Positions 1 to 64,000 of a stretch of DNA of 64,000 nt are shown one piece after another; position 1 is the first letter of the stretch, and each line of letters opens with the position of its first letter. Under the pieces are notes generated by a model, which made no database searches, was not told the origin of the DNA, and was given only the letters and a program-made list of their open reading frames with translations. The translations under genes were made by a program, and so were the position numbers. Source of the DNA: Maribacter hydrothermalis (GTDB taxonomy: Bacteria; Bacteroidota; Bacteroidia; Flavobacteriales; Flavobacteriaceae); NCBI RefSeq assembly GCF_001913155.1, contig NZ_CP018760.1, forward strand, positions 3,906,001 to 3,970,000. The letters run 5' to 3'.

Positions 1-640
1 TGCCTTGTTTATTACAGAGGGAGATTCTGCATCAGGTTCTATTACAAAATCTAGAGATGTTAATACACAAGCCGTGTTTAGTTTAAAAGGTAAACCTTTG
101 AATTCGTACGGTATGTCTAAGAAGATTGTATACGAAAATGAAGAGTTCAACCTTTTACAGGCTGCACTGAATATTGAAGAATCTATTGAAGATTTACGAT
201 ATAATAACATTATAATTGCTACCGATGCAGATGTTGATGGTATGCATATTCGGTTATTGTTAATTACTTTTTTTCTGCAATTTTTTCCTGAACTTATAAA
301 AGAAAATCATCTATATATTCTACAAACCCCATTATTTAGGGTGCGAAATAAGAAAGAAACCATTTATTGTTATAGTGATGAAGAGCGTCAGCATGCCATA
401 AACAAGTTAACCGGTAAGCCAGAAATTACGCGTTTTAAAGGGTTAGGTGAAATTTCACCCGATGAGTTTAGGCATTTTATTGGCGATGATATTAGATTGG
501 AACCTATAATGCTGGATAAGGCAATGTCAATTGAAGAATTGTTAAGTTTTTATATGGGAAAAAACACCCCTGATAGACAAAAATTTATCATTAACAATCT
601 TAAAGTTGAAGTTGACTTAATTAAGGATAAAGTAGTATAA
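1..640 (+). CDS. parE: DNA topoisomerase IV subunit B, C-terminal part (runs off left edge)
   Basis: ATPase/TOPRIM subunit of the type IIA topoisomerase that unlinks daughter chromosomes; works with ParC encoded directly downstream. Only the last ~212 codons are in the window; the reading frame is already open at base 2, so the apparent TTG start at base 5 is internal. The TOPRIM signatures are visible: EGDSASG with the catalytic Glu near the left edge, and DADVDGMHI with the metal-binding Asp pair. The C-terminal family motif ITRFKGLGE follows. GyrB shares these motifs. Adjacency to a ParC-like A subunit and the absence of the long GyrB insert favour ParE. The gap to parC is 25 bases, so they are probably co-transcribed. 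Confidence 0.93.
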
Positions 641-665
641 ATTAAATTAATACGATTGCTTCTGA

Positions 666-3332
666 ATGGAAGAAAATGACGATTTGAACGAGGAAATAAA
701 CGAAAACCTTTCCGAAGAGAGTAATACTAATAATATCGATACTTCCGAGGCGTTGACCAGGGTTTCTGGTATGTACAAAGATTGGTTTTTAGATTATGCC
801 TCGTATGTAATTTTAGAACGAGCCGTTCCCGCAATTGAAGATGGTTTTAAACCGGTGCAACGCAGAATTATGCATTCTTTAAAAGAGTTGGATGATGGTC
901 GTTACAACAAGGTTGCTAATGTGGTTGGGCATACCATGCAATATCACCCGCACGGTGATGCCAGTATTGCCGATGCCATGGTGCAAATTGGTCAAAAAGA
1001 TTTGTTGATCGATACCCAAGGAAACTGGGGAAATATACTAACAGGGGACAGGGCAGCTGCTTCAAGGTATATTGAAGCACGTCTTTCCAAATTTGCGTTA
1101 GAGGTTATATTTAGTCCGAAAATAACCGAATGGCAAGCTTCTTATGATGGAAGAAAGAAAGAACCTGTAAATTTACCTGTAAAGTTTCCGCTATTATTGG
1201 CACAAGGTGCCGAGGGAATAGCAGTAGGGCTTTCAACTAAAGTATTGTCACATAATTTTGTTGAGCTTATAGATGCTTCAATTAAGCATTTAAAAGGACA
1301 GCGTTTTAAAATTTATCCAGATTTCCAAACCGCTGGTATTATTGATATTACCAATTATAATGACGGACTTAGAGGTGGTAAAATTAGGGTTCGAGCTAAA
1401 ATTTCTCAATTAGATAAGAATACACTGGTAATCAATGAAATACCGTATGGTACTAATACTGGTAGTTTAATAGATTCCATCTTAAAAGCTAACGATAAAG
1501 GTAAGATTAAAATCAAAAAAATTGAGGATAATACGGCTGCCGATGTCGAGATTTTAATTCATTTACCTTCAGGTATTTCGCCAGATAAAACTATTGATGC
1601 GCTATATGCATTTACCGCATGTGAATCTTCAATTTCTCCCTTAGGTTGTATAATCGAAGACAATAAACCCCTTTTTATCGGGGTAACCGAAATGCTTAGG
1701 AGGTCTACAGATTCTACGGTAGATTTATTAAAACAAGAATTAGAAATTCAATTAGCGGAATTAGAAGAGCAGTGGCATTTTGCATCTTTAGAGCGCATTT
1801 TTATTGAAAATAGAATTTATCGGGACATAGAGGAAGAGGAGACTTGGGAAGGTGTAATTGCCGCCATTGATAAAGGATTGGCTCCTTTTACAAAGCATTT
1901 AAAGCGTCCGGTTACGGAGGAAGATATTACTAGGCTAACAGAAATTAGAATTAAAAGGATATCAAAATTCGATTTAGACAAGGCGCAACAATATTTAGAA
2001 AGTTTGCAAGATCGTATAGCGGAAGTTAAGAACCATCTTGCTAATTTAATAGAGTTTGCCATCGACTATTTCAAAAACTTGAAAGAAACTTACGGTAAAG
2101 ACAGAAGTCGTTTAACCGAAATAAGGGTTTTTGATGATATTGAAGCAACAAAAGTAGCGATTAGAAATACAAAGCTGTATGTAAATAGAGAAGAAGGATT
2201 TGTTGGTACGTCGTTAAAGAAAGATGAGTACATAACAGATTGTAGTGATATAGATGATATTATTGCCATTACTAGCGATGGTCAAATGATGGTGTCTAAA
2301 GTAGACTCTAAAATTTTTATTGGTAAGGGTATTATCCATGTTGCCGTCTTTAAGAAAAAAGATAAACGTACTACCTATAATTTAGTTTATAAAGATGGTA
2401 AAGGTGGACCTACATACATTAAACGATTTAACGTTACTAGCATTACAAGAGATCGGGTTTATGATTTAACCACTGGTAAAGCTGGTTCTCAAGTCTTATA
2501 TTTCTCTGCCAACCCTAATGGTGAAGCGGAAGTGGTAACCGTTTTATTACGTCAGGTGGGTAGTATTAAGAAGTTAAAATGGGATATCGATTTCTCTGAT
2601 GTGCTTATTAAAGGAAGAGCATCAAAAGGAAATATAGTTACTAAGTATTCTGTTAAGCGCATAGAGCTAAAAGAAAAAGGAGTATCTACCTTAAAACCAA
2701 GGAAAATTTGGTTTGATGATGTGGTACGTAGGCTTAATGTGGATGCGCGGGGAGAATTACTTGGAGAATTTAAAGGAGATGACCTACTCTTGGTGATTAA
2801 TCAAAAAGGTGTTGCGAAAACATTTTTGCCTGTTTTGACATCTCATTTTGATGATGATATGATTGTTCTTGAAAAATGGATTCCAGAGAAACCAATTTCG
2901 GCTATTTATTGGGAGGGCGAAAAAGAACGTTTTTATGTAAAAAGATTCTTGATTGAAAATGAAAATAAAGAAGAATTATTTATTTCTGAACATCCTAAAT
3001 CGTATTTAGAATTGGTTTCGACAGATTGGAGGCCAATGGTTGAAATTGAATTTCCTAAGCCAAGAGGCAAAGAAGCTAAAGAGAATGAACATGTTGATAT
3101 TGAGAATTTTATAGCTATTAAGGGAATAAAAGCTTTAGGTAATCAATTTATAACAGAAAAGGTTAAGAATATAAATTCAATGGAGCCTTTACCCTTTGAG
3201 CCAGTTGTGCCCGACAAGGCTGAAGATATTGAAGTAATAGATGAAGAGGCTATTGAATCTGATGGTAAAACTGAAGGTAATGATGGTGATGATAAGTCAT
3301 TACCAGATGAACCAAAAACCTTATTTGATTAA
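666..3332 (+). CDS. parC: DNA topoisomerase IV subunit A
   Basis: Breakage-reunion subunit of topoisomerase IV, 888 residues. The catalytic tyrosine is Y135 in AAASRYIEARLS, preceded by the conserved QYHPHGDASIADAM stretch around residues 92-106. The winged-helix/tower core occupies roughly residues 35-470. It is followed by a C-terminal DNA-wrapping region, and the protein ends in an acidic low-complexity tail (about 850-888) rich in Asp and Glu. The N-terminal ~30 residues are also acidic. Length and domain order fit Bacteroidota ParC rather than GyrA, whose GyrA-box propeller I do not see. Follows parE closely and is followed 8 bases later by mscL. Confidence 0.95.
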   Translation: MEENDDLNEEINENLSEESNTNNIDTSEALTRVSGMYKDWFLDYASYVILERAVPAIEDGFKPVQRRIMHSLKELDDGRYNKVANVVGHTMQYHPHGDASIADAMVQIGQKDLLIDTQGNWGNILTGDRAAASRYIEARLSKFALEVIFSPKITEWQASYDGRKKEPVNLPVKFPLLLAQGAEGIAVGLSTKVLSHNFVELIDASIKHLKGQRFKIYPDFQTAGIIDITNYNDGLRGGKIRVRAKISQLDKNTLVINEIPYGTNTGSLIDSILKANDKGKIKIKKIEDNTAADVEILIHLPSGISPDKTIDALYAFTACESSISPLGCIIEDNKPLFIGVTEMLRRSTDSTVDLLKQELEIQLAELEEQWHFASLERIFIENRIYRDIEEEETWEGVIAAIDKGLAPFTKHLKRPVTEEDITRLTEIRIKRISKFDLDKAQQYLESLQDRIAEVKNHLANLIEFAIDYFKNLKETYGKDRSRLTEIRVFDDIEATKVAIRNTKLYVNREEGFVGTSLKKDEYITDCSDIDDIIAITSDGQMMVSKVDSKIFIGKGIIHVAVFKKKDKRTTYNLVYKDGKGGPTYIKRFNVTSITRDRVYDLTTGKAGSQVLYFSANPNGEAEVVTVLLRQVGSIKKLKWDIDFSDVLIKGRASKGNIVTKYSVKRIELKEKGVSTLKPRKIWFDDVVRRLNVDARGELLGEFKGDDLLLVINQKGVAKTFLPVLTSHFDDDMIVLEKWIPEKPISAIYWEGEKERFYVKRFLIENENKEELFISEHPKSYLELVSTDWRPMVEIEFPKPRGKEAKENEHVDIENFIAIKGIKALGNQFITEKVKNINSMEPLPFEPVVPDKAEDIEVIDEEAIESDGKTEGNDGDDKSLPDEPKTLFD

Positions 3333-3340
3333 ATTATTTT

Positions 3341-3769
3341 ATGAAGAATTTTTTTAAGGAATTTAAGAGTTTTGCTGTAAAGGGCAATATGATAGACCTA
3401 GCTATTGGTATTGTGATAGGGACGGCGTTTAATAAGATTGTTAGTACGTTAGTGTCCAAAGTTATAATGCCTCCGCTATCTTTGTTAACGGATGATGTAA
3501 ATCTATCTAACAAGAAATTAGTCCTGCGCGAGGCAACTGCAGAAATAGAAGAAGTAGCTATAGGTTATGGAGAGTTAATTGAATCACTTGTTGATTTTGT
3601 CATAATAGCTTTTGCAATTTTTGTGGTTGTGAAATTTATAAACAGATTTAAAGAAAAAGCAGAAGACCCTACAAATGTTGAAGTAGAAACTCCAAAAAAC
3701 ATAGCATTGCTTTCTAGTTTGGAGAACTTACTTAAAGAGCAAAATGAGATTCTTAAAGGGAAAAAATAG
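3341..3769 (+). CDS. mscL: Large-conductance mechanosensitive channel
   Basis: Pentameric inner-membrane emergency valve opened by membrane tension during hypo-osmotic shock. 142 residues, the usual size. The N-terminal amphipathic helix plus TM1 is recognisable as FKSFAVKGNMIDLAIGIVIG followed by the AFNKIVSTLV pore-lining segment. A periplasmic loop (about 45-75), TM2 (about 82-102, LVDFVIIAFAIFVVVKF) and a charged C-terminal helix follow. Starts 8 bases after parC, so it may be carried on the same transcript. Confidence 0.95.
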   Translation: MKNFFKEFKSFAVKGNMIDLAIGIVIGTAFNKIVSTLVSKVIMPPLSLLTDDVNLSNKKLVLREATAEIEEVAIGYGELIESLVDFVIIAFAIFVVVKFINRFKEKAEDPTNVEVETPKNIALLSSLENLLKEQNEILKGKK

Positions 3770-3878
3770 ATAAATCTTTTAAATTATTGAAAAGTCTTAT
3801 CATTAAATAAGAAGTTAAGATTTAACAACTTTTAGAATAGATGGTTTTATGACTACATTTACAAAAAAAAATTAATTA

Positions 3879-4835
3879 ATGGATTTTACCAACCCTCTGG
3901 TATACGGTGCCCCAGCTTTTATAGCCTTTATTTTATTGGAATTAACCTACAGTAAAACTCACGGAGATACTGATCTTTATGATTGGAAAGATTTTGCTGC
4001 AAGTAGCGTAATGGGAATTGGCTCCGCTATTATAGGACCTTTACTAAAAGTAATTTTATTAGTTGTACTTTTTGAATACGCATACGAATTGTTTAATCCG
4101 ATGGTAGATGGGGTTAGAACAAATATAATGGGCTATAAGTCTTTTGGTTATGCCTGGTATGTTTGGCTGCTATGTCAATTGGCAGATGATTTTACGTATT
4201 ATTGGTTTCATAGGGCAAATCATGAAATACGCATACTTTGGGCAGCGCACATAGTGCATCATTCTTCGGATAATTATAACCTTGGTACTGCTATTCGTAA
4301 TGGCTGGTTTACTCTCTTGTACAAGCCTTTCTTTTATGTTTGGATGCCTATTATAGGTTTTCCGGTAGAAATGGTTGTAGTGTGCCTAGCAATAGAATCA
4401 TTTTGGCAGTTTCAATTACATTCGCAGTACGTGCCTAAAATGGGATTCATAGAAAAAATATTTAATACGCATACAATGCATCAGGTTCATCATGCCCAGA
4501 ATGTGGAATATTTAGATAAAAATCACGGTGGATTTTTGAATTTTTTTGATAAGATATTCGGTACCTGGAAAGAATTTGACGAAAATATAGATGTAAAATT
4601 TGGAGTAATTCATGCTCCAAATTCTAACAATCCCATTGTAATTCTAACCCATGAGTTTAAAGATATTTGGAACGACACAAAGAAATCCAAAAAGTTAAGT
4701 CATAAATTAATGTATATTTTTGGACCTCCAGGATGGAGTCATGATGGAAGTACAATGACGGTTAAACAGCAGCAAAGACTTTTTGAAAAACAAAAAAAGG
4801 CGGATCCAAGAGTGGCTTTCAATAGACCAAATTAA
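3879..4835 (+). CDS. Sterol desaturase / fatty acid hydroxylase family membrane enzyme
   Basis: Integral-membrane di-iron oxygenase of the fatty acid hydroxylase superfamily, 318 residues. Four or more hydrophobic segments are seen, with the histidine clusters that bind iron: HRANHE (about 110-115), HIVHHSS (about 123-129) and HQVHHAQ with a further His upstream (THTMHQVHH, about 197-206). Substrate is not predictable; lipid or sterol-like hydroxylation is the family role. Preceded by a 109-base gap with a weak TACATTTA promoter-like element (3854-3861), so it is probably its own transcription unit. It ends in a strong hairpin that overlaps its stop codon. Confidence 0.87.
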   Translation: MDFTNPLVYGAPAFIAFILLELTYSKTHGDTDLYDWKDFAASSVMGIGSAIIGPLLKVILLVVLFEYAYELFNPMVDGVRTNIMGYKSFGYAWYVWLLCQLADDFTYYWFHRANHEIRILWAAHIVHHSSDNYNLGTAIRNGWFTLLYKPFFYVWMPIIGFPVEMVVVCLAIESFWQFQLHSQYVPKMGFIEKIFNTHTMHQVHHAQNVEYLDKNHGGFLNFFDKIFGTWKEFDENIDVKFGVIHAPNSNNPIVILTHEFKDIWNDTKKSKKLSHKLMYIFGPPGWSHDGSTMTVKQQQRLFEKQKKADPRVAFNRPN

Positions 4836-4872
4836 ACGATAAAAAGAAGCTTTACGCTTCTTTCTATCGTTT
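4834..4872. terminator. Hairpin terminator after fatty acid hydroxylase gene
   Basis: Near-perfect inverted repeat beginning inside the TAA stop: left arm AAACGAT plus AAAAAGAAGC, loop TTTAC, right arm GCTTCTTTCTATCGTTT. Long stem with a T-rich 3' side, a good candidate for factor-independent termination of the plus-strand gene. Confidence 0.75.
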
Positions 4873-5295
4873 AATAGGTATTCATATTATTTCGTATCTA
4901 AATTTCAATTGTTTTCGGTAAAGTGTAATTTTTAGTATTCTTAGATTAATCTAATTGTATATTTAATTGTAAAAGCTATACTTTAAGTTTTGTCTTTTAT
5001 TACAGATTTATACTTCTATTTGGTAATAAAAGTAAACAACCTTGGGCTAAGCTTAAGGGTTATGCGTAAGTAGGCTGCAGTATATTCAACAGTAGGTCGC
5101 GGTGCATTATTATCTAAATTAGCTCATAAATAGCAAAGGGCTGATTATATTTAATGAATAGCGATTTAAAAACAGGGTTTATAACGTAGTTTTTAAATTG
5201 TAAAGTATAGTATAATTAAAAGAGTGCATAAAAAAAACTCCTAAGAACTTTGTTTAATGAGTTTTTAAAAGGTTTTAAGAAATGTAAAGCGTTTA
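4873..5295. other. Gene-free interval, 423 bases
   Basis: Between the terminator of the fatty acid hydroxylase gene and the convergent TerC gene. I see no coding frame with a recognisable product on either strand. A short palindrome AGATTAATCT lies near 4944-4953. A weak A/T inverted repeat (AAAAACTC at 5233-5240 with GAGTTTTT at 5259-5266) could serve as the terminator of the minus-strand TerC gene. A somewhat GC-richer patch at 5041-5125 has no identity I can assign; a small RNA or decayed gene is possible but unsupported. Confidence 0.45.
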
Positions 5296-6105
5296 TTAAT
5301 CTTCTGCGCTTGTTATATTGCTTTTGTTCTTTTTCATACTTAAATCGAAAAATATCACCATAAGAGAAAATGCTATAGAAAAGTATAAGTATCCTTTTGG
5401 AATACTGCCAACTTCGTTACCAAATAAAATTAAATGACTAATGTGAGCTGATTCTGCAATAAGTGTAAAACCTATTAAAATTAAAAATGATAAGCCTAAA
5501 ATTTGAATAGAAGGGTGTCTATTAATAAACTTCCCAATTGGGTTTGTAAATACCATCATAATAATTAGGGAAATAACCACGGCAACTATCATTAAAAGAA
5601 GAGCATCATTTGGGTTTAGCGATATGCCATTCGTCATTCCAATAGCTGTTAGTATTGAGTCAAATGAAAAAACAATGTTAATAACCGTTATTTGGAGAAT
5701 GGCATTAGTTAAAGAGGTTGATCTGGCCTTTTTTACTTCGCGCTCATCATGGTCTTGGTCCTCTACTTTCTCCCGAATTTCTTTTGTGCCTTTATAAAGT
5801 AAAAACAAACCACTTAAAAATAATATTAATCCCTCACCACTAATTCCGCCGGTAATCCAATCATTGTCGAAAACCCAAAAAGGTTTTTTCAAAGTGGTAA
5901 GTAAGGAGATGCCAAATAGTAAAACAATACGCGTAACCATGGCCAGAACTAAACCAATGTTTGTAGCTTTTTTTTGCTGGCTAGGTGCTAGCTTATCTGC
6001 TGCAATTGAAATAAATAAAATATTGTCTATACCTAATATTATTTCAAGAAAAGTCAGCGTCAATAAAGCGACCCAGGCATCTGGGTTGGCGAAAATTTCA
6101 AACAT
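5296..6105 (-). CDS. TerC family integral membrane protein
   Basis: 269-residue multi-pass inner-membrane protein of the TerC family. Members of this family have been linked to metal-ion efflux (notably manganese, as for Alx/MeeY types) and tellurite resistance. The family signature EIILGIDN with the buried acidic residues is at about residues 21-28, and the repeat-like second signature VFSFDSILTAIGM lies near 145-157. About seven hydrophobic segments, with a charged cytoplasmic loop (EVEDQDHDEREVKK) near 112-125. Its ATG follows the stop of the upstream small lipoprotein gene by two bases, so the two are translationally coupled. Confidence 0.88.
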   Translation of the reverse strand: MFEIFANPDAWVALLTLTFLEIILGIDNILFISIAADKLAPSQQKKATNIGLVLAMVTRIVLLFGISLLTTLKKPFWVFDNDWITGGISGEGLILFLSGLFLLYKGTKEIREKVEDQDHDEREVKKARSTSLTNAILQITVINIVFSFDSILTAIGMTNGISLNPNDALLLMIVAVVISLIIMMVFTNPIGKFINRHPSIQILGLSFLILIGFTLIAESAHISHLILFGNEVGSIPKGYLYFSIAFSLMVIFFDLSMKKNKSNITSAED

Positions 6106-6107
6106 AG

Positions 6108-6485
6108 TTAGTCTATTTTAAATGCGGTTCCCGTTTTAACAACTAGTTCTTTATTTACATCCTTAACAGCACTTTTGTATTGAAAAGTGTACGATGAATC
6201 TGTAGTGTTAATAATTTTATACTGGATTGCGGTTTTGCTATTTATGTCTTGCAAAACAAATTCACATTCGTTATACCAGCGTATAGTGGCACTATCTATT
6301 TTATTTTCGTAGTAATCAACGCTAAAATCTTCACCACGCGTAAACTTACCAACTTTTTTGAGTCCATCTATCTCATAGGTAAACTTAAAAGTTCCGGTTT
6401 TGTAATCTTGACAGTTGCGTTCGGGTTCATAACACGAATAAAATAATACAGGTGTTATTAGTAAAATAATTATTCTTTTAATCAT
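6108..6485 (-). CDS. Small predicted lipoprotein upstream of TerC
   Basis: 125 residues with a lipoprotein signal: hydrophobic stretch ITPVLFYSC, lipid-attachment Cys at residue 18. The mature part is short and beta-rich (GTFKFTYEIDGLKKVGKF, then a C-terminal VVKTGTAF). I recognise it as a small conserved flavobacterial lipoprotein type without a known function; I recall such proteins sometimes carrying a misleading topoisomerase label, which nothing in this sequence supports. Its stop lies two bases before the terC-family start, so it is in an operon with that gene. Confidence 0.7.
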   Translation of the reverse strand: MIKRIIILLITPVLFYSCYEPERNCQDYKTGTFKFTYEIDGLKKVGKFTRGEDFSVDYYENKIDSATIRWYNECEFVLQDINSKTAIQYKIINTTDSSYTFQYKSAVKDVNKELVVKTGTAFKID

Positions 6486-6555
6486 GGCTCAAAAATAAAT
6501 AAATAGGAGGGAGGAAATTATGAAAATATTTAATTGTTTAATCTTAAATGAAAGT

Positions 6556-6918
6556 TTATTGTTCATTATAATTTTTAAACGTTCCGTCGGTATAAAAAAT
6601 CACAATGCGATCTATAGTCTTGTTGTCGCTTGTGTTTATATTTAATTGCTTATCTGTTTTTATTGCTACGTGCATTTTATTTTCTGAATTTTCATTTGGG
6701 TAATTACCATTACCATACACCAACCATTGTAAATCTACTTCTTTAAAAGTTTCATTTACTTTCATTATAAATTCTAGACTAGGCTTATTTCTCCCGTTTA
6801 ATAAATGTGAAATACTTGATCGTTGTACCTTTATTAAATCGGCAAACGCTGCTGAAGAAAGTTCATTTTGGTCAAGAATTGTTTTTATCCTTGAAATAAA
6901 TAAGTTCGTATCTAACAT
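6556..6918 (-). CDS. XRE-type helix-turn-helix regulator
   Basis: 120 residues. The N-terminal ~65 residues form a Cro/C1-type helix-turn-helix: FADLIKVQRSSISHLLNGR, then KPSLEFIMKVNETFKEVDLQWLVYG, a typical repressor-like ending for this class. The C-terminal tail (about 75-120) is not a known sensor domain to me. Target is unknown. It is transcribed away from the M14 peptidase gene at 7156, and the perfect palindrome at 7107-7128 lies between the two starts, so it is one candidate regulator of that gene, but no direct link is visible. Confidence 0.8.
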   Translation of the reverse strand: MLDTNLFISRIKTILDQNELSSAAFADLIKVQRSSISHLLNGRNKPSLEFIMKVNETFKEVDLQWLVYGNGNYPNENSENKMHVAIKTDKQLNINTSDNKTIDRIVIFYTDGTFKNYNEQ

Positions 6919-7106
6919 GTTTACAAAAATAATGTATTTATAAATTGGTTTGTTGGTTAGGAGCGTGATGTGTCCTAAATTATACTAAAATGATAAAAGT
7001 TATTATTTATTTAAAAATGTATAATTTACTGAATTATAGTATTTTAAGTTGAATTATCTTGCTTACATTCTAAAATATGTTGAAAGCATCATTTCTCAAA
7101 AAGTAA

Positions 7107-7128
7107 ACTGTTTACAATTGTAAACAGT
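7107..7128. promoter_or_regulatory. Perfect 22-base palindrome, probable operator
   Basis: Half site ACTGTTTACAA followed directly by its exact reverse complement TTGTAAACAGT, with no spacer. The centre contains TACAATTGTA, which fits the TACANNTGTA core bound by BlaI/MecI/CopY-type repressors; no such gene is in the window. The central TTG (7118-7120) sits 16 bases upstream of a TATTTTTG element and so doubles as a possible -33 box. Confidence 0.75.
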
Positions 7129-7136
7129 GACTACCT

Positions 7137-7144
7137 TATTTTTG
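7137..7144 (+). promoter_or_regulatory. Bacteroidota -7 promoter element for M14 peptidase gene
   Basis: TATTTTTG matches the TAnnTTTG -7 consensus of Bacteroidota primary-sigma promoters. The TTG at 7118-7120 gives a plausible -33. Predicted transcription would begin near 7150, which favours translation from the ATG at 7168 over that at 7156. Confidence 0.6.
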
Positions 7145-7155
7145 TTTTAATTAAA

Positions 7156-8271
7156 ATGATGTTTATAATGAAGTTTACCGAGTTTGATAAAATTTATGTG
7201 TCTAGTATTCAAGATAGGTACATTACTATGGATCATTTGGCTAAGTTTATAGCCGGGTTATCTCAAGATTTTAAAGTTGAAAAAATAGGTGTTTCTGTTC
7301 GTGATGAAGTTATAAAGAGCATCACTTTTGGTGATGGTCCCAAACGTATTTTAATGTGGTCTCAAATGCACGGAAATGAATCTACAACAACGAAGGCAGT
7401 TATAGATTTATTAAGTTACTTAATGGTAGAGGAAAATGATGGACAAGAATTAGCAAAAGCCTGTACCTTAAAAATTATTCCCATTTTAAATCCCGATGGT
7501 GCCCGAGACTATACTAGGGTAAATGCAAATAATATTGATTTAAATAGAGATGCTCAAGATTTAACGCAACCAGAAAGTCAAATTCTAAAAAAGGAATATG
7601 AGGCTTTTATGCCACATTTCTGTTTTAATTTGCATGACCAACGAACAATTTTCAATGTTGGTAAAACAAATAAACCGGCAACGGTTTCATTTTTAGCACC
7701 GGCTTTTGATGTGGATAGGAATAATTCTCCTTCACGTAAACTGAGTATGCAGTTAATTTCAGCAATGAATTCTACTTTACAACATTTAATTCCTGGTCAG
7801 GTAGGAAGATATGATGACGGTTTTAATGCTAACTGCGCGGGTGATGCTTTTCAAATGAGAAAAACACCAACAATTTTATTTGAGGCCGGGCATTTTAAAA
7901 ATGATTATCAAAGAGAAAAAACCAGAGAATTCATATTTTATGCCTTATTGAAAGGTATAAAAACTGTAGCAAATAATACAATAGAAAACTTTTCGGTTGC
8001 AGAGTATTTGGCCATACCTGAAAATAATAAACAATTTGTAGATATATTGGTACATACTCCTAACACCCACAATACGGACTTGAATGGAAATAATAGGATT
8101 TTAATTCAATACAAAGAAGTTCTTAAAGATGGTAAAGTGCTGTTTAGTCCTGAAAGACATATTTTAGAACCTAATGTTGAAGAAATTTTTGGGCACAAAA
8201 ATTTGAATTCTCAAAATGAAAAGGATTTAGAATGGATAAAAAATAATGATTTAATGAAGCTTTTAAATTGA
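7156..8271 (+). CDS. M14 family zinc carboxypeptidase-like protein
   Basis: 371 residues, no signal peptide, so probably cytoplasmic. Zinc ligands of the M14 fold are visible as HGNE (H72, E75) and the third histidine H160 in NLHDQRT. The substrate-binding-type stretch RVNANNIDLNRD lies at about 121-131, and the catalytic Glu candidate is in LFEAGHFKND. A peptide or amino-acyl amidase activity is inferred; substrate unknown. ATG codons at 7156, 7159 and 7168 are in frame; 7168 fits the promoter spacing best. The gene sits behind a 22-base perfect palindrome overlapping its promoter, so it is likely repressed under some condition. Confidence 0.85.
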   Translation: MMFIMKFTEFDKIYVSSIQDRYITMDHLAKFIAGLSQDFKVEKIGVSVRDEVIKSITFGDGPKRILMWSQMHGNESTTTKAVIDLLSYLMVEENDGQELAKACTLKIIPILNPDGARDYTRVNANNIDLNRDAQDLTQPESQILKKEYEAFMPHFCFNLHDQRTIFNVGKTNKPATVSFLAPAFDVDRNNSPSRKLSMQLISAMNSTLQHLIPGQVGRYDDGFNANCAGDAFQMRKTPTILFEAGHFKNDYQREKTREFIFYALLKGIKTVANNTIENFSVAEYLAIPENNKQFVDILVHTPNTHNTDLNGNNRILIQYKEVLKDGKVLFSPERHILEPNVEEIFGHKNLNSQNEKDLEWIKNNDLMKLLN

Positions 8272-8362
8272 TGTTTATTGCCTTATTTCTTTGAAAAGTT
8301 TAAAATGGTTACATTTTCATTAAAAAAAAATGATATTTGATGAATTTAATTTGATAATTTTT

Positions 8363-8370
8363 TATTTTTG
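8363..8370 (+). promoter_or_regulatory. -7 promoter element for the Lrp/AsnC-type gene
   Basis: TATTTTTG, an exact TAnnTTTG match, 18 bases upstream of the ATG at 8388. A TTTG at 8336-8339 lies 23 bases upstream, at the edge of the usual -33 spacing. Confidence 0.5.
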
Positions 8371-8387
8371 CCAAAAATTTAATAACA

Positions 8388-8867
8388 ATGGGAAAAGTCA
8401 AATTAGACGAAATAGACCACCAAATTCTGGATATGTTAATCGATAACACCAGAACTCCATTTACAGATATTGCTAAGAAACTACTAATATCCGCAGGTAC
8501 TGTGCATGTTAGGGTTAAGAAAATGGAAGAGGCAGGCATTATTAGAGGTTCTTCACTTACTTTAGATTATGTAAAATTAGGGTATGCGTTTATAGCATAT
8601 GTTGGTATTTTCTTGGAAAAGACCCATCAGACCAAATTTGTTTTAGAGCGTTTAAATCAAATACCTAACGTTACCATTGCACATATTACAACGGGCAAGT
8701 TCAATATATTTTGTAAAATAAGAGCAAAAGATACGACCCATGCAAAAAACATTATTTTTAAAATAGATGATATCGATGGTATTAGTAGAACAGAAACTAT
8801 GATTTCATTGGAAGAAAGTTTTAATGATAAGAAAAGATTAATGCATACAATATTTAACGAATTGTAA
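8388..8867 (+). CDS. Lrp/AsnC family transcriptional regulator
   Basis: 159 residues. N-terminal winged helix-turn-helix (LDEIDHQILDMLIDNTRTPF, then DIAKKLLISAGTVHVRVKKMEEAG, about residues 5-48), followed by the RAM/ligand-binding beta-alpha-beta domain (about 65-150; YVGIFLEKTH, VTIAHITTGKFNIFCKIRAKD). Such regulators respond to amino acids as octamers. It is monocistronic, with its own promoter and a terminator directly downstream. Targets cannot be read from the sequence; amino-acid metabolism genes nearby (proline and alanine dehydrogenases) are possible but unproven. Confidence 0.9.
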   Translation: MGKVKLDEIDHQILDMLIDNTRTPFTDIAKKLLISAGTVHVRVKKMEEAGIIRGSSLTLDYVKLGYAFIAYVGIFLEKTHQTKFVLERLNQIPNVTIAHITTGKFNIFCKIRAKDTTHAKNIIFKIDDIDGISRTETMISLEESFNDKKRLMHTIFNEL

Positions 8868-8891
8868 TACTTGTTTTTCTTAATACACAAT

Positions 8892-8923
8892 AAGCCCAAT
8901 TGTTTTAATGATTGGGCTTTTTT
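8892..8923 (+). terminator. Terminator after Lrp/AsnC-type gene
   Basis: Perfect nine-base stem AAGCCCAAT / ATTGGGCTT with a ten-base loop, followed by a run of T. Classic factor-independent terminator. Confidence 0.85.
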
Positions 8924-8976
8924 AGTAAACTACCCCAGAGCTTTATAATCTCGAATATCGATATAAATAGATACTT

Positions 8977-9498
8977 ATGAAAATTTCAGATTTACAAGAA
9001 GATGAATTCAATTTTTTTTATGCTACATATTTAAGAAAACTAAATAATGATGAAGATCTTATATCTGCATTAGTAGATGGAAAAGAATGGTTTCAAACTT
9101 TTATTGGGGAGTTAAAAGATCACCAATTGTTATTTAGATATGGCGATGGAAAATGGACCATTGCGGAAGTTTTAGTTCATTTAATTGATACGGAACGTAT
9201 ATTTCAATATCGAGCCTTTAGAATTTCAAGAAATGATAAAACCCCAATGCCCGGTTTTGAACAAGATGACTATATTTTAGAAAGCAAGAGTAATGATCGC
9301 TCAAAAGCAGCTATTCTAGAAGAGTATCTTTCCGTTAGGAATGCTACAATTAGTTTATTTAAAAATATTTCTAATGATATAATGACAAGACGAGGTACAG
9401 CAAGTGGAATGTCCTGGTCTGTTGCCGCTTTGGGTTTAGCTATAAGCGGTCATCAAAGACATCATGAGCATATTTTAAAAGAGCGTTATTTAATTTAA
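8977..9498 (+). CDS. DinB-fold metal-dependent protein
   Basis: 173 residues of the DinB/YfiT four-helix superfamily, metal-binding proteins often acting as thiol-dependent hydrolases or transferases. Visible features are LLFRYGDGKWTIAEVLVHLIDTER (about 50-72), the first His region, and the C-terminal GHQRHHEHILKERY (about 158-171), which supplies two further histidines. Substrate unknown. Its end overlaps the convergent small gene at 9495 by four bases. A second, unrelated-looking DinB protein is encoded inside the his operon. Confidence 0.85.
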   Translation: MKISDLQEDEFNFFYATYLRKLNNDEDLISALVDGKEWFQTFIGELKDHQLLFRYGDGKWTIAEVLVHLIDTERIFQYRAFRISRNDKTPMPGFEQDDYILESKSNDRSKAAILEEYLSVRNATISLFKNISNDIMTRRGTASGMSWSVAALGLAISGHQRHHEHILKERYLI

Positions 9499-9824
9499 TC
9501 AAAATCTTCTTCGGTTTCTCTTTCAAAATTTAAATATAGCGCCTTGGTCATATCTTCTGACTGCATAACCTCTTCAGGGGTTTTTGGCTCAAGTTCTTTT
9601 TCTAGATTTTCTTCAAAATTGGCAATGAAGTTAGAGAGGCTCTTACTGATTTTTATAAGATAAAGGGTATCGGCTGTCTTTAATTGAACAGCTTCTACAT
9701 AATCTCCTTGTACATTTTTAAAAGTGATGATATCCTCATCCCCATAACCATAAGGATAAGTTTCAATTAGTAGTGCCGCCAATTGATGGTCTAATTTACG
9801 ATAATCTATAAGTCTTCTGGTCAT
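9495..9824 (-). CDS. Conserved hypothetical acidic protein
   Basis: 109 residues, strongly acidic at the C-terminus (ERETEEDFD). Begins MTRRLIDYRKLDHQLAALLI, then ETYPYGYGDEDIITF and a basic patch LIKISKSLSNFIANFEENLEKE. I recognise the look of a small protein conserved among flavobacteria but not a function. Probably cytoplasmic; no membrane segment. Encoded just upstream of aroB's end on the same strand, 108 bases apart. Confidence 0.65.
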   Translation of the reverse strand: MTRRLIDYRKLDHQLAALLIETYPYGYGDEDIITFKNVQGDYVEAVQLKTADTLYLIKISKSLSNFIANFEENLEKELEPKTPEEVMQSEDMTKALYLNFERETEEDFD

Positions 9825-9932
9825 AACTATTTTGGTTTAAGACGGTTATAATTTTCTTAATCCAATCTAGTAATTATCTAAGTGCAAATGTATTTTGAGT
9901 TGTGAAAGTAGTGTTTTTGGTATATGAAGTTT

Positions 9933-10994
9933 TTAAACTTTGTAGTAAGCAAATGCTTCGAAAAATAATTCTATGGGTATCTGTAGGTCAACTTGTGGCG
10001 AACCTATCGTTTTTAGCAGAACAAAATTCACTTTTCCGTGAGAATTTTTCTTATCATACTTCATTAGTTTTAAGATAGACTCAATATCATTATCCGAAAA
10101 TTCTACTTTATCGTACCTGCTTAAAAAGGTGTTTTTTATATCGGATAATGATTCTGCCGTTAATCCTAATAATTTATGAGATAAATACCCTTCTAATATC
10201 ATTCCTAAGGCAATTGCTTCGCCATGTAATAGCATTTCTTTAGCATCACTTTCTAAAAAATAGGATTCTATGGCATGGCCTAGCGTGTGACCGTAATTCA
10301 ATATTTTTCTAATATTTTGTTCAGTAGGGTCTTGTAATACTACTTTATTCTTTATTTGTATTGAGGTAAGAATATGCTTTTTCATGTCCTCTAAACTTTT
10401 AACTTCTTTTAAAGCGTGCCAATAGGGAGCATCCTGAATTAAGCCATGTTTCAGCATTTCTGCAAAACCGCTTATAACTTGTCTGTTTTCTAACGTGTCC
10501 AAGAAATCTGGCACAACCAACACCATAACAGGCTGATTAATAACACCTATTTGGTTTTTAAGTGCGCCTAAGTCAATGCCAGTTTTTCCACCTACAGAGG
10601 CATCTACCATAGATAAAAGCGTAGTAGGAACATTAATAAAGTCTATACCCCTTTTAAATGTAGAAGCTACAAAGCCTCCCAAATCGGTTAAAACTCCTCC
10701 GCCTAAATTTATTAATATACTTTTTCTATCCGCACCTAATTCAGATAGGGCTTCCCAGACACCAACACATGTCTCTATATTTTTATTAACCTCACCAGAT
10801 TCAATTTCGATAATTTCAAATTGGTAGTCGCCATTAATCTCTGCCATAAATTGTGGTAAACATAATTCATGTGTGTTTTCATCAACTAAAATGAAAATAA
10901 TGGAATATTTCATTTTTGCTAAATGAGTGTTTAGCGATTGAAATGCTTTTTCATTAAAATGTACAGCGTAAGAGTCGGAAATTATGGAGTTCAT
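9933..10994 (-). CDS. aroB: 3-dehydroquinate synthase
   Basis: Second step of the shikimate pathway: converts DAHP to 3-dehydroquinate using NAD and zinc. 353 residues, family length. Nucleotide-binding and active-site stretches are clear: GEVNKN, INLGGGVLTDLGGF, FINVPTTLLSMVDASVGGKT and GINHPVM-type sequence (here GVINQPVMV). Zinc-ligand regions FAEMLKHGLI, NYGHTLGHAIE and LHGEAIALGM are also present. Single gene, divergent from proline dehydrogenase with a 106-base shared promoter region. Confidence 0.95.
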   Translation of the reverse strand: MNSIISDSYAVHFNEKAFQSLNTHLAKMKYSIIFILVDENTHELCLPQFMAEINGDYQFEIIEIESGEVNKNIETCVGVWEALSELGADRKSILINLGGGVLTDLGGFVASTFKRGIDFINVPTTLLSMVDASVGGKTGIDLGALKNQIGVINQPVMVLVVPDFLDTLENRQVISGFAEMLKHGLIQDAPYWHALKEVKSLEDMKKHILTSIQIKNKVVLQDPTEQNIRKILNYGHTLGHAIESYFLESDAKEMLLHGEAIALGMILEGYLSHKLLGLTAESLSDIKNTFLSRYDKVEFSDNDIESILKLMKYDKKNSHGKVNFVLLKTIGSPQVDLQIPIELFFEAFAYYKV

Positions 10995-11031
10995 TTTGGT
11001 CGAAAAGTAAATTTTATTTTGACCACAAAAT
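10993..11031. promoter_or_regulatory. Imperfect inverted repeat between aroB and proline dehydrogenase genes
   Basis: ATTTTGGTC at 10993-11001 and GACCACAAAAT at 11021-11031 form a two-base-gapped inverted repeat in the divergent intergenic region. The left arm starts inside the aroB start codon. Could be an operator or a weak hairpin in the aroB leader. Confidence 0.3.
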
Positions 11032-11070
11032 AAAGGTTATTTTTAGTCTTAGGATTATAAATTGTGTTAT

Positions 11071-11078
11071 TATCTTTG
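11071..11078 (+). promoter_or_regulatory. -7 promoter element for proline dehydrogenase gene
   Basis: TATCTTTG, an exact TAnnTTTG match, 22 bases before the ATG at 11101. No clear -33 TTG at the preferred spacing. Confidence 0.5.
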
Positions 11079-11100
11079 ATACCTGAATAAATGATAAAAA

Positions 11101-12267
11101 ATGGACCAGATTTTTGAAAATACCGCAACTGCATTCGCACTAAAATCGGATTCTGAACTAGAAAGGGCTTATTTTCTCTTTAAAATGATTTCAAATGAAC
11201 CATTAGTTAAACTTGGTTCGGCAGTGACTAATTTTGCATTTAAAGCTCATTTACCAGTTGAAAGATTGATAAAAGCTACGGTGTTTGACCATTTCTGCGG
11301 TGGTGTCAATGAACGAGATTGTCTTCCGGTTGTAGATAAAATGTGGAGTAAGGGAGTGAGTTCCGTACTAGATTACTCGGTAGAAGGGAAAGATGAAGAG
11401 GACCCTTTTGATACGGCTACAAAAATGATATTGACCATTTTAGATTTTGTAAAAGAAAAGGAAGCCATACCCTATGCTGTTTTTAAACCTACAGGGTTTG
11501 GTCGTTTTGCGCTATATCAAAAAATTTGTGAGAAAAAAGAACTAACTAAAAATGAGGAGGCAGAATGGCAACGGGTTGTAAACAGATTTGATCAGGTGTG
11601 TAAAAAGGCCCACGATTTAGAGGTTTCCTTATTAATTGATGGAGAGGAGAGTTGGATGCAAGACGCAGCAGATGACCTTGTTGAAGATATGATGCGTAAA
11701 TACAACAAAAAGAAACGAATTGTATTTAATACCCTACAGGCCTATAGATGGGATCGTTTACCATATTTAAAATCGTTACATGAGCGTGCTAAAAATGACG
11801 GGTTTTTAGTGGGTATGAAGGTTGTTCGTGGTGCTTATATGGAAAAAGAGAATGAAAGAGCTCAGGAAAAAGGGTATACTTCTCCAATTTGTAAGACTAA
11901 GGCAGATACGGACAACAATTTTAACGCTACCATCGAATACATGATTGAAAATCTTGATACGATTTCAATTTTTTCTGGTACACATAATGAAGAAAGTTGT
12001 TACCTTTTAATGGATTTAATGGAGAAAAAAGGAATTGAGAAAAACAACGAACATGTTTGGTTTGGCCAATTGTATGGTATGAGTGACCATATCTCATATA
12101 ATTTAGCTGCTAACGGCTATAATGTTGCCAAGTATTTACCATTTGGACCTGTAAAAGATGTTATGCCTTATTTAATAAGAAGAGCAGATGAAAATACCTC
12201 TGTTGCTGGGCAAACTAGCAGGGAATTAAGGTTACTTAAAAAAGAAAGAAAACGTAGAAAAATATAA
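11101..12267 (+). CDS. Proline dehydrogenase
   Basis: FAD enzyme that oxidises proline to pyrroline-5-carboxylate, feeding electrons to the respiratory chain. 388 residues, a monofunctional ProDH rather than a PutA fusion. The TIM-barrel markers are present: SVLDYSVEGKDEE (about 83-95), LLIDGEESWMQDAADDLV (about 177-194), FNTLQAYRWDR, KVVRGAYMEKE (about 239-249), LYGMSDHISYNL and the substrate-carboxylate motif LIRRADENTS near the C-terminus. Own promoter; no P5C dehydrogenase gene alongside. Confidence 0.93.
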   Translation: MDQIFENTATAFALKSDSELERAYFLFKMISNEPLVKLGSAVTNFAFKAHLPVERLIKATVFDHFCGGVNERDCLPVVDKMWSKGVSSVLDYSVEGKDEEDPFDTATKMILTILDFVKEKEAIPYAVFKPTGFGRFALYQKICEKKELTKNEEAEWQRVVNRFDQVCKKAHDLEVSLLIDGEESWMQDAADDLVEDMMRKYNKKKRIVFNTLQAYRWDRLPYLKSLHERAKNDGFLVGMKVVRGAYMEKENERAQEKGYTSPICKTKADTDNNFNATIEYMIENLDTISIFSGTHNEESCYLLMDLMEKKGIEKNNEHVWFGQLYGMSDHISYNLAANGYNVAKYLPFGPVKDVMPYLIRRADENTSVAGQTSRELRLLKKERKRRKI

Positions 12268-12302
12268 TAATGTAAATTTATTGGCACCGCCAAAGGGTAT
12301 AA

Positions 12303-12371
12303 TACCCCGAGGCTTGCCTCGAAATTAAAAGTTCGTTTCGGGCGAATGCCTCGTGGGCTTGCCCCGAGGTA
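12303..12371. repeat. REP-like bimodular palindromic element
   Basis: GC-rich island in AT-rich intergenic DNA. Module one is the hairpin CGAGGC-TT-GCCTCG (12308-12321). Module two is CCTCG-T-GGGC-TT-GCCC-CGAGG (12349-12369), a stem with one bulge and the same TT loop. A TTCG...CGAA pair lies between them. Two imperfect palindromes with a linker are the layout of REP doublets, which are usually mobilised in trans by a RAYT transposase; none is in the window. A decayed copy in the other orientation is at about 57570-57632. Confidence 0.75.
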
Positions 12372-12373
12372 GT

Positions 12374-12757
12374 TTATTGAACCTCTATTTTTTGAATTGT
12401 TGCTTTATTGCTGCAGTTTTTGACAGTAAAGGTCCAATCTTTTTCTTTTAATTCAGATTCAACAATATAGGTTTTACAGGGAACAGATTTAGTATCACTT
12501 TTACTAAAATCTACATCTCCTTCTGTTAATATGTATTTAATATCTAGCGAATCTAGTTGGTTTTCCGTCATTTTTAACTTTACCTCATCACTATAATACA
12601 TTGGTTTAGAACGAATATCTTTAAGGGTACGGCAATTTGGTAAGTAGCAGAAATAAACACCGGTTTCATCGGATTTCTTTTTAAAGAACATGGTTAAAAA
12701 AACGATACCGATAGATAAACCTACCAAGAAAAAACCTAACCTTTTTAGAAAATCCAT
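12374..12757 (-). CDS. Membrane-anchored conserved protein of unknown function
   Basis: 127 residues. One N-terminal membrane segment (LGFFLVGLSIGIVFLTMFF, about 7-25) with KRLG before it and KKKSDE after it, then a soluble domain containing FCYLPNCRTLKDIRSKP with a Cys pair (about 36-52). Another Cys lies in VPCKTYIVESELKEKDWTF and one in VKNCSNK. I think this belongs to a small flavobacterial DUF4258-type family, with low confidence. It lies downstream of the alanine dehydrogenase gene on the same strand, 79 bases away. Confidence 0.65.
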   Translation of the reverse strand: MDFLKRLGFFLVGLSIGIVFLTMFFKKKSDETGVYFCYLPNCRTLKDIRSKPMYYSDEVKLKMTENQLDSLDIKYILTEGDVDFSKSDTKSVPCKTYIVESELKEKDWTFTVKNCSNKATIQKIEVQ

Positions 12758-12836
12758 ATAACCTTATGTAGAAAATAATTAAAAACGTAAAATTATACCT
12801 TTTTAGAAGGATAGGAAAATGAAAAGGCTTAGTAAT

Positions 12837-14036
12837 CTAAAAAATCAAGAAATTAATATCGCTATACTGCAAATCGAACCATTCACCGACAGATTTATTG
12901 GTAAGAATACCATGATACATATAAAGTCCGTTACGTAAACCTTTATCAAAACGAAGCGAATTTTCAAGTCCGCCATCTTCACCAATTTTTAATAAATAGG
13001 GCGTAAAAATATTACTTATGGATACTGAAGCGGTTTTTGGATATCTAGAAGGTATATTTGGAACACCGTAATGTATAACATCGTACTTTTTCCTAGTAGG
13101 CTTGTTATGATCTGTTATTTCACTAGTTTCAAAACAACCGCCAGTATCTATACTGACATCGATAATTACAGCACCTTTTTTCATATGTTCTACCATGGTA
13201 CTAGAGACCACTACAGGCGATCTGTCTTTTCCTCTTGTTGCGCCAATGGCAACATCGCAACGTTTAAGGGCTTTTAAAAGGTTTTTTGGTTGTATGGTAG
13301 ATGTATAAACCGTTTGTTTTAAGTTGGTCTGTATATTTCTAAGTTTGGTTATTGAATTGTCAAAAACCTTTACGTTGGCTCCAATACCAATTGCTGATCT
13401 AGCTGCAAATTCGCCTACTGTACCTGCACCTATAATTACAACTTCTACGGGTGGAACACCACTAATGTTACCGAACATTAGTCCGTTACCATTATTGTTA
13501 GCGGCCATTAATTCGGCAGCAATTAAAACAGAGGATATACCAGCAATTTCACTTAGCGAACGTACAGCTGGGTATTTGCCTTCTTCATCTCTTATGTATT
13601 CAAAAGCTATAGCAGTAATACGTTTTCTTGCTAATTCTTCAAAATAGGCTTTGTATTGCGTTTTTATCTGAAGCGCAGAAATAATTACGGTCTGCGGATT
13701 TATATATTCAATTTCTGTTAAAGTAGGAGGCTCTACTTTTAAAATTAGTGGACAAGCGAATACCTTTTTAGTATCTTTTGTAATTTCACCACCTGCTTGT
13801 GTATAATCTAAATCTGAATAATTAGCTCCCTCACCAGCTCCAGATTCTATTAAAATACGATGACCATTCGACGTTATTGCATTAACGGCATCGGGCGTTA
13901 AACAAATACGTTTTTCTTGATATTGGTTTTCTTTAGGTATACCAATAAATAATTCTCCTTTTTGTCTAAAAACCTCTAAAGTTTCTTCTTGTGGAAGTAA
14001 TTGGTGTTTACTAAATGGGGAGGTGGCTTGGCTCAT
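12837..14036 (-). CDS. ald: Alanine dehydrogenase
   Basis: NAD-dependent oxidative deamination of L-alanine to pyruvate and ammonia. 399 residues, slightly longer than typical because of an N-terminal extension (about residues 1-28) before FIGIPKENQYQEKRICLTPDAV. The Rossmann motif VVIIGAGTVGEFAARSA (about 198-214) is intact. VIIDVSIDTGGCFETS and HYGVPNIPSRYPKTASVSISN, conserved active-site and nucleotide stretches, follow. Location near tsaE and porX is the usual flavobacterial arrangement. Its physiological direction is not readable from sequence. Confidence 0.93.
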   Translation of the reverse strand: MSQATSPFSKHQLLPQEETLEVFRQKGELFIGIPKENQYQEKRICLTPDAVNAITSNGHRILIESGAGEGANYSDLDYTQAGGEITKDTKKVFACPLILKVEPPTLTEIEYINPQTVIISALQIKTQYKAYFEELARKRITAIAFEYIRDEEGKYPAVRSLSEIAGISSVLIAAELMAANNNGNGLMFGNISGVPPVEVVIIGAGTVGEFAARSAIGIGANVKVFDNSITKLRNIQTNLKQTVYTSTIQPKNLLKALKRCDVAIGATRGKDRSPVVVSSTMVEHMKKGAVIIDVSIDTGGCFETSEITDHNKPTRKKYDVIHYGVPNIPSRYPKTASVSISNIFTPYLLKIGEDGGLENSLRFDKGLRNGLYMYHGILTNKSVGEWFDLQYSDINFLIF

Positions 14037-14132
14037 AGCTAAAATGTACGTTATTCAAGTCTTTGACTTGAAACTCAAATGTACAATTTTTAAAGAAATG
14101 TATTTTACACTATTGTTATCGAAGATATACTT

Positions 14133-14792
14133 TTAAAACTTAAAATTTAGCCAACCTTGAATTCGTTCTTGAACTCCTTTTAATATATTTTCGATATTAC
14201 CGGTAGATAGCTTAGTATTCAATTCATCCGATAAAGAGGGTATCTCCGAATCTTCAATTTCTTCCGAAGCCGTATTGAATTTTTTAGTAGTAGGATTTAT
14301 ATTTTTGTCTTTTAACTCTTTTAGCTCCGCATCCATTGCTTCTAAATCAATACCGTGAACATGCTTATCATAAAGTTTTATTCTAATAAAGTAAACAATA
14401 GGAATGGTTATCATACAAATAGGGATTAACCACCAAATATTGTCTGTATCTATATAATCATCTGAGTCGTAAAACACTTCAAATAATTGAAATGCATACA
14501 TGGCAATTGGAATAATAATGATATGGTACCACCAATCTCTAGATGTTAAAAACCAAAAAATCATTAAATAAAGAGGGACAATTTTAGATGTTAAAAACCA
14601 AAGAAATGTTTGCGTACTTGGAAAGCCATGATTTCCGATAATTATGCCTAAAATAGATACATCTCCATTGGAATCATATGGTAAATAATCATATACTTTA
14701 TATAAAAAAGGAGAAATTGCTATAAAAAATACTAGTAGTGATTCTAGAAAAATCTTTTTTTTAGCTTTTTTTCTTTTTGCTTTACTAATCAT
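14133..14792 (-). CDS. Multi-pass membrane protein of unknown function
   Basis: 219 residues. Very basic N-terminus (KAKRKKAKKK), then four hydrophobic segments: about 14-28, 50-77, 84-104 and 120-137 (WWLIPICMITIPIVYFIRI). The C-terminal ~75 residues are soluble and charged (LDAMDAELKELKDKN-like region, then an acidic segment and FKF end). No family recognised. Located between ald and the 43-residue peptide gene on the same strand. Confidence 0.65.
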   Translation of the reverse strand: MISKAKRKKAKKKIFLESLLVFFIAISPFLYKVYDYLPYDSNGDVSILGIIIGNHGFPSTQTFLWFLTSKIVPLYLMIFWFLTSRDWWYHIIIIPIAMYAFQLFEVFYDSDDYIDTDNIWWLIPICMITIPIVYFIRIKLYDKHVHGIDLEAMDAELKELKDKNINPTTKKFNTASEEIEDSEIPSLSDELNTKLSTGNIENILKGVQERIQGWLNFKF

Positions 14793-14851
14793 TTTACATA
14801 ATAATATTACACTATGCTAACGAATTAAAATAGTAAATATTATATATAAAA

Positions 14852-14874
14852 AAAGAGCAATAAAATTGCTCTTT
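14852..14874 (-). terminator. Terminator for the 43-residue peptide gene
   Basis: Perfect nine-base stem AAAGAGCAA / TTGCTCTTT with loop TAAAA. Read on the minus strand it is followed by a run of T (plus-strand A tract at 14845-14854). It lies 21 bases after the stop of the small gene. Confidence 0.75.
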
Positions 14875-14894
14875 AATTCTAAAAAAAATAATGG

Positions 14895-15026
14895 TTAAAT
14901 TCTTTTAGTCAGCTCTTTCTTGTCAACATTAAGATTTTGATTATCGATATCGATAATCGGTGCAGCTAAAGCTAAAAGAAATACACCTAAAGCGATAGAT
15001 GCTAAAAACGTTCTCTTGTTTTTCAT
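14895..15026 (-). CDS. 43-residue small exported or membrane peptide
   Basis: Short frame read on the minus strand: begins MKNKRTFLASIALGVFLLAL, then APIIDIDNQNLNVDKKELTK and RI before TAA. Basic N-terminus plus a hydrophobic stretch of about 15 residues look like a signal peptide or single membrane anchor. If cleaved, only ~22 residues remain. Support for a real gene: an upstream TAGGTTTG promoter element, a terminator immediately downstream, and no competing gene in the interval. No family recognised. Confidence 0.6.
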   Translation of the reverse strand: MKNKRTFLASIALGVFLLALAAPIIDIDNQNLNVDKKELTKRI

Positions 15027-15066
15027 TTTCAAGGGATTTTTGGTTCTGTAAGAAATAGTTCTCATA

Positions 15067-15074
15067 CAAACCTA
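15067..15074 (-). promoter_or_regulatory. -7 promoter element for the 43-residue peptide gene
   Basis: TAGGTTTG on the minus strand, an exact TAnnTTTG match, about 40 bases before the start of the small gene. No clear -33 TTG. Confidence 0.45.
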
Positions 15075-15251
15075 AGAAATATTAGGGATATTGCATGTAT
15101 TTAAACGTTAAAATTGAGCATTTCAACCGATTTTATAATCATTTTATCGATATAAATGTTTTTCATCGAAAAAATACAATTTAAACGCATAACAAATGAT
15201 GTCTCTTTTTTACTCAATTAGACAAACTACTTATTTGTTTGTATTTTACAA

Positions 15252-15665
15252 CTAATTTTGTAGGGTTAATTTTCTAGTTTTTGCATCTATAATTTCTATT
15301 ATTATAATTTGAGCGTCTGGTGGTACTAGGTTTGGTATTTTCTCTGGCCATTCCATAAATACCCAAGCATCTGTGCTTAAATAATCTTCAAGCCCCATGT
15401 CCAAAGCTTCATTTTCATCTTCAAGTCTATAAAAATCAAAATGATACCCCAATAACTCGCCATTAGCTTTTGCATATTCATTTACTAAACCAAATGTGGG
15501 GCTACTAACATTGTCTTGCCCATCTAATTCTTTTACCAACGCTTTAATTAAAGTGGTTTTACCTGCGCCCATAGGTGCGTAAAACGCTAGGATATTACTA
15601 GCTGAATTCTTAATAATCTCCTTGGAAATTTTTCTTAATTCATTTAATCCATAAATAAATTCCAT
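15252..15665 (-). CDS. tsaE: tRNA threonylcarbamoyladenosine biosynthesis ATPase
   Basis: ATPase partner of the TsaB-TsaD complex that makes the universal t6A37 modification in ANN-decoding tRNAs. 137 residues, family size. Walker A PMGAGKTTLIKAL (about 31-43), the conserved SSPTFGLVNEY (about 54-64), HFDFYRLEDENEALDMGLEDY and FMEWPEKIPNLVP are all present. It would ordinarily follow porX directly. Here its ATG at 15665 lies 11 bases from the end of a decayed porX 3' copy, so its original promoter context has been changed by the duplication. Confidence 0.93.
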   Translation of the reverse strand: MEFIYGLNELRKISKEIIKNSASNILAFYAPMGAGKTTLIKALVKELDGQDNVSSPTFGLVNEYAKANGELLGYHFDFYRLEDENEALDMGLEDYLSTDAWVFMEWPEKIPNLVPPDAQIIIIEIIDAKTRKLTLQN

Positions 15666-15675
15666 ATTTATAAGT

Positions 15676-15920
15676 TTATTTAGGCTCCAAAACTACAAAA
15701 GGAATAATCATTTCTTCTAAAGATATTTCTCAATATTTATATGTATTTCTGTGTTAACTAAAAAAAGGGTGGTAGATATTTGGATAAGCAAAAACTAGTT
15801 ATTTTTAGCAAATAGATTGGGGTTACTCATGTTTATACTTGAAAGATAAATGAATTTTGGGTCCTTGGCTGCTTGCTCATTGTTTTTTTATAGGTACGCT
15901 TCTAATTGTTTTTAGCTTAG
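15676..15920 (-). pseudogene. Decayed duplicate of the porX 3' end
   Basis: On the minus strand about 245 bases align clearly with the last ~245 bases of the intact porX gene (16399-16645). They share the terminal VLEP-K-stop, the GGGTCCTTGGCTGC block and the AAGCAAAAA and TTTTAGCAAATA blocks, with many point changes and small indels. The frame is broken and there is no start, so it is a remnant. The remnant's stop is followed within 11 bases by the tsaE start, which is the expected ancestral porX-tsaE junction. The extra DNA at 15921-16398 therefore separates an intact gene from an old copy of its own 3' end. Confidence 0.85.
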
Positions 15921-16398
15921 AGTAATACAATTATCAGAATTTCTAATTTTTCATTATATTTTAATTTTGACCCTCTTAATATTTGAGAGTACTAGTTAAT
16001 ATCTATATGATTTTTTTAAAGCAACACGCCAGATTAACTTAGATTTTGAATGCAGCTAATACTAAATTAAAAGATGAAGAAGTATTGGGAAATTAATGGA
16101 GGAATTCTTAGCTTAGTTTTTGCTATTTTGCGTGTAACTGTAACTATGTATAGATTGGGTTACATCTTAGGAAAAGATTTATAGCATATAATTAATAATT
16201 AAAAGACTTATACTGTTGAAGAATAAAGATATATTAAGATTAGAATAGTTATTTTGGTCAATGTTTATTACAATTTGCTGCCTTTATATTGGTTATGAGT
16301 TGGGTAAAGATTTATTCATAATGTTTAATTAATGAATTTTATTTTGATGAATTCCTCCAAGTAAATTAGAGGAATTTTCACATTATCAATTCAATTTT
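15921..16398. other. Interval between porX and its 3' remnant, with two tiny frames
   Basis: 478 bases with no gene of recognisable family. Two very short plus-strand frames have similar ends: 16074-16184 (36 codons, ending MYRLGYILGKDL) and 16261-16332 (23 codons, containing LYIGYELGKDLF). The shared G-Y-x-L-G-K-D-L pattern suggests two diverged copies of a small hydrophobic peptide, but coding status is unproven. An 11-base inverted pair TGGAGGAATTC (16097-16107) and GAATTCCTCCA (16349-16359) brackets most of this stretch. The hairpin AATTCCTC/GAGGAATT (16350-16376) with TTTT after it could terminate rightward transcription. Confidence 0.4.
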
Positions 16399-17943
16399 CT
16401 ACTTAGGCTCCAAAACTATAAAAGGTATGATCATTTCTTCCAAAGAAATTCCACCATGTTGGTAGGTGTTTCTGTAATAACTAACATAATGGTTGTAGTT
16501 ATTTGGGTAAGCAAAAAACAAATCATTTTTAGCAAATATATAGGAGCTACTCATATTTATACTTGGGAGGTAAATTGACTTTGGGTCCTTGGCTGCTAAT
16601 ACATCATTCTTTTCATAGGTTAAACTTCTGCCTGTTTTATATCTTAAATTTAAACTTGTATCGCGATCACCTACAACCTTAGAAGGCGACTTAACATTTA
16701 TAGTTCCATGATCCGTAGTTATAATCAATTTCATCCCCAAAGATTGTGCTTGTTGAATAATCTCTAGCATAGGAGAATTTTTAAACCAACTAGTGGTTAA
16801 TGACCTGTACGATTTATCATTCGATGCCAGTTCCTTAATTACCTCCATTTCTGTTTTAGAATGTGATAACATATCTACAAAATTGTAGACTATTACCGTA
16901 AGGTCATTATCTTTTTGTGCCTTAAAATTTTGACTTAAATGCTTGCCTTGTTTTAGGCTACTAATTTTATGGTATTCCCATTTTAAATTAAGACCAAGTC
17001 TTTTTAACTGTTCTTCTAAAAATTTGTCTTCAAACAGGTTTTTACCACCTTCTTCCGTATCGTTTTTCCACCAGTCAGGATATTTTTTTTCCATATCCAG
17101 TGGTGTCAATCCGGAGAAAATCGCATTACGTGCGTATTGGGTAGCGGTGGGTAGAATACTATAATAGGAATTTTCTTTTTTCTTTTTATAAAATGAGTTT
17201 ACCGAGTCTTCAAATGCATACCATTGATCATAACGTAAATTATCCACGACAATTAGTAAAGTTTTTTGATCTTTAATTTCTGGGGCTATCCATTCTTTAA
17301 AAAGTGTATGCGACATTACGGGAGCATCAGCATCGGTAAACCAATCGGCATAGTTTCTATCTACAAATTTCCCAAATTGTTGATTGGCTTCCGTTTTTTG
17401 AGATTCCAAAATTTCGAACATGCCGCTGTCTTCAATTTCCTCTAATTGCAGTTCCCAGTAAATGAGCTTTTTATACAAATCTACCCATTCTTGGTAGCTA
17501 TTAACCATGGAAAGATCCATGGCAATTTTTCTAAATTCTTGTTGGTAATTACTTGTCGTCTTTTCTGAAACTAATCTAGAATGATCTAAATTCTTTTTAA
17601 GTGAAAGTAATATCTGGTTAGGATTTACAGGCTTTATAAGATAATCTGCAATTTTAGAGCCTATGGCTTCTTCCATTATAAATTCTTCTTCACTTTTTGT
17701 AATCATAACTACAGGCAACGAGCTATCAATAACTTTAATTTCTGAAAGGGTCTCTAAACCAGATATACCTGGCATATTTTCATCTAAAAAAACAATATCT
17801 ACTCTAGTTTTAGCTAATTCTTCGAGCGCTTCTTGTCCACTTATGCAGGTAATTACTTCATAATTTTTAGTTTCTAAAAAAATGATATGTGGTTTAAGTA
17901 AATCAATTTCATCATCTACCCATAATATTTTTATCTTATTCAT
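16399..17943 (-). CDS. porX: PorX: response regulator with PglZ-type effector domain
   Basis: Response regulator that, with PorY, controls type IX secretion in Bacteroidota; the effector domain is an alkaline-phosphatase-fold PglZ domain shown in other species to hydrolyse phosphodiester nucleotides. 514 residues. Receiver domain 1-120 with acidic pocket D10-D11, phospho-acceptor D54 in VFLDENMPG and conserved K in YLIKPVNP. A helical linker spans about 125-200. PglZ domain to the C-terminus has LLIVVDNLRYDQW, LPTATQYARNAIFSGLTP with the nucleophile Thr candidate, and LIITTDHGT (metal-binding D-H). Divergent from the HD gene. Downstream tsaE is now separated by a duplicated 3' remnant. Confidence 0.93.
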   Translation of the reverse strand: MNKIKILWVDDEIDLLKPHIIFLETKNYEVITCISGQEALEELAKTRVDIVFLDENMPGISGLETLSEIKVIDSSLPVVMITKSEEEFIMEEAIGSKIADYLIKPVNPNQILLSLKKNLDHSRLVSEKTTSNYQQEFRKIAMDLSMVNSYQEWVDLYKKLIYWELQLEEIEDSGMFEILESQKTEANQQFGKFVDRNYADWFTDADAPVMSHTLFKEWIAPEIKDQKTLLIVVDNLRYDQWYAFEDSVNSFYKKKKENSYYSILPTATQYARNAIFSGLTPLDMEKKYPDWWKNDTEEGGKNLFEDKFLEEQLKRLGLNLKWEYHKISSLKQGKHLSQNFKAQKDNDLTVIVYNFVDMLSHSKTEMEVIKELASNDKSYRSLTTSWFKNSPMLEIIQQAQSLGMKLIITTDHGTINVKSPSKVVGDRDTSLNLRYKTGRSLTYEKNDVLAAKDPKSIYLPSINMSSSYIFAKNDLFFAYPNNYNHYVSYYRNTYQHGGISLEEMIIPFIVLEPK

Positions 17944-17990
17944 TGAATTATTATTTACTGATAATCAATTTCTATCCTAATGCTTTTATA

Positions 17991-17998
17991 TAACTTTG
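17991..17998 (+). promoter_or_regulatory. -7 promoter element for the HD hydrolase gene
   Basis: TAACTTTG, an exact TAnnTTTG match, 32 bases upstream of the TTG start at 18030. Transcription would start close to the short upstream frame at 18001. Confidence 0.5.
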
Positions 17999-18029
17999 AA
18001 ATGTTAATTACAGAAAAGACAACACTATC

Positions 18030-19259
18030 TTGAAGACATCAAACAAATTGAAAATCTTTAATGACCCAATATATGGTTTTATCCGCATACCTAATACCCT
18101 TGTTTTCGACCTAATCGAAGATTCTTATTTTCAAAGACTTCGAAGAATATCTCAAATGGGATTATCTTATTTGGTTTATCCTGGCGCACATCATACCCGT
18201 TTTCATCATGCTTTAGGCTGTATGTATTTAATGCAAAAAGCTATACAAGTACTTCGTTTTAAGGGTGTTGAAATTTCTGAGTCTGAGGTAGACGGACTTC
18301 TTGGTGCTATTCTTTTGCATGATATTGGCCACGGACCTTTCTCACATGCCATGGAGCATAGTATCGTGGAAGGGGTGAGTCATGAGTTTATATCGCTTCA
18401 GTTTATGCAAGAACTTAATGAGCGATTTAACGGAAGTTTAACGGTAGCCATATCTATTTTTACTGGTAAGCATCCAAAAAGGTTCTTGAACCAGTTAGTT
18501 TCAAGTCAGTTGGATATGGATCGTTTAGATTACCTAAAAAGGGATAGTTTTTATACAGGTGTAGCAGAGGGTAATACAAATGCTGAACGTTTAATTACAA
18601 TGTTGAACGTGGTGGATGGTAATTTAGTTATTGAAGAAAAAGGAATTTACTCCGTAGAGAAGTTTCTTATGGCTCGTAGGTTTATGTATTGGCAGGTGTA
18701 TTTGCATAAAACAGCGGTGGTAGCGGAAAGATTGTTGATTTGTATTTTAAAAAGGGCCAGATTCTTATTTGAAAAAGGAGAAATCTTAAATTGTAGTGAT
18801 GCCTTAAGCTATTTTTTAACGCATCATATAGATAAAAATAATTTTGATAAAGCAGTCCTTGCAAAATTTGCACAGCTTGATGATGTTGATATTCTTGCCG
18901 CTTTAAAAGAATGGCAATATTGCAACGATTTTGTTTTATCATCCCTTTGTAAAATGATTGTTAATAGGAGGCTACTTCATATTAAAGTAAAAAAAGAACC
19001 TATAAATGAAACTAAATTTCAATCGAAGTTTACCAAAATTAAGAAGTTATATAAACTAACCGATGAAGAAACTTCGTATTTTGTGTTTAAAGGTGAGCTA
19101 AAGAATAAAGCATATGACCGAGAACATCAAAACATTAATATCTTGAGGAAGAATGGCAAGATTACCGATGTGGCAAAGTTATCTGATCACCTTAATTTAA
19201 ATGCGCTTTCTAAAACGGTGACAAAATATTATATGTGCTACCCTAAAGAAGGGGTATAA
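18030..19259 (+). CDS. HD-domain phosphohydrolase (SAMHD1/dGTPase-like)
   Basis: 409 residues. Metal-binding HD motif: HTRFHHALG (about 55-63) and LLHDIGHGPFSHAMEH with H97-D98 and a later D in QLDMDRLDYLKRD. This layout resembles dNTP triphosphohydrolases such as SAMHD1/YwfO, so nucleotide hydrolysis is likely but substrate is inferred. Start is TTG: there is no in-frame ATG near, and MKTSNKLKIFNDPIYGF is the expected family start. A ten-codon ATG frame (18001-18033) ends in TGA overlapping this TTG, a possible coupling device. Conserved neighbour of lpxD in flavobacteria as far as I recall. Confidence 0.88.
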   Translation: MKTSNKLKIFNDPIYGFIRIPNTLVFDLIEDSYFQRLRRISQMGLSYLVYPGAHHTRFHHALGCMYLMQKAIQVLRFKGVEISESEVDGLLGAILLHDIGHGPFSHAMEHSIVEGVSHEFISLQFMQELNERFNGSLTVAISIFTGKHPKRFLNQLVSSQLDMDRLDYLKRDSFYTGVAEGNTNAERLITMLNVVDGNLVIEEKGIYSVEKFLMARRFMYWQVYLHKTAVVAERLLICILKRARFLFEKGEILNCSDALSYFLTHHIDKNNFDKAVLAKFAQLDDVDILAALKEWQYCNDFVLSSLCKMIVNRRLLHIKVKKEPINETKFQSKFTKIKKLYKLTDEETSYFVFKGELKNKAYDREHQNINILRKNGKITDVAKLSDHLNLNALSKTVTKYYMCYPKEGV

Positions 19260-19282
19260 CTATTTTTCTTACTTTTACGCTC

Positions 19283-20299
19283 ATGAAATTTACAGCAGGT
19301 CAGATTGCAGGTATATTAGAAGGGGAAGTTCATGGAAATCCAGAAATAGCAGTACATAAACTTGCAAAAATCGAGGAGGGGGAAGAAGGTTCTTTAACTT
19401 TTTTGGCAAATCCAAAATATACTTCATTTATATATACTACGAACGCTTCTATAACTATTGTTAATAAAAGCTTTGTTCCAGAACAAATTCTTAAAACAAC
19501 TTTAATAAAAGTTGAAGATGCCTATAAATCATTTTCTAAGTTATTAGAGTATTACAATCAGGTTAAGAACAATAAAGTTGGTATTGAAGAACCTGTTTTT
19601 AAATCGGATACAGCAACATTTGGTACGGACGTTTATCTTGGTGCATTTTCGTATTTAGGTAATAACGTTTCTTTAGGGGACAATGTAAAGGTTTATCCTA
19701 ATGTCTATATTGGCGATAATGTAAAAATAGGTGATAATGTTACTATTTTTGCCGGTGCCAAAGTATATTCCGAAACCATAATCGGGGATAACTGTGTGGT
19801 CCATAGTGGCGTAGTTTTAGGTGCGGACGGATTTGGATTTACCCCTAATGATAAGGGTGAGTTTGCTAAAGTGCCACAAACAGGTAATGTAATTTTAGAG
19901 GATAATGTAGATGTTGGCGCGGGTACAACTATAGACCGGGCAACTTTAGGTTCTACTATTTTGAGAAAAGGAGTAAAGCTCGATAACCAAATACAAATCG
20001 CGCATAATGTAGAAATTGGTGAACATACCGTAATTGCTGCACAAACGGGAATTGCAGGTTCAACCAAAATTGGTAAGCATTGTATGATCGGTGGTCAAGT
20101 TGGTATTGTTGGGCATATTGTAATTGGGGATTTTGTTAAAATACAAGCACAATCTGGTATTGGTAGAAACGTTAAAAGCCACGAAGTACTACAGGGATCA
20201 CCTGCATTAAATTATGGCGATTATAACAAATCATACGTACATTTTAAGAATTTATCGAAAATAATTAATAGAATCGACACCTTAGAAAAGAAAGACTGA
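19283..20299 (+). CDS. lpxD: UDP-3-O-acylglucosamine N-acyltransferase
   Basis: Third step of lipid A synthesis: transfers a 3-hydroxyacyl chain from ACP to UDP-3-O-acyl-glucosamine. 338 residues, family length. N-terminal uridine-binding domain (about 1-100), then a left-handed beta helix built of hexapeptide repeats such as IGDNVKIGDNVTIF, with the catalytic-His region DNQIQIAHNVEIGEH (about 234-248). C-terminal helix LSKIINRIDTLEKKD. First of a tight lpxD-lpxC/fabZ-lpxA operon, two bases from the next start. Confidence 0.95.
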   Translation: MKFTAGQIAGILEGEVHGNPEIAVHKLAKIEEGEEGSLTFLANPKYTSFIYTTNASITIVNKSFVPEQILKTTLIKVEDAYKSFSKLLEYYNQVKNNKVGIEEPVFKSDTATFGTDVYLGAFSYLGNNVSLGDNVKVYPNVYIGDNVKIGDNVTIFAGAKVYSETIIGDNCVVHSGVVLGADGFGFTPNDKGEFAKVPQTGNVILEDNVDVGAGTTIDRATLGSTILRKGVKLDNQIQIAHNVEIGEHTVIAAQTGIAGSTKIGKHCMIGGQVGIVGHIVIGDFVKIQAQSGIGRNVKSHEVLQGSPALNYGDYNKSYVHFKNLSKIINRIDTLEKKD

Positions 20300-20301
20300 C
20301 G

Positions 20302-21702
20302 ATGAGTATAACAAATAACAAACAAAGGACAATTGGTAAAGAGGTAAGTCTAACGGGAGTTGGTCTGCATACCGGAAGTAACGTTACTATAAAATTTTTA
20401 CCAGCTAGTGAAAATCATGGCTATGCATTTAAAAGGGTAGATTTAGAAGGCGAACCTATTATACCTGCTGATGCAAACCTTGTGGTGAATACACAAAGAG
20501 GTACTAATTTAGAAAAGAATGGTGTAAAAATTCAAACTTCGGAGCATGTATTAGCAGCGTTGGTTGGTCTAGAAATAGACAATGTACTAATAGAGCTGAA
20601 TGCCGCAGAGCCACCAATTATGGATGGTTCTTCAAAATTCTTTGTTGAAGTTTTGGAAAAGGCAGGAATTGTTGAACAAGATGCAATTAGGGATGAATAT
20701 ATCGTTAAAGAAGTAATATCATTTAAAGATGATAAAACTGGTAGCGAAATAACCATTATCCCTTCAGATGAGTATCAGGTGATGACCATGGTAGATTTTG
20801 GCACCAAAGTTTTAGGAACACAAAACGCAACTTTAGATAAGCTTTCAGATTTTAAAGCTGAAATTTCTAATGCGCGTACGTTTAGTTTTCTTCATGAGTT
20901 GGAAATGCTTTTGGAAAACGGTTTAATTAAAGGAGGAGATTTAAATAATGCGATCGTATATGTAGACAAGGAAATTTCTGAAGCAACTATGCTTAAATTA
21001 GAAAAGGCCTTTAATAAAAAGAAACTTTCTGTAAAAGCTAATGGAATTTTGGATAACTTAACTCTACATCAACCCAACGAAGCAGCAAGACATAAACTTT
21101 TAGATGTTATAGGTGATTTAGCCTTAATAGGCACGCGTATACGTGGAAAAATTATTGCAAATAAACCAGGACATTATGTTAATAATCAGTTTGCAAAAAA
21201 ACTTGCCCAAATAATAAAATTAGAAAAGAGAAACTACGTACCAAAGTACGATTTAAGTTTACCTCCACTGATGGATATTCATAAAATTATGGATATGCTT
21301 CCTCATAGACCGCCATTTTTGTTGATTGACCGTATTATTGAACTTTCTGATGAACATGTTGTTGGGATGAAAAACGTGACTATGAACGAACCATTTTTCA
21401 CTGGTCACTTTCCTGGAGCTCCAGTAATGCCTGGTGTATTACAGGTTGAAGCTATGGCACAAACGGGTGGTATTTTAGTTTTAAGTACCGTTCCGGATCC
21501 TGAGAATTATTTGACCTTGTTTATGAAAATAGATAAAGTGAAATTTAAAAGACAAGTACTGCCTGGAGATACATTAATATTCCATTGTAGTCTAATTACT
21601 CCTATTAGAAGAGGTATTTGCCACATGCAGGCATACGCTTATGCTAATGATAAATTGGTTAGCGAAGCAGAGTTAATGGCTCAAATAGTTAAAAGAACTT
21701 AG
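20302..21702 (+). CDS. lpxC/fabZ: Bifunctional UDP-3-O-acyl-GlcNAc deacetylase / 3-hydroxyacyl-ACP dehydratase
   Basis: Natural fusion typical of Bacteroidota, 466 residues. The N-terminal LpxC half (about 1-305) is the zinc deacetylase committing to lipid A; zinc-binding motif SEHVLAAL (H82), EPPIMDGSSK, and ARHKLLDVIGDLALIG carrying the second His and the Asp. The C-terminal FabZ half (about 315-466) is the hot-dog dehydratase of fatty acid synthesis: MDIHKIMDMLPHRPPFLLID, GHFPGAPVMPGVLQVEAMAQ with the catalytic His and Glu. Fusing the two may balance lipid A and fatty acid synthesis, which compete for hydroxyacyl-ACP. Starts two bases after lpxD and ends two bases before lpxA. Confidence 0.97.
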   Translation: MSITNNKQRTIGKEVSLTGVGLHTGSNVTIKFLPASENHGYAFKRVDLEGEPIIPADANLVVNTQRGTNLEKNGVKIQTSEHVLAALVGLEIDNVLIELNAAEPPIMDGSSKFFVEVLEKAGIVEQDAIRDEYIVKEVISFKDDKTGSEITIIPSDEYQVMTMVDFGTKVLGTQNATLDKLSDFKAEISNARTFSFLHELEMLLENGLIKGGDLNNAIVYVDKEISEATMLKLEKAFNKKKLSVKANGILDNLTLHQPNEAARHKLLDVIGDLALIGTRIRGKIIANKPGHYVNNQFAKKLAQIIKLEKRNYVPKYDLSLPPLMDIHKIMDMLPHRPPFLLIDRIIELSDEHVVGMKNVTMNEPFFTGHFPGAPVMPGVLQVEAMAQTGGILVLSTVPDPENYLTLFMKIDKVKFKRQVLPGDTLIFHCSLITPIRRGICHMQAYAYANDKLVSEAELMAQIVKRT

Positions 21703-21703
21703 A

Positions 21704-22489
21704 ATGAATCAACCTTTAGCTTATATACATCCGGGTGCTAAAATATCTAAAAATGTTGTAGTAGAACCTTTTACAACCATACACAACAATGTAACAATTG
21801 GGGATGGTACTTGGATAGGTTCTAATGTAACAATTATGGAAGGTGCACGCATAGGTAAAAATTGCAATATTTTCCCTGGCGCTGTGATTTCAGCTTCTCC
21901 GCAAGATTTAAAATATGATGGGGAGGATACAACTGTTGTTATTGGTGATAATACTACTATTAGAGAGTGTGCAACTATTCATAAAGGCACATCGGATCGC
22001 ATGAAAACTGTTATTGGCAAAAATTGCCTCATAATGGCTTATTGTCATGTTGCCCATGATTGTTTAGTTGGCGATAATTGTATTTTTTCAAATAACTCAA
22101 CCCTAGCTGGTCATGTTACTATTGGGGACAATGTTATTCTTGCAGGCTTAGTAGCGGTACATCAATTTGTTTCTGTTGGTCAACATGCTTTTGTAACAGG
22201 AGGTTCTTTGGTTAGAAAAGATGTGCCCCCTTATGTAAAGGCGGCAAGAGAGCCATTATCATATGTAGGTATAAATTCTGTTGGTTTAAGAAGAAGAGGA
22301 TTTGTATCCGAAAAAATTAGAGAGATTCAGAACATTTATCGTATTCTTTATCAAAAAAATTATAATAATACACAGGCTGTACAAATAATTGAAGCGGAAA
22401 TGGAAGCAACTCCAGAACGTGATGAAATTTTGCAGTTTATTCGTGATTCTCAACGTGGTATCATGAAAGGATATTTCAGCAATAACTGA
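21704..22489 (+). CDS. lpxA: UDP-N-acetylglucosamine O-acyltransferase
   Basis: First step of lipid A synthesis: 3-O-acylation of UDP-GlcNAc by hydroxyacyl-ACP. 261 residues, family length. Beta-helix hexapeptide repeats to about residue 185 (ISKNVVVEPF, IGDGTWIGSNVTIMEGA), catalytic His in MAYCHVAHDCLVGDNC (about 119-134), then FVTGGSLVRKDVPPYVKA and the C-terminal helical region KIREIQNIYRILYQ. Third gene of the lpx operon. Confidence 0.95.
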   Translation: MNQPLAYIHPGAKISKNVVVEPFTTIHNNVTIGDGTWIGSNVTIMEGARIGKNCNIFPGAVISASPQDLKYDGEDTTVVIGDNTTIRECATIHKGTSDRMKTVIGKNCLIMAYCHVAHDCLVGDNCIFSNNSTLAGHVTIGDNVILAGLVAVHQFVSVGQHAFVTGGSLVRKDVPPYVKAAREPLSYVGINSVGLRRRGFVSEKIREIQNIYRILYQKNYNNTQAVQIIEAEMEATPERDEILQFIRDSQRGIMKGYFSNN

Positions 22490-22546
22490 ATAGGAAGTAG
22501 TAAATAATTAGTATTTAGATTAAGTGATTAGCATTTAATAAAATCA

Positions 22547-22570
22547 AACAACGAACAACGAACAACGAAT
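22547..22570 (+). repeat. AACAACG-type A/C-rich repeat upstream of efp
   Basis: Three near-perfect tandem copies of AACAACG separated by A, ending 16 bases before the efp ATG. The same word occurs upstream of hisD (30026-30055) and, in sense orientation, upstream of the DUF1853 gene (54011-54102 on the minus strand). The bases just before it (22496-22545) are a loose TTAGTATTTAGATTAAG word tract like the one after hisG. Confidence 0.6.
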
Positions 22571-22586
22571 AATACAATATAAAATA

Positions 22587-23153
22587 ATGGCATCTACATC
22601 AGATATACGCAAAGGATTATGTATTCGATACAATAATGATATCTATAAAATAATTGAATTTTTACATGTAAAACCAGGAAAAGGCCCTGCTTTTGTTCGT
22701 ACTAAATTAAGAAGTGTTACCAATGGTAAGGTCTTGGATAATACGTTTTCGGCAGGTCATAAAATTGATGATGTAAGGGTTGAAACACGTTCGTACCAAT
22801 ATTTATATCCTGAAGGTGAAACCTATCATTTTATGAATACGGATGATTATAATCAAATTACGCTACAAGAAAGTTCTTTAGATGCTCCAGGTTTATTAAA
22901 AGAGGGTGAAATAGTTACGATTCTTTTTAATACGGAAGATAGCATGCCATTGTCTGTAGATATGCCTGCAAGTGTTGTTTTGTCTGTTACCTATGCCGAA
23001 CCAGGTGTTAAGGGAAATACGGCAACTAATGCAACAAAACCAGCAACTGTAGAGACAGGAGCAGAGGTTAATGTACCTTTATTTATTAATGAAGGAGATA
23101 AAATAAAAATTGATACTGCTACTGGTTCTTATATGGAACGCGTAAAGGAGTAG
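22587..23153 (+). CDS. efp: Elongation factor P
   Basis: Relieves ribosome stalling at polyproline stretches. 188 residues, family length. N-terminal KOW-like domain with the tRNA-contacting loop KPGKGPAF, whose lysine is at residue 32. Two OB-fold domains follow, ending GEDKIKIDTATGSYMERV-like sequence (GDKIKIDTATGSYMERV). Whether the tip lysine is modified cannot be read here. Lies between lpxA and the second lpxD-like gene, 97 bases after lpxA in a gap filled with repeat words. Confidence 0.95.
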   Translation: MASTSDIRKGLCIRYNNDIYKIIEFLHVKPGKGPAFVRTKLRSVTNGKVLDNTFSAGHKIDDVRVETRSYQYLYPEGETYHFMNTDDYNQITLQESSLDAPGLLKEGEIVTILFNTEDSMPLSVDMPASVVLSVTYAEPGVKGNTATNATKPATVETGAEVNVPLFINEGDKIKIDTATGSYMERVKE

Positions 23154-23191
23154 TTTTTACTAATATTTAATAATTAGAATCTAAAGGTCAA

Positions 23192-24127
23192 TTGAAATTT
23201 CCGACTACTTTTTCTTTAAAACAAATTGCTGATATCATCTCTTGCGAATATGTAGGTCAAGATGATTACCCTGTTCTTGGCATGAACGAAATTCATGTTG
23301 TAGAGAAAGGGGATATTGTTTTTGTTGATCATCCTAAATATTATGATAAAGCTTTACAATCAAAGGCTAGTATCATCTTAATTAACAAAAAGGTAACGTG
23401 CCCAGACGGTAAGGCCTTGTTACTTTCGGATGATCCTTTCAAAGATTTTAATAAGCTTACTACATTTTTTCAACCATTTGTACCTTGTAGTCAATCTATT
23501 GCTGCAACAGCACAAATTGGGAAAAATACCGTAGTGCAACCAAATTCGTTCATAGGAAATAATGTGGTTATTGGAGATAATTGTATCATACACTCCAATG
23601 TATCAATTTATGATAATTGCATAATTGGCAACAATGTAACCATACACGCGGGTTCCGTTTTAGGTGCAGATGCATTTTATTATAAAAAACGTCCAGAAGG
23701 CTTTGATAAATTAATATCAGGCGGAAGGGTCGTTTTGAAAGATAACGTTGATATCGGTGCTCTTTGTACCATTGATAGGGGAGTTACGGGTGATACGACT
23801 ATAGGATTCGGAACCAAATTAGATAACCAAGTACATGTTGGTCACGATACGGTAATTGGCGAGAAATGTTTAATAGCTTCGCAAACGGGTATTGCAGGTT
23901 GTGTAATTATTGAAGATGAAGTAACACTCTGGGGGCAAGTTGGGACCAATAGCGGAATAACCATTGGTTCTAAAGCCGTTATTATGGGGCAAACCGGAGT
24001 AACAAAATCTGTGAAGGGAGGTAGGAGTTATTTTGGCACTCCTATTGAAGAATCACGTGAAAAGCTGAAACAATTGGCATATATCAAGAAAATTCCAGAA
24101 ATAATTAAAAAAATGGATAAGAAATAA
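23192..24127 (+). CDS. Second LpxD-like hexapeptide acyltransferase
   Basis: 311 residues with the LpxD architecture: N-terminal uridine-binding-like region (KQIADIISCEYVGQDDYPVLGMNEIHV-type start), then beta-helix hexapeptides (IGNNVVIGDNCIIHSN) and DNQVHVGHDTVIGEKC, with the His expected for catalysis. C-terminal end KKIPEIIKKMDKK. Shorter than the first LpxD and clearly diverged, so it may be a second N-acyltransferase or act on another sugar nucleotide. Start is TTG at 23192; no ATG precedes MKFPTTFSLKQI. 38 bases after efp, so probably in the same transcript. Confidence 0.82.
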   Translation: MKFPTTFSLKQIADIISCEYVGQDDYPVLGMNEIHVVEKGDIVFVDHPKYYDKALQSKASIILINKKVTCPDGKALLLSDDPFKDFNKLTTFFQPFVPCSQSIAATAQIGKNTVVQPNSFIGNNVVIGDNCIIHSNVSIYDNCIIGNNVTIHAGSVLGADAFYYKKRPEGFDKLISGGRVVLKDNVDIGALCTIDRGVTGDTTIGFGTKLDNQVHVGHDTVIGEKCLIASQTGIAGCVIIEDEVTLWGQVGTNSGITIGSKAVIMGQTGVTKSVKGGRSYFGTPIEESREKLKQLAYIKKIPEIIKKMDKK

Positions 24128-24161
24128 GGGCGTGAATGCTATAAAAGTCATTAACAACTTA

Positions 24162-24169
24162 TATTTTTG
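24162..24169 (+). promoter_or_regulatory. -7 promoter element for sucD
   Basis: TATTTTTG, an exact TAnnTTTG match, 31 bases upstream of the sucD ATG. No clear -33 TTG at ideal spacing. Confidence 0.5.
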
Positions 24170-24200
24170 TTCTAATCAAAAAAAATAAAACTACAGTAGT

Positions 24201-25073
24201 ATGAGCGTATTAGTAAATAAGGATTCAAAAATAATCGTACAAGGTTTCACGGGTAGTGAAGGTACTTTCCATGCCGGACAGATGATTGAGTACGGTACTA
24301 ATATCGTAGGTGGTGTTACTCCGGGTAAAGGCGGACAGGAGCATTTAGGAAAACCTGTTTTTAACACGGTTGCTGAATCTGTTGAGAAAGTGGGTGCAGA
24401 TACTACTATCATTTTTGTTCCGCCAGCATTTGCTGCAGATGCAATTATGGAAGCTGCAGAAGCAGGTATTAAAGTTATTATTACAATCACAGAAGGTATT
24501 CCTGTTGCCGATATGGTAAAAGTTGCCAACTACATTAAGAATAGAGATTGTCGTTTAATTGGTCCTAACTGTCCTGGTGTAATTACTCCAGGTGAAGCAA
24601 AGGTTGGTATTATGCCAGGTTTTGTTTTCAAAAAAGGAAATGTAGGTATCGTTTCTAAGTCGGGTACACTTACCTATGAGGCTGCTGATCAAGTAGTGCG
24701 CCAAGGGTTAGGTATTACAACTGCAATAGGTATTGGTGGCGATCCAATTATTGGAACAACTACTAAAGAAGCTGTAGAGCTTTTAATTAATGACCCAGAA
24801 ACTAAATGTGTGGTTATGATCGGTGAAATCGGCGGACAGTTAGAAGCAGATGCAGCTCAGTGGTATAAAGCTAGTGGAAGTAAAAAACCAGTTGTTGGTT
24901 TTATCGCTGGTGAAACTGCTCCCGCAGGTAGAACAATGGGTCACGCAGGTGCAATTGTAGGTGGTAGCGATGATACCGCACAAGCCAAGAAGCGTATTAT
25001 GAGAGAATGTGGAATTCATGTTGTTGATTCTCCAGCAGAAATTGGATTGAAAGTAAAAGAGGTAATGGGTTAA
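24201..25073 (+). CDS. sucD: Succinyl-CoA synthetase alpha subunit
   Basis: TCA-cycle enzyme subunit carrying the phosphohistidine and CoA site; makes ATP or GTP from succinyl-CoA. 290 residues. CoA-binding Rossmann part (about 1-120: [19 protein letters not shown]), [20 protein letters not shown], and the phosphorylated His H248 in [13 protein letters not shown]. The beta subunit gene sucC is not in the window. Own promoter and terminator make it monocistronic. Confidence 0.96.
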
Positions 25074-25093
25074 TAACTCATATTTTTCATATA

Positions 25094-25121
25094 AAATCCC
25101 GTTTATAGCGGGATTTTTTTT
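25094..25121 (+). terminator. Terminator after sucD
   Basis: Eight-base stem AAATCCCG / CGGGATTT with a seven-base loop and a following T run, 21 bases after the sucD stop. Confidence 0.85.
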
Positions 25122-25143
25122 AGCCTATAAATTAAACAAAAGG

Positions 25144-25151
25144 TATATTTG
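25144..25151 (+). promoter_or_regulatory. -7 promoter element for fabG
   Basis: TATATTTG, an exact TAnnTTTG match, 29 bases upstream of the fabG ATG. Confidence 0.5.
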
Positions 25152-25179
25152 GTAAACTACGATAGTAAATAGGGAACTT

Positions 25180-25929
25180 ATGAAATTATTAGAAGATAAA
25201 AACGTAATTATTACAGGAGCAAGTAGAGGAATAGGTATGGGCATTGCTCAAATTTTTGCCGATCATGGAGCTAATGTAGCTTTTACTTATAGCTCTAGCG
25301 AAGCACCTGCTCTTGAATTAGAAAAAGAATTAAAAGCTAAAGGCGTTAATGCCAAGGCCTATAAAAGTAATGCAGCTAGTTTTCAGGAAGCTGAAGAATT
25401 GGTTACTAAAGTTTTAGAGGATTTTGGAGGACGAATTGATGTGTTGATCAATAATGCGGGTATTACAAAAGATAATCTGCTAATGCGTATGTCAGAGGCC
25501 GATTTTGATACGGTAATCGATATCAATTTAAAGTCTGTTTTTAATATGACCAAAGCGGTGCAACGTACCTTATTAAAACAACGTAGTGGGTCTATTATAA
25601 ATATGAGTAGTGTTGTTGGTGTCAAGGGTAATGCAGGACAAACTAACTATGCTGCATCTAAAGCTGGTATGATCGGTTTCACAAAGTCTGTAGCACTTGA
25701 ATTAGGTTCAAGAAATATTAGATGTAATGCCATTGCGCCTGGATTTATTGAAACTGAAATGACCGATAAGCTTGATGAAAAAACGGTACAAGGATGGAGA
25801 GATGGTATTCCATTAAAGCGTGGTGGTTCTACCGAAGATATTGCAAATGCATGTCTATATTTTGCTTCGGACCTTTCTAGTTATGTTACGGGACAGGTGC
25901 TGAATGTAGACGGTGGTATGCTTACCTAA
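25180..25929 (+). CDS. fabG: 3-oxoacyl-ACP reductase
   Basis: NADPH-dependent reduction of 3-ketoacyl-ACP in fatty acid synthesis. 249 residues, a classical SDR: cofactor motif TGASRGIGMG (12-21), NNAG at 91-94, and the catalytic Ser (S143/S144), Y157 and K161 in NYAASKAG. Ending YVTGQVLNVDGGM is the FabG signature. Other SDRs share the core, but the overall sequence is a typical FabG. Confidence 0.92.
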   Translation: MKLLEDKNVIITGASRGIGMGIAQIFADHGANVAFTYSSSEAPALELEKELKAKGVNAKAYKSNAASFQEAEELVTKVLEDFGGRIDVLINNAGITKDNLLMRMSEADFDTVIDINLKSVFNMTKAVQRTLLKQRSGSIINMSSVVGVKGNAGQTNYAASKAGMIGFTKSVALELGSRNIRCNAIAPGFIETEMTDKLDEKTVQGWRDGIPLKRGGSTEDIANACLYFASDLSSYVTGQVLNVDGGMLT

Positions 25930-25996
25930 GTCAAAATAGATTTTCTTTGGAGCAGGAGTATGCTGTTCCTTTTTTAAGTTCAACTTTATAACATAC

Positions 25997-28024
25997 ATGG
26001 AAAGCATAACGGTATTGTTTATTATTCTTGCTGCGATAGTAGCGCTGGGTATCGTTGTTTTTCAATACATTTATAAACAAAAGGCTAAAAGCAAAATTCA
26101 TTGGCTTTTAGCTTTTTTGCGTTTTGTTGGTGTTTTCGGATTACTGTTACTTCTCATTAATCCTAAGTTCTCACAAAAATTATATACCCTTGAAAAACCT
26201 AATTTGATAATTCTTGCTGATAATTCCACCTCTATTTCAGAAAGTAAAAATGAGTTGCAGCAGTTAATTTCTGAATTAAAGGAATCTAAAGGAGTAACGG
26301 ACCGATTTAAAATAGCATCCTATAAATTTGGATCTGATTTAGATGCTCTTGATAGCCTTTCATTTGCAGATAAGAATACTAATATCTACAAATCACTTTC
26401 CTCCTTAAAAGATATTTATGCTCGGGAGCAAACCGTAACTATTTTACTTTCAGATGGTAATCAAACTATTGGGAAAGATTATAGTTATCTAAAATCTAAT
26501 CAGAATGATGTTATATACCCAGTTATATTAGGTGATACCACAAAGTTTAAAGACATTTCAGTTGGCCCTATATTAACAAATAAATATGCTTTTCTTAATA
26601 ATAAATTCCCGTTAGAAACATACATTTCATATCAAGGGAATTCACCGGTTTCTGCATCGGTTTCGGTGAAAATGAATAATACGATTGTACATAAAGAAAA
26701 TCTAAAATTAGATGCTCAAGATAACTTTAAGACGTTAGCTATAGAAATTGATGCCAATGCAGTAGGAATTAAAAACCTACTTGTAGAAGTGACCCAATTG
26801 CCCGAGGAACGTAATATTGAAAATAACCGCAGAGGTACTAGTATTGAGGTTATCGATGAAAAAACCAAAATTGCTTTAATATCAGATATTTTGCATCCAG
26901 ATCTGGGTGCGCTTAAAAAGGCTATTGAAAGTAATGAACAACGAGAAGTTACTATTTTAAAATCGAACGCGCCGAACAGTACTTTGGAAGAAATTGACTT
27001 GTTTATATTTTATCAGCCAACATCAAGATTTAAAAATTCTTTTGACCTTGCTAAAAACAAGAATGCCAACATATTCATTATTACTGGCACTAAGACAGAT
27101 TATTCTTTTTTAAATAATGCAAATGTTGGTTTTGAAATAGAAAATGGTTACCCTGAACAAGAAATTTTTGGGTTACTTAATAACGGTTTCACGAAATATG
27201 ACATCGCTAAGTTTGACCTTACGGATTTTCCACCTTTAGTAAGTGATGCCGGACCTATTTTGATGACGACTGGTTACGAAACCTTGCTAGGTACTCAGAT
27301 AAAAGGATTAGATGTGCAACAACCATTATTGGCTGTTATGGACCATAACGTAAGTAAACGGGCATTTTTAGCAGGGGAGAACCTATGGAAATGGAGAATG
27401 CAGACGTATAGAAATACAAACGATTTTGTCAATTTCGATGAATTTATTGGGAATTTGGTCCGCTATTTAACCAGTTCTAAAAACAAATCGAGATTGAATG
27501 TTGATTATGAAAAAGTATATGAGGGTAGTAGCAATGCAGTACTTACCGCAACTTATTTTGATGAAGCATTTATATTTGACCCAAACGCAAAAGTTAACAT
27601 AAAGGTTACGAATACAAAAACGAAAAGGGTTCAAACAATTCCGATGGTCTTAAGGAACGGCTATTTTGAAGCTGACCTTTCTAACCTAGTTGCCGGTTCC
27701 TATGAATTTATTGTTTCGGTAGAAAAAGAAACAAAAACTGAGACAGGTTCTTTTGTAATTTCGGAGTTCGACATGGAAAATCAGTTTGTATCTAGTAATA
27801 ATGGTAAAATGGAACATTTAGCTTTTAATGCAGGTGGAAAACTGTTTTACCCTGCGCAAATCAAAGATTTAATATCGGAATTAAATGAAAATCAGGCTTA
27901 TGTGCCCACTGAAAAAAGCACTGAAAATATTGTATCTTTGATTGATTTTAGAATGCTTTTGGCAATCATTGTTTTTGCCTTCGCAGTAGAATGGTTTATT
28001 AGAAAATATAACGGATTAATTTAA
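25997..28024 (+). CDS. Membrane protein with VWA-like domain
   Basis: 675 residues. Two N-terminal membrane segments (about 5-25 and 36-55, LLAFLRFVGVFGLLLLLINP) and one near the C-terminus (RMLLAIIVFAFAVEWFIRKY). The long part between is probably periplasmic. A VWA-like metal-site motif appears as LADNSTSIS (about 74-82), with IASYKFG and VTILLSDGNQTI as the following strands. This arrangement matches a conserved flavobacterial protein related to BatA-like membrane proteins; function not established. Followed 10 bases later by the prohibitin gene, with which it is probably co-transcribed. Confidence 0.75.
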   Translation: MESITVLFIILAAIVALGIVVFQYIYKQKAKSKIHWLLAFLRFVGVFGLLLLLINPKFSQKLYTLEKPNLIILADNSTSISESKNELQQLISELKESKGVTDRFKIASYKFGSDLDALDSLSFADKNTNIYKSLSSLKDIYAREQTVTILLSDGNQTIGKDYSYLKSNQNDVIYPVILGDTTKFKDISVGPILTNKYAFLNNKFPLETYISYQGNSPVSASVSVKMNNTIVHKENLKLDAQDNFKTLAIEIDANAVGIKNLLVEVTQLPEERNIENNRRGTSIEVIDEKTKIALISDILHPDLGALKKAIESNEQREVTILKSNAPNSTLEEIDLFIFYQPTSRFKNSFDLAKNKNANIFIITGTKTDYSFLNNANVGFEIENGYPEQEIFGLLNNGFTKYDIAKFDLTDFPPLVSDAGPILMTTGYETLLGTQIKGLDVQQPLLAVMDHNVSKRAFLAGENLWKWRMQTYRNTNDFVNFDEFIGNLVRYLTSSKNKSRLNVDYEKVYEGSSNAVLTATYFDEAFIFDPNAKVNIKVTNTKTKRVQTIPMVLRNGYFEADLSNLVAGSYEFIVSVEKETKTETGSFVISEFDMENQFVSSNNGKMEHLAFNAGGKLFYPAQIKDLISELNENQAYVPTEKSTENIVSLIDFRMLLAIIVFAFAVEWFIRKYNGLI

Positions 28025-28034
28025 AATAACACGA

Positions 28035-28850
28035 ATGGATAAGTTACCAAAGATTGCATTACCCGCAATATTTATTTTTATTGTATTGATTATAGCTATT
28101 TCAAAATCTACAGTTACAATTGACTCCGGTCAAGCTGGTGTTTTGTATAAAACGTTTGGTGGAGGTGTAGTGACAGATGAGCCACCTATGGGAGAAGGTT
28201 TTCATTTGGTTGCTCCTTGGAACAGAGTAACAGTATATGAAGTACGACAACAAGAAGTTCTTGAAAAAATGAATGTATTGTCTAGTAATGGTTTGGATAT
28301 TAAATTGGAAGCATCTGCATGGTTTGAGCCAATACGCAATGATTTAGGAAAGTTACATCAAGAAAAAGGTGAAGATTACATTCAAAGAGTATTACTTCCA
28401 ACAATTAGATCGGCAGCCCGTTCTGTAGTAGGGCGTTACACACCAGAACAATTATATTCAAGTAAAAGAGATGCTATTCAGCAAGAGATTTTTGATGAAA
28501 CGCAGAAGATTGTATCGGGGCAGTATATTCAATTAAATGAGATATTAGTTAGAGATGTTACTTTGCCTCCAACTATTAAAGATGCAATTGAAAGAAAATT
28601 AAAGCAAGAGCAAGAGTCATTAGAGTATGAGTTCCGTTTAGTAACAGCAAAGAAAGAAGCTGAAAAAGTAACTATCGAGGCACAAGGTAAGGCAGATGCG
28701 AACAGAATTTTAAGTGCTTCATTAACAGACAAAATTCTTCAGGATAAAGGTATCGACGCGACTTTAAAATTGTCCGAGTCTCCAAATTCTAAAGTAATCG
28801 TAGTTGGTGGTGGAGAATCTGGCTTGCCATTAATTTTAGGTAATAATTAA
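28035..28850 (+). CDS. Prohibitin/SPFH-domain membrane protein
   Basis: 271 residues. N-terminal membrane anchor (about 7-25, IALPAIFIFIVLIIAIS), then the SPFH/band-7 domain (about 27-200: VDSGQAGVLYKTFGGGV, EKMNVLSSNGLDIKLEASAWF). A coiled-coil helical region follows (LEYEFRLVTAKKEAEKVTIEAQGKADA, split here by description only) and the end is GLPLILGNN. Forms large ring assemblies in the membrane in known relatives. It immediately precedes the his leader region; transcription may end before the his promoter, but I see no strong hairpin between them. Confidence 0.87.
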   Translation: MDKLPKIALPAIFIFIVLIIAISKSTVTIDSGQAGVLYKTFGGGVVTDEPPMGEGFHLVAPWNRVTVYEVRQQEVLEKMNVLSSNGLDIKLEASAWFEPIRNDLGKLHQEKGEDYIQRVLLPTIRSAARSVVGRYTPEQLYSSKRDAIQQEIFDETQKIVSGQYIQLNEILVRDVTLPPTIKDAIERKLKQEQESLEYEFRLVTAKKEAEKVTIEAQGKADANRILSASLTDKILQDKGIDATLKLSESPNSKVIVVGGGESGLPLILGNN

Positions 28851-28888
28851 ACACTTTGTTCATTTTTTTGTTTCATTTTAAACTTTTG

Positions 28889-28920
28889 TTTTGTGAAACG
28901 GAAAATACCTTTTACTTTTA
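28889..28920 (+). promoter_or_regulatory. Histidine operon promoter
   Basis: TTTTG (28889-28893), a 19-base spacer, then TACTTTTA (28913-28920), which fits the TTTG / TAnnTTTG Bacteroidota promoter with one mismatch in the last base. A second, slightly weaker register (TTTG 28885-28888 with TACCTTTT 28906-28913) overlaps it. Either predicts a transcript starting within a few bases of the leader-peptide ATG at 28928. Confidence 0.6.
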
Positions 28921-28927
28921 CAACATA

Positions 28928-28972
28928 ATGAAGAACAGAACTACACATCATCATATTCATACGCACGCTTAG
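28928..28972 (+). CDS. hisL: Histidine operon leader peptide
   Basis: Fourteen-codon frame encoding MKNRTTHHHIHTHA with five His codons among eight positions, ending TAG. A run of His codons between a promoter and a terminator hairpin just before hisG is the classic arrangement for translation-coupled attenuation: ribosome stalling when charged His-tRNA is scarce would prevent terminator formation. The start codon lies at or within a few bases of the predicted transcription start, so translation may be nearly leaderless. The role is inferred from layout; the codon content is directly visible. Confidence 0.85.
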   Translation: MKNRTTHHHIHTHA

Positions 28973-29010
28973 GCGAGGTAGGAATGTATTGTAGTAGTAC
29001 AACATATTTA

Positions 29011-29041
29011 AAACCCGTTTGAGCAATCAAACGGGTTTTGT
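29011..29041 (+). terminator. Histidine attenuator terminator
   Basis: Perfect twelve-base stem AAACCCGTTTGA / TCAAACGGGTTT with loop GCAA, followed by TGTATTT. It lies 38 bases after the leader-peptide stop and 42 before hisG. A smaller hairpin TTGTA-GTAG-TACAA (28989-29002) lies between the peptide and the terminator and may take part in the alternative pairing. Confidence 0.85.
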
Positions 29042-29082
29042 ATTTAATCCAATTTTGATTGTTTAAGCATAACAACTAAAAA

Positions 29083-29940
29083 ATGACAAAAATTAGAATT
29101 GCTATTCAGAAAGCAGGAAGATTAAACGAGGAGTCCCTTCAAGTTTTAAAAGATTGTGGAATTTCCATTGATAATGGTAAAGATCAGTTGAAAGCCTCAT
29201 CAAGAAACTTTCCTATGGAAGTTTTTTATTTAAGAAATGGTGATATTCCTCAATATTTAAGAGATGGAGTTGTAGATATTGCAATTATTGGTGAGAACGT
29301 TTTAGTAGAAAAAGGAACGGATATAATAATAGCTGAAAAATTAGGCTTTTCTAAATGCAAAGTATCTTTAGCGGTACCAAAATCGGTTAAATATAATTCA
29401 GTTAACGATTTTGAAGGAAAACGTATTGCAACATCTTACCCAAATACCGTACTAAATTACTTAAAAGAAAAAGGGGTTAAGGCGGACTTACATATTATTA
29501 GTGGTTCTGTAGAAATTGCACCAAATATTGGTCTGGCAGATGCCATTTGTGATATCGTTTCTAGTGGTAGTACATTGTTTAAGAACAACCTGAAAGAAGT
29601 AGAAGTTATGCTTACCAGTGAAGCTGTGTTGGCTGTTTCACCAAAAATTACAGTAGAGAGAAAAGAACTTCTTGAAAAACTACAATTTAGAATTCAGTCG
29701 GTGTTAAGAGCTAGAGGTTCTAAATACGTTTTACTGAATGCTCCAAACGATAAGTTAGACGGTATTCTTAAATTATTACCAGGAATGCGTAGTCCAACAG
29801 TATTGCCTTTAGCGGATGAAGGTTGGAGTTCTGTACATACTGTTATTAATAAGGATAAATTCTGGGAAGTAATCGATGAATTGAAGAAAGCTGGCGCAGA
29901 AGGAATACTTGTTTGTCCAATAGAGAAGATGGTATTGTAA
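29083..29940 (+). CDS. hisG: ATP phosphoribosyltransferase (long form)
   Basis: First step of histidine synthesis, condensing ATP and PRPP; feedback-inhibited by histidine. 285 residues, the long form with a C-terminal ACT-like regulatory domain (about 215-285: LRARGSKYVLLNAPNDKL then GILVCPIEKMVL), so no HisZ is needed. Catalytic domain shows GDIPQYLRDGVVDIAIIGEN and the PRPP-site DAICDIVSSGSTLFKNNL (about 149-166). First structural gene after the attenuator. Confidence 0.96.
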   Translation: MTKIRIAIQKAGRLNEESLQVLKDCGISIDNGKDQLKASSRNFPMEVFYLRNGDIPQYLRDGVVDIAIIGENVLVEKGTDIIIAEKLGFSKCKVSLAVPKSVKYNSVNDFEGKRIATSYPNTVLNYLKEKGVKADLHIISGSVEIAPNIGLADAICDIVSSGSTLFKNNLKEVEVMLTSEAVLAVSPKITVERKELLEKLQFRIQSVLRARGSKYVLLNAPNDKLDGILKLLPGMRSPTVLPLADEGWSSVHTVINKDKFWEVIDELKKAGAEGILVCPIEKMVL

Positions 29941-30025
29941 GATAGTATTAAGTACTGAATATTAAGTATTATTTGGAATTGATATGAGTTGAAAATGTTC
30001 ATTGTTCTATTTACATTTTGTAAAC

Positions 30026-30055
30026 CAACAACGAACAACTATCAACGAACAACTA
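30026..30055 (+). repeat. AACAACG-type A/C-rich repeat upstream of hisD
   Basis: Words CAACAACGAACAACT and ATCAACGAACAACT in tandem, ending 9 bases before the hisD ATG. Same word as upstream of efp. The preceding stretch (29943-29970) is an AGTATTAAGTACTGAATATT word tract. Confidence 0.6.
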
Positions 30056-30063
30056 AATAAAAA

Positions 30064-31347
30064 ATGAATAAAATATATAATCCAAAGAGAGCAGATTGGT
30101 CGAAGGTATTAAAACGCCCGACCCAAACTGTTGCCGATATTGAAGGATTGGTCAATACTATTTTTGAGGAAGTTAAACTGGGTGGCGATAGTATCTTAAA
30201 AAAGTATACCGAACAATTCGACAAGGTTAGCTTAGATAGCCTTTTGGTGTCAGAAGATGAAATTGAAGAAGCTAAAACTCTAGTTTCAGAAGAACTGAAA
30301 GCAGCTATTCAATTAGCGAAAGCTAATATCGAAGTTTTTCATACTGCTCAGAAAACGGGTAGGGTCGAAGTGGAAACTGCTGCGGGAGTTTCTTGCTGGC
30401 AAGAGAAAAGACCGATTCAGAAAGTGGGATTGTATATTCCTGGCGGAACAGCGCCATTATTCTCCACCATTTTAATGCTGGCGGTACCGGCAACTATTTC
30501 TGGCTGTTCAGAAATTGTACTTTGTTCGCCTCCCGATAAGGAAGGAAAGCTGAATCCTGCTATTTTGTATACGGCAGATTTATGCGGAGTTACCAAAATT
30601 GTAAAAGTAGGGGGAATTCAAGCAATCGCAGGGATGACTTTTGGCACTGAAACCCTACCGCAAGTGTATAAAATATTTGGACCAGGAAATCAGTATGTTA
30701 CCGTAGCAAAGCAAATTTCTACAAAACACGGTGTCGCTATAGATATGCCTGCTGGTCCGTCAGAATTATTGGTTGTTGCCGATGATTCTGCGAATGCTGC
30801 TTTTGTTGCTTCAGATTTATTAAGTCAGGCAGAACATGGGGTGGATAGTCAGGTGATCTTGGTATCAACTTCTAAAGCGATGATAGATGCTGTCGAAATA
30901 GAAGTAGAAAATCAATTAGAAGAATTACCTAGAAAAGAAATTGCAAGACAAGCCATCGCAAATAGTAAATTGATTTTTGTTGATAACCATCAAGATGCTA
31001 TTGATTTAATTAATGAATACGGACCAGAGCATTATATTGTTTGTGTAGAAAATGAAGATTTTTATATTGACAATACTCAAAATGCAGGTTCTGTTTTTAT
31101 TGGTAATTATACTCCAGAAAGTGCAGGAGATTATGCTTCTGGCACCAACCATACTTTACCAACAAATGGATATGCTAAGCAATATAGCGGAGTAAATTTG
31201 GATAGTTTTATGAAGAGCATGACTTTTCAGAAAATTACAAAAGAAGGTATACAAACCATAGGGAAAGCAATAGAATTAATGGCAGAGGCAGAAGGATTAG
31301 AAGCGCATAAAAATGCAGTAACCTTAAGATTAAATAGCCTTAAATAA
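30064..31347 (+). CDS. hisD: Histidinol dehydrogenase
   Basis: Last two steps of histidine synthesis, oxidising histidinol to histidine with NAD and zinc. 427 residues, family length. Signature region runs from KVGGIQAIAGMTFGTE through IFGPGNQYVTVAKQ and IDMPAGPSELLVVAD. SQAEHGVDSQVILV carries a zinc-ligand His, and GPEHYIVC the general-base His. Ends cleanly in LRLNSLK. Second gene of the operon, preceded by a 123-base gap largely made of repeat words. Confidence 0.96.
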   Translation: MNKIYNPKRADWSKVLKRPTQTVADIEGLVNTIFEEVKLGGDSILKKYTEQFDKVSLDSLLVSEDEIEEAKTLVSEELKAAIQLAKANIEVFHTAQKTGRVEVETAAGVSCWQEKRPIQKVGLYIPGGTAPLFSTILMLAVPATISGCSEIVLCSPPDKEGKLNPAILYTADLCGVTKIVKVGGIQAIAGMTFGTETLPQVYKIFGPGNQYVTVAKQISTKHGVAIDMPAGPSELLVVADDSANAAFVASDLLSQAEHGVDSQVILVSTSKAMIDAVEIEVENQLEELPRKEIARQAIANSKLIFVDNHQDAIDLINEYGPEHYIVCVENEDFYIDNTQNAGSVFIGNYTPESAGDYASGTNHTLPTNGYAKQYSGVNLDSFMKSMTFQKITKEGIQTIGKAIELMAEAEGLEAHKNAVTLRLNSLK

Positions 31348-31360
31348 AAGAGTATTGTCT

Positions 31361-31380
31361 GGTCGAGCGCAGTCGAGACC
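31361..31380 (+). repeat. GAGCGCAGTCGAG-type intergenic repeat between hisD and hisC
   Basis: GGTCGAGCGCAGTCGAGACC, a near-palindromic 20-mer of a kind widespread in flavobacterial intergenic DNA. A diverged copy lies inside hisA (35260-35284) and a partial one after the racemase gene (37680-37693). Confidence 0.7.
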
Positions 31381-31394
31381 TTAATAAATTAATA

Positions 31395-32441
31395 ATGAGT
31401 TTCAACTTAGATAAAATAACACGAGAAAATGTAAAGGGCTTAAGTCCGTATTCTTCTGCACGCAACGAATATGTATCTGATGGTTCTACAATGGTTTTCT
31501 TAGATGCGAATGAGAATCCGTTTGAAAACGGAGTAAATCGGTATCCTGATCCCCAACAACGAGGTTTAAAAGCAATATTGGCTGAACAGAAGGATATTAA
31601 AGAAGAAAACATTCTTTTAGGTAATGGTAGTGATGAAGTGCTAGATTTGTTGTTCAGAGCTTTCTGTGAGCCTAAACAAGATAATATCATTACACTTCCA
31701 CCAACATACGGAATGTACAAAGTGCTTTCTGGTATCAATCTAGTAGAAAATAGAGAGGTTTTATTGACAAATGATTTTCAGCCTAACGTTGAAGAAATCC
31801 TAAAAACGATTGATAGCAATACTAAACTATTGTTTATCTGCTCTCCGAATAATCCTACAGGAAATAGTTTCTCAACTAAAGCTATTGAGCAGCTGTTGAA
31901 ATCTTTCAGCGGACTAGTTGTTATTGATGAAGCATATATCGATTTTTCATCCGAAGAAAGTTGGACATCAAAACTTGGAGAGTATCCAAATTTAATTATT
32001 ACACAAACCTTGTCAAAAGCTTATGGTATGGCAGGTATTCGTTTGGGTATTTGTATTGCATCGGCAGAAATTATTGCTGTAGTCAACAAAATTAAACCTC
32101 CATATAACGTAAATCAATTAACACAAGAGAAAGCAACTACTCGTGTGTTAGATACCAAGTCCATAAATAATGAGGTTAATGAGATTTTAGCGGAACGAAC
32201 AAAACTTGAAGAAACTTTGAAAACAGTATCTTTTGTTACTACCATTTATCCAACAGATGCTAATTTCATACTAGTCAAAGTAGATGATGCTACACTTCGT
32301 TATAATCAATTATTAAAAAAGGGAATTGTAGTTCGCAATAGAACTACACAACCTTTATGTGAAAATACCTTGAGATTTACCGTTGGTACATCCGAAGAAA
32401 ATAATAGTGTAATTATTGCCTTAAAAGAGTTATCCAAATAA
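31395..32441 (+). CDS. hisC: Histidinol-phosphate aminotransferase
   Basis: PLP enzyme of histidine synthesis. 348 residues, fold type I. NENPFENG near the N-terminus (about 36-43), [21 protein letters not shown] (about 150-159), [11 protein letters not shown], and [14 protein letters not shown] with the PLP lysine (about 206-219). C-terminal [21 protein letters not shown] carries the phosphate-binding Arg. Ends one base before the hisB ATG. Confidence 0.96.
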
Positions 32442-32442
32442 T

Positions 32443-33585
32443 ATGGAAAATAAAAAACGAGTATTATTTATAGATCGTGACGGAACTATAATTAAAGAAA
32501 CAGTAGATGAGCAGATTGATGCTTTTGAGAAAATGATTTTCTATCCAAAGTCTTTCACTTTCTTAGGTAAAATTGCCAAAGAGCTTGATTATGAAATGGT
32601 GATGATAACCAACCAAGATGGGTTGGGTACAGATGTATTTCCAGAAGATACATTTTGGCCAGTTCATAATTTCATTCTTAAATCTTTTGAAAATGAAGGG
32701 GTAGTTTTTGATAAAGTATTTTTAGATAGAACTTTCCCTCATGAAAACGCCAATACTAGGAAACCTGGTACTGGTCTTTTGACCGAGTATTTTTCTGATG
32801 CATATGATTTAGAAAATTCTTTTGTAATTGGTGATCGATTAACTGATATGGAGTTGGCGAAAAACCTTGGCTCTAAGGGTATTTTTATAAATGATGAAAC
32901 AAATTTAGGTACTGGTGAAATTACGGTAAAACGTGATGAACTAGATAGCCATATTGCTATTGAAAGTAATGATTGGGAGAAGATTTATGAGTTTTTGAAG
33001 TTAAATGATAGAACTGCTGAAATTCATAGAAAAACTAATGAAACAGATATTGCTATAAAACTAAACCTAGATGGTACTGGTAAAAGTGATATTAAAACCG
33101 GATTAGCATTCTTTGACCATATGTTAGATCAATTGGCGCGTCATGGGCAAATGGATTTAATGATTAAAGTTGATGGTGATTTAGAAGTTGACGAGCACCA
33201 TACTATCGAAGATACAGGTATTGCTCTTGGTGAGGTATTTCATAAAGCATTAGGGAATAAGTTAGGTATAGAACGTTACGGATTCTGTCTGCCAATGGAT
33301 GATTGTTTAGCGCAATCTGCCATAGATTTTGGCGGTCGAAATTGGCTAGTATGGGATGCAAACTTTAAACGTGAAATGGTTGGTGATATGCCAACAGAGA
33401 TGTTTCATCATTTCTTTAAATCATTTACTGACGGAGCAAAAGCAAACTTGAATATTAAGGCAGAAGGCACCAACGAACACCATAAGATTGAAGCCATTTT
33501 TAAGGCTTTTGCAAAAAGTATTAAAATGTCGGTAAAGAGAGATGTAGAGAAGATGGTATTACCGAGTACGAAAGGAGTCTTATAA
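32443..33585 (+). CDS. hisB: Bifunctional histidinol-phosphatase / imidazoleglycerol-phosphate dehydratase
   Basis: Fusion of two histidine steps, 380 residues. N-terminal HAD phosphatase (about 1-165) with FIDRDGTI (D10, D12), MITNQDGLG and [16 protein letters not shown]. Its cysteine zinc knuckle seems reduced ([13 protein letters not shown]). C-terminal IGPD (about 190-380) with manganese-binding [32 protein letters not shown] and [17 protein letters not shown]. Ends VLPSTKGVL, the usual terminus. Confidence 0.96.
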
Positions 33586-33586
33586 A

Positions 33587-33613
33587 AGCCTCCTAACCCC
33601 CATAGGGGGAATA
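33587..33613 (+). repeat. C/G-rich hairpin repeat between hisB and hisH
   Basis: AGCCTCCTAACCCCCATAGG and onward GGGGAATA, starting two bases after the hisB stop. The core CCCCC-ATA-GGGGG folds as a hairpin. Same family as 33648-33685, 35950-35983 and 36030-36046. Confidence 0.75.
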
Positions 33614-33628
33614 CTTAAGTTTTATATT

Positions 33629-34261
33629 ATGAATACAGAAAAAAATAAAGCCTCTATCAGCACCCCCATTGGGGGCGGAGGGGGCATTGTAATTATAAAT
33701 TACGGAGCAGGAAATATACAGAGTATCAAATTTGCAATAAAACGTTTGGGTTATGAAGCGGTTTTAAGCAATGATGTTTCTGAAATAAAGCATGCCGATA
33801 AAGTAATATTCCCTGGTGTTGGGGAAGCGAGTAGCGCCATGCAAAAACTTCGCGATAGTGGATTGGATACGCTTATTCCGACATTAAAACAACCTGTTTT
33901 GGGTATTTGTTTGGGGATGCAATTAATGTGCAATTCCTCTGAAGAAGGAAATACCAAAGGCCTCGGCATATTTGATATTGATGTTGTAAAGTTTGATAAA
34001 GCGGTAAAAGTTCCACAAATAGGATGGAATCAAATCATGAATCTGAAATCTAGACTATTTGAAGGTATTACAGAAAAAGAATATATATATTTAGTACATA
34101 GTTTTTATGCGCCTGTATGTAATGAAACCATTGCAACATCAACCTATGGTTTAGAATATAGTGCGGCATTGAAAAAAGATAATTTTTACGGTACTCAGTT
34201 TCATCCAGAGAAATCTAGTGATGTTGGAGAGAAAATATTGAAGAACTTTTTAAGGTTGTAA
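33629..34261 (+). CDS. hisH: Imidazole glycerol phosphate synthase, glutaminase subunit
   Basis: Supplies ammonia to HisF by hydrolysing glutamine. 210 residues. Class I amidotransferase triad: nucleophile C94 in LGICLGMQLM and the His-Glu pair in FHPEKSS near the C-terminus. The family start is normally at about I20 (IVIINYGAGNIQS). The first 19 residues, MNTEKNKASISTPIGGGGG, come from an ATG inside a C/G-rich repeat, and the codon where the native ATG would be is GGC or ATT. The stop overlaps the next start (TAATG). Confidence 0.93.
   Translation: MNTEKNKASISTPIGGGGGIVIINYGAGNIQSIKFAIKRLGYEAVLSNDVSEIKHADKVIFPGVGEASSAMQKLRDSGLDTLIPTLKQPVLGICLGMQLMCNSSEEGNTKGLGIFDIDVVKFDKAVKVPQIGWNQIMNLKSRLFEGITEKEYIYLVHSFYAPVCNETIATSTYGLEYSAALKKDNFYGTQFHPEKSSDVGEKILKNFLRL
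33648..33685 (+). repeat. C/G-rich hairpin repeat inside the 5' end of hisH
   Basis: AAAGCCTCTATCAGCACCCC, then a CCCCC-ATT-GGGGG hairpin and GGAGGGGG. It encodes roughly residues 8-19 of the predicted HisH. Same family as the copy 36 bases upstream. Confidence 0.75.
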
Positions 34262-34683
34262 TGAAGCAAAACAATTTTATTTCAAAAGATATAAGTTTAT
34301 TGAATGTTGAAGAAATTCATCAATTCATCGCTAATTCTTATTGGGGTAAGGGTAGAACGTTAGATGATGTAAAACTAACTATAGAAAATTCGTATTGTTT
34401 TGGTCTTTATACAAACGAGAATAAACAAATAGGTTTTGCACGGGTGGTAACGGATTATATTTATTTTGGCTACTTCATGGATGTTATCATTCTTGATAAG
34501 TTTCAAGGAAAAGGCTACGGTAAAATATTGGTTGAAGCCATGCTAGCTGATTCGACTATAAAAAGCCTAAAAACGCTCTCTTTAAAAACAAAAGATGCAC
34601 ATCATTTATATGAACGATACGGATTTAATAAAATAGGAGATTCACCTTTGTGGATGTCCATTGATAGACAAATTTTAGAATAA
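34261..34683 (+). CDS. GNAT acetyltransferase inside the his operon
   Basis: 140 residues, GNAT fold: N-terminal strand-helix, IGFARVVTDYIYFGYFMDV (about 57-75), then the acetyl-CoA loop VIILDKFQGKGYGKILVEAML (Q/RxxGxG/A form) and the C-terminal DAHHLYERYGFNKIGDSPLWM typical of the family. Substrate unknown. Translationally coupled to hisH (TAATG overlap) and 3 bases from hisA, so certainly in the operon. No known histidine step needs it. An acetylation tied to histidine flux is a guess. Confidence 0.85.
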   Translation: MKQNNFISKDISLLNVEEIHQFIANSYWGKGRTLDDVKLTIENSYCFGLYTNENKQIGFARVVTDYIYFGYFMDVIILDKFQGKGYGKILVEAMLADSTIKSLKTLSLKTKDAHHLYERYGFNKIGDSPLWMSIDRQILE

Positions 34684-34686
34684 AAA

Positions 34687-35451
34687 ATGAGAATAATACC
34701 GGCAATTGATATTATAGATGGTAAATGTGTACGCCTATCAAAGGGTGATTATGATACCAAGAAAATATATAATGAGAATCCGTTAGAGGTTGCGAAGGAG
34801 TTTGAAGCGCACGGTATTCAATATTTACATTTGGTGGATTTGGATGGTGCAAAATCTAAGCATATTGTAAACCATAAAGTGTTAGAACAAATTGCTTCAC
34901 AAACCAATTTAAAAATTGATTTTGGTGGTGGATTAAAGACTGATGAAGATTTGCGTATAGCTTTTGAAAGTGGTGCTAAACAAATTACTGGCGGTAGTAT
35001 TGCGGTAAAAGACCCTAATACTTTCCTTGGTTGGATAGAAAAACATGGTTCAAATAAAATTATTCTTGGCGCAGATGCTATGGATGAAAAAGTAGCAGTT
35101 TCTGGTTGGTTAGAAGAATCTAAAGAAGAATTGATTCCGTTTATACAATCGTATCAGAAAGAAGGAATTCAATATGTTATTTGTACAGATATCAGTAAAG
35201 ATGGTATGTTAGAAGGTCCGTCGTTTGATTTATACAAGAAGATAATTGCCCAAACGGATGTCAGTCTAAGCGCAGTCAAATACCAATCTGTGTTACAAAT
35301 AAAACTAGTCGCTAGTGGCGGAATATCAACTTTTGATGAATTACCTAAATTAGCAGAAATGGGTTGTGAGGGTACTATTATCGGAAAAGCGATTTATGAA
35401 AATAGAATCAGTCTTAAACAACTGGAATCATATATTTTAAGCAATGGATAA
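34687..35451 (+). CDS. hisA: ProFAR isomerase
   Basis: Amadori rearrangement in histidine synthesis; (beta/alpha)8 barrel, 254 residues. Catalytic acids D8 in [17 protein letters not shown] and D168 in [14 protein letters not shown]. Phosphate-binding [11 protein letters not shown] and [11 protein letters not shown]. The segment at about 192-205 ([14 protein letters not shown]), between AQTD and KLVASGG, is not expected in the family and is encoded by bases resembling the GAGCGCAGTCGAG repeat. It falls in the helix-to-strand loop away from the active-site face, so activity may survive. The last 8 bases overlap the DinB start. Confidence 0.94.
35260..35284 (+). repeat. Diverged GAGCGCAGTCGAG-type repeat inside hisA
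   Basis: GTCAGTCTAAGCGCAGTCAA then ATACC. Aligns with GTCTGGTCGAGCGCAGTCGAGACC (31357-31380) over the AGCGCAGTC core and flanks. In frame, it encodes residues 192-200 of HisA. Confidence 0.55.
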
Positions 35452-35983
35452 AGAAACACGTTTAGTCGAGGAAATTGTTGAAAATGCTTTGTATCGTATG
35501 GACGAGAGTACTCGTATGATTAAAAAAAGTCTTGTTGAAATTTCAGAAGAGGAGATTTGGAAAAAGCCTAATCCTTCTTTAAACAGTATGGCAAATCTTA
35601 TTTTGCATTTGTGTGGAAATATGACACAATACGTAATTTCTTCATTGGGTGAAATTGATGATAAAAGGAATAGAGATGTTGAGTTTTCTGTTGATTCAGG
35701 ACTAACGAAGGCGGAGTTATTACATAAATTAGAAGATACGGTAGACTCCGTAAAACGTGTCATTTTTAATACAACAGCCGAAAAGCTGATTAAAGTTAGA
35801 TCTGTTCAAGGAATGTCCTTTTCTGGAGTTGGAGCTATTATGCATGCTGTGGAGCACTACTCATATCATACTGGTCAAATTGCTTTTTATGTAAAATTGA
35901 TAAAAGAAAAGGACTTAGGGTTTTATGAAGGAGTCGATTTGAATATTACAAGCCCCCTAACCCCCAAAGGAGGAATTTCTTGA
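35444..35983 (+). CDS. DinB-like protein inside the his operon
   Basis: 179 residues, DinB/DUF1572-like four-helix fold: [21 protein letters not shown] (about 48-68, first His) and [23 protein letters not shown] (about 130-152, with the His pair). Function unknown; relatives are metal-dependent thiol-using enzymes. Overlaps the hisA end by 8 bases. The last ten residues, [10 protein letters not shown] plus the TGA, are encoded entirely by a C/G-rich repeat (35950-35983), so the native C-terminus has been replaced or extended. Confidence 0.82.
35950..35983 (+). repeat. C/G-rich repeat forming the 3' end of the DinB gene
   Basis: AAGCCCCCTAACCCCCAAAG followed by GAGGAATTTCTTGA. Same core words as 33587-33613 (AGCC-CCTAACCCCC). 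Supplies the last ten codons and stop of the DinB gene. Confidence 0.75.
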
Positions 35984-36029
35984 TTATACAAATGTATTAT
36001 GAGAAAATATAAAATTTTGAGTATTAATT

Positions 36030-36046
36030 CTCCCCTATTGGGGGAG
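36030..36046. repeat. C/G-rich hairpin repeat just before hisF
   Basis: CTCCCC-TATTG-GGGGAG, a six-base stem 14 bases upstream of the hisF ATG. It would sit in the ribosome-loading region and could lower hisF translation. Confidence 0.65.
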
Positions 36047-36060
36047 CTAGAGGTCGCAAT

Positions 36061-36816
36061 ATGTTAGCTAAGAGAATAATTCCTTGTTTAGATATCAAAG
36101 ATGGTAGAACAGTAAAAGGTGTAAATTTCGTTGACTTACGCGATGCAGGTGATCCTGTTGAACTAGCTGAAATTTACAGTCGTGAAGGTGCAGATGAATT
36201 AGTGTTTTTAGACATATCTGCAACGGAACAAAAAAGAAAAACACTAGCAGATTTGGTATATCGCGTAGCGGAGAAAGTGAATATTCCTTTTACCGTTGGT
36301 GGCGGAATTTCATCTGTGGAAGATGTTGATGTTTTACTACAGAATGGTGCTGATAAGGTTTCTATAAATTCATCTGCAGTGAAGAATCCGCAATTGATAA
36401 ACGATTTGGTAGCTAAATTTGGCTCACAATGTATTGTGGTTGCTATAGATGCCAAACAGATTGATGGTGAGTGGATTGTACACTTAGTTGGTGGTAAAGT
36501 GCCAACCGAGCGTAAATTGTTTGAATGGGCAAAGGAAGTAGAAGAGCGTGGAGCTGGAGAAATCTTATTTACTTCTATGGATAATGATGGCACAAAGGAC
36601 GGATTCGCAAATGAAGCCTTGGCAAAATTGTCTACGGAGTTAAATATACCGATAATTGCTTCTGGTGGAGCAGGGAACATACAACATTTTACCGATACTT
36701 TTGTGAAAGGTAAAGCAGATGCAGCGTTAGCGGCAAGTGTTTTTCATTTTAAAGAAATTGGAATTCAAGAATTGAAACTTGAGTTGCAAGAAAATGGGAT
36801 TCCAGTGAGGGTTTAG
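36061..36816 (+). CDS. hisF: Imidazole glycerol phosphate synthase, cyclase subunit
   Basis: Synthase half paired with HisH; forms IGP and AICAR. 251 residues, (beta/alpha)8 barrel. Catalytic D11 in [16 protein letters not shown] and D130 in VVAIDAKQ. Phosphate sites [11 protein letters not shown] and [22 protein letters not shown] is intact. Start at 36061 is the only sensible one. No internal oddity seen, unlike its partners HisH and HisA. Confidence 0.96.
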
Positions 36817-36847
36817 TTTTTTGTAAACACTGTTCAGTTGGCAGTGC

Positions 36848-36875
36848 CAGTTTACAGTAGGCAGTGTTCAGTTTG
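36848..36875 (+). repeat. 28-base direct repeat, left copy, before racemase gene
   Basis: CAGTTTACAGTAGGCAGTGT then TCAGTTTG. The right copy at 37653-37680 differs at one base. Together they bracket the racemase gene. Confidence 0.85.
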
Positions 36876-36898
36876 AAGTTTTAATATACGAAATGTCG

Positions 36899-36919
36899 CT
36901 TCGGCTACGCTCAGTGACC
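36899..36919 (+). repeat. GAGCGTAGCCGAAG-type repeat before racemase gene
   Basis: Reverse complement reads GGTCACTGAGCGTAGCCGAA then G; it matches 54124-54144 with one difference. An ATG at 36893 just before it opens a frame through the repeat into the racemase gene. Confidence 0.8.
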
Positions 36920-36955
36920 AGATTAAAAAAAGAGAAAGTAATAAAAGATTATACA

Positions 36956-37648
36956 ATGAAAAAAATAGGTCTTATTGGTGGAATCACATGGCAGTCTACT
37001 CAATTGTATTATCAATTATTAAATACCAAATTTGCTGAAGTTCTTGGTGGACAGAGTTCGTGTGAGTGCATTATTGAATCGGTGAATTTTGCTGATATAT
37101 CATCAAAACAAGCTAGTGGAGATTGGGATACATTACATAAACAAATGACAGATATTGCGGTTCGTATAGAAAAGGCAGGAGCAGATATCATTCTTATTTG
37201 TGCTAATACAATGCATCTTAGTGTACCTGCTATCAAAGAAAAAATTAATGTGCCTCTTTTACATATTGCTGAAGTTGCTGGCGAGGCTGTGAAACAAAAG
37301 GGTTGTAAAAAAGTATTATTGTTGGGTACTAAATATACCATGGAGCTTGACTTCTATAAAGATATTTTGAAAAACCAATTTAGTATTGAAGTAATGATTC
37401 CGAATGACGAAGACCGTGAAATAGTTCATTCTATTATTTATACGGAGTTGGCTAAAGGGATAATTACGGCAGTGTCCAAACAACAGTATTTAGATATTAT
37501 AAAAAAGGCTGAAAATGATGGGGCAGAAGGGGTGATTTTAGGTTGTACCGAAATACCTTTGTTAATTCAACAAGAAGATTGTGATATTGTTGTTGTAGAT
37601 ACTACTGAAGAACATGCTTTTGCTGCTGTTAAGTTTGCCCTTGATTAG
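36956..37648 (+). CDS. Aspartate/glutamate racemase family protein
   Basis: 230 residues from the ATG at 36956 (MKKIGLIGGITWQST, the expected family start). The two catalytic cysteines are C82 in LICANTMHLS and C197 in LGCTEIPLL, so a PLP-independent racemase is likely; aspartate is the usual substrate for this subgroup. An in-frame ATG at 36893 would add 21 residues coded by a repeat; I prefer 36956. The gene is bracketed by 28-base direct repeats and lies between hisF and hisIE, a place where it has no pathway reason to be, so it looks like an insertion. Confidence 0.87.
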   Translation: MKKIGLIGGITWQSTQLYYQLLNTKFAEVLGGQSSCECIIESVNFADISSKQASGDWDTLHKQMTDIAVRIEKAGADIILICANTMHLSVPAIKEKINVPLLHIAEVAGEAVKQKGCKKVLLLGTKYTMELDFYKDILKNQFSIEVMIPNDEDREIVHSIIYTELAKGIITAVSKQQYLDIIKKAENDGAEGVILGCTEIPLLIQQEDCDIVVVDTTEEHAFAAVKFALD

Positions 37649-37652
37649 TATA

Positions 37653-37680
37653 CAGTTTACAGTAGGCAGTGCTCAGTTTG
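37653..37680 (+). repeat. 28-base direct repeat, right copy, after racemase gene
   Basis: Same 28-mer as 36848-36875 with C for T at one position, starting five bases after the racemase stop. Followed immediately by CGCAGTCGAAGG, a partial GAGCGCAGTCGAG-type repeat. Confidence 0.85.
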
Positions 37681-37734
37681 CGCAGTCGAAGGTTAAGAAC
37701 ATGATTAATAGAATTGAAATAGAATAAAGAGATT

Positions 37735-38343
37735 ATGGAGTTTAATATACCAGATTGGGAGAAAATGAGTGACGGATTAGTACCTGCAATCATACAAGAT
37801 GCACGTACTAAGAATGTATTGATGCTTGGCTATATGAATGCCGAAGCTTTGAAGAAAACAACTGAAAGTGGTAAGGTTACTTTTTTTAGTCGCTCTAAGC
37901 AACGCTTATGGACCAAAGGAGAGGAAAGTGGGAATTTTTTGAATTTAGTTTCCATTAAAAATGACTGTGACGATGATTCTCTTTTAATTACGGTAAATCC
38001 GGTTGGACCTACATGTCATACGGGAACAGATACATGTTGGAAAGAAGAAAATAATTCACAATTCGGATTTTTTTCGGAGTTAGAAGATACTATTAAAGAA
38101 AGAAGAACTACTGCCGATGATAGCAAATCTTATGTAGCTTCATTATTCAAAAAAGGAATTAATAAAATTGCCCAAAAAGTCGGGGAGGAAGCGGTAGAAA
38201 CAGTAATTGAAGCAATGGATAATAATGATGAGTTATTCCTATATGAAAGTGCAGATTTATTATTTCACTATTTAATGTTACTACAAGCAAAAGGATTTAC
38301 TCTTAAAGATATTGAGGCGGAATTAATGAATCGTAAAAAGTAA
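37735..38343 (+). CDS. hisI: Bifunctional phosphoribosyl-AMP cyclohydrolase / phosphoribosyl-ATP pyrophosphatase
   Basis: Second and third histidine steps in one 202-residue protein (HisIE). HisI part (about 1-110): LMLGYMNAEAL, TFFSRSKQRLWTKGE, and zinc-binding Cys of DCDDDSL and CHTGTDTCWKE. HisE part (about 115-202): all-helical KKGINKIAQKVGEEAVETVI, with the metal-binding Glu residues, and ESADLLFHYLML. Last gene of the operon. Confidence 0.96.
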   Translation: MEFNIPDWEKMSDGLVPAIIQDARTKNVLMLGYMNAEALKKTTESGKVTFFSRSKQRLWTKGEESGNFLNLVSIKNDCDDDSLLITVNPVGPTCHTGTDTCWKEENNSQFGFFSELEDTIKERRTTADDSKSYVASLFKKGINKIAQKVGEEAVETVIEAMDNNDELFLYESADLLFHYLMLLQAKGFTLKDIEAELMNRKK

Positions 38344-38357
38344 TTCAACAGATTCTA

Positions 38358-39089
38358 TTATTTTTTATTTACTGAATAAGCGGTTAAATAAGTGTTTGCA
38401 GTAAGATGCATAGTGCCCATTTTTAATCGCTTTTTTAATTGATGTAAGACTTCACTATATACATCATCACTTCTAAATTTTGTAGCAACTCTATTGTAGT
38501 CTTCTTTTGATGCTAGTAATAAATGTGCTAAATCTGATATGGATATTTCAAACTGAACGGAATGTTTGAAATTTTCAACTTGGTTTATATATTGCCCGTC
38601 TAATCCTGAGAAGTTGGTGGAATGGTTGTAATCACTAGTAGTAAGCACATTAGCATCAAACCCTAATAACTTAAAAGCATCTTCCATAAGTACTTCAAAA
38701 TCGTAAATGATTATTTTACTATTGTTTTTTGATACTCGAATTGTTTCATTCAATAACTCTTGCGATTTGGCATAAAATAAAGATCCAGCAAAAGTGACAA
38801 TATCAAAAATATCAATTGGAAAATCTAATTTGTTTTGCTGCATTAATTGATAAGAAATTTTTGTCTGAATAATGGACTTATTTATCATTTCTTCACTTGG
38901 ATCCACGCCAATCACTTTTGAGCAATAGGATGACAAACTGATGGCGGACTGACCCGTGCCACATCCTATATCTAAACCTAATTCAAAATATTCATCCGAA
39001 TGTAAATAAGATTTTAATATTTGAGCATGTAAAGATGGTCTATAAGAAGCGTAGTGTAATGCCGTAATTGAATCGTATTCTTTGTTCAT
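38358..39089 (-). CDS. SAM-dependent methyltransferase
   Basis: 243 residues. Class I Rossmann motif GLDIGCGTGQSAISL (about 38-52), acidic ribose-binding VIGVDPSEEMI (about 60-70), and FDIVTFAGSLFYA as motif IV. Substrate unknown; resembles small-molecule or tRNA-type methyltransferases of the UbiE/Methyltransf_11 group. Convergent with hisIE (14-base gap) and followed upstream by a GNAT gene on the same strand, five bases away. Confidence 0.82.
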   Translation of the reverse strand: MNKEYDSITALHYASYRPSLHAQILKSYLHSDEYFELGLDIGCGTGQSAISLSSYCSKVIGVDPSEEMINKSIIQTKISYQLMQQNKLDFPIDIFDIVTFAGSLFYAKSQELLNETIRVSKNNSKIIIYDFEVLMEDAFKLLGFDANVLTTSDYNHSTNFSGLDGQYINQVENFKHSVQFEISISDLAHLLLASKEDYNRVATKFRSDDVYSEVLHQLKKRLKMGTMHLTANTYLTAYSVNKK

Positions 39090-39094
39090 TAAGG

Positions 39095-39532
39095 TTAAGG
39101 TAAGATTCTTTCCATAACTACAAAATCGATTCCGCCTTTAACATAGGTTTCATCAGTTATTATCATCCCGAATTTGGTATAAAAATCAGACTTATTTTGT
39201 CTGGCATTGCACCAAATTCTATTTAGCGATTCTTCAGATGCAATTCTCATTATTTCATTTAATAATGTACTACCATAACCTTTACCTTGGTGTTTTTTTA
39301 ATGTGGCAAACTTTCTAAATTGTGCTTCTCCGTCGTTGATAAATAAAGATATAACTGAAATTAGTTCGTTGTTTACAAAGAGTCCGTAATGTAGACCTTC
39401 ATCGTCTTTAGGTAATTTTACGTAATCTAAAGGCTTAGTTGGCCACATTACCTCATGCCTAATTGGTAAGGTTTCCTGAGAAGTGATTTGTACAATTTTT
39501 GGGTTCATAATTGATATGATGCTACGACCCAA
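39095..39532 (-). CDS. GNAT family acetyltransferase
   Basis: 145 residues. N-terminal QITSQETLPIRHEVMWPTKP, then LFVNNELISVISLF, RKFATLKKHQGKGYGSTLLN with the acetyl-CoA loop QGKGYG (about 84-89), and FYTKFGMIITDETYVKGGIDF near the end. This resembles the ElaA/YjgM-like groups; substrate unknown. Probably co-transcribed with the methyltransferase gene downstream. Confidence 0.85.
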   Translation of the reverse strand: MGRSIISIMNPKIVQITSQETLPIRHEVMWPTKPLDYVKLPKDDEGLHYGLFVNNELISVISLFINDGEAQFRKFATLKKHQGKGYGSTLLNEIMRIASEESLNRIWCNARQNKSDFYTKFGMIITDETYVKGGIDFVVMERILP

Positions 39533-39551
39533 ATATACTTATGTATTTGTG

Positions 39552-39746
39552 TTATTCAAGCACTAAACAATCTTGTACCTCACTAATTGAAACCCATTTA
39601 AACTTGATAGGTGACCAGGCTTCTTGGCGATTTTTGTTATCTGAAGTTTTATCTTTTATGTATACTTGATCATGTTCAGTAAATACATACTGGGTTTCAA
39701 TTACTTCTTGCGAATAGACTTTGGTAGTTTTCTTCTTTTTAATCAT
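39552..39746 (-). CDS. Small hypothetical protein coupled to beta-barrel gene
   Basis: 64 residues, basic at the start (MIKKKKTTKVYSQEV), with FTEHDQVYIKDKTSDNKN in the middle and WVSISEVQDCLVLE at the end. No family recognised. Its ATG overlaps the stop of the upstream beta-barrel gene in an ATGA arrangement, which supports real translation. Confidence 0.6.
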   Translation of the reverse strand: MIKKKKTTKVYSQEVIETQYVFTEHDQVYIKDKTSDNKNRQEAWSPIKFKWVSISEVQDCLVLE

Positions 39747-40411
39747 TGCACGTTTTTCTTATAACGGTTACGCCCCATATTAAATATGCCAACCTTTACA
39801 CCTATACCGGCTGAGAAACCATTTATTCGGGTAATTCTAGTTGGAGGTAAATCTATTCTACTGGAAAAGCGATATTTTACTCCTGCCTCTAATTGTAAGT
39901 ATCTTGAAATATTAAATAATGCATTAATGCCAGGTTCCGCAACAAATACGGCATCAATATCATCTTCGGTAAGGTCCTCGACATAGCTTTCATCATTCCT
40001 AAATTTATTATCGACATAACCCACGGCTCCTGCACCTAATAATAACGGAAAAGATAAATTAATCCTTCTTTTGCTAAAAAAAATAGGTTCCAAATGCAAA
40101 CCACCATAAACGGCAATTAAGTCTTCATATCTAGAAAGACTATTGTTGTAGATATCTTGTTCTGAGTATAGAAAATTACTGGCAAAGCCAACTTCAAATT
40201 GTTGATTGGCAACATAGGCAATTTTTAGTCCGCCGTTATATGCATTTCCGCCATCAATTTCTCCTAAGCCCATATTTATACCAACATAGACGCCATGTAC
40301 GACATTATTACGGTCATTAAATTCAAGATAATCGTCCGTTTCTTCTTGTCCGTAGCTTGTTAAAACGGACATGAAAACTAATACTAATAGGCTAATTTGT
40401 AGTGGTCTCAT
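39743..40411 (-). CDS. Outer-membrane beta-barrel protein
   Basis: 222 residues. Signal peptide (about 1-21, ISLLVLVFMSVLTSYGQ), then alternating amphipathic strands such as VHGVYVGINMGLGEID, GLKIAYVANQQFEVGFASNF and LQLEAGVKYRFSSRIDL, ending FSAGIGVKVGIF. Fits a small eight- or ten-stranded outer-membrane barrel. Ligand or role unknown. Overlaps the small downstream gene by four bases. Confidence 0.8.
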   Translation of the reverse strand: MRPLQISLLVLVFMSVLTSYGQEETDDYLEFNDRNNVVHGVYVGINMGLGEIDGGNAYNGGLKIAYVANQQFEVGFASNFLYSEQDIYNNSLSRYEDLIAVYGGLHLEPIFFSKRRINLSFPLLLGAGAVGYVDNKFRNDESYVEDLTEDDIDAVFVAEPGINALFNISRYLQLEAGVKYRFSSRIDLPPTRITRINGFSAGIGVKVGIFNMGRNRYKKNVQ

Positions 40412-40545
40412 TACTGTTTGATTTTTGATTGACTACCTAATAGACAACCTAAGTCGCAAATAGTTGCATCAAAAACCGATATTTTTTAAATAAAACCCAA
40501 ATTTCAATGTTTTGTTGTGTACGTTAAAGGCTAATTACTTTAATG

Positions 40546-40860
40546 TTAGTTATTTGTAGTGTCATTTGCGCCCCATGAGTCTAAACTTAATAATACGCTT
40601 TTAAGTGATGTCCCGCGCTCACTTAAACTGTATTCTACCTTTGGTGGTACCACAGGAAATACCTCTCTCGTGATTAATCCGTCTTTTTCTAACTCTCGTA
40701 CGGTTTGGGTAAACATTTTGTTAGATATGCCTGGCACTTTTTTCTGAAGCATACCAGAGCGAACCGGACCTTCTAATAGATGAAAAAGTACTATTGGTTT
40801 CCACTTTGTGCCAATTAAATTCATGGTATGATCTAACGGGCAATAATTTTTTGAATTCAT
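40546..40860 (-). CDS. HxlR-type winged-helix regulator
   Basis: 104 residues. CPLDHTMNLIGTKWKPIVLF (about 6-25) with the N-terminal Cys used as a redox or electrophile sensor in HxlR/MarR-like relatives, then GPVRSGMLQKKVPGISNKMF and TQTVRELEKDGLITREVF, the winged helix, and VEYSLSERGTSLKSVLLSL. Divergent from the VOC gene with a 116-base spacer holding an inverted repeat, so it likely controls itself and that gene. Confidence 0.9.
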   Translation of the reverse strand: MNSKNYCPLDHTMNLIGTKWKPIVLFHLLEGPVRSGMLQKKVPGISNKMFTQTVRELEKDGLITREVFPVVPPKVEYSLSERGTSLKSVLLSLDSWGANDTTNN

Positions 40861-40929
40861 ATTAAGTATAACTATTTATAAAACAGCAATTAACTCTTTT
40901 TGTTAACTATAGTACTTTTTGGTAAGTTA

Positions 40930-40944
40930 TTGCCTATAAGGCAA
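40930..40944. promoter_or_regulatory. Inverted repeat between HxlR and VOC genes
   Basis: TTGCCT-ATA-AGGCAA, a perfect six-base inverted repeat 32 bases upstream of the VOC ATG. Nearby GTTAACTATAGTAC and AGTATAACTAT words give a second possible dyad. Candidate HxlR operator. Confidence 0.5.
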
Positions 40945-40976
40945 ATATAGATTTATTTTGTATTAAAATTAGAACT

Positions 40977-41489
40977 ATGGATAAGAATAAAGAATACCCA
41001 AAATCATTTTCACATATTGGTATTACTGTTCCTGATTTAGAGAAAGCTGTAAAATTTTACTCAGAGGTAATGGGCTGGTATGTAATTATGAAACCGTCAA
41101 AAATTCTAAAAGAGAAAGAAACCGCAATTGGTTTAATGTGTATCGACGTTTTTGGAGATGACTGGGAAGAGTTTGAAATTGCCCATATGTCTACATCTGA
41201 TGGAATCGGAGTAGAATTATTCTCTTTTCCTCATGGAAAAAAGGAAGCACCGGAATTTAATCCATTTAATACTGGCTTATTCCACTTTTGTATACAAGAC
41301 CCAAATATGGAAGACTTGGTTGCTAAAATAGTAGCACATGGTGGTAAACAGCGTATGCCAATTCGTTCTTATTACCCAAATGCGAAGCCATACAAAATGT
41401 GCTATGTAGAAGATCCTTTTGGGATTGTATTTGAAATTTATACGCACAGTTACGAATTAACGTATTCTTCTGGAGCATATACCGAATAA
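40977..41489 (+). CDS. VOC family (glyoxalase-like) protein
   Basis: 170 residues, vicinal-oxygen-chelate fold in two beta-alpha-beta-beta-beta modules: FSHIGITVPDLEKAVKFYSE (about 11-30, first His ligand) and LFHFCIQDPNMEDLVAKI with YVEDPFGIVFEIYTHSYE at the end carrying the last Glu ligand. Relatives include lactoylglutathione lyase and dioxygenases. Paired with a divergent HxlR regulator that may sense an electrophile, so detoxification is plausible but inferred. Confidence 0.85.
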   Translation: MDKNKEYPKSFSHIGITVPDLEKAVKFYSEVMGWYVIMKPSKILKEKETAIGLMCIDVFGDDWEEFEIAHMSTSDGIGVELFSFPHGKKEAPEFNPFNTGLFHFCIQDPNMEDLVAKIVAHGGKQRMPIRSYYPNAKPYKMCYVEDPFGIVFEIYTHSYELTYSSGAYTE

Positions 41490-41661
41490 ACAGAAAATTT
41501 GGTATTAAATTAAGCGATAGGTTGTATTTACCCCACTAATAGCTTTTTATTTTAAAACGACTCAATTGTTATTTAACCGATTGAAAGCGAAAAATAATTT
41601 TTATTTTTTTTATATTTATCTATCTCTCAGATTGTTTCATCTCAAAATTTTTTACCAAATC

Positions 41662-42675
41662 ATGAAAATATCTGTTATTTTATTTAGAGTATTATTTTTA
41701 GGTCTTACTTGGCTACTTTTCACTTCCTTTTTTCAAACGTCTAAACCCAACGGTATAAATGAAGCAAATGATTACGAACTTTTGGAGTTAAATACAGACG
41801 GACTCTATTTCGCTGAGTTTTATGATTACATTTTTAGAGGTCATTTTGAAGAGCTAGATATAAATAGGGGGGATATGCGGTTTTTACTAATATTTGACCA
41901 GTATTTACGGGCTTATGGCGCGCAATGTGCTGGTAATCTACCTGCTGATAAAGTAGAAATTATGAATGAGGAATGTGCAACTGAAGAGGTTACTAAAAAT
42001 GGATGGGGAGATGTAATAAGTAGAGTGTGTATAAAATATGTTTGGGTTGGTAGTGGAATTTATGCTAAACCAGAACTTTACGAGGCTTATGCAGAAATTG
42101 ATCAAATACAAAGATTTAAAGGATTAGGAACGATGATGCAAATGATTACCGATCCCAATGGTATGGGAAATTCGGTTGATATGATACATAAAACCAACGG
42201 GCTAAAAGGTGATATGGGTAAAATATTTAAGCTAAATGCTTGTGATAGTCCAGGTTTAAAAAGATTTGAAGAAAACTTGAAATTGTTTGCTTTGAACAAA
42301 CCAGCAGTCAGAATGGATAAAGTTAGTAAGTATACTACAATGAAGAAAACTGGCGGACCAACAGGTTCTCAGGACTTTAATAAGCTAATTAATGATTTAG
42401 TTTATGACCAATCTAAAACATGGTCTTTTAACAGATATAATGAGGGGAGTGTTTCTGGGGTAACTACTTCATCTAGGGATAGCGAAGGCAGGCCAAGAGA
42501 GCTAAGCGCAAATTACAGTTTTTCAGGATTTAGTGGAAATAATAAGGGCTCCGTGCGTATAACTTTCGAAAACGGATTACCTAAGTGTATTTATTTCTAT
42601 GATTTTCCGCAGAATTGTAAAACACCAAATAGTAGTATTATATCTACTTATGCCCAAGGGGAATACGCAAATTAG
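41662..42675 (+). CDS. Secreted protein of unknown function
   Basis: 337 residues from the ATG at 41662. An in-frame TTG at 41566 would add 32 residues, but MKISVILFRVLFLGLTWLLF starting at 41662 is a good signal peptide, so I choose it. The mature part has two paired-cysteine areas (GAQCAGNLPADKVEIMNEEC, CIYFYDFPQNC) and a Gly/Ser-rich stretch with GPTGSQDF. No family recognised. Convergent with the sigma-operon gene at 42706. Confidence 0.6.
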   Translation: MKISVILFRVLFLGLTWLLFTSFFQTSKPNGINEANDYELLELNTDGLYFAEFYDYIFRGHFEELDINRGDMRFLLIFDQYLRAYGAQCAGNLPADKVEIMNEECATEEVTKNGWGDVISRVCIKYVWVGSGIYAKPELYEAYAEIDQIQRFKGLGTMMQMITDPNGMGNSVDMIHKTNGLKGDMGKIFKLNACDSPGLKRFEENLKLFALNKPAVRMDKVSKYTTMKKTGGPTGSQDFNKLINDLVYDQSKTWSFNRYNEGSVSGVTTSSRDSEGRPRELSANYSFSGFSGNNKGSVRITFENGLPKCIYFYDFPQNCKTPNSSIISTYAQGEYAN

Positions 42676-42705
42676 GTGTCATAGTATTTTAGTAATTGAA
42701 ACAGT

Positions 42706-43794
42706 TTATAATTCTTTCAACAAAACTACCCCTTTACTTCCTGAAATAGAAATCCGCCCTTCTCCGTTTTTACCATAGACCGCTTTTATTTCACGTAATT
42801 TTTTGCCTTTATCCAGCATTTTAGAATCTACATCATGAAACGATTTTGGCAAACGTACCAAGCCCTCTTCAAGTACTGCTGAGAAGTCATGCGGAAAGTG
42901 TAGTATGTTGATGCTCACCTCAGAAGATTCTTGCTCTAGGTTAATTCTAGAACTGGCGGTAGTTATACTTTCTATCAAAATATCTGAAATTTTTAAATTT
43001 AAGTCAACATCTTTTTTTAATTGATGTATACGTAGTTTACTAAATTTTAAGTTTCCGTAAAGCGTACCTATTTCATTAATTTCAAGTTCATCTTTATTAG
43101 AATAAAGCTCCAAAGATTCTGCTTGTAGAACATCAATATTACTACCGTTACTATTAAGGCGTATAGTATTTGCATGGTCCATATCTAAGCCTCCATTACT
43201 TATATCTAAGTTGGCATAGTTAATATTTTTAGCTCTTAACTTTCCATATTTAATGTTGATATCTGCCTTGTTCAGATTATCATTCATCCACATATCCCCA
43301 TGTTGTACATCGGCCTTTAAAATACCTACCCAGTCTTCTATAAATACATCTCCAAATTTATTGACAATCTCTAATTCTACCTTTTTAGGGAGGTATACGA
43401 TATAATCTATCTGTATATTACTTCTATCAAAATCAAACGGATTCGCTTTTTCAAATAGGTTAGAAAAGAAACCAGAGTTTTTTTCACTTATTTCATAATT
43501 GACTGAGATAAACTTATCACTGCGTCTTATAGCGGGATTAATTCGTTTCAACAAATCATTGGCATCTTCCTTTTTCTTATCGGTTACGGTAATATTTATG
43601 GTGATAGATACTTCTTCTTTCGTCCATCCATAGATATTAATATTGCCATATTTATTTTCTAAGTGAAGCTCACCTGTATTGTTAAAGGGATATGTCTTGG
43701 TTGTTTCTTTAGAAACCTTTTCTTGCGCTATGGCAGTAAAGCCTACTACCATCGCCAAGGCGAATAGCTTTAGTTTTTTACAAAGTATAACCAT
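42706..43794 (-). CDS. Periplasmic beta-helix-like protein of the sigma operon
   Basis: 362 residues. Signal peptide (about 7-23, LKLFALAMVVGFTAIAQ), then repeated short strands (LHLENKYGNINIYGWTKEEV, VELEIVNKFGDVFIEDWVG, NIKYGKLRAKNINYANLDIS) typical of DUF4097-type adhesin-like beta proteins. Its start overlaps the end of the anti-sigma gene by 17 bases, so it is the third gene of the ECF operon. It may be the envelope sensor or target of that system; this is inference. Confidence 0.72.
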   Translation of the reverse strand: MVILCKKLKLFALAMVVGFTAIAQEKVSKETTKTYPFNNTGELHLENKYGNINIYGWTKEEVSITINITVTDKKKEDANDLLKRINPAIRRSDKFISVNYEISEKNSGFFSNLFEKANPFDFDRSNIQIDYIVYLPKKVELEIVNKFGDVFIEDWVGILKADVQHGDMWMNDNLNKADINIKYGKLRAKNINYANLDISNGGLDMDHANTIRLNSNGSNIDVLQAESLELYSNKDELEINEIGTLYGNLKFSKLRIHQLKKDVDLNLKISDILIESITTASSRINLEQESSEVSINILHFPHDFSAVLEEGLVRLPKSFHDVDSKMLDKGKKLREIKAVYGKNGEGRISISGSKGVVLLKEL

Positions 43795-44317
43795 AATCGT
43801 CGTCTTTTAATTTAGATTCGTTTAACTGCAGCAATAGATTCTCTATAAGTTCTATACGCTTTCTGTAATTAGAAACTATAGCTGCTAGCACCTGCTCATT
43901 GTCTAGGTTATTCTGCATTTCTAGTTTAAGATGGTCATATTCGGTATCTAGCTCTACCATAAAGGATAAAAACTCTTCCTTATCCGCCTCTGACAACTGA
44001 TTGTTGTTTTGTACCAATTGTACTTGGTATGATACCAAACCTTTATAATGCATATCTATATCTTGCAATTCTTGAGACACATAATTGGTTTCAGTAGTAG
44101 GGCTAGCAAAGAATGAAAGTCCTACTAGTCCCGAAATACCCAATAGTATTAGAATACTTGCCGCTATGCGTAACATTGGTGATTTCCAAAGTGGAATCAC
44201 TTTTGGTTTATCTGCGTTTAATTGCGATTCTATATTCGCCCAAATTTTTGCACGGTCAGCCTTGCGGTCATTAAAGACCTGCTTATTATCGCGAATATGT
44301 TTTTCAAATTGGTCCAT
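43778..44317 (-). CDS. Membrane anti-sigma-like protein
   Basis: 179 residues. Cytoplasmic N-terminus (about 1-45), one membrane segment (LRIAASILILLGISGLVGLSFF, about 48-69) and a mostly helical periplasmic part. No zinc-binding HxxxCxxC motif is seen, so it is not a ZAS type. Its role as anti-sigma factor rests on topology and on TAATG coupling to the ECF sigma gene. Confidence 0.75.
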   Translation of the reverse strand: MDQFEKHIRDNKQVFNDRKADRAKIWANIESQLNADKPKVIPLWKSPMLRIAASILILLGISGLVGLSFFASPTTETNYVSQELQDIDMHYKGLVSYQVQLVQNNNQLSEADKEEFLSFMVELDTEYDHLKLEMQNNLDNEQVLAAIVSNYRKRIELIENLLLQLNESKLKDDDYGYTL

Positions 44318-44865
44318 TATAATGTGTTTATAATTTCTACTAGTTTCTTTTTTGCCCTGTGGTATTGAGATTTTGAGGTTGATGTCGTAATCCCCAATAC
44401 ATCACTTATTTCATTATGGTCAAAACCTTCTAATAGGTATAGGTTAATTATTTGTTTATACCCATACGGTAGTTTTTCTATTCCCGATTTTACTTTCATA
44501 ATATCCATTGCATCAATATTTTGATATTCATGTTCATCTTCATTTGTTAAGTGATATTCATTATCATCCATAGCCGCAAGTGGTAGGCGTTTAACTTTTA
44601 AATGGTTTATGCTTTTATTAATGACAATGCGCTTTAACCACGCTCCAAAAGAAGATTCGTACTTGAATTTATCTAGATTTCTAAAGGCATCTACAAAACT
44701 TTCTTGTACAATATCTTCGGCATCTTCTTTAACACCCAAAAACCGCATACTTACATTATACATAGCATCTACATAGAGCTCGTACAGTTGATACTGTGCG
44801 GTTCTATCGCCAGACTTGCTGTTTTCAACAAGAGATTGATGCGTAAAACGGATTTCGGTTTTCAA
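44317..44865 (-). CDS. ECF-family RNA polymerase sigma factor
   Basis: 182 residues. Sigma-2 region (about 20-88: YELYVDAMYNVSMRFLGVKEDAEDIVQESFVDAFRN) and sigma-4 (about 120-178: IEKLPYGYKQIINLYLLEGFDHNEISDVLGITTSTSKSQYH helices, described in pieces). Typical Bacteroidota ECF factor directing an envelope or transport response. Its stop overlaps the anti-sigma start. A TAAATTTG element lies just upstream. Confidence 0.93.
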   Translation of the reverse strand: MKTEIRFTHQSLVENSKSGDRTAQYQLYELYVDAMYNVSMRFLGVKEDAEDIVQESFVDAFRNLDKFKYESSFGAWLKRIVINKSINHLKVKRLPLAAMDDNEYHLTNEDEHEYQNIDAMDIMKVKSGIEKLPYGYKQIINLYLLEGFDHNEISDVLGITTSTSKSQYHRAKKKLVEIINTL

Positions 44866-44918
44866 TTAATTTTAGCCCTTGATTGTACTCTAAACTTGGT
44901 TTCTATTTTAAAGACAAC

Positions 44919-44926
44919 CAAATTTA
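44919..44926 (-). promoter_or_regulatory. -7 promoter element for the ECF sigma operon
   Basis: TAAATTTG on the minus strand, an exact TAnnTTTG match, 54 bases upstream of the sigma gene start. No clear -33. Confidence 0.45.
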
Positions 44927-45090
44927 TAGATGGTTGCATTTAGTATAATTTATTTCATAAAACAGGGTTATGAAGGTAGTATGTATGAAAGGTTAATATG
45001 TTAGCATTTTCTTAAAATTACTTTTTGCTGCAACCTTCTAAAAATTATGTTGTCATTTTGTGGTGTTCATCAATCAATTAAATAAACAAC

Positions 45091-47499
45091 ATGATTAAAA
45101 AACGAAAACAAAAAGTACGCTTAAGGTGGTTAAAAATGACCTCCATTTTCGCAATACTGCTTACTGGTATTCAGCTAATGGCTCAAGAAAATTATACCAT
45201 AAGTGGTAAAATTTCTGACATTGACAACGGAGAAACCCTTTTTGGGGCTTCAGTTTTTTTAGAAGGTACAACTATTGGTGTAGTAACCAATGAATATGGA
45301 TTCTATTCCATTACAGCTCCTGAGGGGAAGTACCGTTTGTTAATTACTTACATGGGGTATGCAGATATTAAACAAGAGGTTAACTTGAATAGAAATCAGA
45401 ATTTCAATTTTGAAATTTCCGAGTCTTCCACAAAATTAGACGAAGTAGAAGTTACTGCGGAAGAATCTGAAATTGCCGTTTTACGTAAACCAGAAATGAG
45501 TGTTCTTAAAATGAATATTGAAACAGTGAAGCAAATGCCCGTGGTTTTGGGCGAAGTAGATATTCTAAAGTCTCTACAAATGCTTCCGGGAGTAACTAAT
45601 AACGGTGAAGGTACTGGCGGTTTTCATGTTAGGGGAGGTGCAGGCGATCAGAACTTGGTGCTCTTAGACGAGGCTATTATTTACAATACTTCGCACATGT
45701 TCGGTTTTTTCTCAGTCTTTAATGCGGATGCTATTAAAGATGTAAAATTGTATAAAGGTGGTATACCCGCAAGATATGGCGGTCGTGTTTCGTCGGTCTT
45801 AGATGTGCGCCAAAAAGATGGTAACAGCAAACGATTTGCAGCAACAGGTGGTATTGGTATTATATCTAGCCGTTTGGCTTTAGAGGCTCCCTTATTTAAA
45901 GAAAAAGGGTCTTTTTTAATTGCAGGTAGACGCTCATATGCTGATATTTTATTGAAAGCTGCAGGGGAAGATAATAGTGTTAGTTTTTATGATTTAAACC
46001 TAAAAACGAATTATAAAATAAACACGAATAATAGACTCTTTCTCTCCGGATATTTTGGCAGGGATGCTTTTGAGTTGGGAGAAAATTTCAGCAGTTCTTA
46101 TGGGAACTCCACAGCCAATCTTCGTTGGAACCATATTTTTAACGACAAACTCTTTTCAAATCTTTCTGCAGTGTATAGCAAGTACGATTATGAATTGGGA
46201 ATTACATCGGCGGAGTTCGATTGGGTTTCATCTATCATCAATTACAACCTAAAATATGACTTAAAGTATTACTTCAGCGATACCTTTAAACTAGATTTTG
46301 GAGCAAGTGGTATTCATTATGAATTTGACCCTGGTGAGATTATACCAACCTCTGAGACTTCTGCAGTGAACCCTTTAGTGTTAGATAAAAAGAAGGCTTT
46401 GGAAACGGGTATATATGTTGATGCTGAACATAAATTGACCGAAAAGTTAACCGCTCAGTATGGATTACGCTACAGTGCATTTTCTAGACTTGGTGGTCAG
46501 CCAATGACAGAATATTTCAATAATCAGCCAGTAGTCTATAATTCAGACTTAGGCATTTATGAACGTGGAACCGCAGTTGGTGAAACCGTTTATGAAAAAG
46601 GTGATGTCATTAAAACCTTTGGAAATTTAGAGCCCAGAGCTTCATTGGCATATTCCATAAATGATAATTCTTCCTTAAAAGCTGGCTTCTCTAGGGTTGC
46701 ACAATACATTCATTTATTATCGAATACTTCATCTGCCACGCCGTTAGATGTTTGGGCGCCAAGTGGACAGTATATTGACCCGCAATTATCTAATCAGTAT
46801 GCATTAGGTTACTTTCGAAACTTTAAAAACAAAGCCTACTCTATGGAGGCAGAAGTGTACTATAAGAATACCGATAATAGAATTGATTATATAGATGGGT
46901 CCGATTTAATTGGTCAAAACACCATTGAGACCGAAATATTAAAAGGAGAATCTAGAGCTTATGGACTAGAGCTTTTATTAAGAAAAAACGAAGGTGATTT
47001 TACAGGGTGGATTTCTTATACTCTCTCTAAATCTGAACAACGTACTCCCGGTGGTTCTGCTGGTGGCTTAGGGATAAGTGATGGTGAATGGTACAACACT
47101 CCGTATGATAGAACACATGATATTTCTATTTCTGGATCCTATAAATTAAATGAAAAATGGAGTTTTGGAACCAACCTAGTTTTCCAGACCGGTAGACCTG
47201 TTACGTACCCAAATGGGCAGTATGAGTATGAGGGCGTTTCCATTGCCAGTTATTCCGATAGAAATTCTGATAGATTACCGGCGTATCATCGCTTAGATCT
47301 ATCGGTTAATTACAAACCGAATAAAAAGCCCGATGCCAAATTAAAAGGGGAGTGGGTACTAGGCATCTACAATGCCTATAACCGTAAAAATGCGGCATCT
47401 GTTTCTTTTGGACAGAATATAGAAACTGGAGCAAATGAAGCTACCAGAACTGCAATTTTCGGTATTGTGCCATCTATCACTTATAACTTTAAATTTTAA
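45091..47499 (+). CDS. TonB-dependent outer-membrane receptor
   Basis: 802 residues. Signal peptide within the first ~33 residues; an in-frame M16 (MTSIFAILLTGIQLMAQ) is an alternative start. A carboxypeptidase-regulatory-like beta domain follows (YTISGKISDIDNGETLFGAS, about 35-110), then the plug (VDILKSLQMLPGV, GGFHVRGGAGDQNLVLLDEA, VKLYKGGIPARYGGR) and a 22-strand-type barrel ending in IVPSITYNFKF with the terminal aromatic. Import substrate unknown. Four bases from the DUF4249 gene, its usual partner. Confidence 0.93.
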   Translation: MIKKRKQKVRLRWLKMTSIFAILLTGIQLMAQENYTISGKISDIDNGETLFGASVFLEGTTIGVVTNEYGFYSITAPEGKYRLLITYMGYADIKQEVNLNRNQNFNFEISESSTKLDEVEVTAEESEIAVLRKPEMSVLKMNIETVKQMPVVLGEVDILKSLQMLPGVTNNGEGTGGFHVRGGAGDQNLVLLDEAIIYNTSHMFGFFSVFNADAIKDVKLYKGGIPARYGGRVSSVLDVRQKDGNSKRFAATGGIGIISSRLALEAPLFKEKGSFLIAGRRSYADILLKAAGEDNSVSFYDLNLKTNYKINTNNRLFLSGYFGRDAFELGENFSSSYGNSTANLRWNHIFNDKLFSNLSAVYSKYDYELGITSAEFDWVSSIINYNLKYDLKYYFSDTFKLDFGASGIHYEFDPGEIIPTSETSAVNPLVLDKKKALETGIYVDAEHKLTEKLTAQYGLRYSAFSRLGGQPMTEYFNNQPVVYNSDLGIYERGTAVGETVYEKGDVIKTFGNLEPRASLAYSINDNSSLKAGFSRVAQYIHLLSNTSSATPLDVWAPSGQYIDPQLSNQYALGYFRNFKNKAYSMEAEVYYKNTDNRIDYIDGSDLIGQNTIETEILKGESRAYGLELLLRKNEGDFTGWISYTLSKSEQRTPGGSAGGLGISDGEWYNTPYDRTHDISISGSYKLNEKWSFGTNLVFQTGRPVTYPNGQYEYEGVSIASYSDRNSDRLPAYHRLDLSVNYKPNKKPDAKLKGEWVLGIYNAYNRKNAASVSFGQNIETGANEATRTAIFGIVPSITYNFKF

Positions 47500-47502
47500 G
47501 AC

Positions 47503-48342
47503 ATGCAAAATCCAATAAAATATATAACACTTTTATTTTTATGTACCCTAGTCTCATGTTCAGATGTTATCGATGTTGACGTACAAACCGATACACTGCG
47601 CTTGGTGGTAGAAGCTTCGTTAGATTGGGAAAAAGGAACAACTGGTAATGAGCAAAGTATTACGCTACGTACTTCTACACCTTTTTTTGAAACACAAAGC
47701 ACTGATGTTATCGGTGCAGAAGTTAGTGTTACCAATGATAACACTGGTGAAGTAAACCTTTTCACAGATCAGAATAATGGCACCTACACGACCACTACTT
47801 TTAATCCAGAATTAGGTGCTAGCTACACTTTAGAAATTGTATATGACGGGGAAACCTATACGGCTAGCGATACCTTAAATGCTGTTCCTGATATTACAGA
47901 GGTATATCAAGATACTGAAGATGGTTTCGATGATGAAACTATTGAATTACATATTGTTTTTACTGACTTTGAAGAAGAAGGAGATAGTTATTTTTTCAAA
48001 TTTAAAAGACCTCAAGATCTTTTACCAACCCTTGAATTGGGTGATGATGAGTTCATAAACGGAAATGAGGTTGACTGGTGGTACGAAATTGACGATGATG
48101 AAGATGAAGAAATTAAACCGTTAGCCCCTGGTGATGTAGTAAATATAACCATGCATAGTATTTCTAGACCTTATTATAATTATATGGATATTGTAATTGA
48201 CCAAATGGGCGGTGTTGGTATTTTCTCAGCTACACCTGTAGACGTAAAAGGAAATTGTATTAATACAACAAATCCCGATAAATACGCACATGGCTATTTT
48301 AGGGTTACTCAGAAAAATACGATAACGTATACTGTAGAGTAA
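47503..48342 (+). CDS. DUF4249 outer-membrane lipoprotein
   Basis: 279 residues. Lipoprotein signal LFLCTLVSCSD with lipid-attachment Cys19. The mature protein is beta-rich (LRLVVEASLDWEKGT, VTNDNTGEVNLFTDQNNGTY, SYTLEIVYDGETYTA) and ends NTITYTVE. DUF4249 lipoproteins travel with TonB receptors and probably act as SusD-like lids. A partial duplicate of its last ~52 codons lies 1.4 kb downstream (49741-49918). Confidence 0.88.
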   Translation: MQNPIKYITLLFLCTLVSCSDVIDVDVQTDTLRLVVEASLDWEKGTTGNEQSITLRTSTPFFETQSTDVIGAEVSVTNDNTGEVNLFTDQNNGTYTTTTFNPELGASYTLEIVYDGETYTASDTLNAVPDITEVYQDTEDGFDDETIELHIVFTDFEEEGDSYFFKFKRPQDLLPTLELGDDEFINGNEVDWWYEIDDDEDEEIKPLAPGDVVNITMHSISRPYYNYMDIVIDQMGGVGIFSATPVDVKGNCINTTNPDKYAHGYFRVTQKNTITYTVE

Positions 48343-48361
48343 TTCCTTGTAATTAATAAGT

Positions 48362-48397
48362 AAGCATAAATCCTAATGAATTAGGGTTTATGCTTTT
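48362..48397 (+). terminator. Terminator after the DUF4249 gene
   Basis: Stem AAGCATAAATCCTAA / TTAGGGTTTATGCTT with one wobble pair, loop TGAA, then T run. Twenty bases after the DUF4249 stop. Confidence 0.85.
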
Positions 48398-48515
48398 AGA
48401 TTAAATCGTGAATTTAGCTTTATTAACTTTAGAGTTATATGATGTGCTATATAAATTTTTTACGAAATTTTGTCAGGTATTTGAAAAATGTAGTACACTA
48501 TTGTATAGTAAAAAT

Positions 48516-49661
48516 TTATTGTTTTATTTCCAGAACTGATTTACCATGTTCATTATCCGGATTCAATTCAATAGATTTTTCATACATTTTAATAGCTTCG
48601 TATTTCTTATCTGCTATTAACAGTGCTTCACCATAGCTATCATATACATTAGAGCTATTTGGGAATAACATAGTATTCAATTTAAAAACTTCTAATGCTT
48701 TTTCCATTTCTCCCTGTCCAATTAAGTTGTATCCCCATGTATTTAAATCTTCTTCGGAATGATTGTATAAAGCATTAGCCTTTTGAGTTTCTATAGATAA
48801 TTCTATTGCATTGTCCAGTGTTTTTTTATATAATTCATTGCGCGAGTTCTCATCTAATGTCTCTGCATATGCTTTAATAATTGTATTGATAATTAATGCA
48901 GGGTTATCTTTAAAAATATAATGACCACTACCTTCAGCAATCAATTCAATTCTGTTAGGTTCAGCATCTACAAAATCTTTATGTGCTTTTTTTATAAGTG
49001 TCCAGTATTCATCTGGGTAGCCCCTATTAATAGGTGATGTTATATCTATTGCAGGAACGCTAGGAGGGAATTTAACTTCTCGTAACAGTTTAACCGTTTC
49101 AGGATACGTTTTATATAGGTAATAGTTTCCAAGAGTTTCAGGGCTTTTTGGCGGTGTTGGTTGTTGGGCCATTATATTAAGTACATCGTCAGTATAAACG
49201 TCTACCAAATTAGCGTCAATACGAACTACATATTTTACTTTTTCAGGATGCTTAGACGCGTAAAGTGTTGTATAAAAGCCACCGTAAGAATGTGGTACCA
49301 GAATAATTTCATTATCATATCCTAACTTAGATAGTCCGGTTTCTAATTCAGTAATACCATTTATTATTCCAAAATCTATGTCATTTTTTAGATTAGGGTT
49401 CACTTCACTTTGTCCAAAACCTGTACGGTCATATGTAATTAATGTGGTACCTGTAACTTTTTGTATTCTTTCTAAAATATTGTCCCATACTGATCCTTCA
49501 TTTCCTGCACCGGACTCAAATAGAATAGGGGTTCCTTCTCCTTTAATTATTTTAAAATGCATTTTATAACCGCCAATATCTACCAGTGTATCTAGTTGCT
49601 GTGAATGCATGTAAAATGATAAGAATGTTGAAAATAATAGAGTTAGGTAGCGCTGTTTCAT
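48516..49661 (-). CDS. Secreted alpha/beta-hydrolase with C-terminal TPR repeats
   Basis: 381 residues. Signal peptide (about 1-20, LTLLFSTFLSFYMHSQQ). Hydrolase core with ILFESGAGNEGSVWDNI, TYDRTGFGQSE, nucleophile Ser in VPHSYGGFY (the usual first Gly of GxSxG is Pro here) and a late GSGHYIFKDNP carrying the catalytic His. From about residue 315 two TPR units (MEKALEVFKLNTMLFPNSS, KYEAIKMYEKSIELNPDN). Substrate unknown. The gene sits exactly between the DUF4249 terminator and a duplicated DUF4249 3' end, so it was probably brought in with that duplication. Confidence 0.83.
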   Translation of the reverse strand: MKQRYLTLLFSTFLSFYMHSQQLDTLVDIGGYKMHFKIIKGEGTPILFESGAGNEGSVWDNILERIQKVTGTTLITYDRTGFGQSEVNPNLKNDIDFGIINGITELETGLSKLGYDNEIILVPHSYGGFYTTLYASKHPEKVKYVVRIDANLVDVYTDDVLNIMAQQPTPPKSPETLGNYYLYKTYPETVKLLREVKFPPSVPAIDITSPINRGYPDEYWTLIKKAHKDFVDAEPNRIELIAEGSGHYIFKDNPALIINTIIKAYAETLDENSRNELYKKTLDNAIELSIETQKANALYNHSEEDLNTWGYNLIGQGEMEKALEVFKLNTMLFPNSSNVYDSYGEALLIADKKYEAIKMYEKSIELNPDNEHGKSVLEIKQ

Positions 49662-49740
49662 TTTGTTGGTTTTAGGTTGATTTTATATAACAGTTTGACA
49701 CAATTATGCCATCAAAAATATAATCTTTAGCTTTTATTTA

Positions 49741-49918
49741 TAGATCGTATTACAATTTTATGGATATTGTAATTGACCTAATGGGCGGCATTGGTATTTT
49801 TTCAGCCACACCTGTAGACATAAAAGGAAATTGCATTAATACAACAAATCCCGATAATTATGCTCATGGGTATTTTAGGATTATTCAGAAAAATACGATA
49901 AGGTATACGGTAAAGTAG
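49741..49918 (+). pseudogene. Duplicate of the DUF4249 3' end
   Basis: About 178 bases align base-for-base with 48164-48341, with roughly 22 differences counted by eye and no indel. An open frame remains from an ATG at 49760 (MDIVIDLMGGIGIFSATPVD...) for 52 codons to TAG. Most changes are silent or conservative (V to I). There is no signal sequence or N-terminal part, so it cannot be a working lipoprotein. Confidence 0.88.
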
Positions 49919-49940
49919 AAGACCTTTATTTAATTATTAA

Positions 49941-49980
49941 AAACACCAAGCCCCAAAGAAATTTTAGGCTTGGTGTTTTT
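49941..49980. terminator. Bidirectional terminator
   Basis: Perfect twelve-base stem AAACACCAAGCC / GGCTTGGTGTTT flanked by A and T runs, 22 bases after the DUF4249 remnant and 63 bases before the end of the minus-strand VOC gene. The interval 49662-50042 otherwise holds only the remnant. Confidence 0.8.
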
Positions 49981-50042
49981 AGATTTTAAGTTGAATGCGT
50001 TTAATGGAAAATACTACCCGGGTTATTTTAAAAGTATAGTGT

Positions 50043-50537
50043 CTAGTTTGGGGAATGCAGTCCCATCTTATTTCCTTCAGAGTCCAAGAATATAGCGTAG
50101 TATCCACTTTCATCGGCGTGTAATGATTTTGGTACCATTATCTCTCCGCCATTTTGCGCTACCTTATCAAGAATTGTTTGTAGGTTGTCTCCGCCATTTA
50201 AATATATGGTTACGCCATTTGCCGAGGGTAGATAACCTTCTGCTTTCATTATGACTCCCGTAACCATTTGTCCTTCATATGGCAATACACCCATTTGCAT
50301 TTCTGGGAATTCCATTTTTTCAATGTTAATATCCAAAATTGCTTTATAAAAATCGACTGCTCTTGAAATGTCGGTTGCGGGAATTTCAAAAATTGAAATA
50401 AAACTTTTCATATGGTTTGTGTTTTGTGTTTCGGTTGAATCTAACTGTGTATTCTCGGCATTGGTTTTGTCTTGACCATTACAGTCTAGAATGCAGAAGG
50501 AAAATAGTACCGTAAGGTATAGGATTGTCTTTTTCAT
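50043..50537 (-). CDS. Exported VOC-fold protein
   Basis: 164 residues. N-terminal export signal (ILYLTVLFSFCILDC, about 5-19) with a poor lipobox-like ending (LDC), then a Thr/Asn-rich linker to about residue 41. A single VOC module follows: SFISIFEIPATDISRAVDFY (about 44-63), GVTIYLNGGDN, and SGYYAIFLDSEGNKMGLHSPN at the end. Similar cytoplasmic proteins start at the internal Met (about residue 43, MKSFISIFEI); here an export signal has been added. Function unknown. 75 bases downstream of the AraC gene on the same strand. Confidence 0.78.
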   Translation of the reverse strand: MKKTILYLTVLFSFCILDCNGQDKTNAENTQLDSTETQNTNHMKSFISIFEIPATDISRAVDFYKAILDINIEKMEFPEMQMGVLPYEGQMVTGVIMKAEGYLPSANGVTIYLNGGDNLQTILDKVAQNGGEIMVPKSLHADESGYYAIFLDSEGNKMGLHSPN

Positions 50538-50611
50538 ATGTTCTGTTTATGTATAAAGTACAAAGATGAAGTATTAAAGAAGTATAAAATTGTAAAAATG
50601 CGACACGCTAA

Positions 50612-51454
50612 TTATTTGTAGAAAAGCGTTGAAAGCGCCATGTTTTCATTCCCTAAAAACTCCTTTGGGTTGATTCCTGTAAACTCCTTAAAATCTTTAG
50701 TAAAATGGGCTTGGTCAAAATATTCACTTTCGTAGGCAACCTTGGTAAGGTTGTCCGACTTTTTGTTCAGCAACAGTTTTAATGCAGTTTGGAGCCGTAT
50801 TACTTTGCCTAACTGTTTTGGACTAACACCAATTTGTTTTTTAAAGTTCCGTTCTAGTTGCCTTCTCTTAGACAAGTCATCTTTAAGAATTGTGGTTATT
50901 GATTCTGTTCCTTTAGATAATAACAGCGCATCGAGGGTTTGTTTTACGATAGTATCAATGGTTGCTTTATCATTCATTTTTTCTAAAAGAAAGTTTTCTA
51001 TGATTTCAATGCGTTGCTTACTGTCTTTAGCATCTATTATCTTTTGCTCCAATTCTTTTGCACTATTCTTTTCGAACAAGAATTCAATTGGAGTTTCTTT
51101 ATTTGCTAAATCTTTAATGGGTGTAGTCACAAAATTGGCAAAGCCATAAGGGTAAAACCGAATTGCAAATGTGTTTACATAGCCTGTTGGCTCTATAAAA
51201 AATGGTTCAATGGTCTGTCCAAGAACCATGGCACGCGGTTGCAATATAAATTCATCGTCCGATGTATAACGCTTTATGTCGTCACCAAGAATAAAAGCCA
51301 TTTCAATGCAACCATCAGGTATAATTCGCTGTCTTTCTGAACTGTATTCAGCAGGAATTTCTAAAGTCCAATAGCAACTAACAAGAGATTCTAAATCTGA
51401 ATGAGGTTGAAATGTTTGGTAGTTCATTGGTGTTTTTTGAAGAAGGTTTAACAT
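50612..51454 (-). CDS. AraC family transcriptional regulator
   Basis: 280 residues from 51454; the in-frame Met ten codons later (MNYQTFQPHSDLESLVSCYW) is the more typical start for the DUF6597-type N-terminal domain. Cupin-like sensor region (IIPDGCIEMAFILGDD, about 44-59), then a C-terminal double helix-turn-helix (RRQLERNFKKQIGVSPKQLG, LTKVAYESEYFDQAHFTKDFKEFTGINPKEF). Likely activates the exported VOC gene downstream. Confidence 0.85.
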   Translation of the reverse strand: MLNLLQKTPMNYQTFQPHSDLESLVSCYWTLEIPAEYSSERQRIIPDGCIEMAFILGDDIKRYTSDDEFILQPRAMVLGQTIEPFFIEPTGYVNTFAIRFYPYGFANFVTTPIKDLANKETPIEFLFEKNSAKELEQKIIDAKDSKQRIEIIENFLLEKMNDKATIDTIVKQTLDALLLSKGTESITTILKDDLSKRRQLERNFKKQIGVSPKQLGKVIRLQTALKLLLNKKSDNLTKVAYESEYFDQAHFTKDFKEFTGINPKEFLGNENMALSTLFYK

Positions 51455-51645
51455 CTAAGTTAAAATCCGTTAGGTTTTAAGGTTTTTTTATTCCCATTTT
51501 AGAACTATACTAAAGATTATTGTTTAGTTTTATTTTTACTAGTTCAAGTAAGCTATCGGGATTAGCGACTTTATAAATTTAGACTGACCTCACGATTTAT
51601 CTTTAAAGTCCGCATTACGTTAAGGTTTTGTTACCTGCTGGCTTT

Positions 51646-53058
51646 TCACGTTTTCAAATCCTCAAGCAAGTCAATTCTTTTAGTAAAATGAGATAAATCC
51701 AAATCTGCTTTCCTATCGCCTCTATTAATACTTTCTAGAATATGCATAAAATCATATTCAGCATCTTTCTTAATTATTGAGTTAATTAAGCATTTGTTTT
51801 TACCAGTTTCTATATCCCTTTCGTAAAGAGGTTTGCGATGATATCTTTCTTGGAAATAATTATTGTAAGCATTTACTATGTAAACTTCTAGCCACATAAG
51901 TGGTCTTTCCGTTTCTTCATTTACCTCAATTTTAATAATTGATAAAAAACCTTCTTGTACTTCTCGAATGCTCAAACTTTTACTTTTCAGTTTCTCATAA
52001 AAGTTGTTATGTCTTATTTTAATGAAGACAAGAAATAAGAATACGTGTGGTATTACAATGCTGTTTTCGCTAAAACTGCGGAGAGCTAAACGGGAATGTG
52101 CAAATATTTTTTCTTGTTGTCTTAGTGGTACTTTTGTATTAGTAAAGAGTAGTTTACACGTTGCTAGAAAATTTGCTTTATCTTCTTGTACCCCTTGATA
52201 TTTATGTCTTTCTGGAGACTGGAAGAAATCGTCGAATTTAAAATATTCGTATAGATACTTGTAAAAAATATCTACTTCTGGTTCAGGAATTGAATATTCA
52301 ATATCAATAAACCGTCTCAGATATTCATCAGCATCCAAATCTGCACTTCCATAGACTCCTTTAACCGCATTGCCAAGTTGTTCTTTATCGATGGATAAAA
52401 TGAAAACAATGTTTGGAACAGAAAAGAAGTGTTTTATCTGCTCCAAAATAGAAACAGCGTAATTTGGGCGACATCTATCCAGTTCGTCAATTATAAAAAT
52501 TAGTGGTTTCCCATTATTGGTATTAGCAATAAATTCGGACAAGCTTTGACGAAAATCTGAAACACTCTTTTTCTTTTTTTCGTACTCTTGAACTTCATTC
52601 TCAAATACATCAGATAGTCCTTTTGTAACTCCTATAATTGCCTCTTTTATCCCCTCTGTGTCAATATATCTGTCTGCAATAGCCTTTGCAATTATTGGAG
52701 CAATATTTTTCGTTAATGTCGCTGCCTTATTTAATGTTTTTTTAAATTCAAGTTCATTCTTTTTAGTTGTAAGGGTTTTTAATTCGCCCATTAATGCTGT
52801 TAACGGATTATTTTCGAAATCGTTCTCCCAAGCATTAAAATATAATGTTTGATACGCATTGTTTTTCAAGTCTTGCTCCCACATTTTTACAAATGTGGTT
52901 TTTCCAGTTCCCCATTTGTTGTTAAGGGCTAAGACAAATCCATATGGATAGGATAGTATAATATTAGTTAAGACTGTAGAATATTTTTTCCTATCTAATT
53001 TACAATTAGCAAAAGGGTTATCCTCTTCAACCTCAATTTCTGGGTGTTTAATGTTCAT
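51646..53058 (-). CDS. KAP-family P-loop NTPase
   Basis: 470 residues. Walker A NNKWGTGKTTF (about 46-56) and Walker B LIFIIDELDRCRP (about 186-198) with the KAP-type DRC signature. AFNAWEND-like TLYFNAWENDFENNPLTAL follows Walker A. A weakly hydrophobic stretch (about 114-130) may be a membrane contact. KAP NTPases are STAND-related ATPases found in membrane signalling and in several phage-defence sets. No partner nuclease or toxin is adjacent; the nearest gene is the DUF1853 one. A palindrome lies 37 bases upstream. Confidence 0.87.
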   Translation of the reverse strand: MNIKHPEIEVEEDNPFANCKLDRKKYSTVLTNIILSYPYGFVLALNNKWGTGKTTFVKMWEQDLKNNAYQTLYFNAWENDFENNPLTALMGELKTLTTKKNELEFKKTLNKAATLTKNIAPIIAKAIADRYIDTEGIKEAIIGVTKGLSDVFENEVQEYEKKKKSVSDFRQSLSEFIANTNNGKPLIFIIDELDRCRPNYAVSILEQIKHFFSVPNIVFILSIDKEQLGNAVKGVYGSADLDADEYLRRFIDIEYSIPEPEVDIFYKYLYEYFKFDDFFQSPERHKYQGVQEDKANFLATCKLLFTNTKVPLRQQEKIFAHSRLALRSFSENSIVIPHVFLFLVFIKIRHNNFYEKLKSKSLSIREVQEGFLSIIKIEVNEETERPLMWLEVYIVNAYNNYFQERYHRKPLYERDIETGKNKCLINSIIKKDAEYDFMHILESINRGDRKADLDLSHFTKRIDLLEDLKT

Positions 53059-53094
53059 TCAACTTTTTTTTCAGCATGCAGATTACGTACGTAC

Positions 53095-53112
53095 ATGTGT
53101 ATAATTACACAT
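53095..53112. promoter_or_regulatory. Inverted repeat upstream of KAP NTPase gene
   Basis: ATGTGTA-TAAT-TACACAT, perfect seven-base arms, centred about 45 bases before the KAP start. ACGTACGT lies just to the left. Candidate operator. Confidence 0.5.
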
Positions 53113-53210
53113 ATTTTACATTTAAAAGTAATCTAATTCTCACCCATTTAAAAACAGACCTATCAACAGTTATTAACAGTAATATTGATATCGATTCTTA
53201 TAAAATAATC

Positions 53211-53963
53211 TCACCACCAAACCACAAAAAACTTCTCAAATTCACTATCACATTTCTTCATCCAAATCATAGGAGCACTTTTATTATTTAGACGTTCTTC
53301 AATTGTGGTAACAATTGTATCGTGAGAAACCCATGTTACTTCTTCAAAAGGGTTAAACACCCACTCACTTTTAGTAGGTATGTAGAATTTGTGATTCATA
53401 AATTCAGGAGAATTAAACTCCGCCATTCGTAGCCAGTAGCCCACATTACAATGAGAGTTTATTGGTGAAATATCTAATGAAGCGGTTTTATAGGGTTGAA
53501 ACAATTGCGCTTTATAGCAAACCTCTTGCTTAATATTGGTAGTATCTATTTCTTCCGCTAAAAGTGCGGAACGCCCAATATTGGTGTGTAGTAAAGAGAA
53601 CTGATTGTTCTTTATTTTCTCTAGTTTTTTATAAAACGCATCACTTCTATTGGGTCCGACTAATTGATGAATAGGATTCTCAATTGCTGTATCAATTAAG
53701 TAAAATTTATAGGTAAGTTCAACGTGTATTAGTTGTTTCGTGGTTGCCTCTTTAAGTATAAAATCTATTTCTCCAATCGTCTGTTTTCCTTCCCGAATAG
53801 GCCTATTATGCAATAACACTTGATATTCATCGCTGGCATCCAAAAGTTGCTTACAAACATATTCCATCTGATGACCTAAACGTAATTTCTGAGGTATAGC
53901 TATCGGGCTAATCTCATTTAAATCCAACTTAGGAAACTCAAATTGCGCCACGCCAAATTCCAT
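53211..53963 (-). CDS. DUF1853 family protein with displaced 5' end
   Basis: 250 residues from the ATG at 53963. Family features: LRLGHQMEYVCKQLL (about 27-41), IGEIDFILKEATTKQLIHVELTYKFYLID (nuclease-like EID...E-x-T core, about 64-92), and SALLAEEIDT. The reading frame stays open upstream of this ATG for 62 codons (to 54149) with no ATG, GTG or TTG. The nearest codons, KSFLATPPIWEG, look like the family's usual N-terminus. The native start seems to have been overwritten by A/C-rich repeat DNA. Function unknown; the acidic core suggests a PD-(D/E)XK-like fold. Confidence 0.75.
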   Translation of the reverse strand: MEFGVAQFEFPKLDLNEISPIAIPQKLRLGHQMEYVCKQLLDASDEYQVLLHNRPIREGKQTIGEIDFILKEATTKQLIHVELTYKFYLIDTAIENPIHQLVGPNRSDAFYKKLEKIKNNQFSLLHTNIGRSALLAEEIDTTNIKQEVCYKAQLFQPYKTASLDISPINSHCNVGYWLRMAEFNSPEFMNHKFYIPTKSEWVFNPFEEVTWVSHDTIVTTIEERLNNKSAPMIWMKKCDSEFEKFFVVWW

Positions 53964-54477
53964 ACCTTCCCATATTGGCGGAGTAGCTAAAAAGCTTTTG
54001 AGCTGGCTGATTGTGGTTTGTTGTTTGTTGATGGTCTTTTGTTTAGTTGCTGGTTGTCGGTTGCTGGTTGTTCGTTGTTGGTTTTTCGTTAATTGTTGCT
54101 CGTAAATTGTATAACTGAATTCCGGTGACTGAGCGTAGCCGAAGTTACTTCATTATAACGCTACGCGCAAAACGCCTTTCGCTATGCGCTACTCGCCAAT
54201 TGCTACGCGCCAGTTGCTTAACGCTAGCGTGCATTGCAATTTGAATCTTAGTAAAACGAAACAAACAGATTGCTTAGTAGCTAAAAAGCTGCTAGCAAAG
54301 ACGAACTCTAGAACGCCATGCGCAAAACGCTGGGCGCCATACTTCATGCACTAAACGCATATGAAATAGTTAATTGCGTCATGCGCTTAGCGTCCAGCGA
54401 AAAGCGAAAGTTAAACAACAACGTTAACATTTCCCAAAAGACAACCGCATACACCGTAAAAGTGTTAATTTTATAGT
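53964..54477. repeat. Repeat-word region upstream of DUF1853 and VWA genes
   Basis: 514 bases with no gene. On the minus strand 54011-54102 is an AACAACG/AACCAGC A/C-rich tract. 54124-54144 is a GAGCGTAGCCGAAG-type repeat. 54155-54395 is a GC-richer word tract with two exact copies of GCGCAAAACGC (54165-54175, 54320-54330) and several GCTACGCGC/GCTATGCGC variants. Looks like accumulated short repeats of more than one type rather than a decayed gene. Confidence 0.65.
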
Positions 54478-55629
54478 ATGGCTATGAATGAAAGAAAAGG
54501 GTTCCGCTTTGAAACTTACGAAGCACCCGAACAATCGATTTTTGATAAGCTGTTTGATATTTTTCAAGAGCTTATTACGCATACATCCGGAGATTTTGAC
54601 GAGGCTATAGTTTGGTTACGTGAATTGGACAAGGAATATGAACTTACAACTGAAGACTACACCATTGACGATTTTATTGAAGATTTAAAAGCTAAGGGTT
54701 ACATACGCGAAGAATTTAAGGATGGCGGTGGTGACCCTCAAGATGGTGAAGAAGGTTCTGGTGGTGGAAATATTTCCATTACCGCAAAAATGGAGCGTAT
54801 AATTCGTCAACGTGCGCTTGATCAAATATTTGGTAAACTGAAAAGGAGTGGTGCCGGTAACCATAAAACTGGTAAATCGGGACAAGGGGATGAGCATACC
54901 GGTGATTTACGAGAATACCGTTATGGCGACGGACTAGAAAACATATCTATGACCGAGAGTATTAAAAACGCCCAGATCAATCACGGTATGGGTAGTTTTC
55001 AAATAAGCGAAGAAGACTTGGTTGTGGAAGATACCCAGCATAAAGCGCAAATGAGTACTATTCTAATGATAGATATTAGCCATAGTATGATCTTGTATGG
55101 TGAAGACCGAATCACTCCCGCTAAAAAAGTGGCAATGGCATTGGCAGAATTGATTACCACCAGATATCCGAAGGATACACTTGACATTTTAGTATTCGGT
55201 AATGATGCCTGGCCCATACCGATTAAAGATTTGCCTTACTTAAAAGTAGGTCCGTATCATACCAATACTGTTGCTGGTCTGCAATTGGCGATGGATATGC
55301 TTCGCAGAAAACGTAATACCAATAAGCAGATTTTTATGATTACCGATGGTAAGCCTAGTTGTCTTCGCATGCCCGATGGTAGTTATTATAAGAACAGTGT
55401 AGGACTAGACGATTTTATTGTGGAGAAATGCTATAATATGGCGCGACAGGCACGTAAGTTGCATATACCTATCACTACATTTATGATTGCTCAGGACCCT
55501 TATTTAATGCAGTTTATTCGTCATTTTACCGAGGCAAATAAAGGCAAGGCATTTTTTACGGGATTACAGGAATTAGGGGAAATGATATTTGAAGATTATG
55601 AGGCCAATAGAAAAAAAAGATTGAAATAA
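54478..55629 (+). CDS. VWA-domain protein partnered with AAA+ ATPase
   Basis: 383 residues, soluble. N-terminal helical part (about 1-80), a Gly-rich acidic linker (about 82-98, GGGDPQDGEEGSGGGN), a basic segment, then the VWA domain (about 192-370) with a complete metal site: DISHSM (D199, S201, S203), a later T in HTNTVAGL, and MITDGKPS. Start at 54478 has a second in-frame ATG two codons later. Forms a cluster with the Coa1-like and AAA+ genes, the usual Mg-chelatase/MoxR layout for protein or metal remodelling. Confidence 0.85.
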   Translation: MAMNERKGFRFETYEAPEQSIFDKLFDIFQELITHTSGDFDEAIVWLRELDKEYELTTEDYTIDDFIEDLKAKGYIREEFKDGGGDPQDGEEGSGGGNISITAKMERIIRQRALDQIFGKLKRSGAGNHKTGKSGQGDEHTGDLREYRYGDGLENISMTESIKNAQINHGMGSFQISEEDLVVEDTQHKAQMSTILMIDISHSMILYGEDRITPAKKVAMALAELITTRYPKDTLDILVFGNDAWPIPIKDLPYLKVGPYHTNTVAGLQLAMDMLRRKRNTNKQIFMITDGKPSCLRMPDGSYYKNSVGLDDFIVEKCYNMARQARKLHIPITTFMIAQDPYLMQFIRHFTEANKGKAFFTGLQELGEMIFEDYEANRKKRLK

Positions 55630-55638
55630 GAAAAGAGA

Positions 55639-56085
55639 ATGAATTCTTATAAAAGACCTTGGTATATGTTAAAAAGAACATGGGTTATTTTGTTCTTATT
55701 AATTTTTATAGGTTTATTCGTTTCAACTTTGCCCCCAGAATTACCGCGTAACATCACTTATTTAACAAAGGCATATTCAGAGCCTGAAATATGCGAAGGG
55801 GCTTTAGAAATTGCAAAAGCGGATTCGACAGTTTTAAATTTGCTTGGTAATTTAGAACCTTTAGGTGCTTTAGATATGTTAAATGGTTCTGTTGGTTATT
55901 CAAAAACTGGTGATACTGTCGGAATTACCATCGATGTTAAGGGAGATAAACAAATAAAAAATATCCGTTCAAAAATGGATGTTTTGGCTGAAAAAATAAA
56001 CGATAAATGGGAATACATTTCCATAAATATCCGAATTAAGAAACCGGATGAGTTAAAACAAACGATTGCTATATTAAAGAAATAA
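55639..56085 (+). CDS. Coa1-like membrane-anchored protein
   Basis: 148 residues. One membrane segment (about 14-28, TWVILFLLIFIGLFVS), then a soluble domain: PEICEGALEIAKADSTVLNL, LGALDMLNGSVGYSKTGDTV, ITIDVKGDKQI and WEYISINIRIK. This follows the pattern of Coa1/TIMM21-type domains (helix, then small beta sheet), which in mitochondria assist cytochrome oxidase assembly. The identification is by pattern only. Lies between the VWA and AAA+ genes (9- and 6-base gaps). Confidence 0.6.
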   Translation: MNSYKRPWYMLKRTWVILFLLIFIGLFVSTLPPELPRNITYLTKAYSEPEICEGALEIAKADSTVLNLLGNLEPLGALDMLNGSVGYSKTGDTVGITIDVKGDKQIKNIRSKMDVLAEKINDKWEYISINIRIKKPDELKQTIAILKK

Positions 56086-56091
56086 ATTTTT

Positions 56092-57561
56092 ATGAAATTA
56101 GATTATAAAAAAATACATACACTAGGGGAGCTAAAAGTTGCAGGATACAAATCTAAAAGTGTAAAAGACGAGTTACGAGATAACCTTATTCAGAAAATTA
56201 AAAAGGGTGAAGATGCTTTTCCTGGAGTTTGGGGTTATGAAGATTCTGTAATTCCAGAATTGGAGCGTGCTATTCTATCTCGTCATAATATTAATTTATT
56301 AGGATTACGTGGTCAGGCAAAAACACGATTGGCGCATTTAATGGTGAATCTGTTAGATGAATACATACCCGTTGTAGAAGGTTCTGAAATTAATGATGAC
56401 CCCCTTAAGCCAATGTCTAGATTTGCTAAAGAATTAATAAAGGAAAAAGGAGATCATACACCTATAATTTGGATGCATAAAAGTGAGCGTTTTGCCGAGA
56501 AACTCGCTACTCCTGATGTTACGGTGGCCGATTTAATCGGAGATGTAGATCCTATTAAAGCGGCTAATTTAAAATTGTCTTATGCAGACGATAGAGTAAT
56601 TCACTTCGGGATGATACCTCGTGCCAACCGGTGCATATTCGTAATCAATGAACTGCCCGATTTACAGGCACGTATTCAGGTTTCCTTATTTAATATATTG
56701 GAAGAAGGGGATATACAGATTCGAGGATTCAAATTGAGATTACCTTTGGATATTCAGTTCGTATTTACGGCAAATCCAGAAGATTATACCAATAGAGGAA
56801 GTATTGTTACGCCCCTGAAAGATAGAATTGGTTCGCAAATATTAACGCATTATCCGGATGATATTGAAATTGCTAGAAAGATTACGGCGCAAGAAGCAAA
56901 GTTAGATAGTCGCCAAACGGATGCAGTATATGTACCTGATTTGGCGAAAGACTTGTTAGAGCAAATCATTTTTGAAGCACGTGAAAGTGAATATGTTGAT
57001 GCTAAAAGTGGTGTAAGTGCACGTACCAGTATTACCGCTTTTGAAAATTTGTTGAGTACAGCAGAGCGTAGATCCTTATTAAATGGAGGGGATTATACCA
57101 TGGTTCGTTTAAGTGATTTCTTGGGAATCATTCCTTCAATAACCGGTAAAATAGAATTGGTGTATGAAGGAGAACAAGAGGGAGCGGACGGAGTGGCAGC
57201 TATTTTAATAGATGATGCCGTAAAATCCTTATTCCCAAAATACTTCCCGAAAATCAACAAATTAGAACGTAAAGATGAAGAAACCGTATACGATGAATTG
57301 TTACATTGGTTTTTTCAAGGGGAAGGTTTTGAATTAATGGATGATTTTACGGATGAAGAGTACAAACGTGCTTTAGACAGTATACCGGCTTTAAATCAAT
57401 TATTAAAAGACCATCAACCAGAGTATGATGTGAAAGATGTTTACTTTTTAAAAGAACTCTTACTTTGGGGATTGGTCTCTTATAAAAAGCTTAATAAGCA
57501 AAGATTTACTGATGGGTTTGAGTTTAAAGATCTCTACAGCAGTTTCTTAAAAGATATTTAG
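56092..57561 (+). CDS. AAA+ ATPase of the MoxR/Mg-chelatase group
   Basis: 489 residues. Variant Walker A LLGLRGQAKTRLAHL (about 69-83), Walker B CIFVINELPDL (about 181-191), sensor 1 FVFTANPEDYTNRG (about 223-236), arginine-finger region TPLKDRIGSQI. C-terminal ~200 residues are helical with acidic patches. With the VWA protein it should form an ATP-driven remodelling pair; client unknown. Confidence 0.87.
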   Translation: MKLDYKKIHTLGELKVAGYKSKSVKDELRDNLIQKIKKGEDAFPGVWGYEDSVIPELERAILSRHNINLLGLRGQAKTRLAHLMVNLLDEYIPVVEGSEINDDPLKPMSRFAKELIKEKGDHTPIIWMHKSERFAEKLATPDVTVADLIGDVDPIKAANLKLSYADDRVIHFGMIPRANRCIFVINELPDLQARIQVSLFNILEEGDIQIRGFKLRLPLDIQFVFTANPEDYTNRGSIVTPLKDRIGSQILTHYPDDIEIARKITAQEAKLDSRQTDAVYVPDLAKDLLEQIIFEARESEYVDAKSGVSARTSITAFENLLSTAERRSLLNGGDYTMVRLSDFLGIIPSITGKIELVYEGEQEGADGVAAILIDDAVKSLFPKYFPKINKLERKDEETVYDELLHWFFQGEGFELMDDFTDEEYKRALDSIPALNQLLKDHQPEYDVKDVYFLKELLLWGLVSYKKLNKQRFTDGFEFKDLYSSFLKDI

Positions 57562-57569
57562 AAAATAAC

Positions 57570-57632
57570 CGCAGGGAAAGGCCACGAGGCATTAAATTGA
57601 AAATTAATTAAGATTTCGACGCTAGCTAACCT
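57570..57632. repeat. Decayed REP-like element
   Basis: Contains CCACGAGGCATT, which matches the reverse complement of 12345-12356, then AATTAAGATTTCGACGC where the other copy has TTTTAATTTCGAGGC. Stems are eroded, so probably an old copy in opposite orientation. Confidence 0.5.
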
Positions 57633-57677
57633 TGCTGTCAGATAGATATCAGAGCATTTAAATCTAGATTATCGAGT

Positions 57678-57717
57678 AAAAACAAAGCCCTTTCAATTTT
57701 GAAAGGGCTTTGTTTTT
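57678..57717. terminator. Strong bidirectional terminator
   Basis: Nineteen-base perfect stem AAAAACAAAGCCCTTTCAA / TTGAAAGGGCTTTGTTTTT with a two-base loop, between the convergent AAA+ gene and the membrane-protein gene at 57716, whose stop codon it overlaps. Confidence 0.9.
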
Positions 57718-58198
57718 ACTTCCAGTGATCTACATGCTGGTTCATATCATCAAAAAGATAAGGACCAACAATTTCTTTTCTATACGCAATTGCTACATAC
57801 GTAACTAGTAAAAGCAAAATATACAGAGTAAAAATTATGCATCCCATGGGTATAAAAATGGTAGGTATTAATTGGTGGTCAAAGTCATTATAGCTTAATA
57901 AAATACTCATAGTTTCAACTAGTTTATAAACGTAAACTAAAGAAATAACATACAAGATATATTCTAATTTTCGCATGGGCGGATCACTTAATTCATCTTC
58001 CATTATTTTATGCCACAAAATGTATAGAAATGCAAAATGAATTATTGATAATAGTGGAAATATATAATTGTCAATTTTAAGAAAGTAAAACTTATTCGTG
58101 TATAGTCCGTAAAAATTTAAAATATTCAATAATATCAATATCACAACAGAAAAAAACACCGTTCTTTTCCATGATAGAATTCTTTTGATAAAATTCAT
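57716..58198 (-). CDS. Four-TM membrane protein of unknown function
   Basis: 160 residues. Four hydrophobic segments at about 14-31, 42-62, 82-102 and 118-138 (IFIPMGCIIFTLYILLLLVTYVAIAY). Short basic N-terminus (MNFIKRILSWKR), soluble end PYLFDDMNQHVDHWK. No family recognised. Confidence 0.6.
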   Translation of the reverse strand: MNFIKRILSWKRTVFFSVVILILLNILNFYGLYTNKFYFLKIDNYIFPLLSIIHFAFLYILWHKIMEDELSDPPMRKLEYILYVISLVYVYKLVETMSILLSYNDFDHQLIPTIFIPMGCIIFTLYILLLLVTYVAIAYRKEIVGPYLFDDMNQHVDHWK

Positions 58199-58640
58199 AG
58201 GTAATAATTTATATGGATTTGGGAAATCAATATATTGATAAAAGAACGGGTTGGCGTATGCTTTATTTTAAACAAATCGACGAACGGTATAGAATGTTGC
58301 TTAATATGTTTAATTTAAGGTAATCCACCTTTATCCACGCTAAATTTCAGGAGTAAGCCCACTATCTCTATACCAAAAAATATTAATAGAACAGTAGAGT
58401 TTATTGATATATGTAGGTGAAGAATCATTGATAAGATTATCCACTAAATTATTGGATATTAAAATACAATTAAAAAAATTACAACTTTTGAAATGCTCCA
58501 AAACATAGCAAACACACTAATAATCCATAAGTAGATAGGGCGAATGTTTGCCATATTTTGGATATTTTATTCTTGCTTTTAAGTAAACGATTTTAATAGT
58601 ACTGGAAAAGTATTAAATAGAATTTTCCAAGATCTAATAA
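58199..58640. other. Gene-free interval with DnaA-box-like words
   Basis: 442 bases, AT-rich. TTATCCAC occurs twice (58331-58338, 58437-58444), with TAATCCAC at 58321-58328 and TAATCCAT near 58519-58526. TTATCCACA is the DnaA-box consensus, so these are partial matches. An AT-rich run (58455-58485) lies between. No initiator gene nearby. A GTG at 58641 is in frame with the next gene but is probably not its start. Confidence 0.4.
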
Positions 58641-58673
58641 GTGATTGACAATATAGTCTCTATTTTTACAATT

Positions 58674-59459
58674 ATGAAGATTACGCGTTTTTGCTACTTA
58701 GTACGGTTACAGTATTTAGGATTTAGATTTAGTGGTTGGCAGGTTCAACCAAAACAACGTACTATAATGGGTATGCTTAACAAGACCTTTTTATTTTTAT
58801 ATCCTGATAGGAATTTTAAAATACTAGGAGCTGGAAGAACAGATGCAAAAGTGTCCTCCTTAGCTGGTGCCTTTGAACTATTTTTAGAAGAAGAATTAGA
58901 AAATCTGGATGATTTTATACTTCAATTTAATAAAAATTTACCCACCGATATTCGTTTACTTTCCATTGAAAAAGTTAATCAAGATTTCAATATTATTAAA
59001 GATGGAAAAGTAAAAGAGTACTTTTATTTTTTTTCCTTTGGAGATAAGAACCATCCATTTAGTGCTCCATTCATAACGAATTATATAGAAGAGTTGAATA
59101 TTGAAGAAATGAAACTAGGGGCAAATTTATTTATTGGTAAGCATGATTTTTCTATATATACAGCCAAATTAAAACCGAATACTAAGACTGTACGTAAAAT
59201 TGAATCGTGCAGTATAGAATCTAATAATTTATTAACGGCAAATTTTTTTCCAAAAAAGAGTTATATACTTAAAGTAAAAGGCAAAGGTTTTATGCGATAT
59301 CAAATTCGAATGATGATGGGGGCTTTAGTGGAATTAGGTAAAAATGAACTTTCGTTAATTGACATAGAAGACTCACTAAAACAGGGTTCTAGCTTAAAAT
59401 TAAAATCGATAGCTCCTGGATCAGGTTTACTTTTAAACCAACTTGGTTTTGAAATGTAG
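58674..59459 (+). CDS. TruA-like tRNA pseudouridine synthase
   Basis: 261 residues from the ATG at 58674; an in-frame GTG eleven codons upstream (58641) is less likely because the family starts near FCYLVRLQYLGFRFSGWQ. Catalytic Asp D57 in LGAGRTDAKVSSLAG, then YFYFFSFGDKNHPF, GKHDFSIYTAKLKP and KGKGFMRYQIRMMMGALVELG. Diverged from standard TruA (for example ELFLEEELENLDDFI in place of the usual region), so it may be a paralogue with a different site. Confidence 0.8.
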   Translation: MKITRFCYLVRLQYLGFRFSGWQVQPKQRTIMGMLNKTFLFLYPDRNFKILGAGRTDAKVSSLAGAFELFLEEELENLDDFILQFNKNLPTDIRLLSIEKVNQDFNIIKDGKVKEYFYFFSFGDKNHPFSAPFITNYIEELNIEEMKLGANLFIGKHDFSIYTAKLKPNTKTVRKIESCSIESNNLLTANFFPKKSYILKVKGKGFMRYQIRMMMGALVELGKNELSLIDIEDSLKQGSSLKLKSIAPGSGLLLNQLGFEM

Positions 59460-59491
59460 TGGTTTAGAATTAATATATTTATAAAAAAAGA

Positions 59492-60586
59492 ATGGCTACT
59501 CCTAAGAAATTAAACTTTCCTAAACGTAAGAAAAAGAATTCTCGACAACATAATAAAATGGGTAAAGCTCCTGGTACCATCAGTTACATGGGTAACAAGG
59601 AACTTAAAGACAGTGTAATTATTAATACAACCTATTCTGCGGATAAATTTCAAACAAAGGAATTTAACAACCTAGTTGATTTTATAAAAGAAGAAAAAGG
59701 TAATAAAATTTCATGGGTAAATGTGGTAGGTATTTCCGATGAGCCTTTTATTGAGCAAATAGGTAAGCATTATAATCTAAATCCATTAGTACTTGAAGAT
59801 ATAGTAAATACAGAACAACGTCCTAAGGTAGATGAATATGATGGTTACATTTTTGGAGTTTTTAGAATGCTTTACATTTCTGAGGAGGATGAAATTGTTG
59901 GCGAGCACGTAGCATTGGTTTTATTGGAAAATACCGTTTTGGTTTTTCAGGAGGTTAAGGAAGATGTTTTTAATGGAGTACGAGAACGTATTAATGGTAA
60001 ACTTGGCCGTATTAGAACTAGGGGCGCAGATTATTTATTTTTCGCATTACTTGATGCAATAGTTGATAATTATTTTTTGGCCATAGAAAATTTAAACAAT
60101 AGAATAGAGGTTTTAGAAGAAGAGGTATATCAAAATCCAGAACCCATTGTTGCTAAAAATATTCAGGAATTAAAAAAGGAGATATTAAAAATTAGAAGAT
60201 GGATTTATCCTGTAAAAGAATTGATCAGTAGGCTTATAGATTCTGAAAATACATTAATTACTAAGGATACTAAATTATTTTTACGTGATGCCCTTGATCA
60301 CGCTATTGAAATAAATGAAAGTTTACAGATATATCGTGAAATGTCCATGAGTTTAATGGAAATGTACATGAGTAACATGAGCAACAAAATGAACGAAGTA
60401 ATGAAGGTATTGACCATTATGGCTTCAATTTTTATACCGCTTACATTTATTGCTGGAATTTATGGAATGAACTTTGATTATATGCCCGAATTACATATCA
60501 AAAATGGATATTTCTATGTCTGGGGCGTAATGATTGCCCTTTTCATAGGAATGATGATTTATTTTAAAAAGAAAAAGTGGCTATAA
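59492..60586 (+). CDS. corA: CorA-type magnesium/cobalt transporter
   Basis: 364 residues. Basic N-terminus (FPKRKKKNSRQHNKMGK), the alpha/beta cytoplasmic domain (about 40-190), long helix (about 200-300), then two C-terminal membrane segments with the selectivity motif YGMNFDYMPEL between them (about 325-335) and the basic tail YFKKKKWL. Forms homopentamers. Standalone gene. Confidence 0.93.
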   Translation: MATPKKLNFPKRKKKNSRQHNKMGKAPGTISYMGNKELKDSVIINTTYSADKFQTKEFNNLVDFIKEEKGNKISWVNVVGISDEPFIEQIGKHYNLNPLVLEDIVNTEQRPKVDEYDGYIFGVFRMLYISEEDEIVGEHVALVLLENTVLVFQEVKEDVFNGVRERINGKLGRIRTRGADYLFFALLDAIVDNYFLAIENLNNRIEVLEEEVYQNPEPIVAKNIQELKKEILKIRRWIYPVKELISRLIDSENTLITKDTKLFLRDALDHAIEINESLQIYREMSMSLMEMYMSNMSNKMNEVMKVLTIMASIFIPLTFIAGIYGMNFDYMPELHIKNGYFYVWGVMIALFIGMMIYFKKKKWL

Positions 60587-60759
60587 GGCTATGGATTTCT
60601 TTTAAAACTATATTGTATACTACTATTATTAAAAATCAATACCATTAAATATTAATTTTAAAAAGTCATTTAAATTATCAGTTTCCATATATATTACATG
60701 AATCTAAATTATTTTGAAAAAATGATTTTAAACCAATTTTTAACTTAAAAATTATATAT

Positions 60760-61302
60760 ATGAAAATTAGAACTATGTATACGACTATTGCAGTTCTGTT
60801 ATTTATGACAGTTACCGTAATGGCTCAAGAAAACAATCAAGAAGTATTAGATACTAAAATCTCAAAATCCTACACTATTAACGACGGTAAAAAGTTGGTA
60901 AGGAATTCTGTCGAAATTACTACGAAACGGTTAAACACTATTGAGCATTCTAAGGATGATGCTGGTAAAATTGATCAAGATAGGATAGTGGATAGTGTTT
61001 CAACTATTGTTAAAACCGTTCAAATAGATAATGATGAAGACGATGCATTTGATGAGAAAATAGTTTTTAGCTATGAATCTAAAACTCCTGAGGATTTTAT
61101 TTTAGTTTCAAAAAATAATGAATTGGTCGTGGCCATGAATGAAGGCGAAAACTTAAAAATTGTAGAAAATATTAATTTAAAAAGTAAAGAATTGTTGAAT
61201 GATAAAACTACCTATATTTTCACAAACGAACGCGGTGAAAATTTAGAGTTTTTAGTACAAGAATACAGTAGAACTTCAGAAACTGCTATGTTAAAGAACT
61301 AA
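60760..61302 (+). CDS. Secreted hypothetical protein
   Basis: 180 residues. Signal peptide (about 7-22, YTTIAVLLFMTVTVMAQE), then a short beta-rich protein: KSYTINDGKKLVRNSVEITT, TIVKTVQIDNDEDDAFDEKI and TTYIFTNERGENLEFLVQEYS. No family recognised; probably periplasmic or surface. Confidence 0.65.
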   Translation: MKIRTMYTTIAVLLFMTVTVMAQENNQEVLDTKISKSYTINDGKKLVRNSVEITTKRLNTIEHSKDDAGKIDQDRIVDSVSTIVKTVQIDNDEDDAFDEKIVFSYESKTPEDFILVSKNNELVVAMNEGENLKIVENINLKSKELLNDKTTYIFTNERGENLEFLVQEYSRTSETAMLKN

Positions 61303-61321
61303 TCATTTAATTCTTTAGTAT

Positions 61322-61351
61322 AAAAAAGAGCCGTAAATACGGCTCTTTTTT
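61322..61351. terminator. Bidirectional terminator
   Basis: Perfect fourteen-base stem AAAAAAGAGCCGTA / TACGGCTCTTTTTT, two-base loop, between the convergent secreted-protein gene and cysM. Confidence 0.9.
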
Positions 61352-61373
61352 ATTTACTATTCTTCTATATTAT

Positions 61374-62258
61374 TTAGTCAAATAGGTTTGAAGATAAATA
61401 ACGATCTCCACGATCACAAATTATAGATACGATTACGCCATGGTCTAGTTCCTGTGCTAAACGTAAAGCTACAGTAGCAGCGCCACCACTGCTCATACCA
61501 GAAAAAATACCTTCTTCTTTTGCCAATCTTCTAACCATCGTTTTTGCTTCAATTTCATTCACTTCCATAATGCGGTCTACTTTTTTAGCATCGAAAATTT
61601 TTGGCAAATACTCTTGAGGCCATTTACGTATACCAGGTATACTAGCATTATCACAAGGTTGAACTCCGACTATTTGTACATCATTATTCTGCTCTTTTAA
61701 AAAGGTAGAAGTACCTATTATAGTACCTGTAGTTCCCATAGCAGAAACAAAGTGAGTAATTGTACCATCAGTGTCTTTCCATATTTCTGGTCCTGTTGTA
61801 TTATAATGCGCTTTCCAGTTATTTGGGTTTCCAAATTGGTTCATCATAATATAGCCTTCCTTTGCAACCTTATTTTCAGCATAGTCGCGTGCACCTTCAA
61901 TGCCTACCTCAGAAGATGTCAACGTTACTTTTGCTCCATAAGCACGCATAGTCTGTACACGTTCTATGGTAGAATTTTCTGGCATTACCAATTCTATGTC
62001 AAGGCCATAAATACCGGCAATCATAGCTAACGCAATACCTGTATTACCACTTGTAGCTTCTATAAGTTTATCATTTGCCGTAAAATCGCCATTATCGTAA
62101 CCCGTTTTAATCATATTATAGGCTGCACGATCTTTTACACTGCCACCCGGATTGTGTCCTTCCATCTTAAAATAGATAGAAACATTTGAGTTGGTATTTA
62201 AAACTCTTGATTTTACTAATGGTGTATTACCAATAAGTGATAGTAAAGAATTAGACAT
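61374..62258 (-). CDS. cysM: Cysteine synthase B-type enzyme
   Basis: PLP enzyme making cysteine from O-acetylserine and sulfide or thiosulfate. 294 residues. PLP lysine K42 in NPGGSVKDRAAYNM, phosphate-binding loop ATSGNTGIALA (68-78), GTTGTIIGTSTFL, and EEGIFSGMSSGGAATVALRL. Short length fits CysM better than CysK. Overlaps the end of the acetyltransferase gene by 8 bases: a clear two-gene cysteine operon. Confidence 0.93.
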   Translation of the reverse strand: MSNSLLSLIGNTPLVKSRVLNTNSNVSIYFKMEGHNPGGSVKDRAAYNMIKTGYDNGDFTANDKLIEATSGNTGIALAMIAGIYGLDIELVMPENSTIERVQTMRAYGAKVTLTSSEVGIEGARDYAENKVAKEGYIMMNQFGNPNNWKAHYNTTGPEIWKDTDGTITHFVSAMGTTGTIIGTSTFLKEQNNDVQIVGVQPCDNASIPGIRKWPQEYLPKIFDAKKVDRIMEVNEIEAKTMVRRLAKEEGIFSGMSSGGAATVALRLAQELDHGVIVSIICDRGDRYLSSNLFD

Positions 62259-63042
62259 GGGGTGTTGTTTTGATTTTAATTTCTGGGGTATGAAAAACTG
62301 TAGAATGTGCGGGCACAGAGGAGGTTATCCAGGCATTACCACCAATAATGCTATTGGCTCCAATAGTTGTTTCGCCTCCTAATATTGTTGCATTGGCATA
62401 AATAGTTACATTATTCTCAATAGTTGGATGACGTTTAGTCTTTTGTAAACTTTTAGCAACAAATAATCCGCCAAGGGTAACACCTTGATAAATTTTTACA
62501 TCATTCTTAATAATTGCGGTTTCACCAATGACAACCCCTGTACCATGATCAATATGAAAAGATTTTCCAATCTGCGCACCGGGATTTATATCGACACCAG
62601 TCTGTCTGTGGGCATATTCTGTCATTAATCTTGGTACCAAAGGAAATCCTATTTTATATAATTCATGTGCCAATCTATATACGGAAATAGCATAAAAACC
62701 TGGGTAAGCCATATATACTTCCTCAATTGATAAAGATGCAGGATCGCAGTTTACGGTTGCTTCGGCATCTAGATTAAGGCTTTCAAGAACTAAGGGTAAT
62801 TTTTCAACATAATTTTCCCATACTTTCTTACATGGTTTTTCACTCTGCCAACAGGCCAAATCTACAAGTTCGTCAAATTGTTTTTCTAATTTATCCAAGC
62901 TATCAGCTACAGGTGTTTCAATATCAAAAAGGGTATAAAAAAGAAGGTCCGTGAACTTCTCTGTATTCTTTTTTAAGCGAAATCTTAAATTTGGCTGCTT
63001 TTTGTGGGTAGTAATCTTTTCGATTATAGATCGGTGGTCCAT
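62251..63042 (-). CDS. cysE: Serine O-acetyltransferase
   Basis: Makes O-acetylserine from serine and acetyl-CoA. 263 residues. N-terminal helical domain (about 1-125), then a left-handed beta helix: GVDINPGAQIGKSFHIDHGT (His pair for catalysis, about 165-184), VIGETAIIKNDVKIYQGVTLGG. Ends VFHTPEIKIKTTPHV, without the usual CysK-binding C-terminal Ile pattern being obvious. Upstream of and overlapping cysM, its pathway partner. Confidence 0.93.
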   Translation of the reverse strand: MDHRSIIEKITTHKKQPNLRFRLKKNTEKFTDLLFYTLFDIETPVADSLDKLEKQFDELVDLACWQSEKPCKKVWENYVEKLPLVLESLNLDAEATVNCDPASLSIEEVYMAYPGFYAISVYRLAHELYKIGFPLVPRLMTEYAHRQTGVDINPGAQIGKSFHIDHGTGVVIGETAIIKNDVKIYQGVTLGGLFVAKSLQKTKRHPTIENNVTIYANATILGGETTIGANSIIGGNAWITSSVPAHSTVFHTPEIKIKTTPHV

Positions 63043-63097
63043 GAGTTTACTTTAATTCATCAAAATTAACCAAATAACTAAAAGTACTTCTCATCTT

Positions 63098-63817
63098 ATG
63101 GTTAACTTTAGCTTAAAATCACAAGAGATAGGTCGTATGTTAGAATCGAATATTACAAATAGTACTTTCAAATTTTTGAACTTGCTTAAAGAGAACAATA
63201 ATAGAGAGTGGTTTGCGGAACATAAAACTGATTTTAAAAAGGAAGAAGAGAAAGTAAAATTCTTTTTTAACCAACTTTTGGAAAAGATGAAAACGCATGA
63301 CGAGATAGAACGATTAAAAGTTTTTAGAATTTACCGGGATGTGCGTTTTTCTAAGAATAAAACACCCTATAAAAATAATTTTTCGGCATCATTTACAAGG
63401 GCCGGTCAACATCGTAGAGGTGGGTACTACTTACAAATAGAGCCTGGAAATAGCTTTTTAGCTACAGGTTTTTGGAATCCAGAAAAGGATGATTTACAAC
63501 GGATAAGAAAAGAATGGCAATTAGACATTTCTGAACTAAAGAATATTATTGAGGATAAGAAATTTAAAGAAGTTTGGGGCGAGTTAAAAGGTGAGGAACT
63601 AAAAACTGCACCAAAAGGCTTCGATAAAGAGGACCCAAATATTGAGTATATAAGAAAAAAGCAATTTATTTTCACAAAAGAATTTTCTGATAAAGAGGTA
63701 ATGTCAGAAGGCTTTTTAGAACAAATAAATGAAAGTTATAAGTTGATACGACCATATTTTGATTTAATGAGCAGTATACTCACTACGAACTTAGATGGAG
63801 AATCTTTATTGGACTAA
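63098..63817 (+). CDS. DUF2461 family protein
   Basis: 239 residues from 63098, or 226 from the in-frame ATG at 63137 (MLESNITNSTFKFLNLL), which is closer to the usual start. Family features: LKENNNREWFAEHKTDFKKE (about 28-47), LKVFRIYRDVRFSKNKTPYKNNFSASF, GGYYLQIEPGNSFLATGFWNP and a basic C-terminal part. Function not established. Ends overlapping the convergent partial gene by 12 bases. Confidence 0.87.
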   Translation: MVNFSLKSQEIGRMLESNITNSTFKFLNLLKENNNREWFAEHKTDFKKEEEKVKFFFNQLLEKMKTHDEIERLKVFRIYRDVRFSKNKTPYKNNFSASFTRAGQHRRGGYYLQIEPGNSFLATGFWNPEKDDLQRIRKEWQLDISELKNIIEDKKFKEVWGELKGEELKTAPKGFDKEDPNIEYIRKKQFIFTKEFSDKEVMSEGFLEQINESYKLIRPYFDLMSSILTTNLDGESLLD

Positions 63818-64000
63818 AGCTAACTTTTCGAAAAATTGTATTTGATCTTGAATTCTTTTTATAACCATATTCATCATACGTTTATTTAAAGAGGAGGAAT
63901 TTAAAATGTATATTTCATATTCTTCTACGGTAAATTGTCCTATTATCATTCCTTTTAAAGAGTTTCTGAATTTAATGTCTTTTTGAATGGCTTTTACAAT
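63806..64000 (-). CDS. C-terminal fragment of an unidentified protein (runs off right edge)
   Basis: The last 64 codons before TAA. Helical, with KDIKFRNSLKGMIIGQFTVE, then EYEIYILNSSSLNKRMMNMV and IKRIQDQIQFFEKLALVQ. No family is recognisable from this piece. The open frame runs to the window edge and overlaps the DUF2461 stop, both consistent with a real convergent gene. Confidence 0.55.
   Translation of the reverse strand: MVKAIQKDIKFRNSLKGMIIGQFTVEEYEIYILNSSSLNKRMMNMVIKRIQDQIQFFEKLALVQ

Follow-up and report, generated by a model that had tools for sequence, protein, structure and literature searches.

How might intergenic repeats come to encode the ends of enzymes in a biosynthetic operon? 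The his operon of Maribacter hydrothermalis raises this question in the 64-kb window that we analyzed (64,000 nt; positions 3906001-3970000 of a genome that is a single contig of 4.27 Mb). Coordinates below are those of the window, and all features lie on its + strand. A first-pass annotation of the window had placed hairpin repeats of one family at 33587, 33648, 35950 and 36030; these are indeed of one family, and together the C/G-rich hairpins form two inverted pairs, i.e., two copies of a paired-palindrome element of ~100 nt. In the first pair the C5/G5 cores lie at 33597-33609 and 33663-33675; the second has a left-type arm (CCCCC AAA GGAGG) at 35950-35975 and a core at 36031-36045. Element 1 (33586..33686) extends from the hisB stop codon (33583-33585) to the hisH core (33686) and scored 82.2 bits with the R1 model; its left hairpin (33587..33611) is directly 3' of the hisB stop codon and its right hairpin (33663..33685) is read as TPIGGGGG. 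Element 2 (35950..36058; 102.1 bits) fills the gap between a gene for a DinB-like protein and hisF (36061..36816; TIGR00735), and includes a right hairpin (36031..36055) and a small predicted ORF (35999..36067) whose stop overlaps the hisF start. As read from the elements, the left arm is about AAGCCCCCTAACCCCCAAAGGGGGAA and the right arm about AATTCTCCCCTTTTGGGGGAGCTAGAGGGGGCTT. Within the window CCTAACCCC occurs only at 33592 and 35956, and the looser pattern C4-N0-8-G4 identified three of the hairpin places and one unrelated site at 1668. There was no Rfam match in the window or in the trp region discussed below.

The clearest consequence is at the start of HisH. The match of hisH (33629..34261) to TIGR01855 begins at residue 20, and the 19 codons before it (33629..33685; MNTEKNKASISTPIGGGGG) come from element 1, in keeping with the first-pass view that a repeat supplies these residues. 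The sole in-frame ATG, GTG or TTG upstream of the HisH core is at 33629, 19 codons away; the native "M K" start has been replaced by the 19 element-derived residues, a segment absent from most orthologs. Of the 37 his operons fetched from relatives, 35 have an ATG no more than two codons from the HisH core, the exceptions being G026, which carries the same element (92% identity to element 1), and the distant outgroup G038. Bare hisB/hisH sites read ...TATGAAA before the core, as compared to TTATAAAAGCC...GGGGGC in the window. Additional C-rich hisB/hisH gaps were found in 6 of 80 named HisH loci (Lutibacter, Gelidibacter, Flavobacterium sp. 14A, a Flavobacteriia bin, Dokdonia and Leeuwenhoekiella), a proportion that is not a frequency, one search seed having been the peptide of the extension itself. 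It seems to us scarcely credible that these extensions are an artefact, i.e., that they go untranslated while a non-standard codon within the core serves as the start: PMC3733652 does state that many REP-bearing N-termini may be mis-annotated, but neither the window nor G026 has an ATG within two codons of the HisH core, and in all ten carriers that we read (the six named loci, the window, G026, G141 and G119) an open, in-frame ATG is present 14–28 codons (in one carrier also 48) before the core. The reading of the right hairpin varies among these carriers (STPIGGGGG, VPPFGGLKGG, STPPSGAGG, SSSPLGKLDGA), which speaks for the takeover of HisH by what were probably several events.

The other end of a gene is affected at element 2. 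The DinB-like/DUF1572 protein (35444..35983; PF07609, PF05163) ends in ...LNIKN(E/K) in many relatives, and the window's last ten codons and stop (35951..35983) come instead from the left hairpin of element 2, a segment missing in most orthologs aligned, as the first-pass annotation had proposed. Element 2 has counterparts at the same place in G026 and G008. The third case, an insert within hisA (34687..35451; TIGR00007), is real, repeat-derived and lacking in most orthologs, but its family is not that of the C-rich hairpins: the insert (35257..35301, edges approximate) is a decayed member of the GAGCGCAGTCGAG family, which has 11 exact copies in the genome, and with its 3 mismatches it fell outside our listing at up to 2 mismatches. 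The insert, of net 9–12 residues, is common to the window, G033, G002, G017, G016 and G014, and in the latter five it reads (G/C)TCAGTCTGAGCGCAGT(C/T)GAAGACC. At the same site G013 carries a longer insert, particular to it, from a related repeat, G036 carries a different one, and the remaining relatives aligned lack it or have ≤3 extra residues. The HisA insert is evidently the product of a repeat family other than the C-rich element, and of an older event.

A covariance model built from seven elements, with which 150 of 4088 first-look candidates in this genome were scored, identified four full copies, scoring 82–103 bits and divided equally between his and trp; the next match had 36 bits. 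There were also two half copies, one a left half in frame within a histidine-kinase ORF at 201331 and the other upstream of an ORF near 2490700. In the trp operon, where TrpE, TrpG, TrpD and TrpC were identified by family models, the C-rich element has likewise taken over the termini of TrpG and, among the genus genomes, a terminus of TrpC; here TrpG is extended at both ends by two elements (start MSKNIKIKEQQNSSPLGRLGGA, end PLAPKGGN). Among the 36 genus genomes, 29 had the trpE/trpG gap in view, of which 5 were C-rich, 1 decayed C-rich and 23 bare (10–13 nt), while the trpD/trpC gap, in view in 28, was C-rich in a single genome, with its ATG replaced. From ATG to core the TrpG extension is of equal length in the six carriers read. 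The his operon is not special, trp being affected equally. The C-rich family is rare in this genome, as C4-N2-6-G4 was counted 39 times against a control of 32 per strand, barely above the control. Repeated 14-mers sought in 864 kb of the genome marked 20 of 505 co-directional gaps, two of them in his, and none of the C-rich-element gaps in his or trp. With 4 full and 2 half copies in this genome, the C-rich element lends weak support to the expectation of many further genomic copies, which is borne out by GAGCGCAGTCGAG and in relatives.

Matches in the genus (E ≤ 0.001; 106 candidates scored in each genome) were obtained in at least 17 of 36 genomes, and in a family sample (E ≤ 1e-4; 31 candidates scored in each under strict filters) in at least 8 of 120, own genome included. 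From flanking genes read by eye and then tested on examples (CysD/CysN, acetyl-CoA acyltransferase/FadE, ArgC, RuvC/HemW, MetF/MetH and a NirA-like protein), the element in relatives is located at his, trp, cysD/cysN, thiolase/FadE and metH/metF junctions, and the hisB/hisH, cysD/cysN, thiolase/FadE and metH/metF junctions are used across genera. The exact left hairpin, CCTAACCCCCN2-4GGGGG, was present in 11 of 19 genomes, with 21 rows (one overlapping) in a Lutibacter bin, 12, 11, 10, 7 and 6 copies in five genomes, 4, 4, 1, 1 and 1 in another five and none in eight; the backward control gave 0 in all 19. After reduction of 78 rows from the loci examined to 49 non-redundant copies, 33 were at a same-strand stop (within -15 to +30 nt of the end of a same-strand ORF, ORFs being called by a longest-ORF script), compared to 3.8% of intergenic positions (binomial 3e-35, a value that ignores shared ancestry). 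The 16 copies off same-strand stops include 4 inside ORFs and no fewer than 3 that represent right ends seen from the opposite strand.

These positions bear on how the copies came to be where they are. The first-pass annotation had envisaged repeated insertion with selection solely against loss of frame. Repetition is supported, by HisH in several genera and also by TrpG, TrpC and the repeat-derived HisA starts of G004, G029 and G030. Insertion at random under such selection, which we regard as quite unlikely, would agree with the open frames of all intragenic and terminal copies read, and entry into a tight junction would leave the flanks that are seen; but with two thirds of the exact left hairpins locked to same-strand stops, identical junctions occupied in several genera and every full copy in this genome confined to two operons, selection solely against frame loss is not supported as proposed, for an element that fills the interval from stop to start.

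What occupies these intervals changes between close relatives. In 35 genomes (window included, three outgroups excluded; classes assigned by a simple script) the hisB/hisH gap was C-rich in two, the window and G026, the other 33 having no C-rich element there: it held a GTAC-type inverted pair in 15, was bare (a 5-nt overlap) in 8, was a gene-bearing gap of 451–452 nt in 6 and was otherwise in 4. The protein from one example of the gene-bearing gap matched PF05635, the family of 23S rRNA intervening-sequence proteins; genes of that kind occupy the same his gaps in relatives, but their terminal repeats are of GTACAAAGTA type. In a tree of hisB, hisF and hisIE, drawn without considering support values, the window groups with G002, G033, G016, G017 and G025, and G026 groups with G028. 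The window and G026 nonetheless share both his elements (92% identity over 103 and 83% over 115 aligned sites), their flanks being 69% (dinB block) and 85% (hisF) identical. Conversely, G026 and G028 are 95–99% identical in six blocks beside the dinB/hisF gap and 74–95% identical in eight blocks beside hisB/hisH, and at both places their gap contents are unrelated (49% at dinB/hisF). Such patterns would be expected if gap contents were exchanged as short cassettes by recombination within the stop-to-start interval, independently of the flanking genes, and there is no rise in identity beside the elements shared by the window and G026. However, an old content that was repeatedly replaced in other lines would look no different, neither donor nor tract was found and the tree was read without support values, and we consider exchange of this kind rather unlikely.

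Somewhat less unlikely, though still doubtful, is that the element is a working intercistronic control device, in which ribosomes that terminate at the stop would be slowed by the adjacent hairpin and re-initiation would be set by the ATG-containing, A-rich core, other hairpin families doing the same job in relatives. The hairpins do adjoin stop codons, E. coli REPs <16 nt from a stop codon are reported in PMC12306157 to lower translation, other inverted repeats are found in the same gap in many relatives, and the small predicted ORF of element 2 that overlaps the hisF start has similar ORFs readable by translation of the G026 and G008 sequences. Against this, bare overlaps are present at the same gap in 8/35 (hisB/hisH) and 23/29 (trpE/trpG) genomes, and the two ends of an element pair no better with each other than with swapped partners (-17.3 vs. 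-17.4 kcal/mol; 2842 of 5000 permutations as low). An outer stem joining stop and start was accordingly rejected for want of an own-pair preference, despite 76% of cells paired and both-side changes in 6 of 7 pairs on a model-fitted alignment. In the stems of the two hairpins themselves, 93% and 97% of cells were paired and all 11 pairs had changes on both sides, in rows that were model-fitted and partly represent both strands or overlapping loci of one element; these counts cannot separate a function in DNA from one in RNA. Fold z-scores of the gaps were also set aside as uninformative, since C/G blocks pair in shuffles and the gaps were cut by ORF calls.

Compensatory stem changes, together with a short multicopy palindrome often present as an inverted pair, are traits of REP/BIME/REPIN sequences. 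According to PMC3733652, PMC6006769 and PMC12306157, REPs are likewise short palindromes, often in inverted pairs, that lie near stop codons and may supply them, with some inside ORFs or at ORF ends, and one paper counted REPs in two Flavobacterium genomes. The C-rich element differs in its low copy number (four full copies here, and exact left hairpins reaching about 20 at most per genome among the 19), its recurrent operon junctions, and its inverted partner, which is found at the start of the following gene and has taken the place of native starts. In the elements examined the GTAG/CGTC foot is absent, the foot reading AAGCCCCCTAA or similar, and no cognate RAYT bordered by the same palindrome was found in this genome or in the 15 Y1_Tnp loci scanned; due to this we call the element REP-like and not a REP member. 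Mobilization of the element as a REPIN, by a REP-associated Y1 transposase (RAYT), appears very improbable: its form and position are REP-like and Y1_Tnp matches occurred in 15 of 22 genomes searched, yet this genome has no Y1_Tnp, and the CCTAACCCCC-type hairpin was absent from the 15 Y1_Tnp loci (of 36 matches) that were scanned whole. We therefore rejected RAYT as the mover.

Other known elements resemble the C-rich element in part. Rickettsia palindromic elements (RPE), as described in portions of PMC10969869 and PMC3733652, are palindromic elements of ~150 bp in frame within unrelated genes, with N-terminal cases reported as expressed in vivo; copies of the C-rich element inside or at the ends of genes of different function also sit in open frames, but it belongs to another phylum and is mostly at operon junctions, as compared by published description. 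MITEs in operons, such as Chunjie (excerpts of PMC10969869), are also small inverted-repeat elements within an operon, whereas at the hisB/hisH and trpE/trpG sites no target duplication was recognized by eye and the start codon is lost.

A candidate for the mover came from MetH. All three MetH ORFs seen with internal C-rich hairpins, those of L341 (family genome G105), L358 (the Lutibacter bin) and L343 (Flavobacterium sp. 14A), all from other genera, contain a DUF559 domain in frame (E-values of 6e-33 to 2e-35), so that a predicted endonuclease gene lies between the same hairpins in each. In L341 and L358 the insert is between the two B12-binding domains, with hairpins at both edges in L341 and an altered left hairpin in L358; in L343 that first site is empty and the insert, flanked on either side by a hairpin, is inside the activation domain. 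The ShiLan domain (PMC11855218) is comparable, being likewise an insert with an endonuclease that preserves the frame of its host gene and is neither intein nor intron, but ShiLan is an HNH endonuclease in another reading frame, in phages, while the DUF559 of MetH is in frame, between palindromes of which gene-less copies also occur. The DUF559-bearing form in MetH suggests that the elements may have a mobile origin. The link to the short his and trp elements is, at the level of sequence, by shared hairpins only, because a DUF559 query over all loci examined matched just the three MetH places, the other elements, those of the window included, having no DUF559 gene. In a search of predicted proteins, MetH residues lay beside the DUF559 domain in four of 120 listed relatives (P0001, P0018, P0029 and P0055), and one listed relative is fused to a PF04551 domain. 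Several DUF559 relatives are named HisF, cyclase, MetH or LeuRS at source, their recorded domains being of DUF559 type only. The sole DUF559 match in the Maribacter genome is part of a Vsr protein and was rejected as a partner gene.

Based on these observations, we think it probable that the REP-like palindromes are the ends of, or descended from, a DUF559-bearing mobile element and are kept where both neighbors remain translatable. The element consists of a left hairpin, an A/T-rich core and an inverted right hairpin (about 100–115 nt in all), and fills a tight operon gap from the stop codon of one gene to the start codon of the next. In the sequences the left end adjoins a stop codon and the right end adjoins a start codon or takes its place. 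In genes that have lost the native start, a frame opened by an ATG of the core runs across the right hairpin and continues into the gene (STPIGGGGG, SSPLGRLGGA and similar); in those that have lost the native stop, the left arm encodes SPLTPKGG followed by a stop codon. The hairpin pair would be the end structure of the DUF559-bearing element and the short copies its gene-less forms, persisting where both neighbors stay translatable, above all at tight stop/start junctions; with no DUF559 gene of its own, this genome would hold copies that are old, imported or moved otherwise. This reading is favored by the filled and empty hisB/hisH, trpE/trpG and trpD/trpC sites found side by side, by the locking to stop codons, by the open HisH frames and the equal length of the TrpG extensions, by DUF559 bordered by hairpins in MetH and by the left hairpins in 11 of 19 genomes. 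Against it, random spread does not predict that the four full copies here should all be in two operons, 16 of 49 exact copies are off same-strand stops, this genome has neither a partner DUF559 gene nor Y1_Tnp, and the other elements examined have no DUF559 gene. Hairpin-like peptides are also few among the 120 listed DUF559 relatives, the loose pattern used finding the left type at the expected end in five and the right type in five, as compared to two and none at the wrong end.

A literature search, with subscription journals mostly outside its scope, returned no title on the C-rich element or on DUF559 inserts among the entries listed. The finding itself is real and wider than the window: in the genomes compared, palindromic elements fill the intervals between stop and start in biosynthetic operons and have captured predicted protein termini, the end of a protein apparently being encoded by the hairpin repeat wherever an old start or stop codon was swallowed. 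We speculate, more tentatively than for the descent of the palindromes, that a class of mobile element not yet described may exist in the Flavobacteriaceae, namely a DUF559 endonuclease between C-rich palindromes, that would enter genes and the stop/start junctions of biosynthetic operons without breaking translation, its gene-less copies continuing to give essential enzymes new termini and being swapped in and out at the same junctions. Three things together open the origin of intercistronic repeats, and that of new protein termini, to testing: aligned cases of core enzymes (HisH, TrpG, TrpC and HisA) whose native start codon has given way to a palindromic repeat, sister species with matching filled and empty sites, and an endonuclease that is a candidate for spreading the palindrome.

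Additional repeat families (CAACGAACAAC, GAGCGCAGTCGAG, CAGTTTACAGTAGGCAGTG and CTTCGGCTACGCTC) were seen in other his-operon gaps of the window, at 30022-30065, 31360-31380, 36835-36912 and 37653-37689. At the hisB/hisH gap of the named HisH loci (L171-L250), many loci carried genus-specific inverted repeats, e.g., the AAGTTTCAGGTT pairs of Flavobacterium, and others had a bare overlap. Longer gaps of ~440–520 nt were found in relatives (loci L057, L059, L061, L062, L063, L064, L065, L070, L073, L075, L078, L079, L086 and L087) at hisB/hisH, hisH/hisA or dinB/hisF; in two examples the gap codes for a PF05635 (23S rRNA intervening-sequence) protein, and several of the gaps were flanked by GTAC-type repeats.

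Upstream of hisG, the frame MKNRTTHHHIHTHA is followed by a terminator-like hairpin (window 28928-29039); this region looks like a his attenuator, for which an Rfam search gave no match. The region 5' of trpE (5432-5553 of locus L259) similarly contains the frame MKNLIAKTWWWNNLRKTS and then a terminator-like hairpin, and from its sequence resembles a trp attenuator. Elsewhere in the window there was a 183-nt direct repeat (48159-48341 and 49735-49917), its copies 89% identical and 1576 nt apart.

An in-frame DUF559 endonuclease domain was present in the MetH proteins of family genome G105 (L341, 13395-16517), Flavobacterium sp. 14A (L343, 823-3927) and a Lutibacter bin (L358, 783-3926, minus strand), flanked by the C-rich hairpins and occupying two distinct insertion sites. 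The DUF559 proteins P0082, P0081, P0083, P0090, P0096, P0054 and P0032 carry HisF, cyclase, LeuRS or MetH as their source name and possibly represent additional insertions within or next to those genes.
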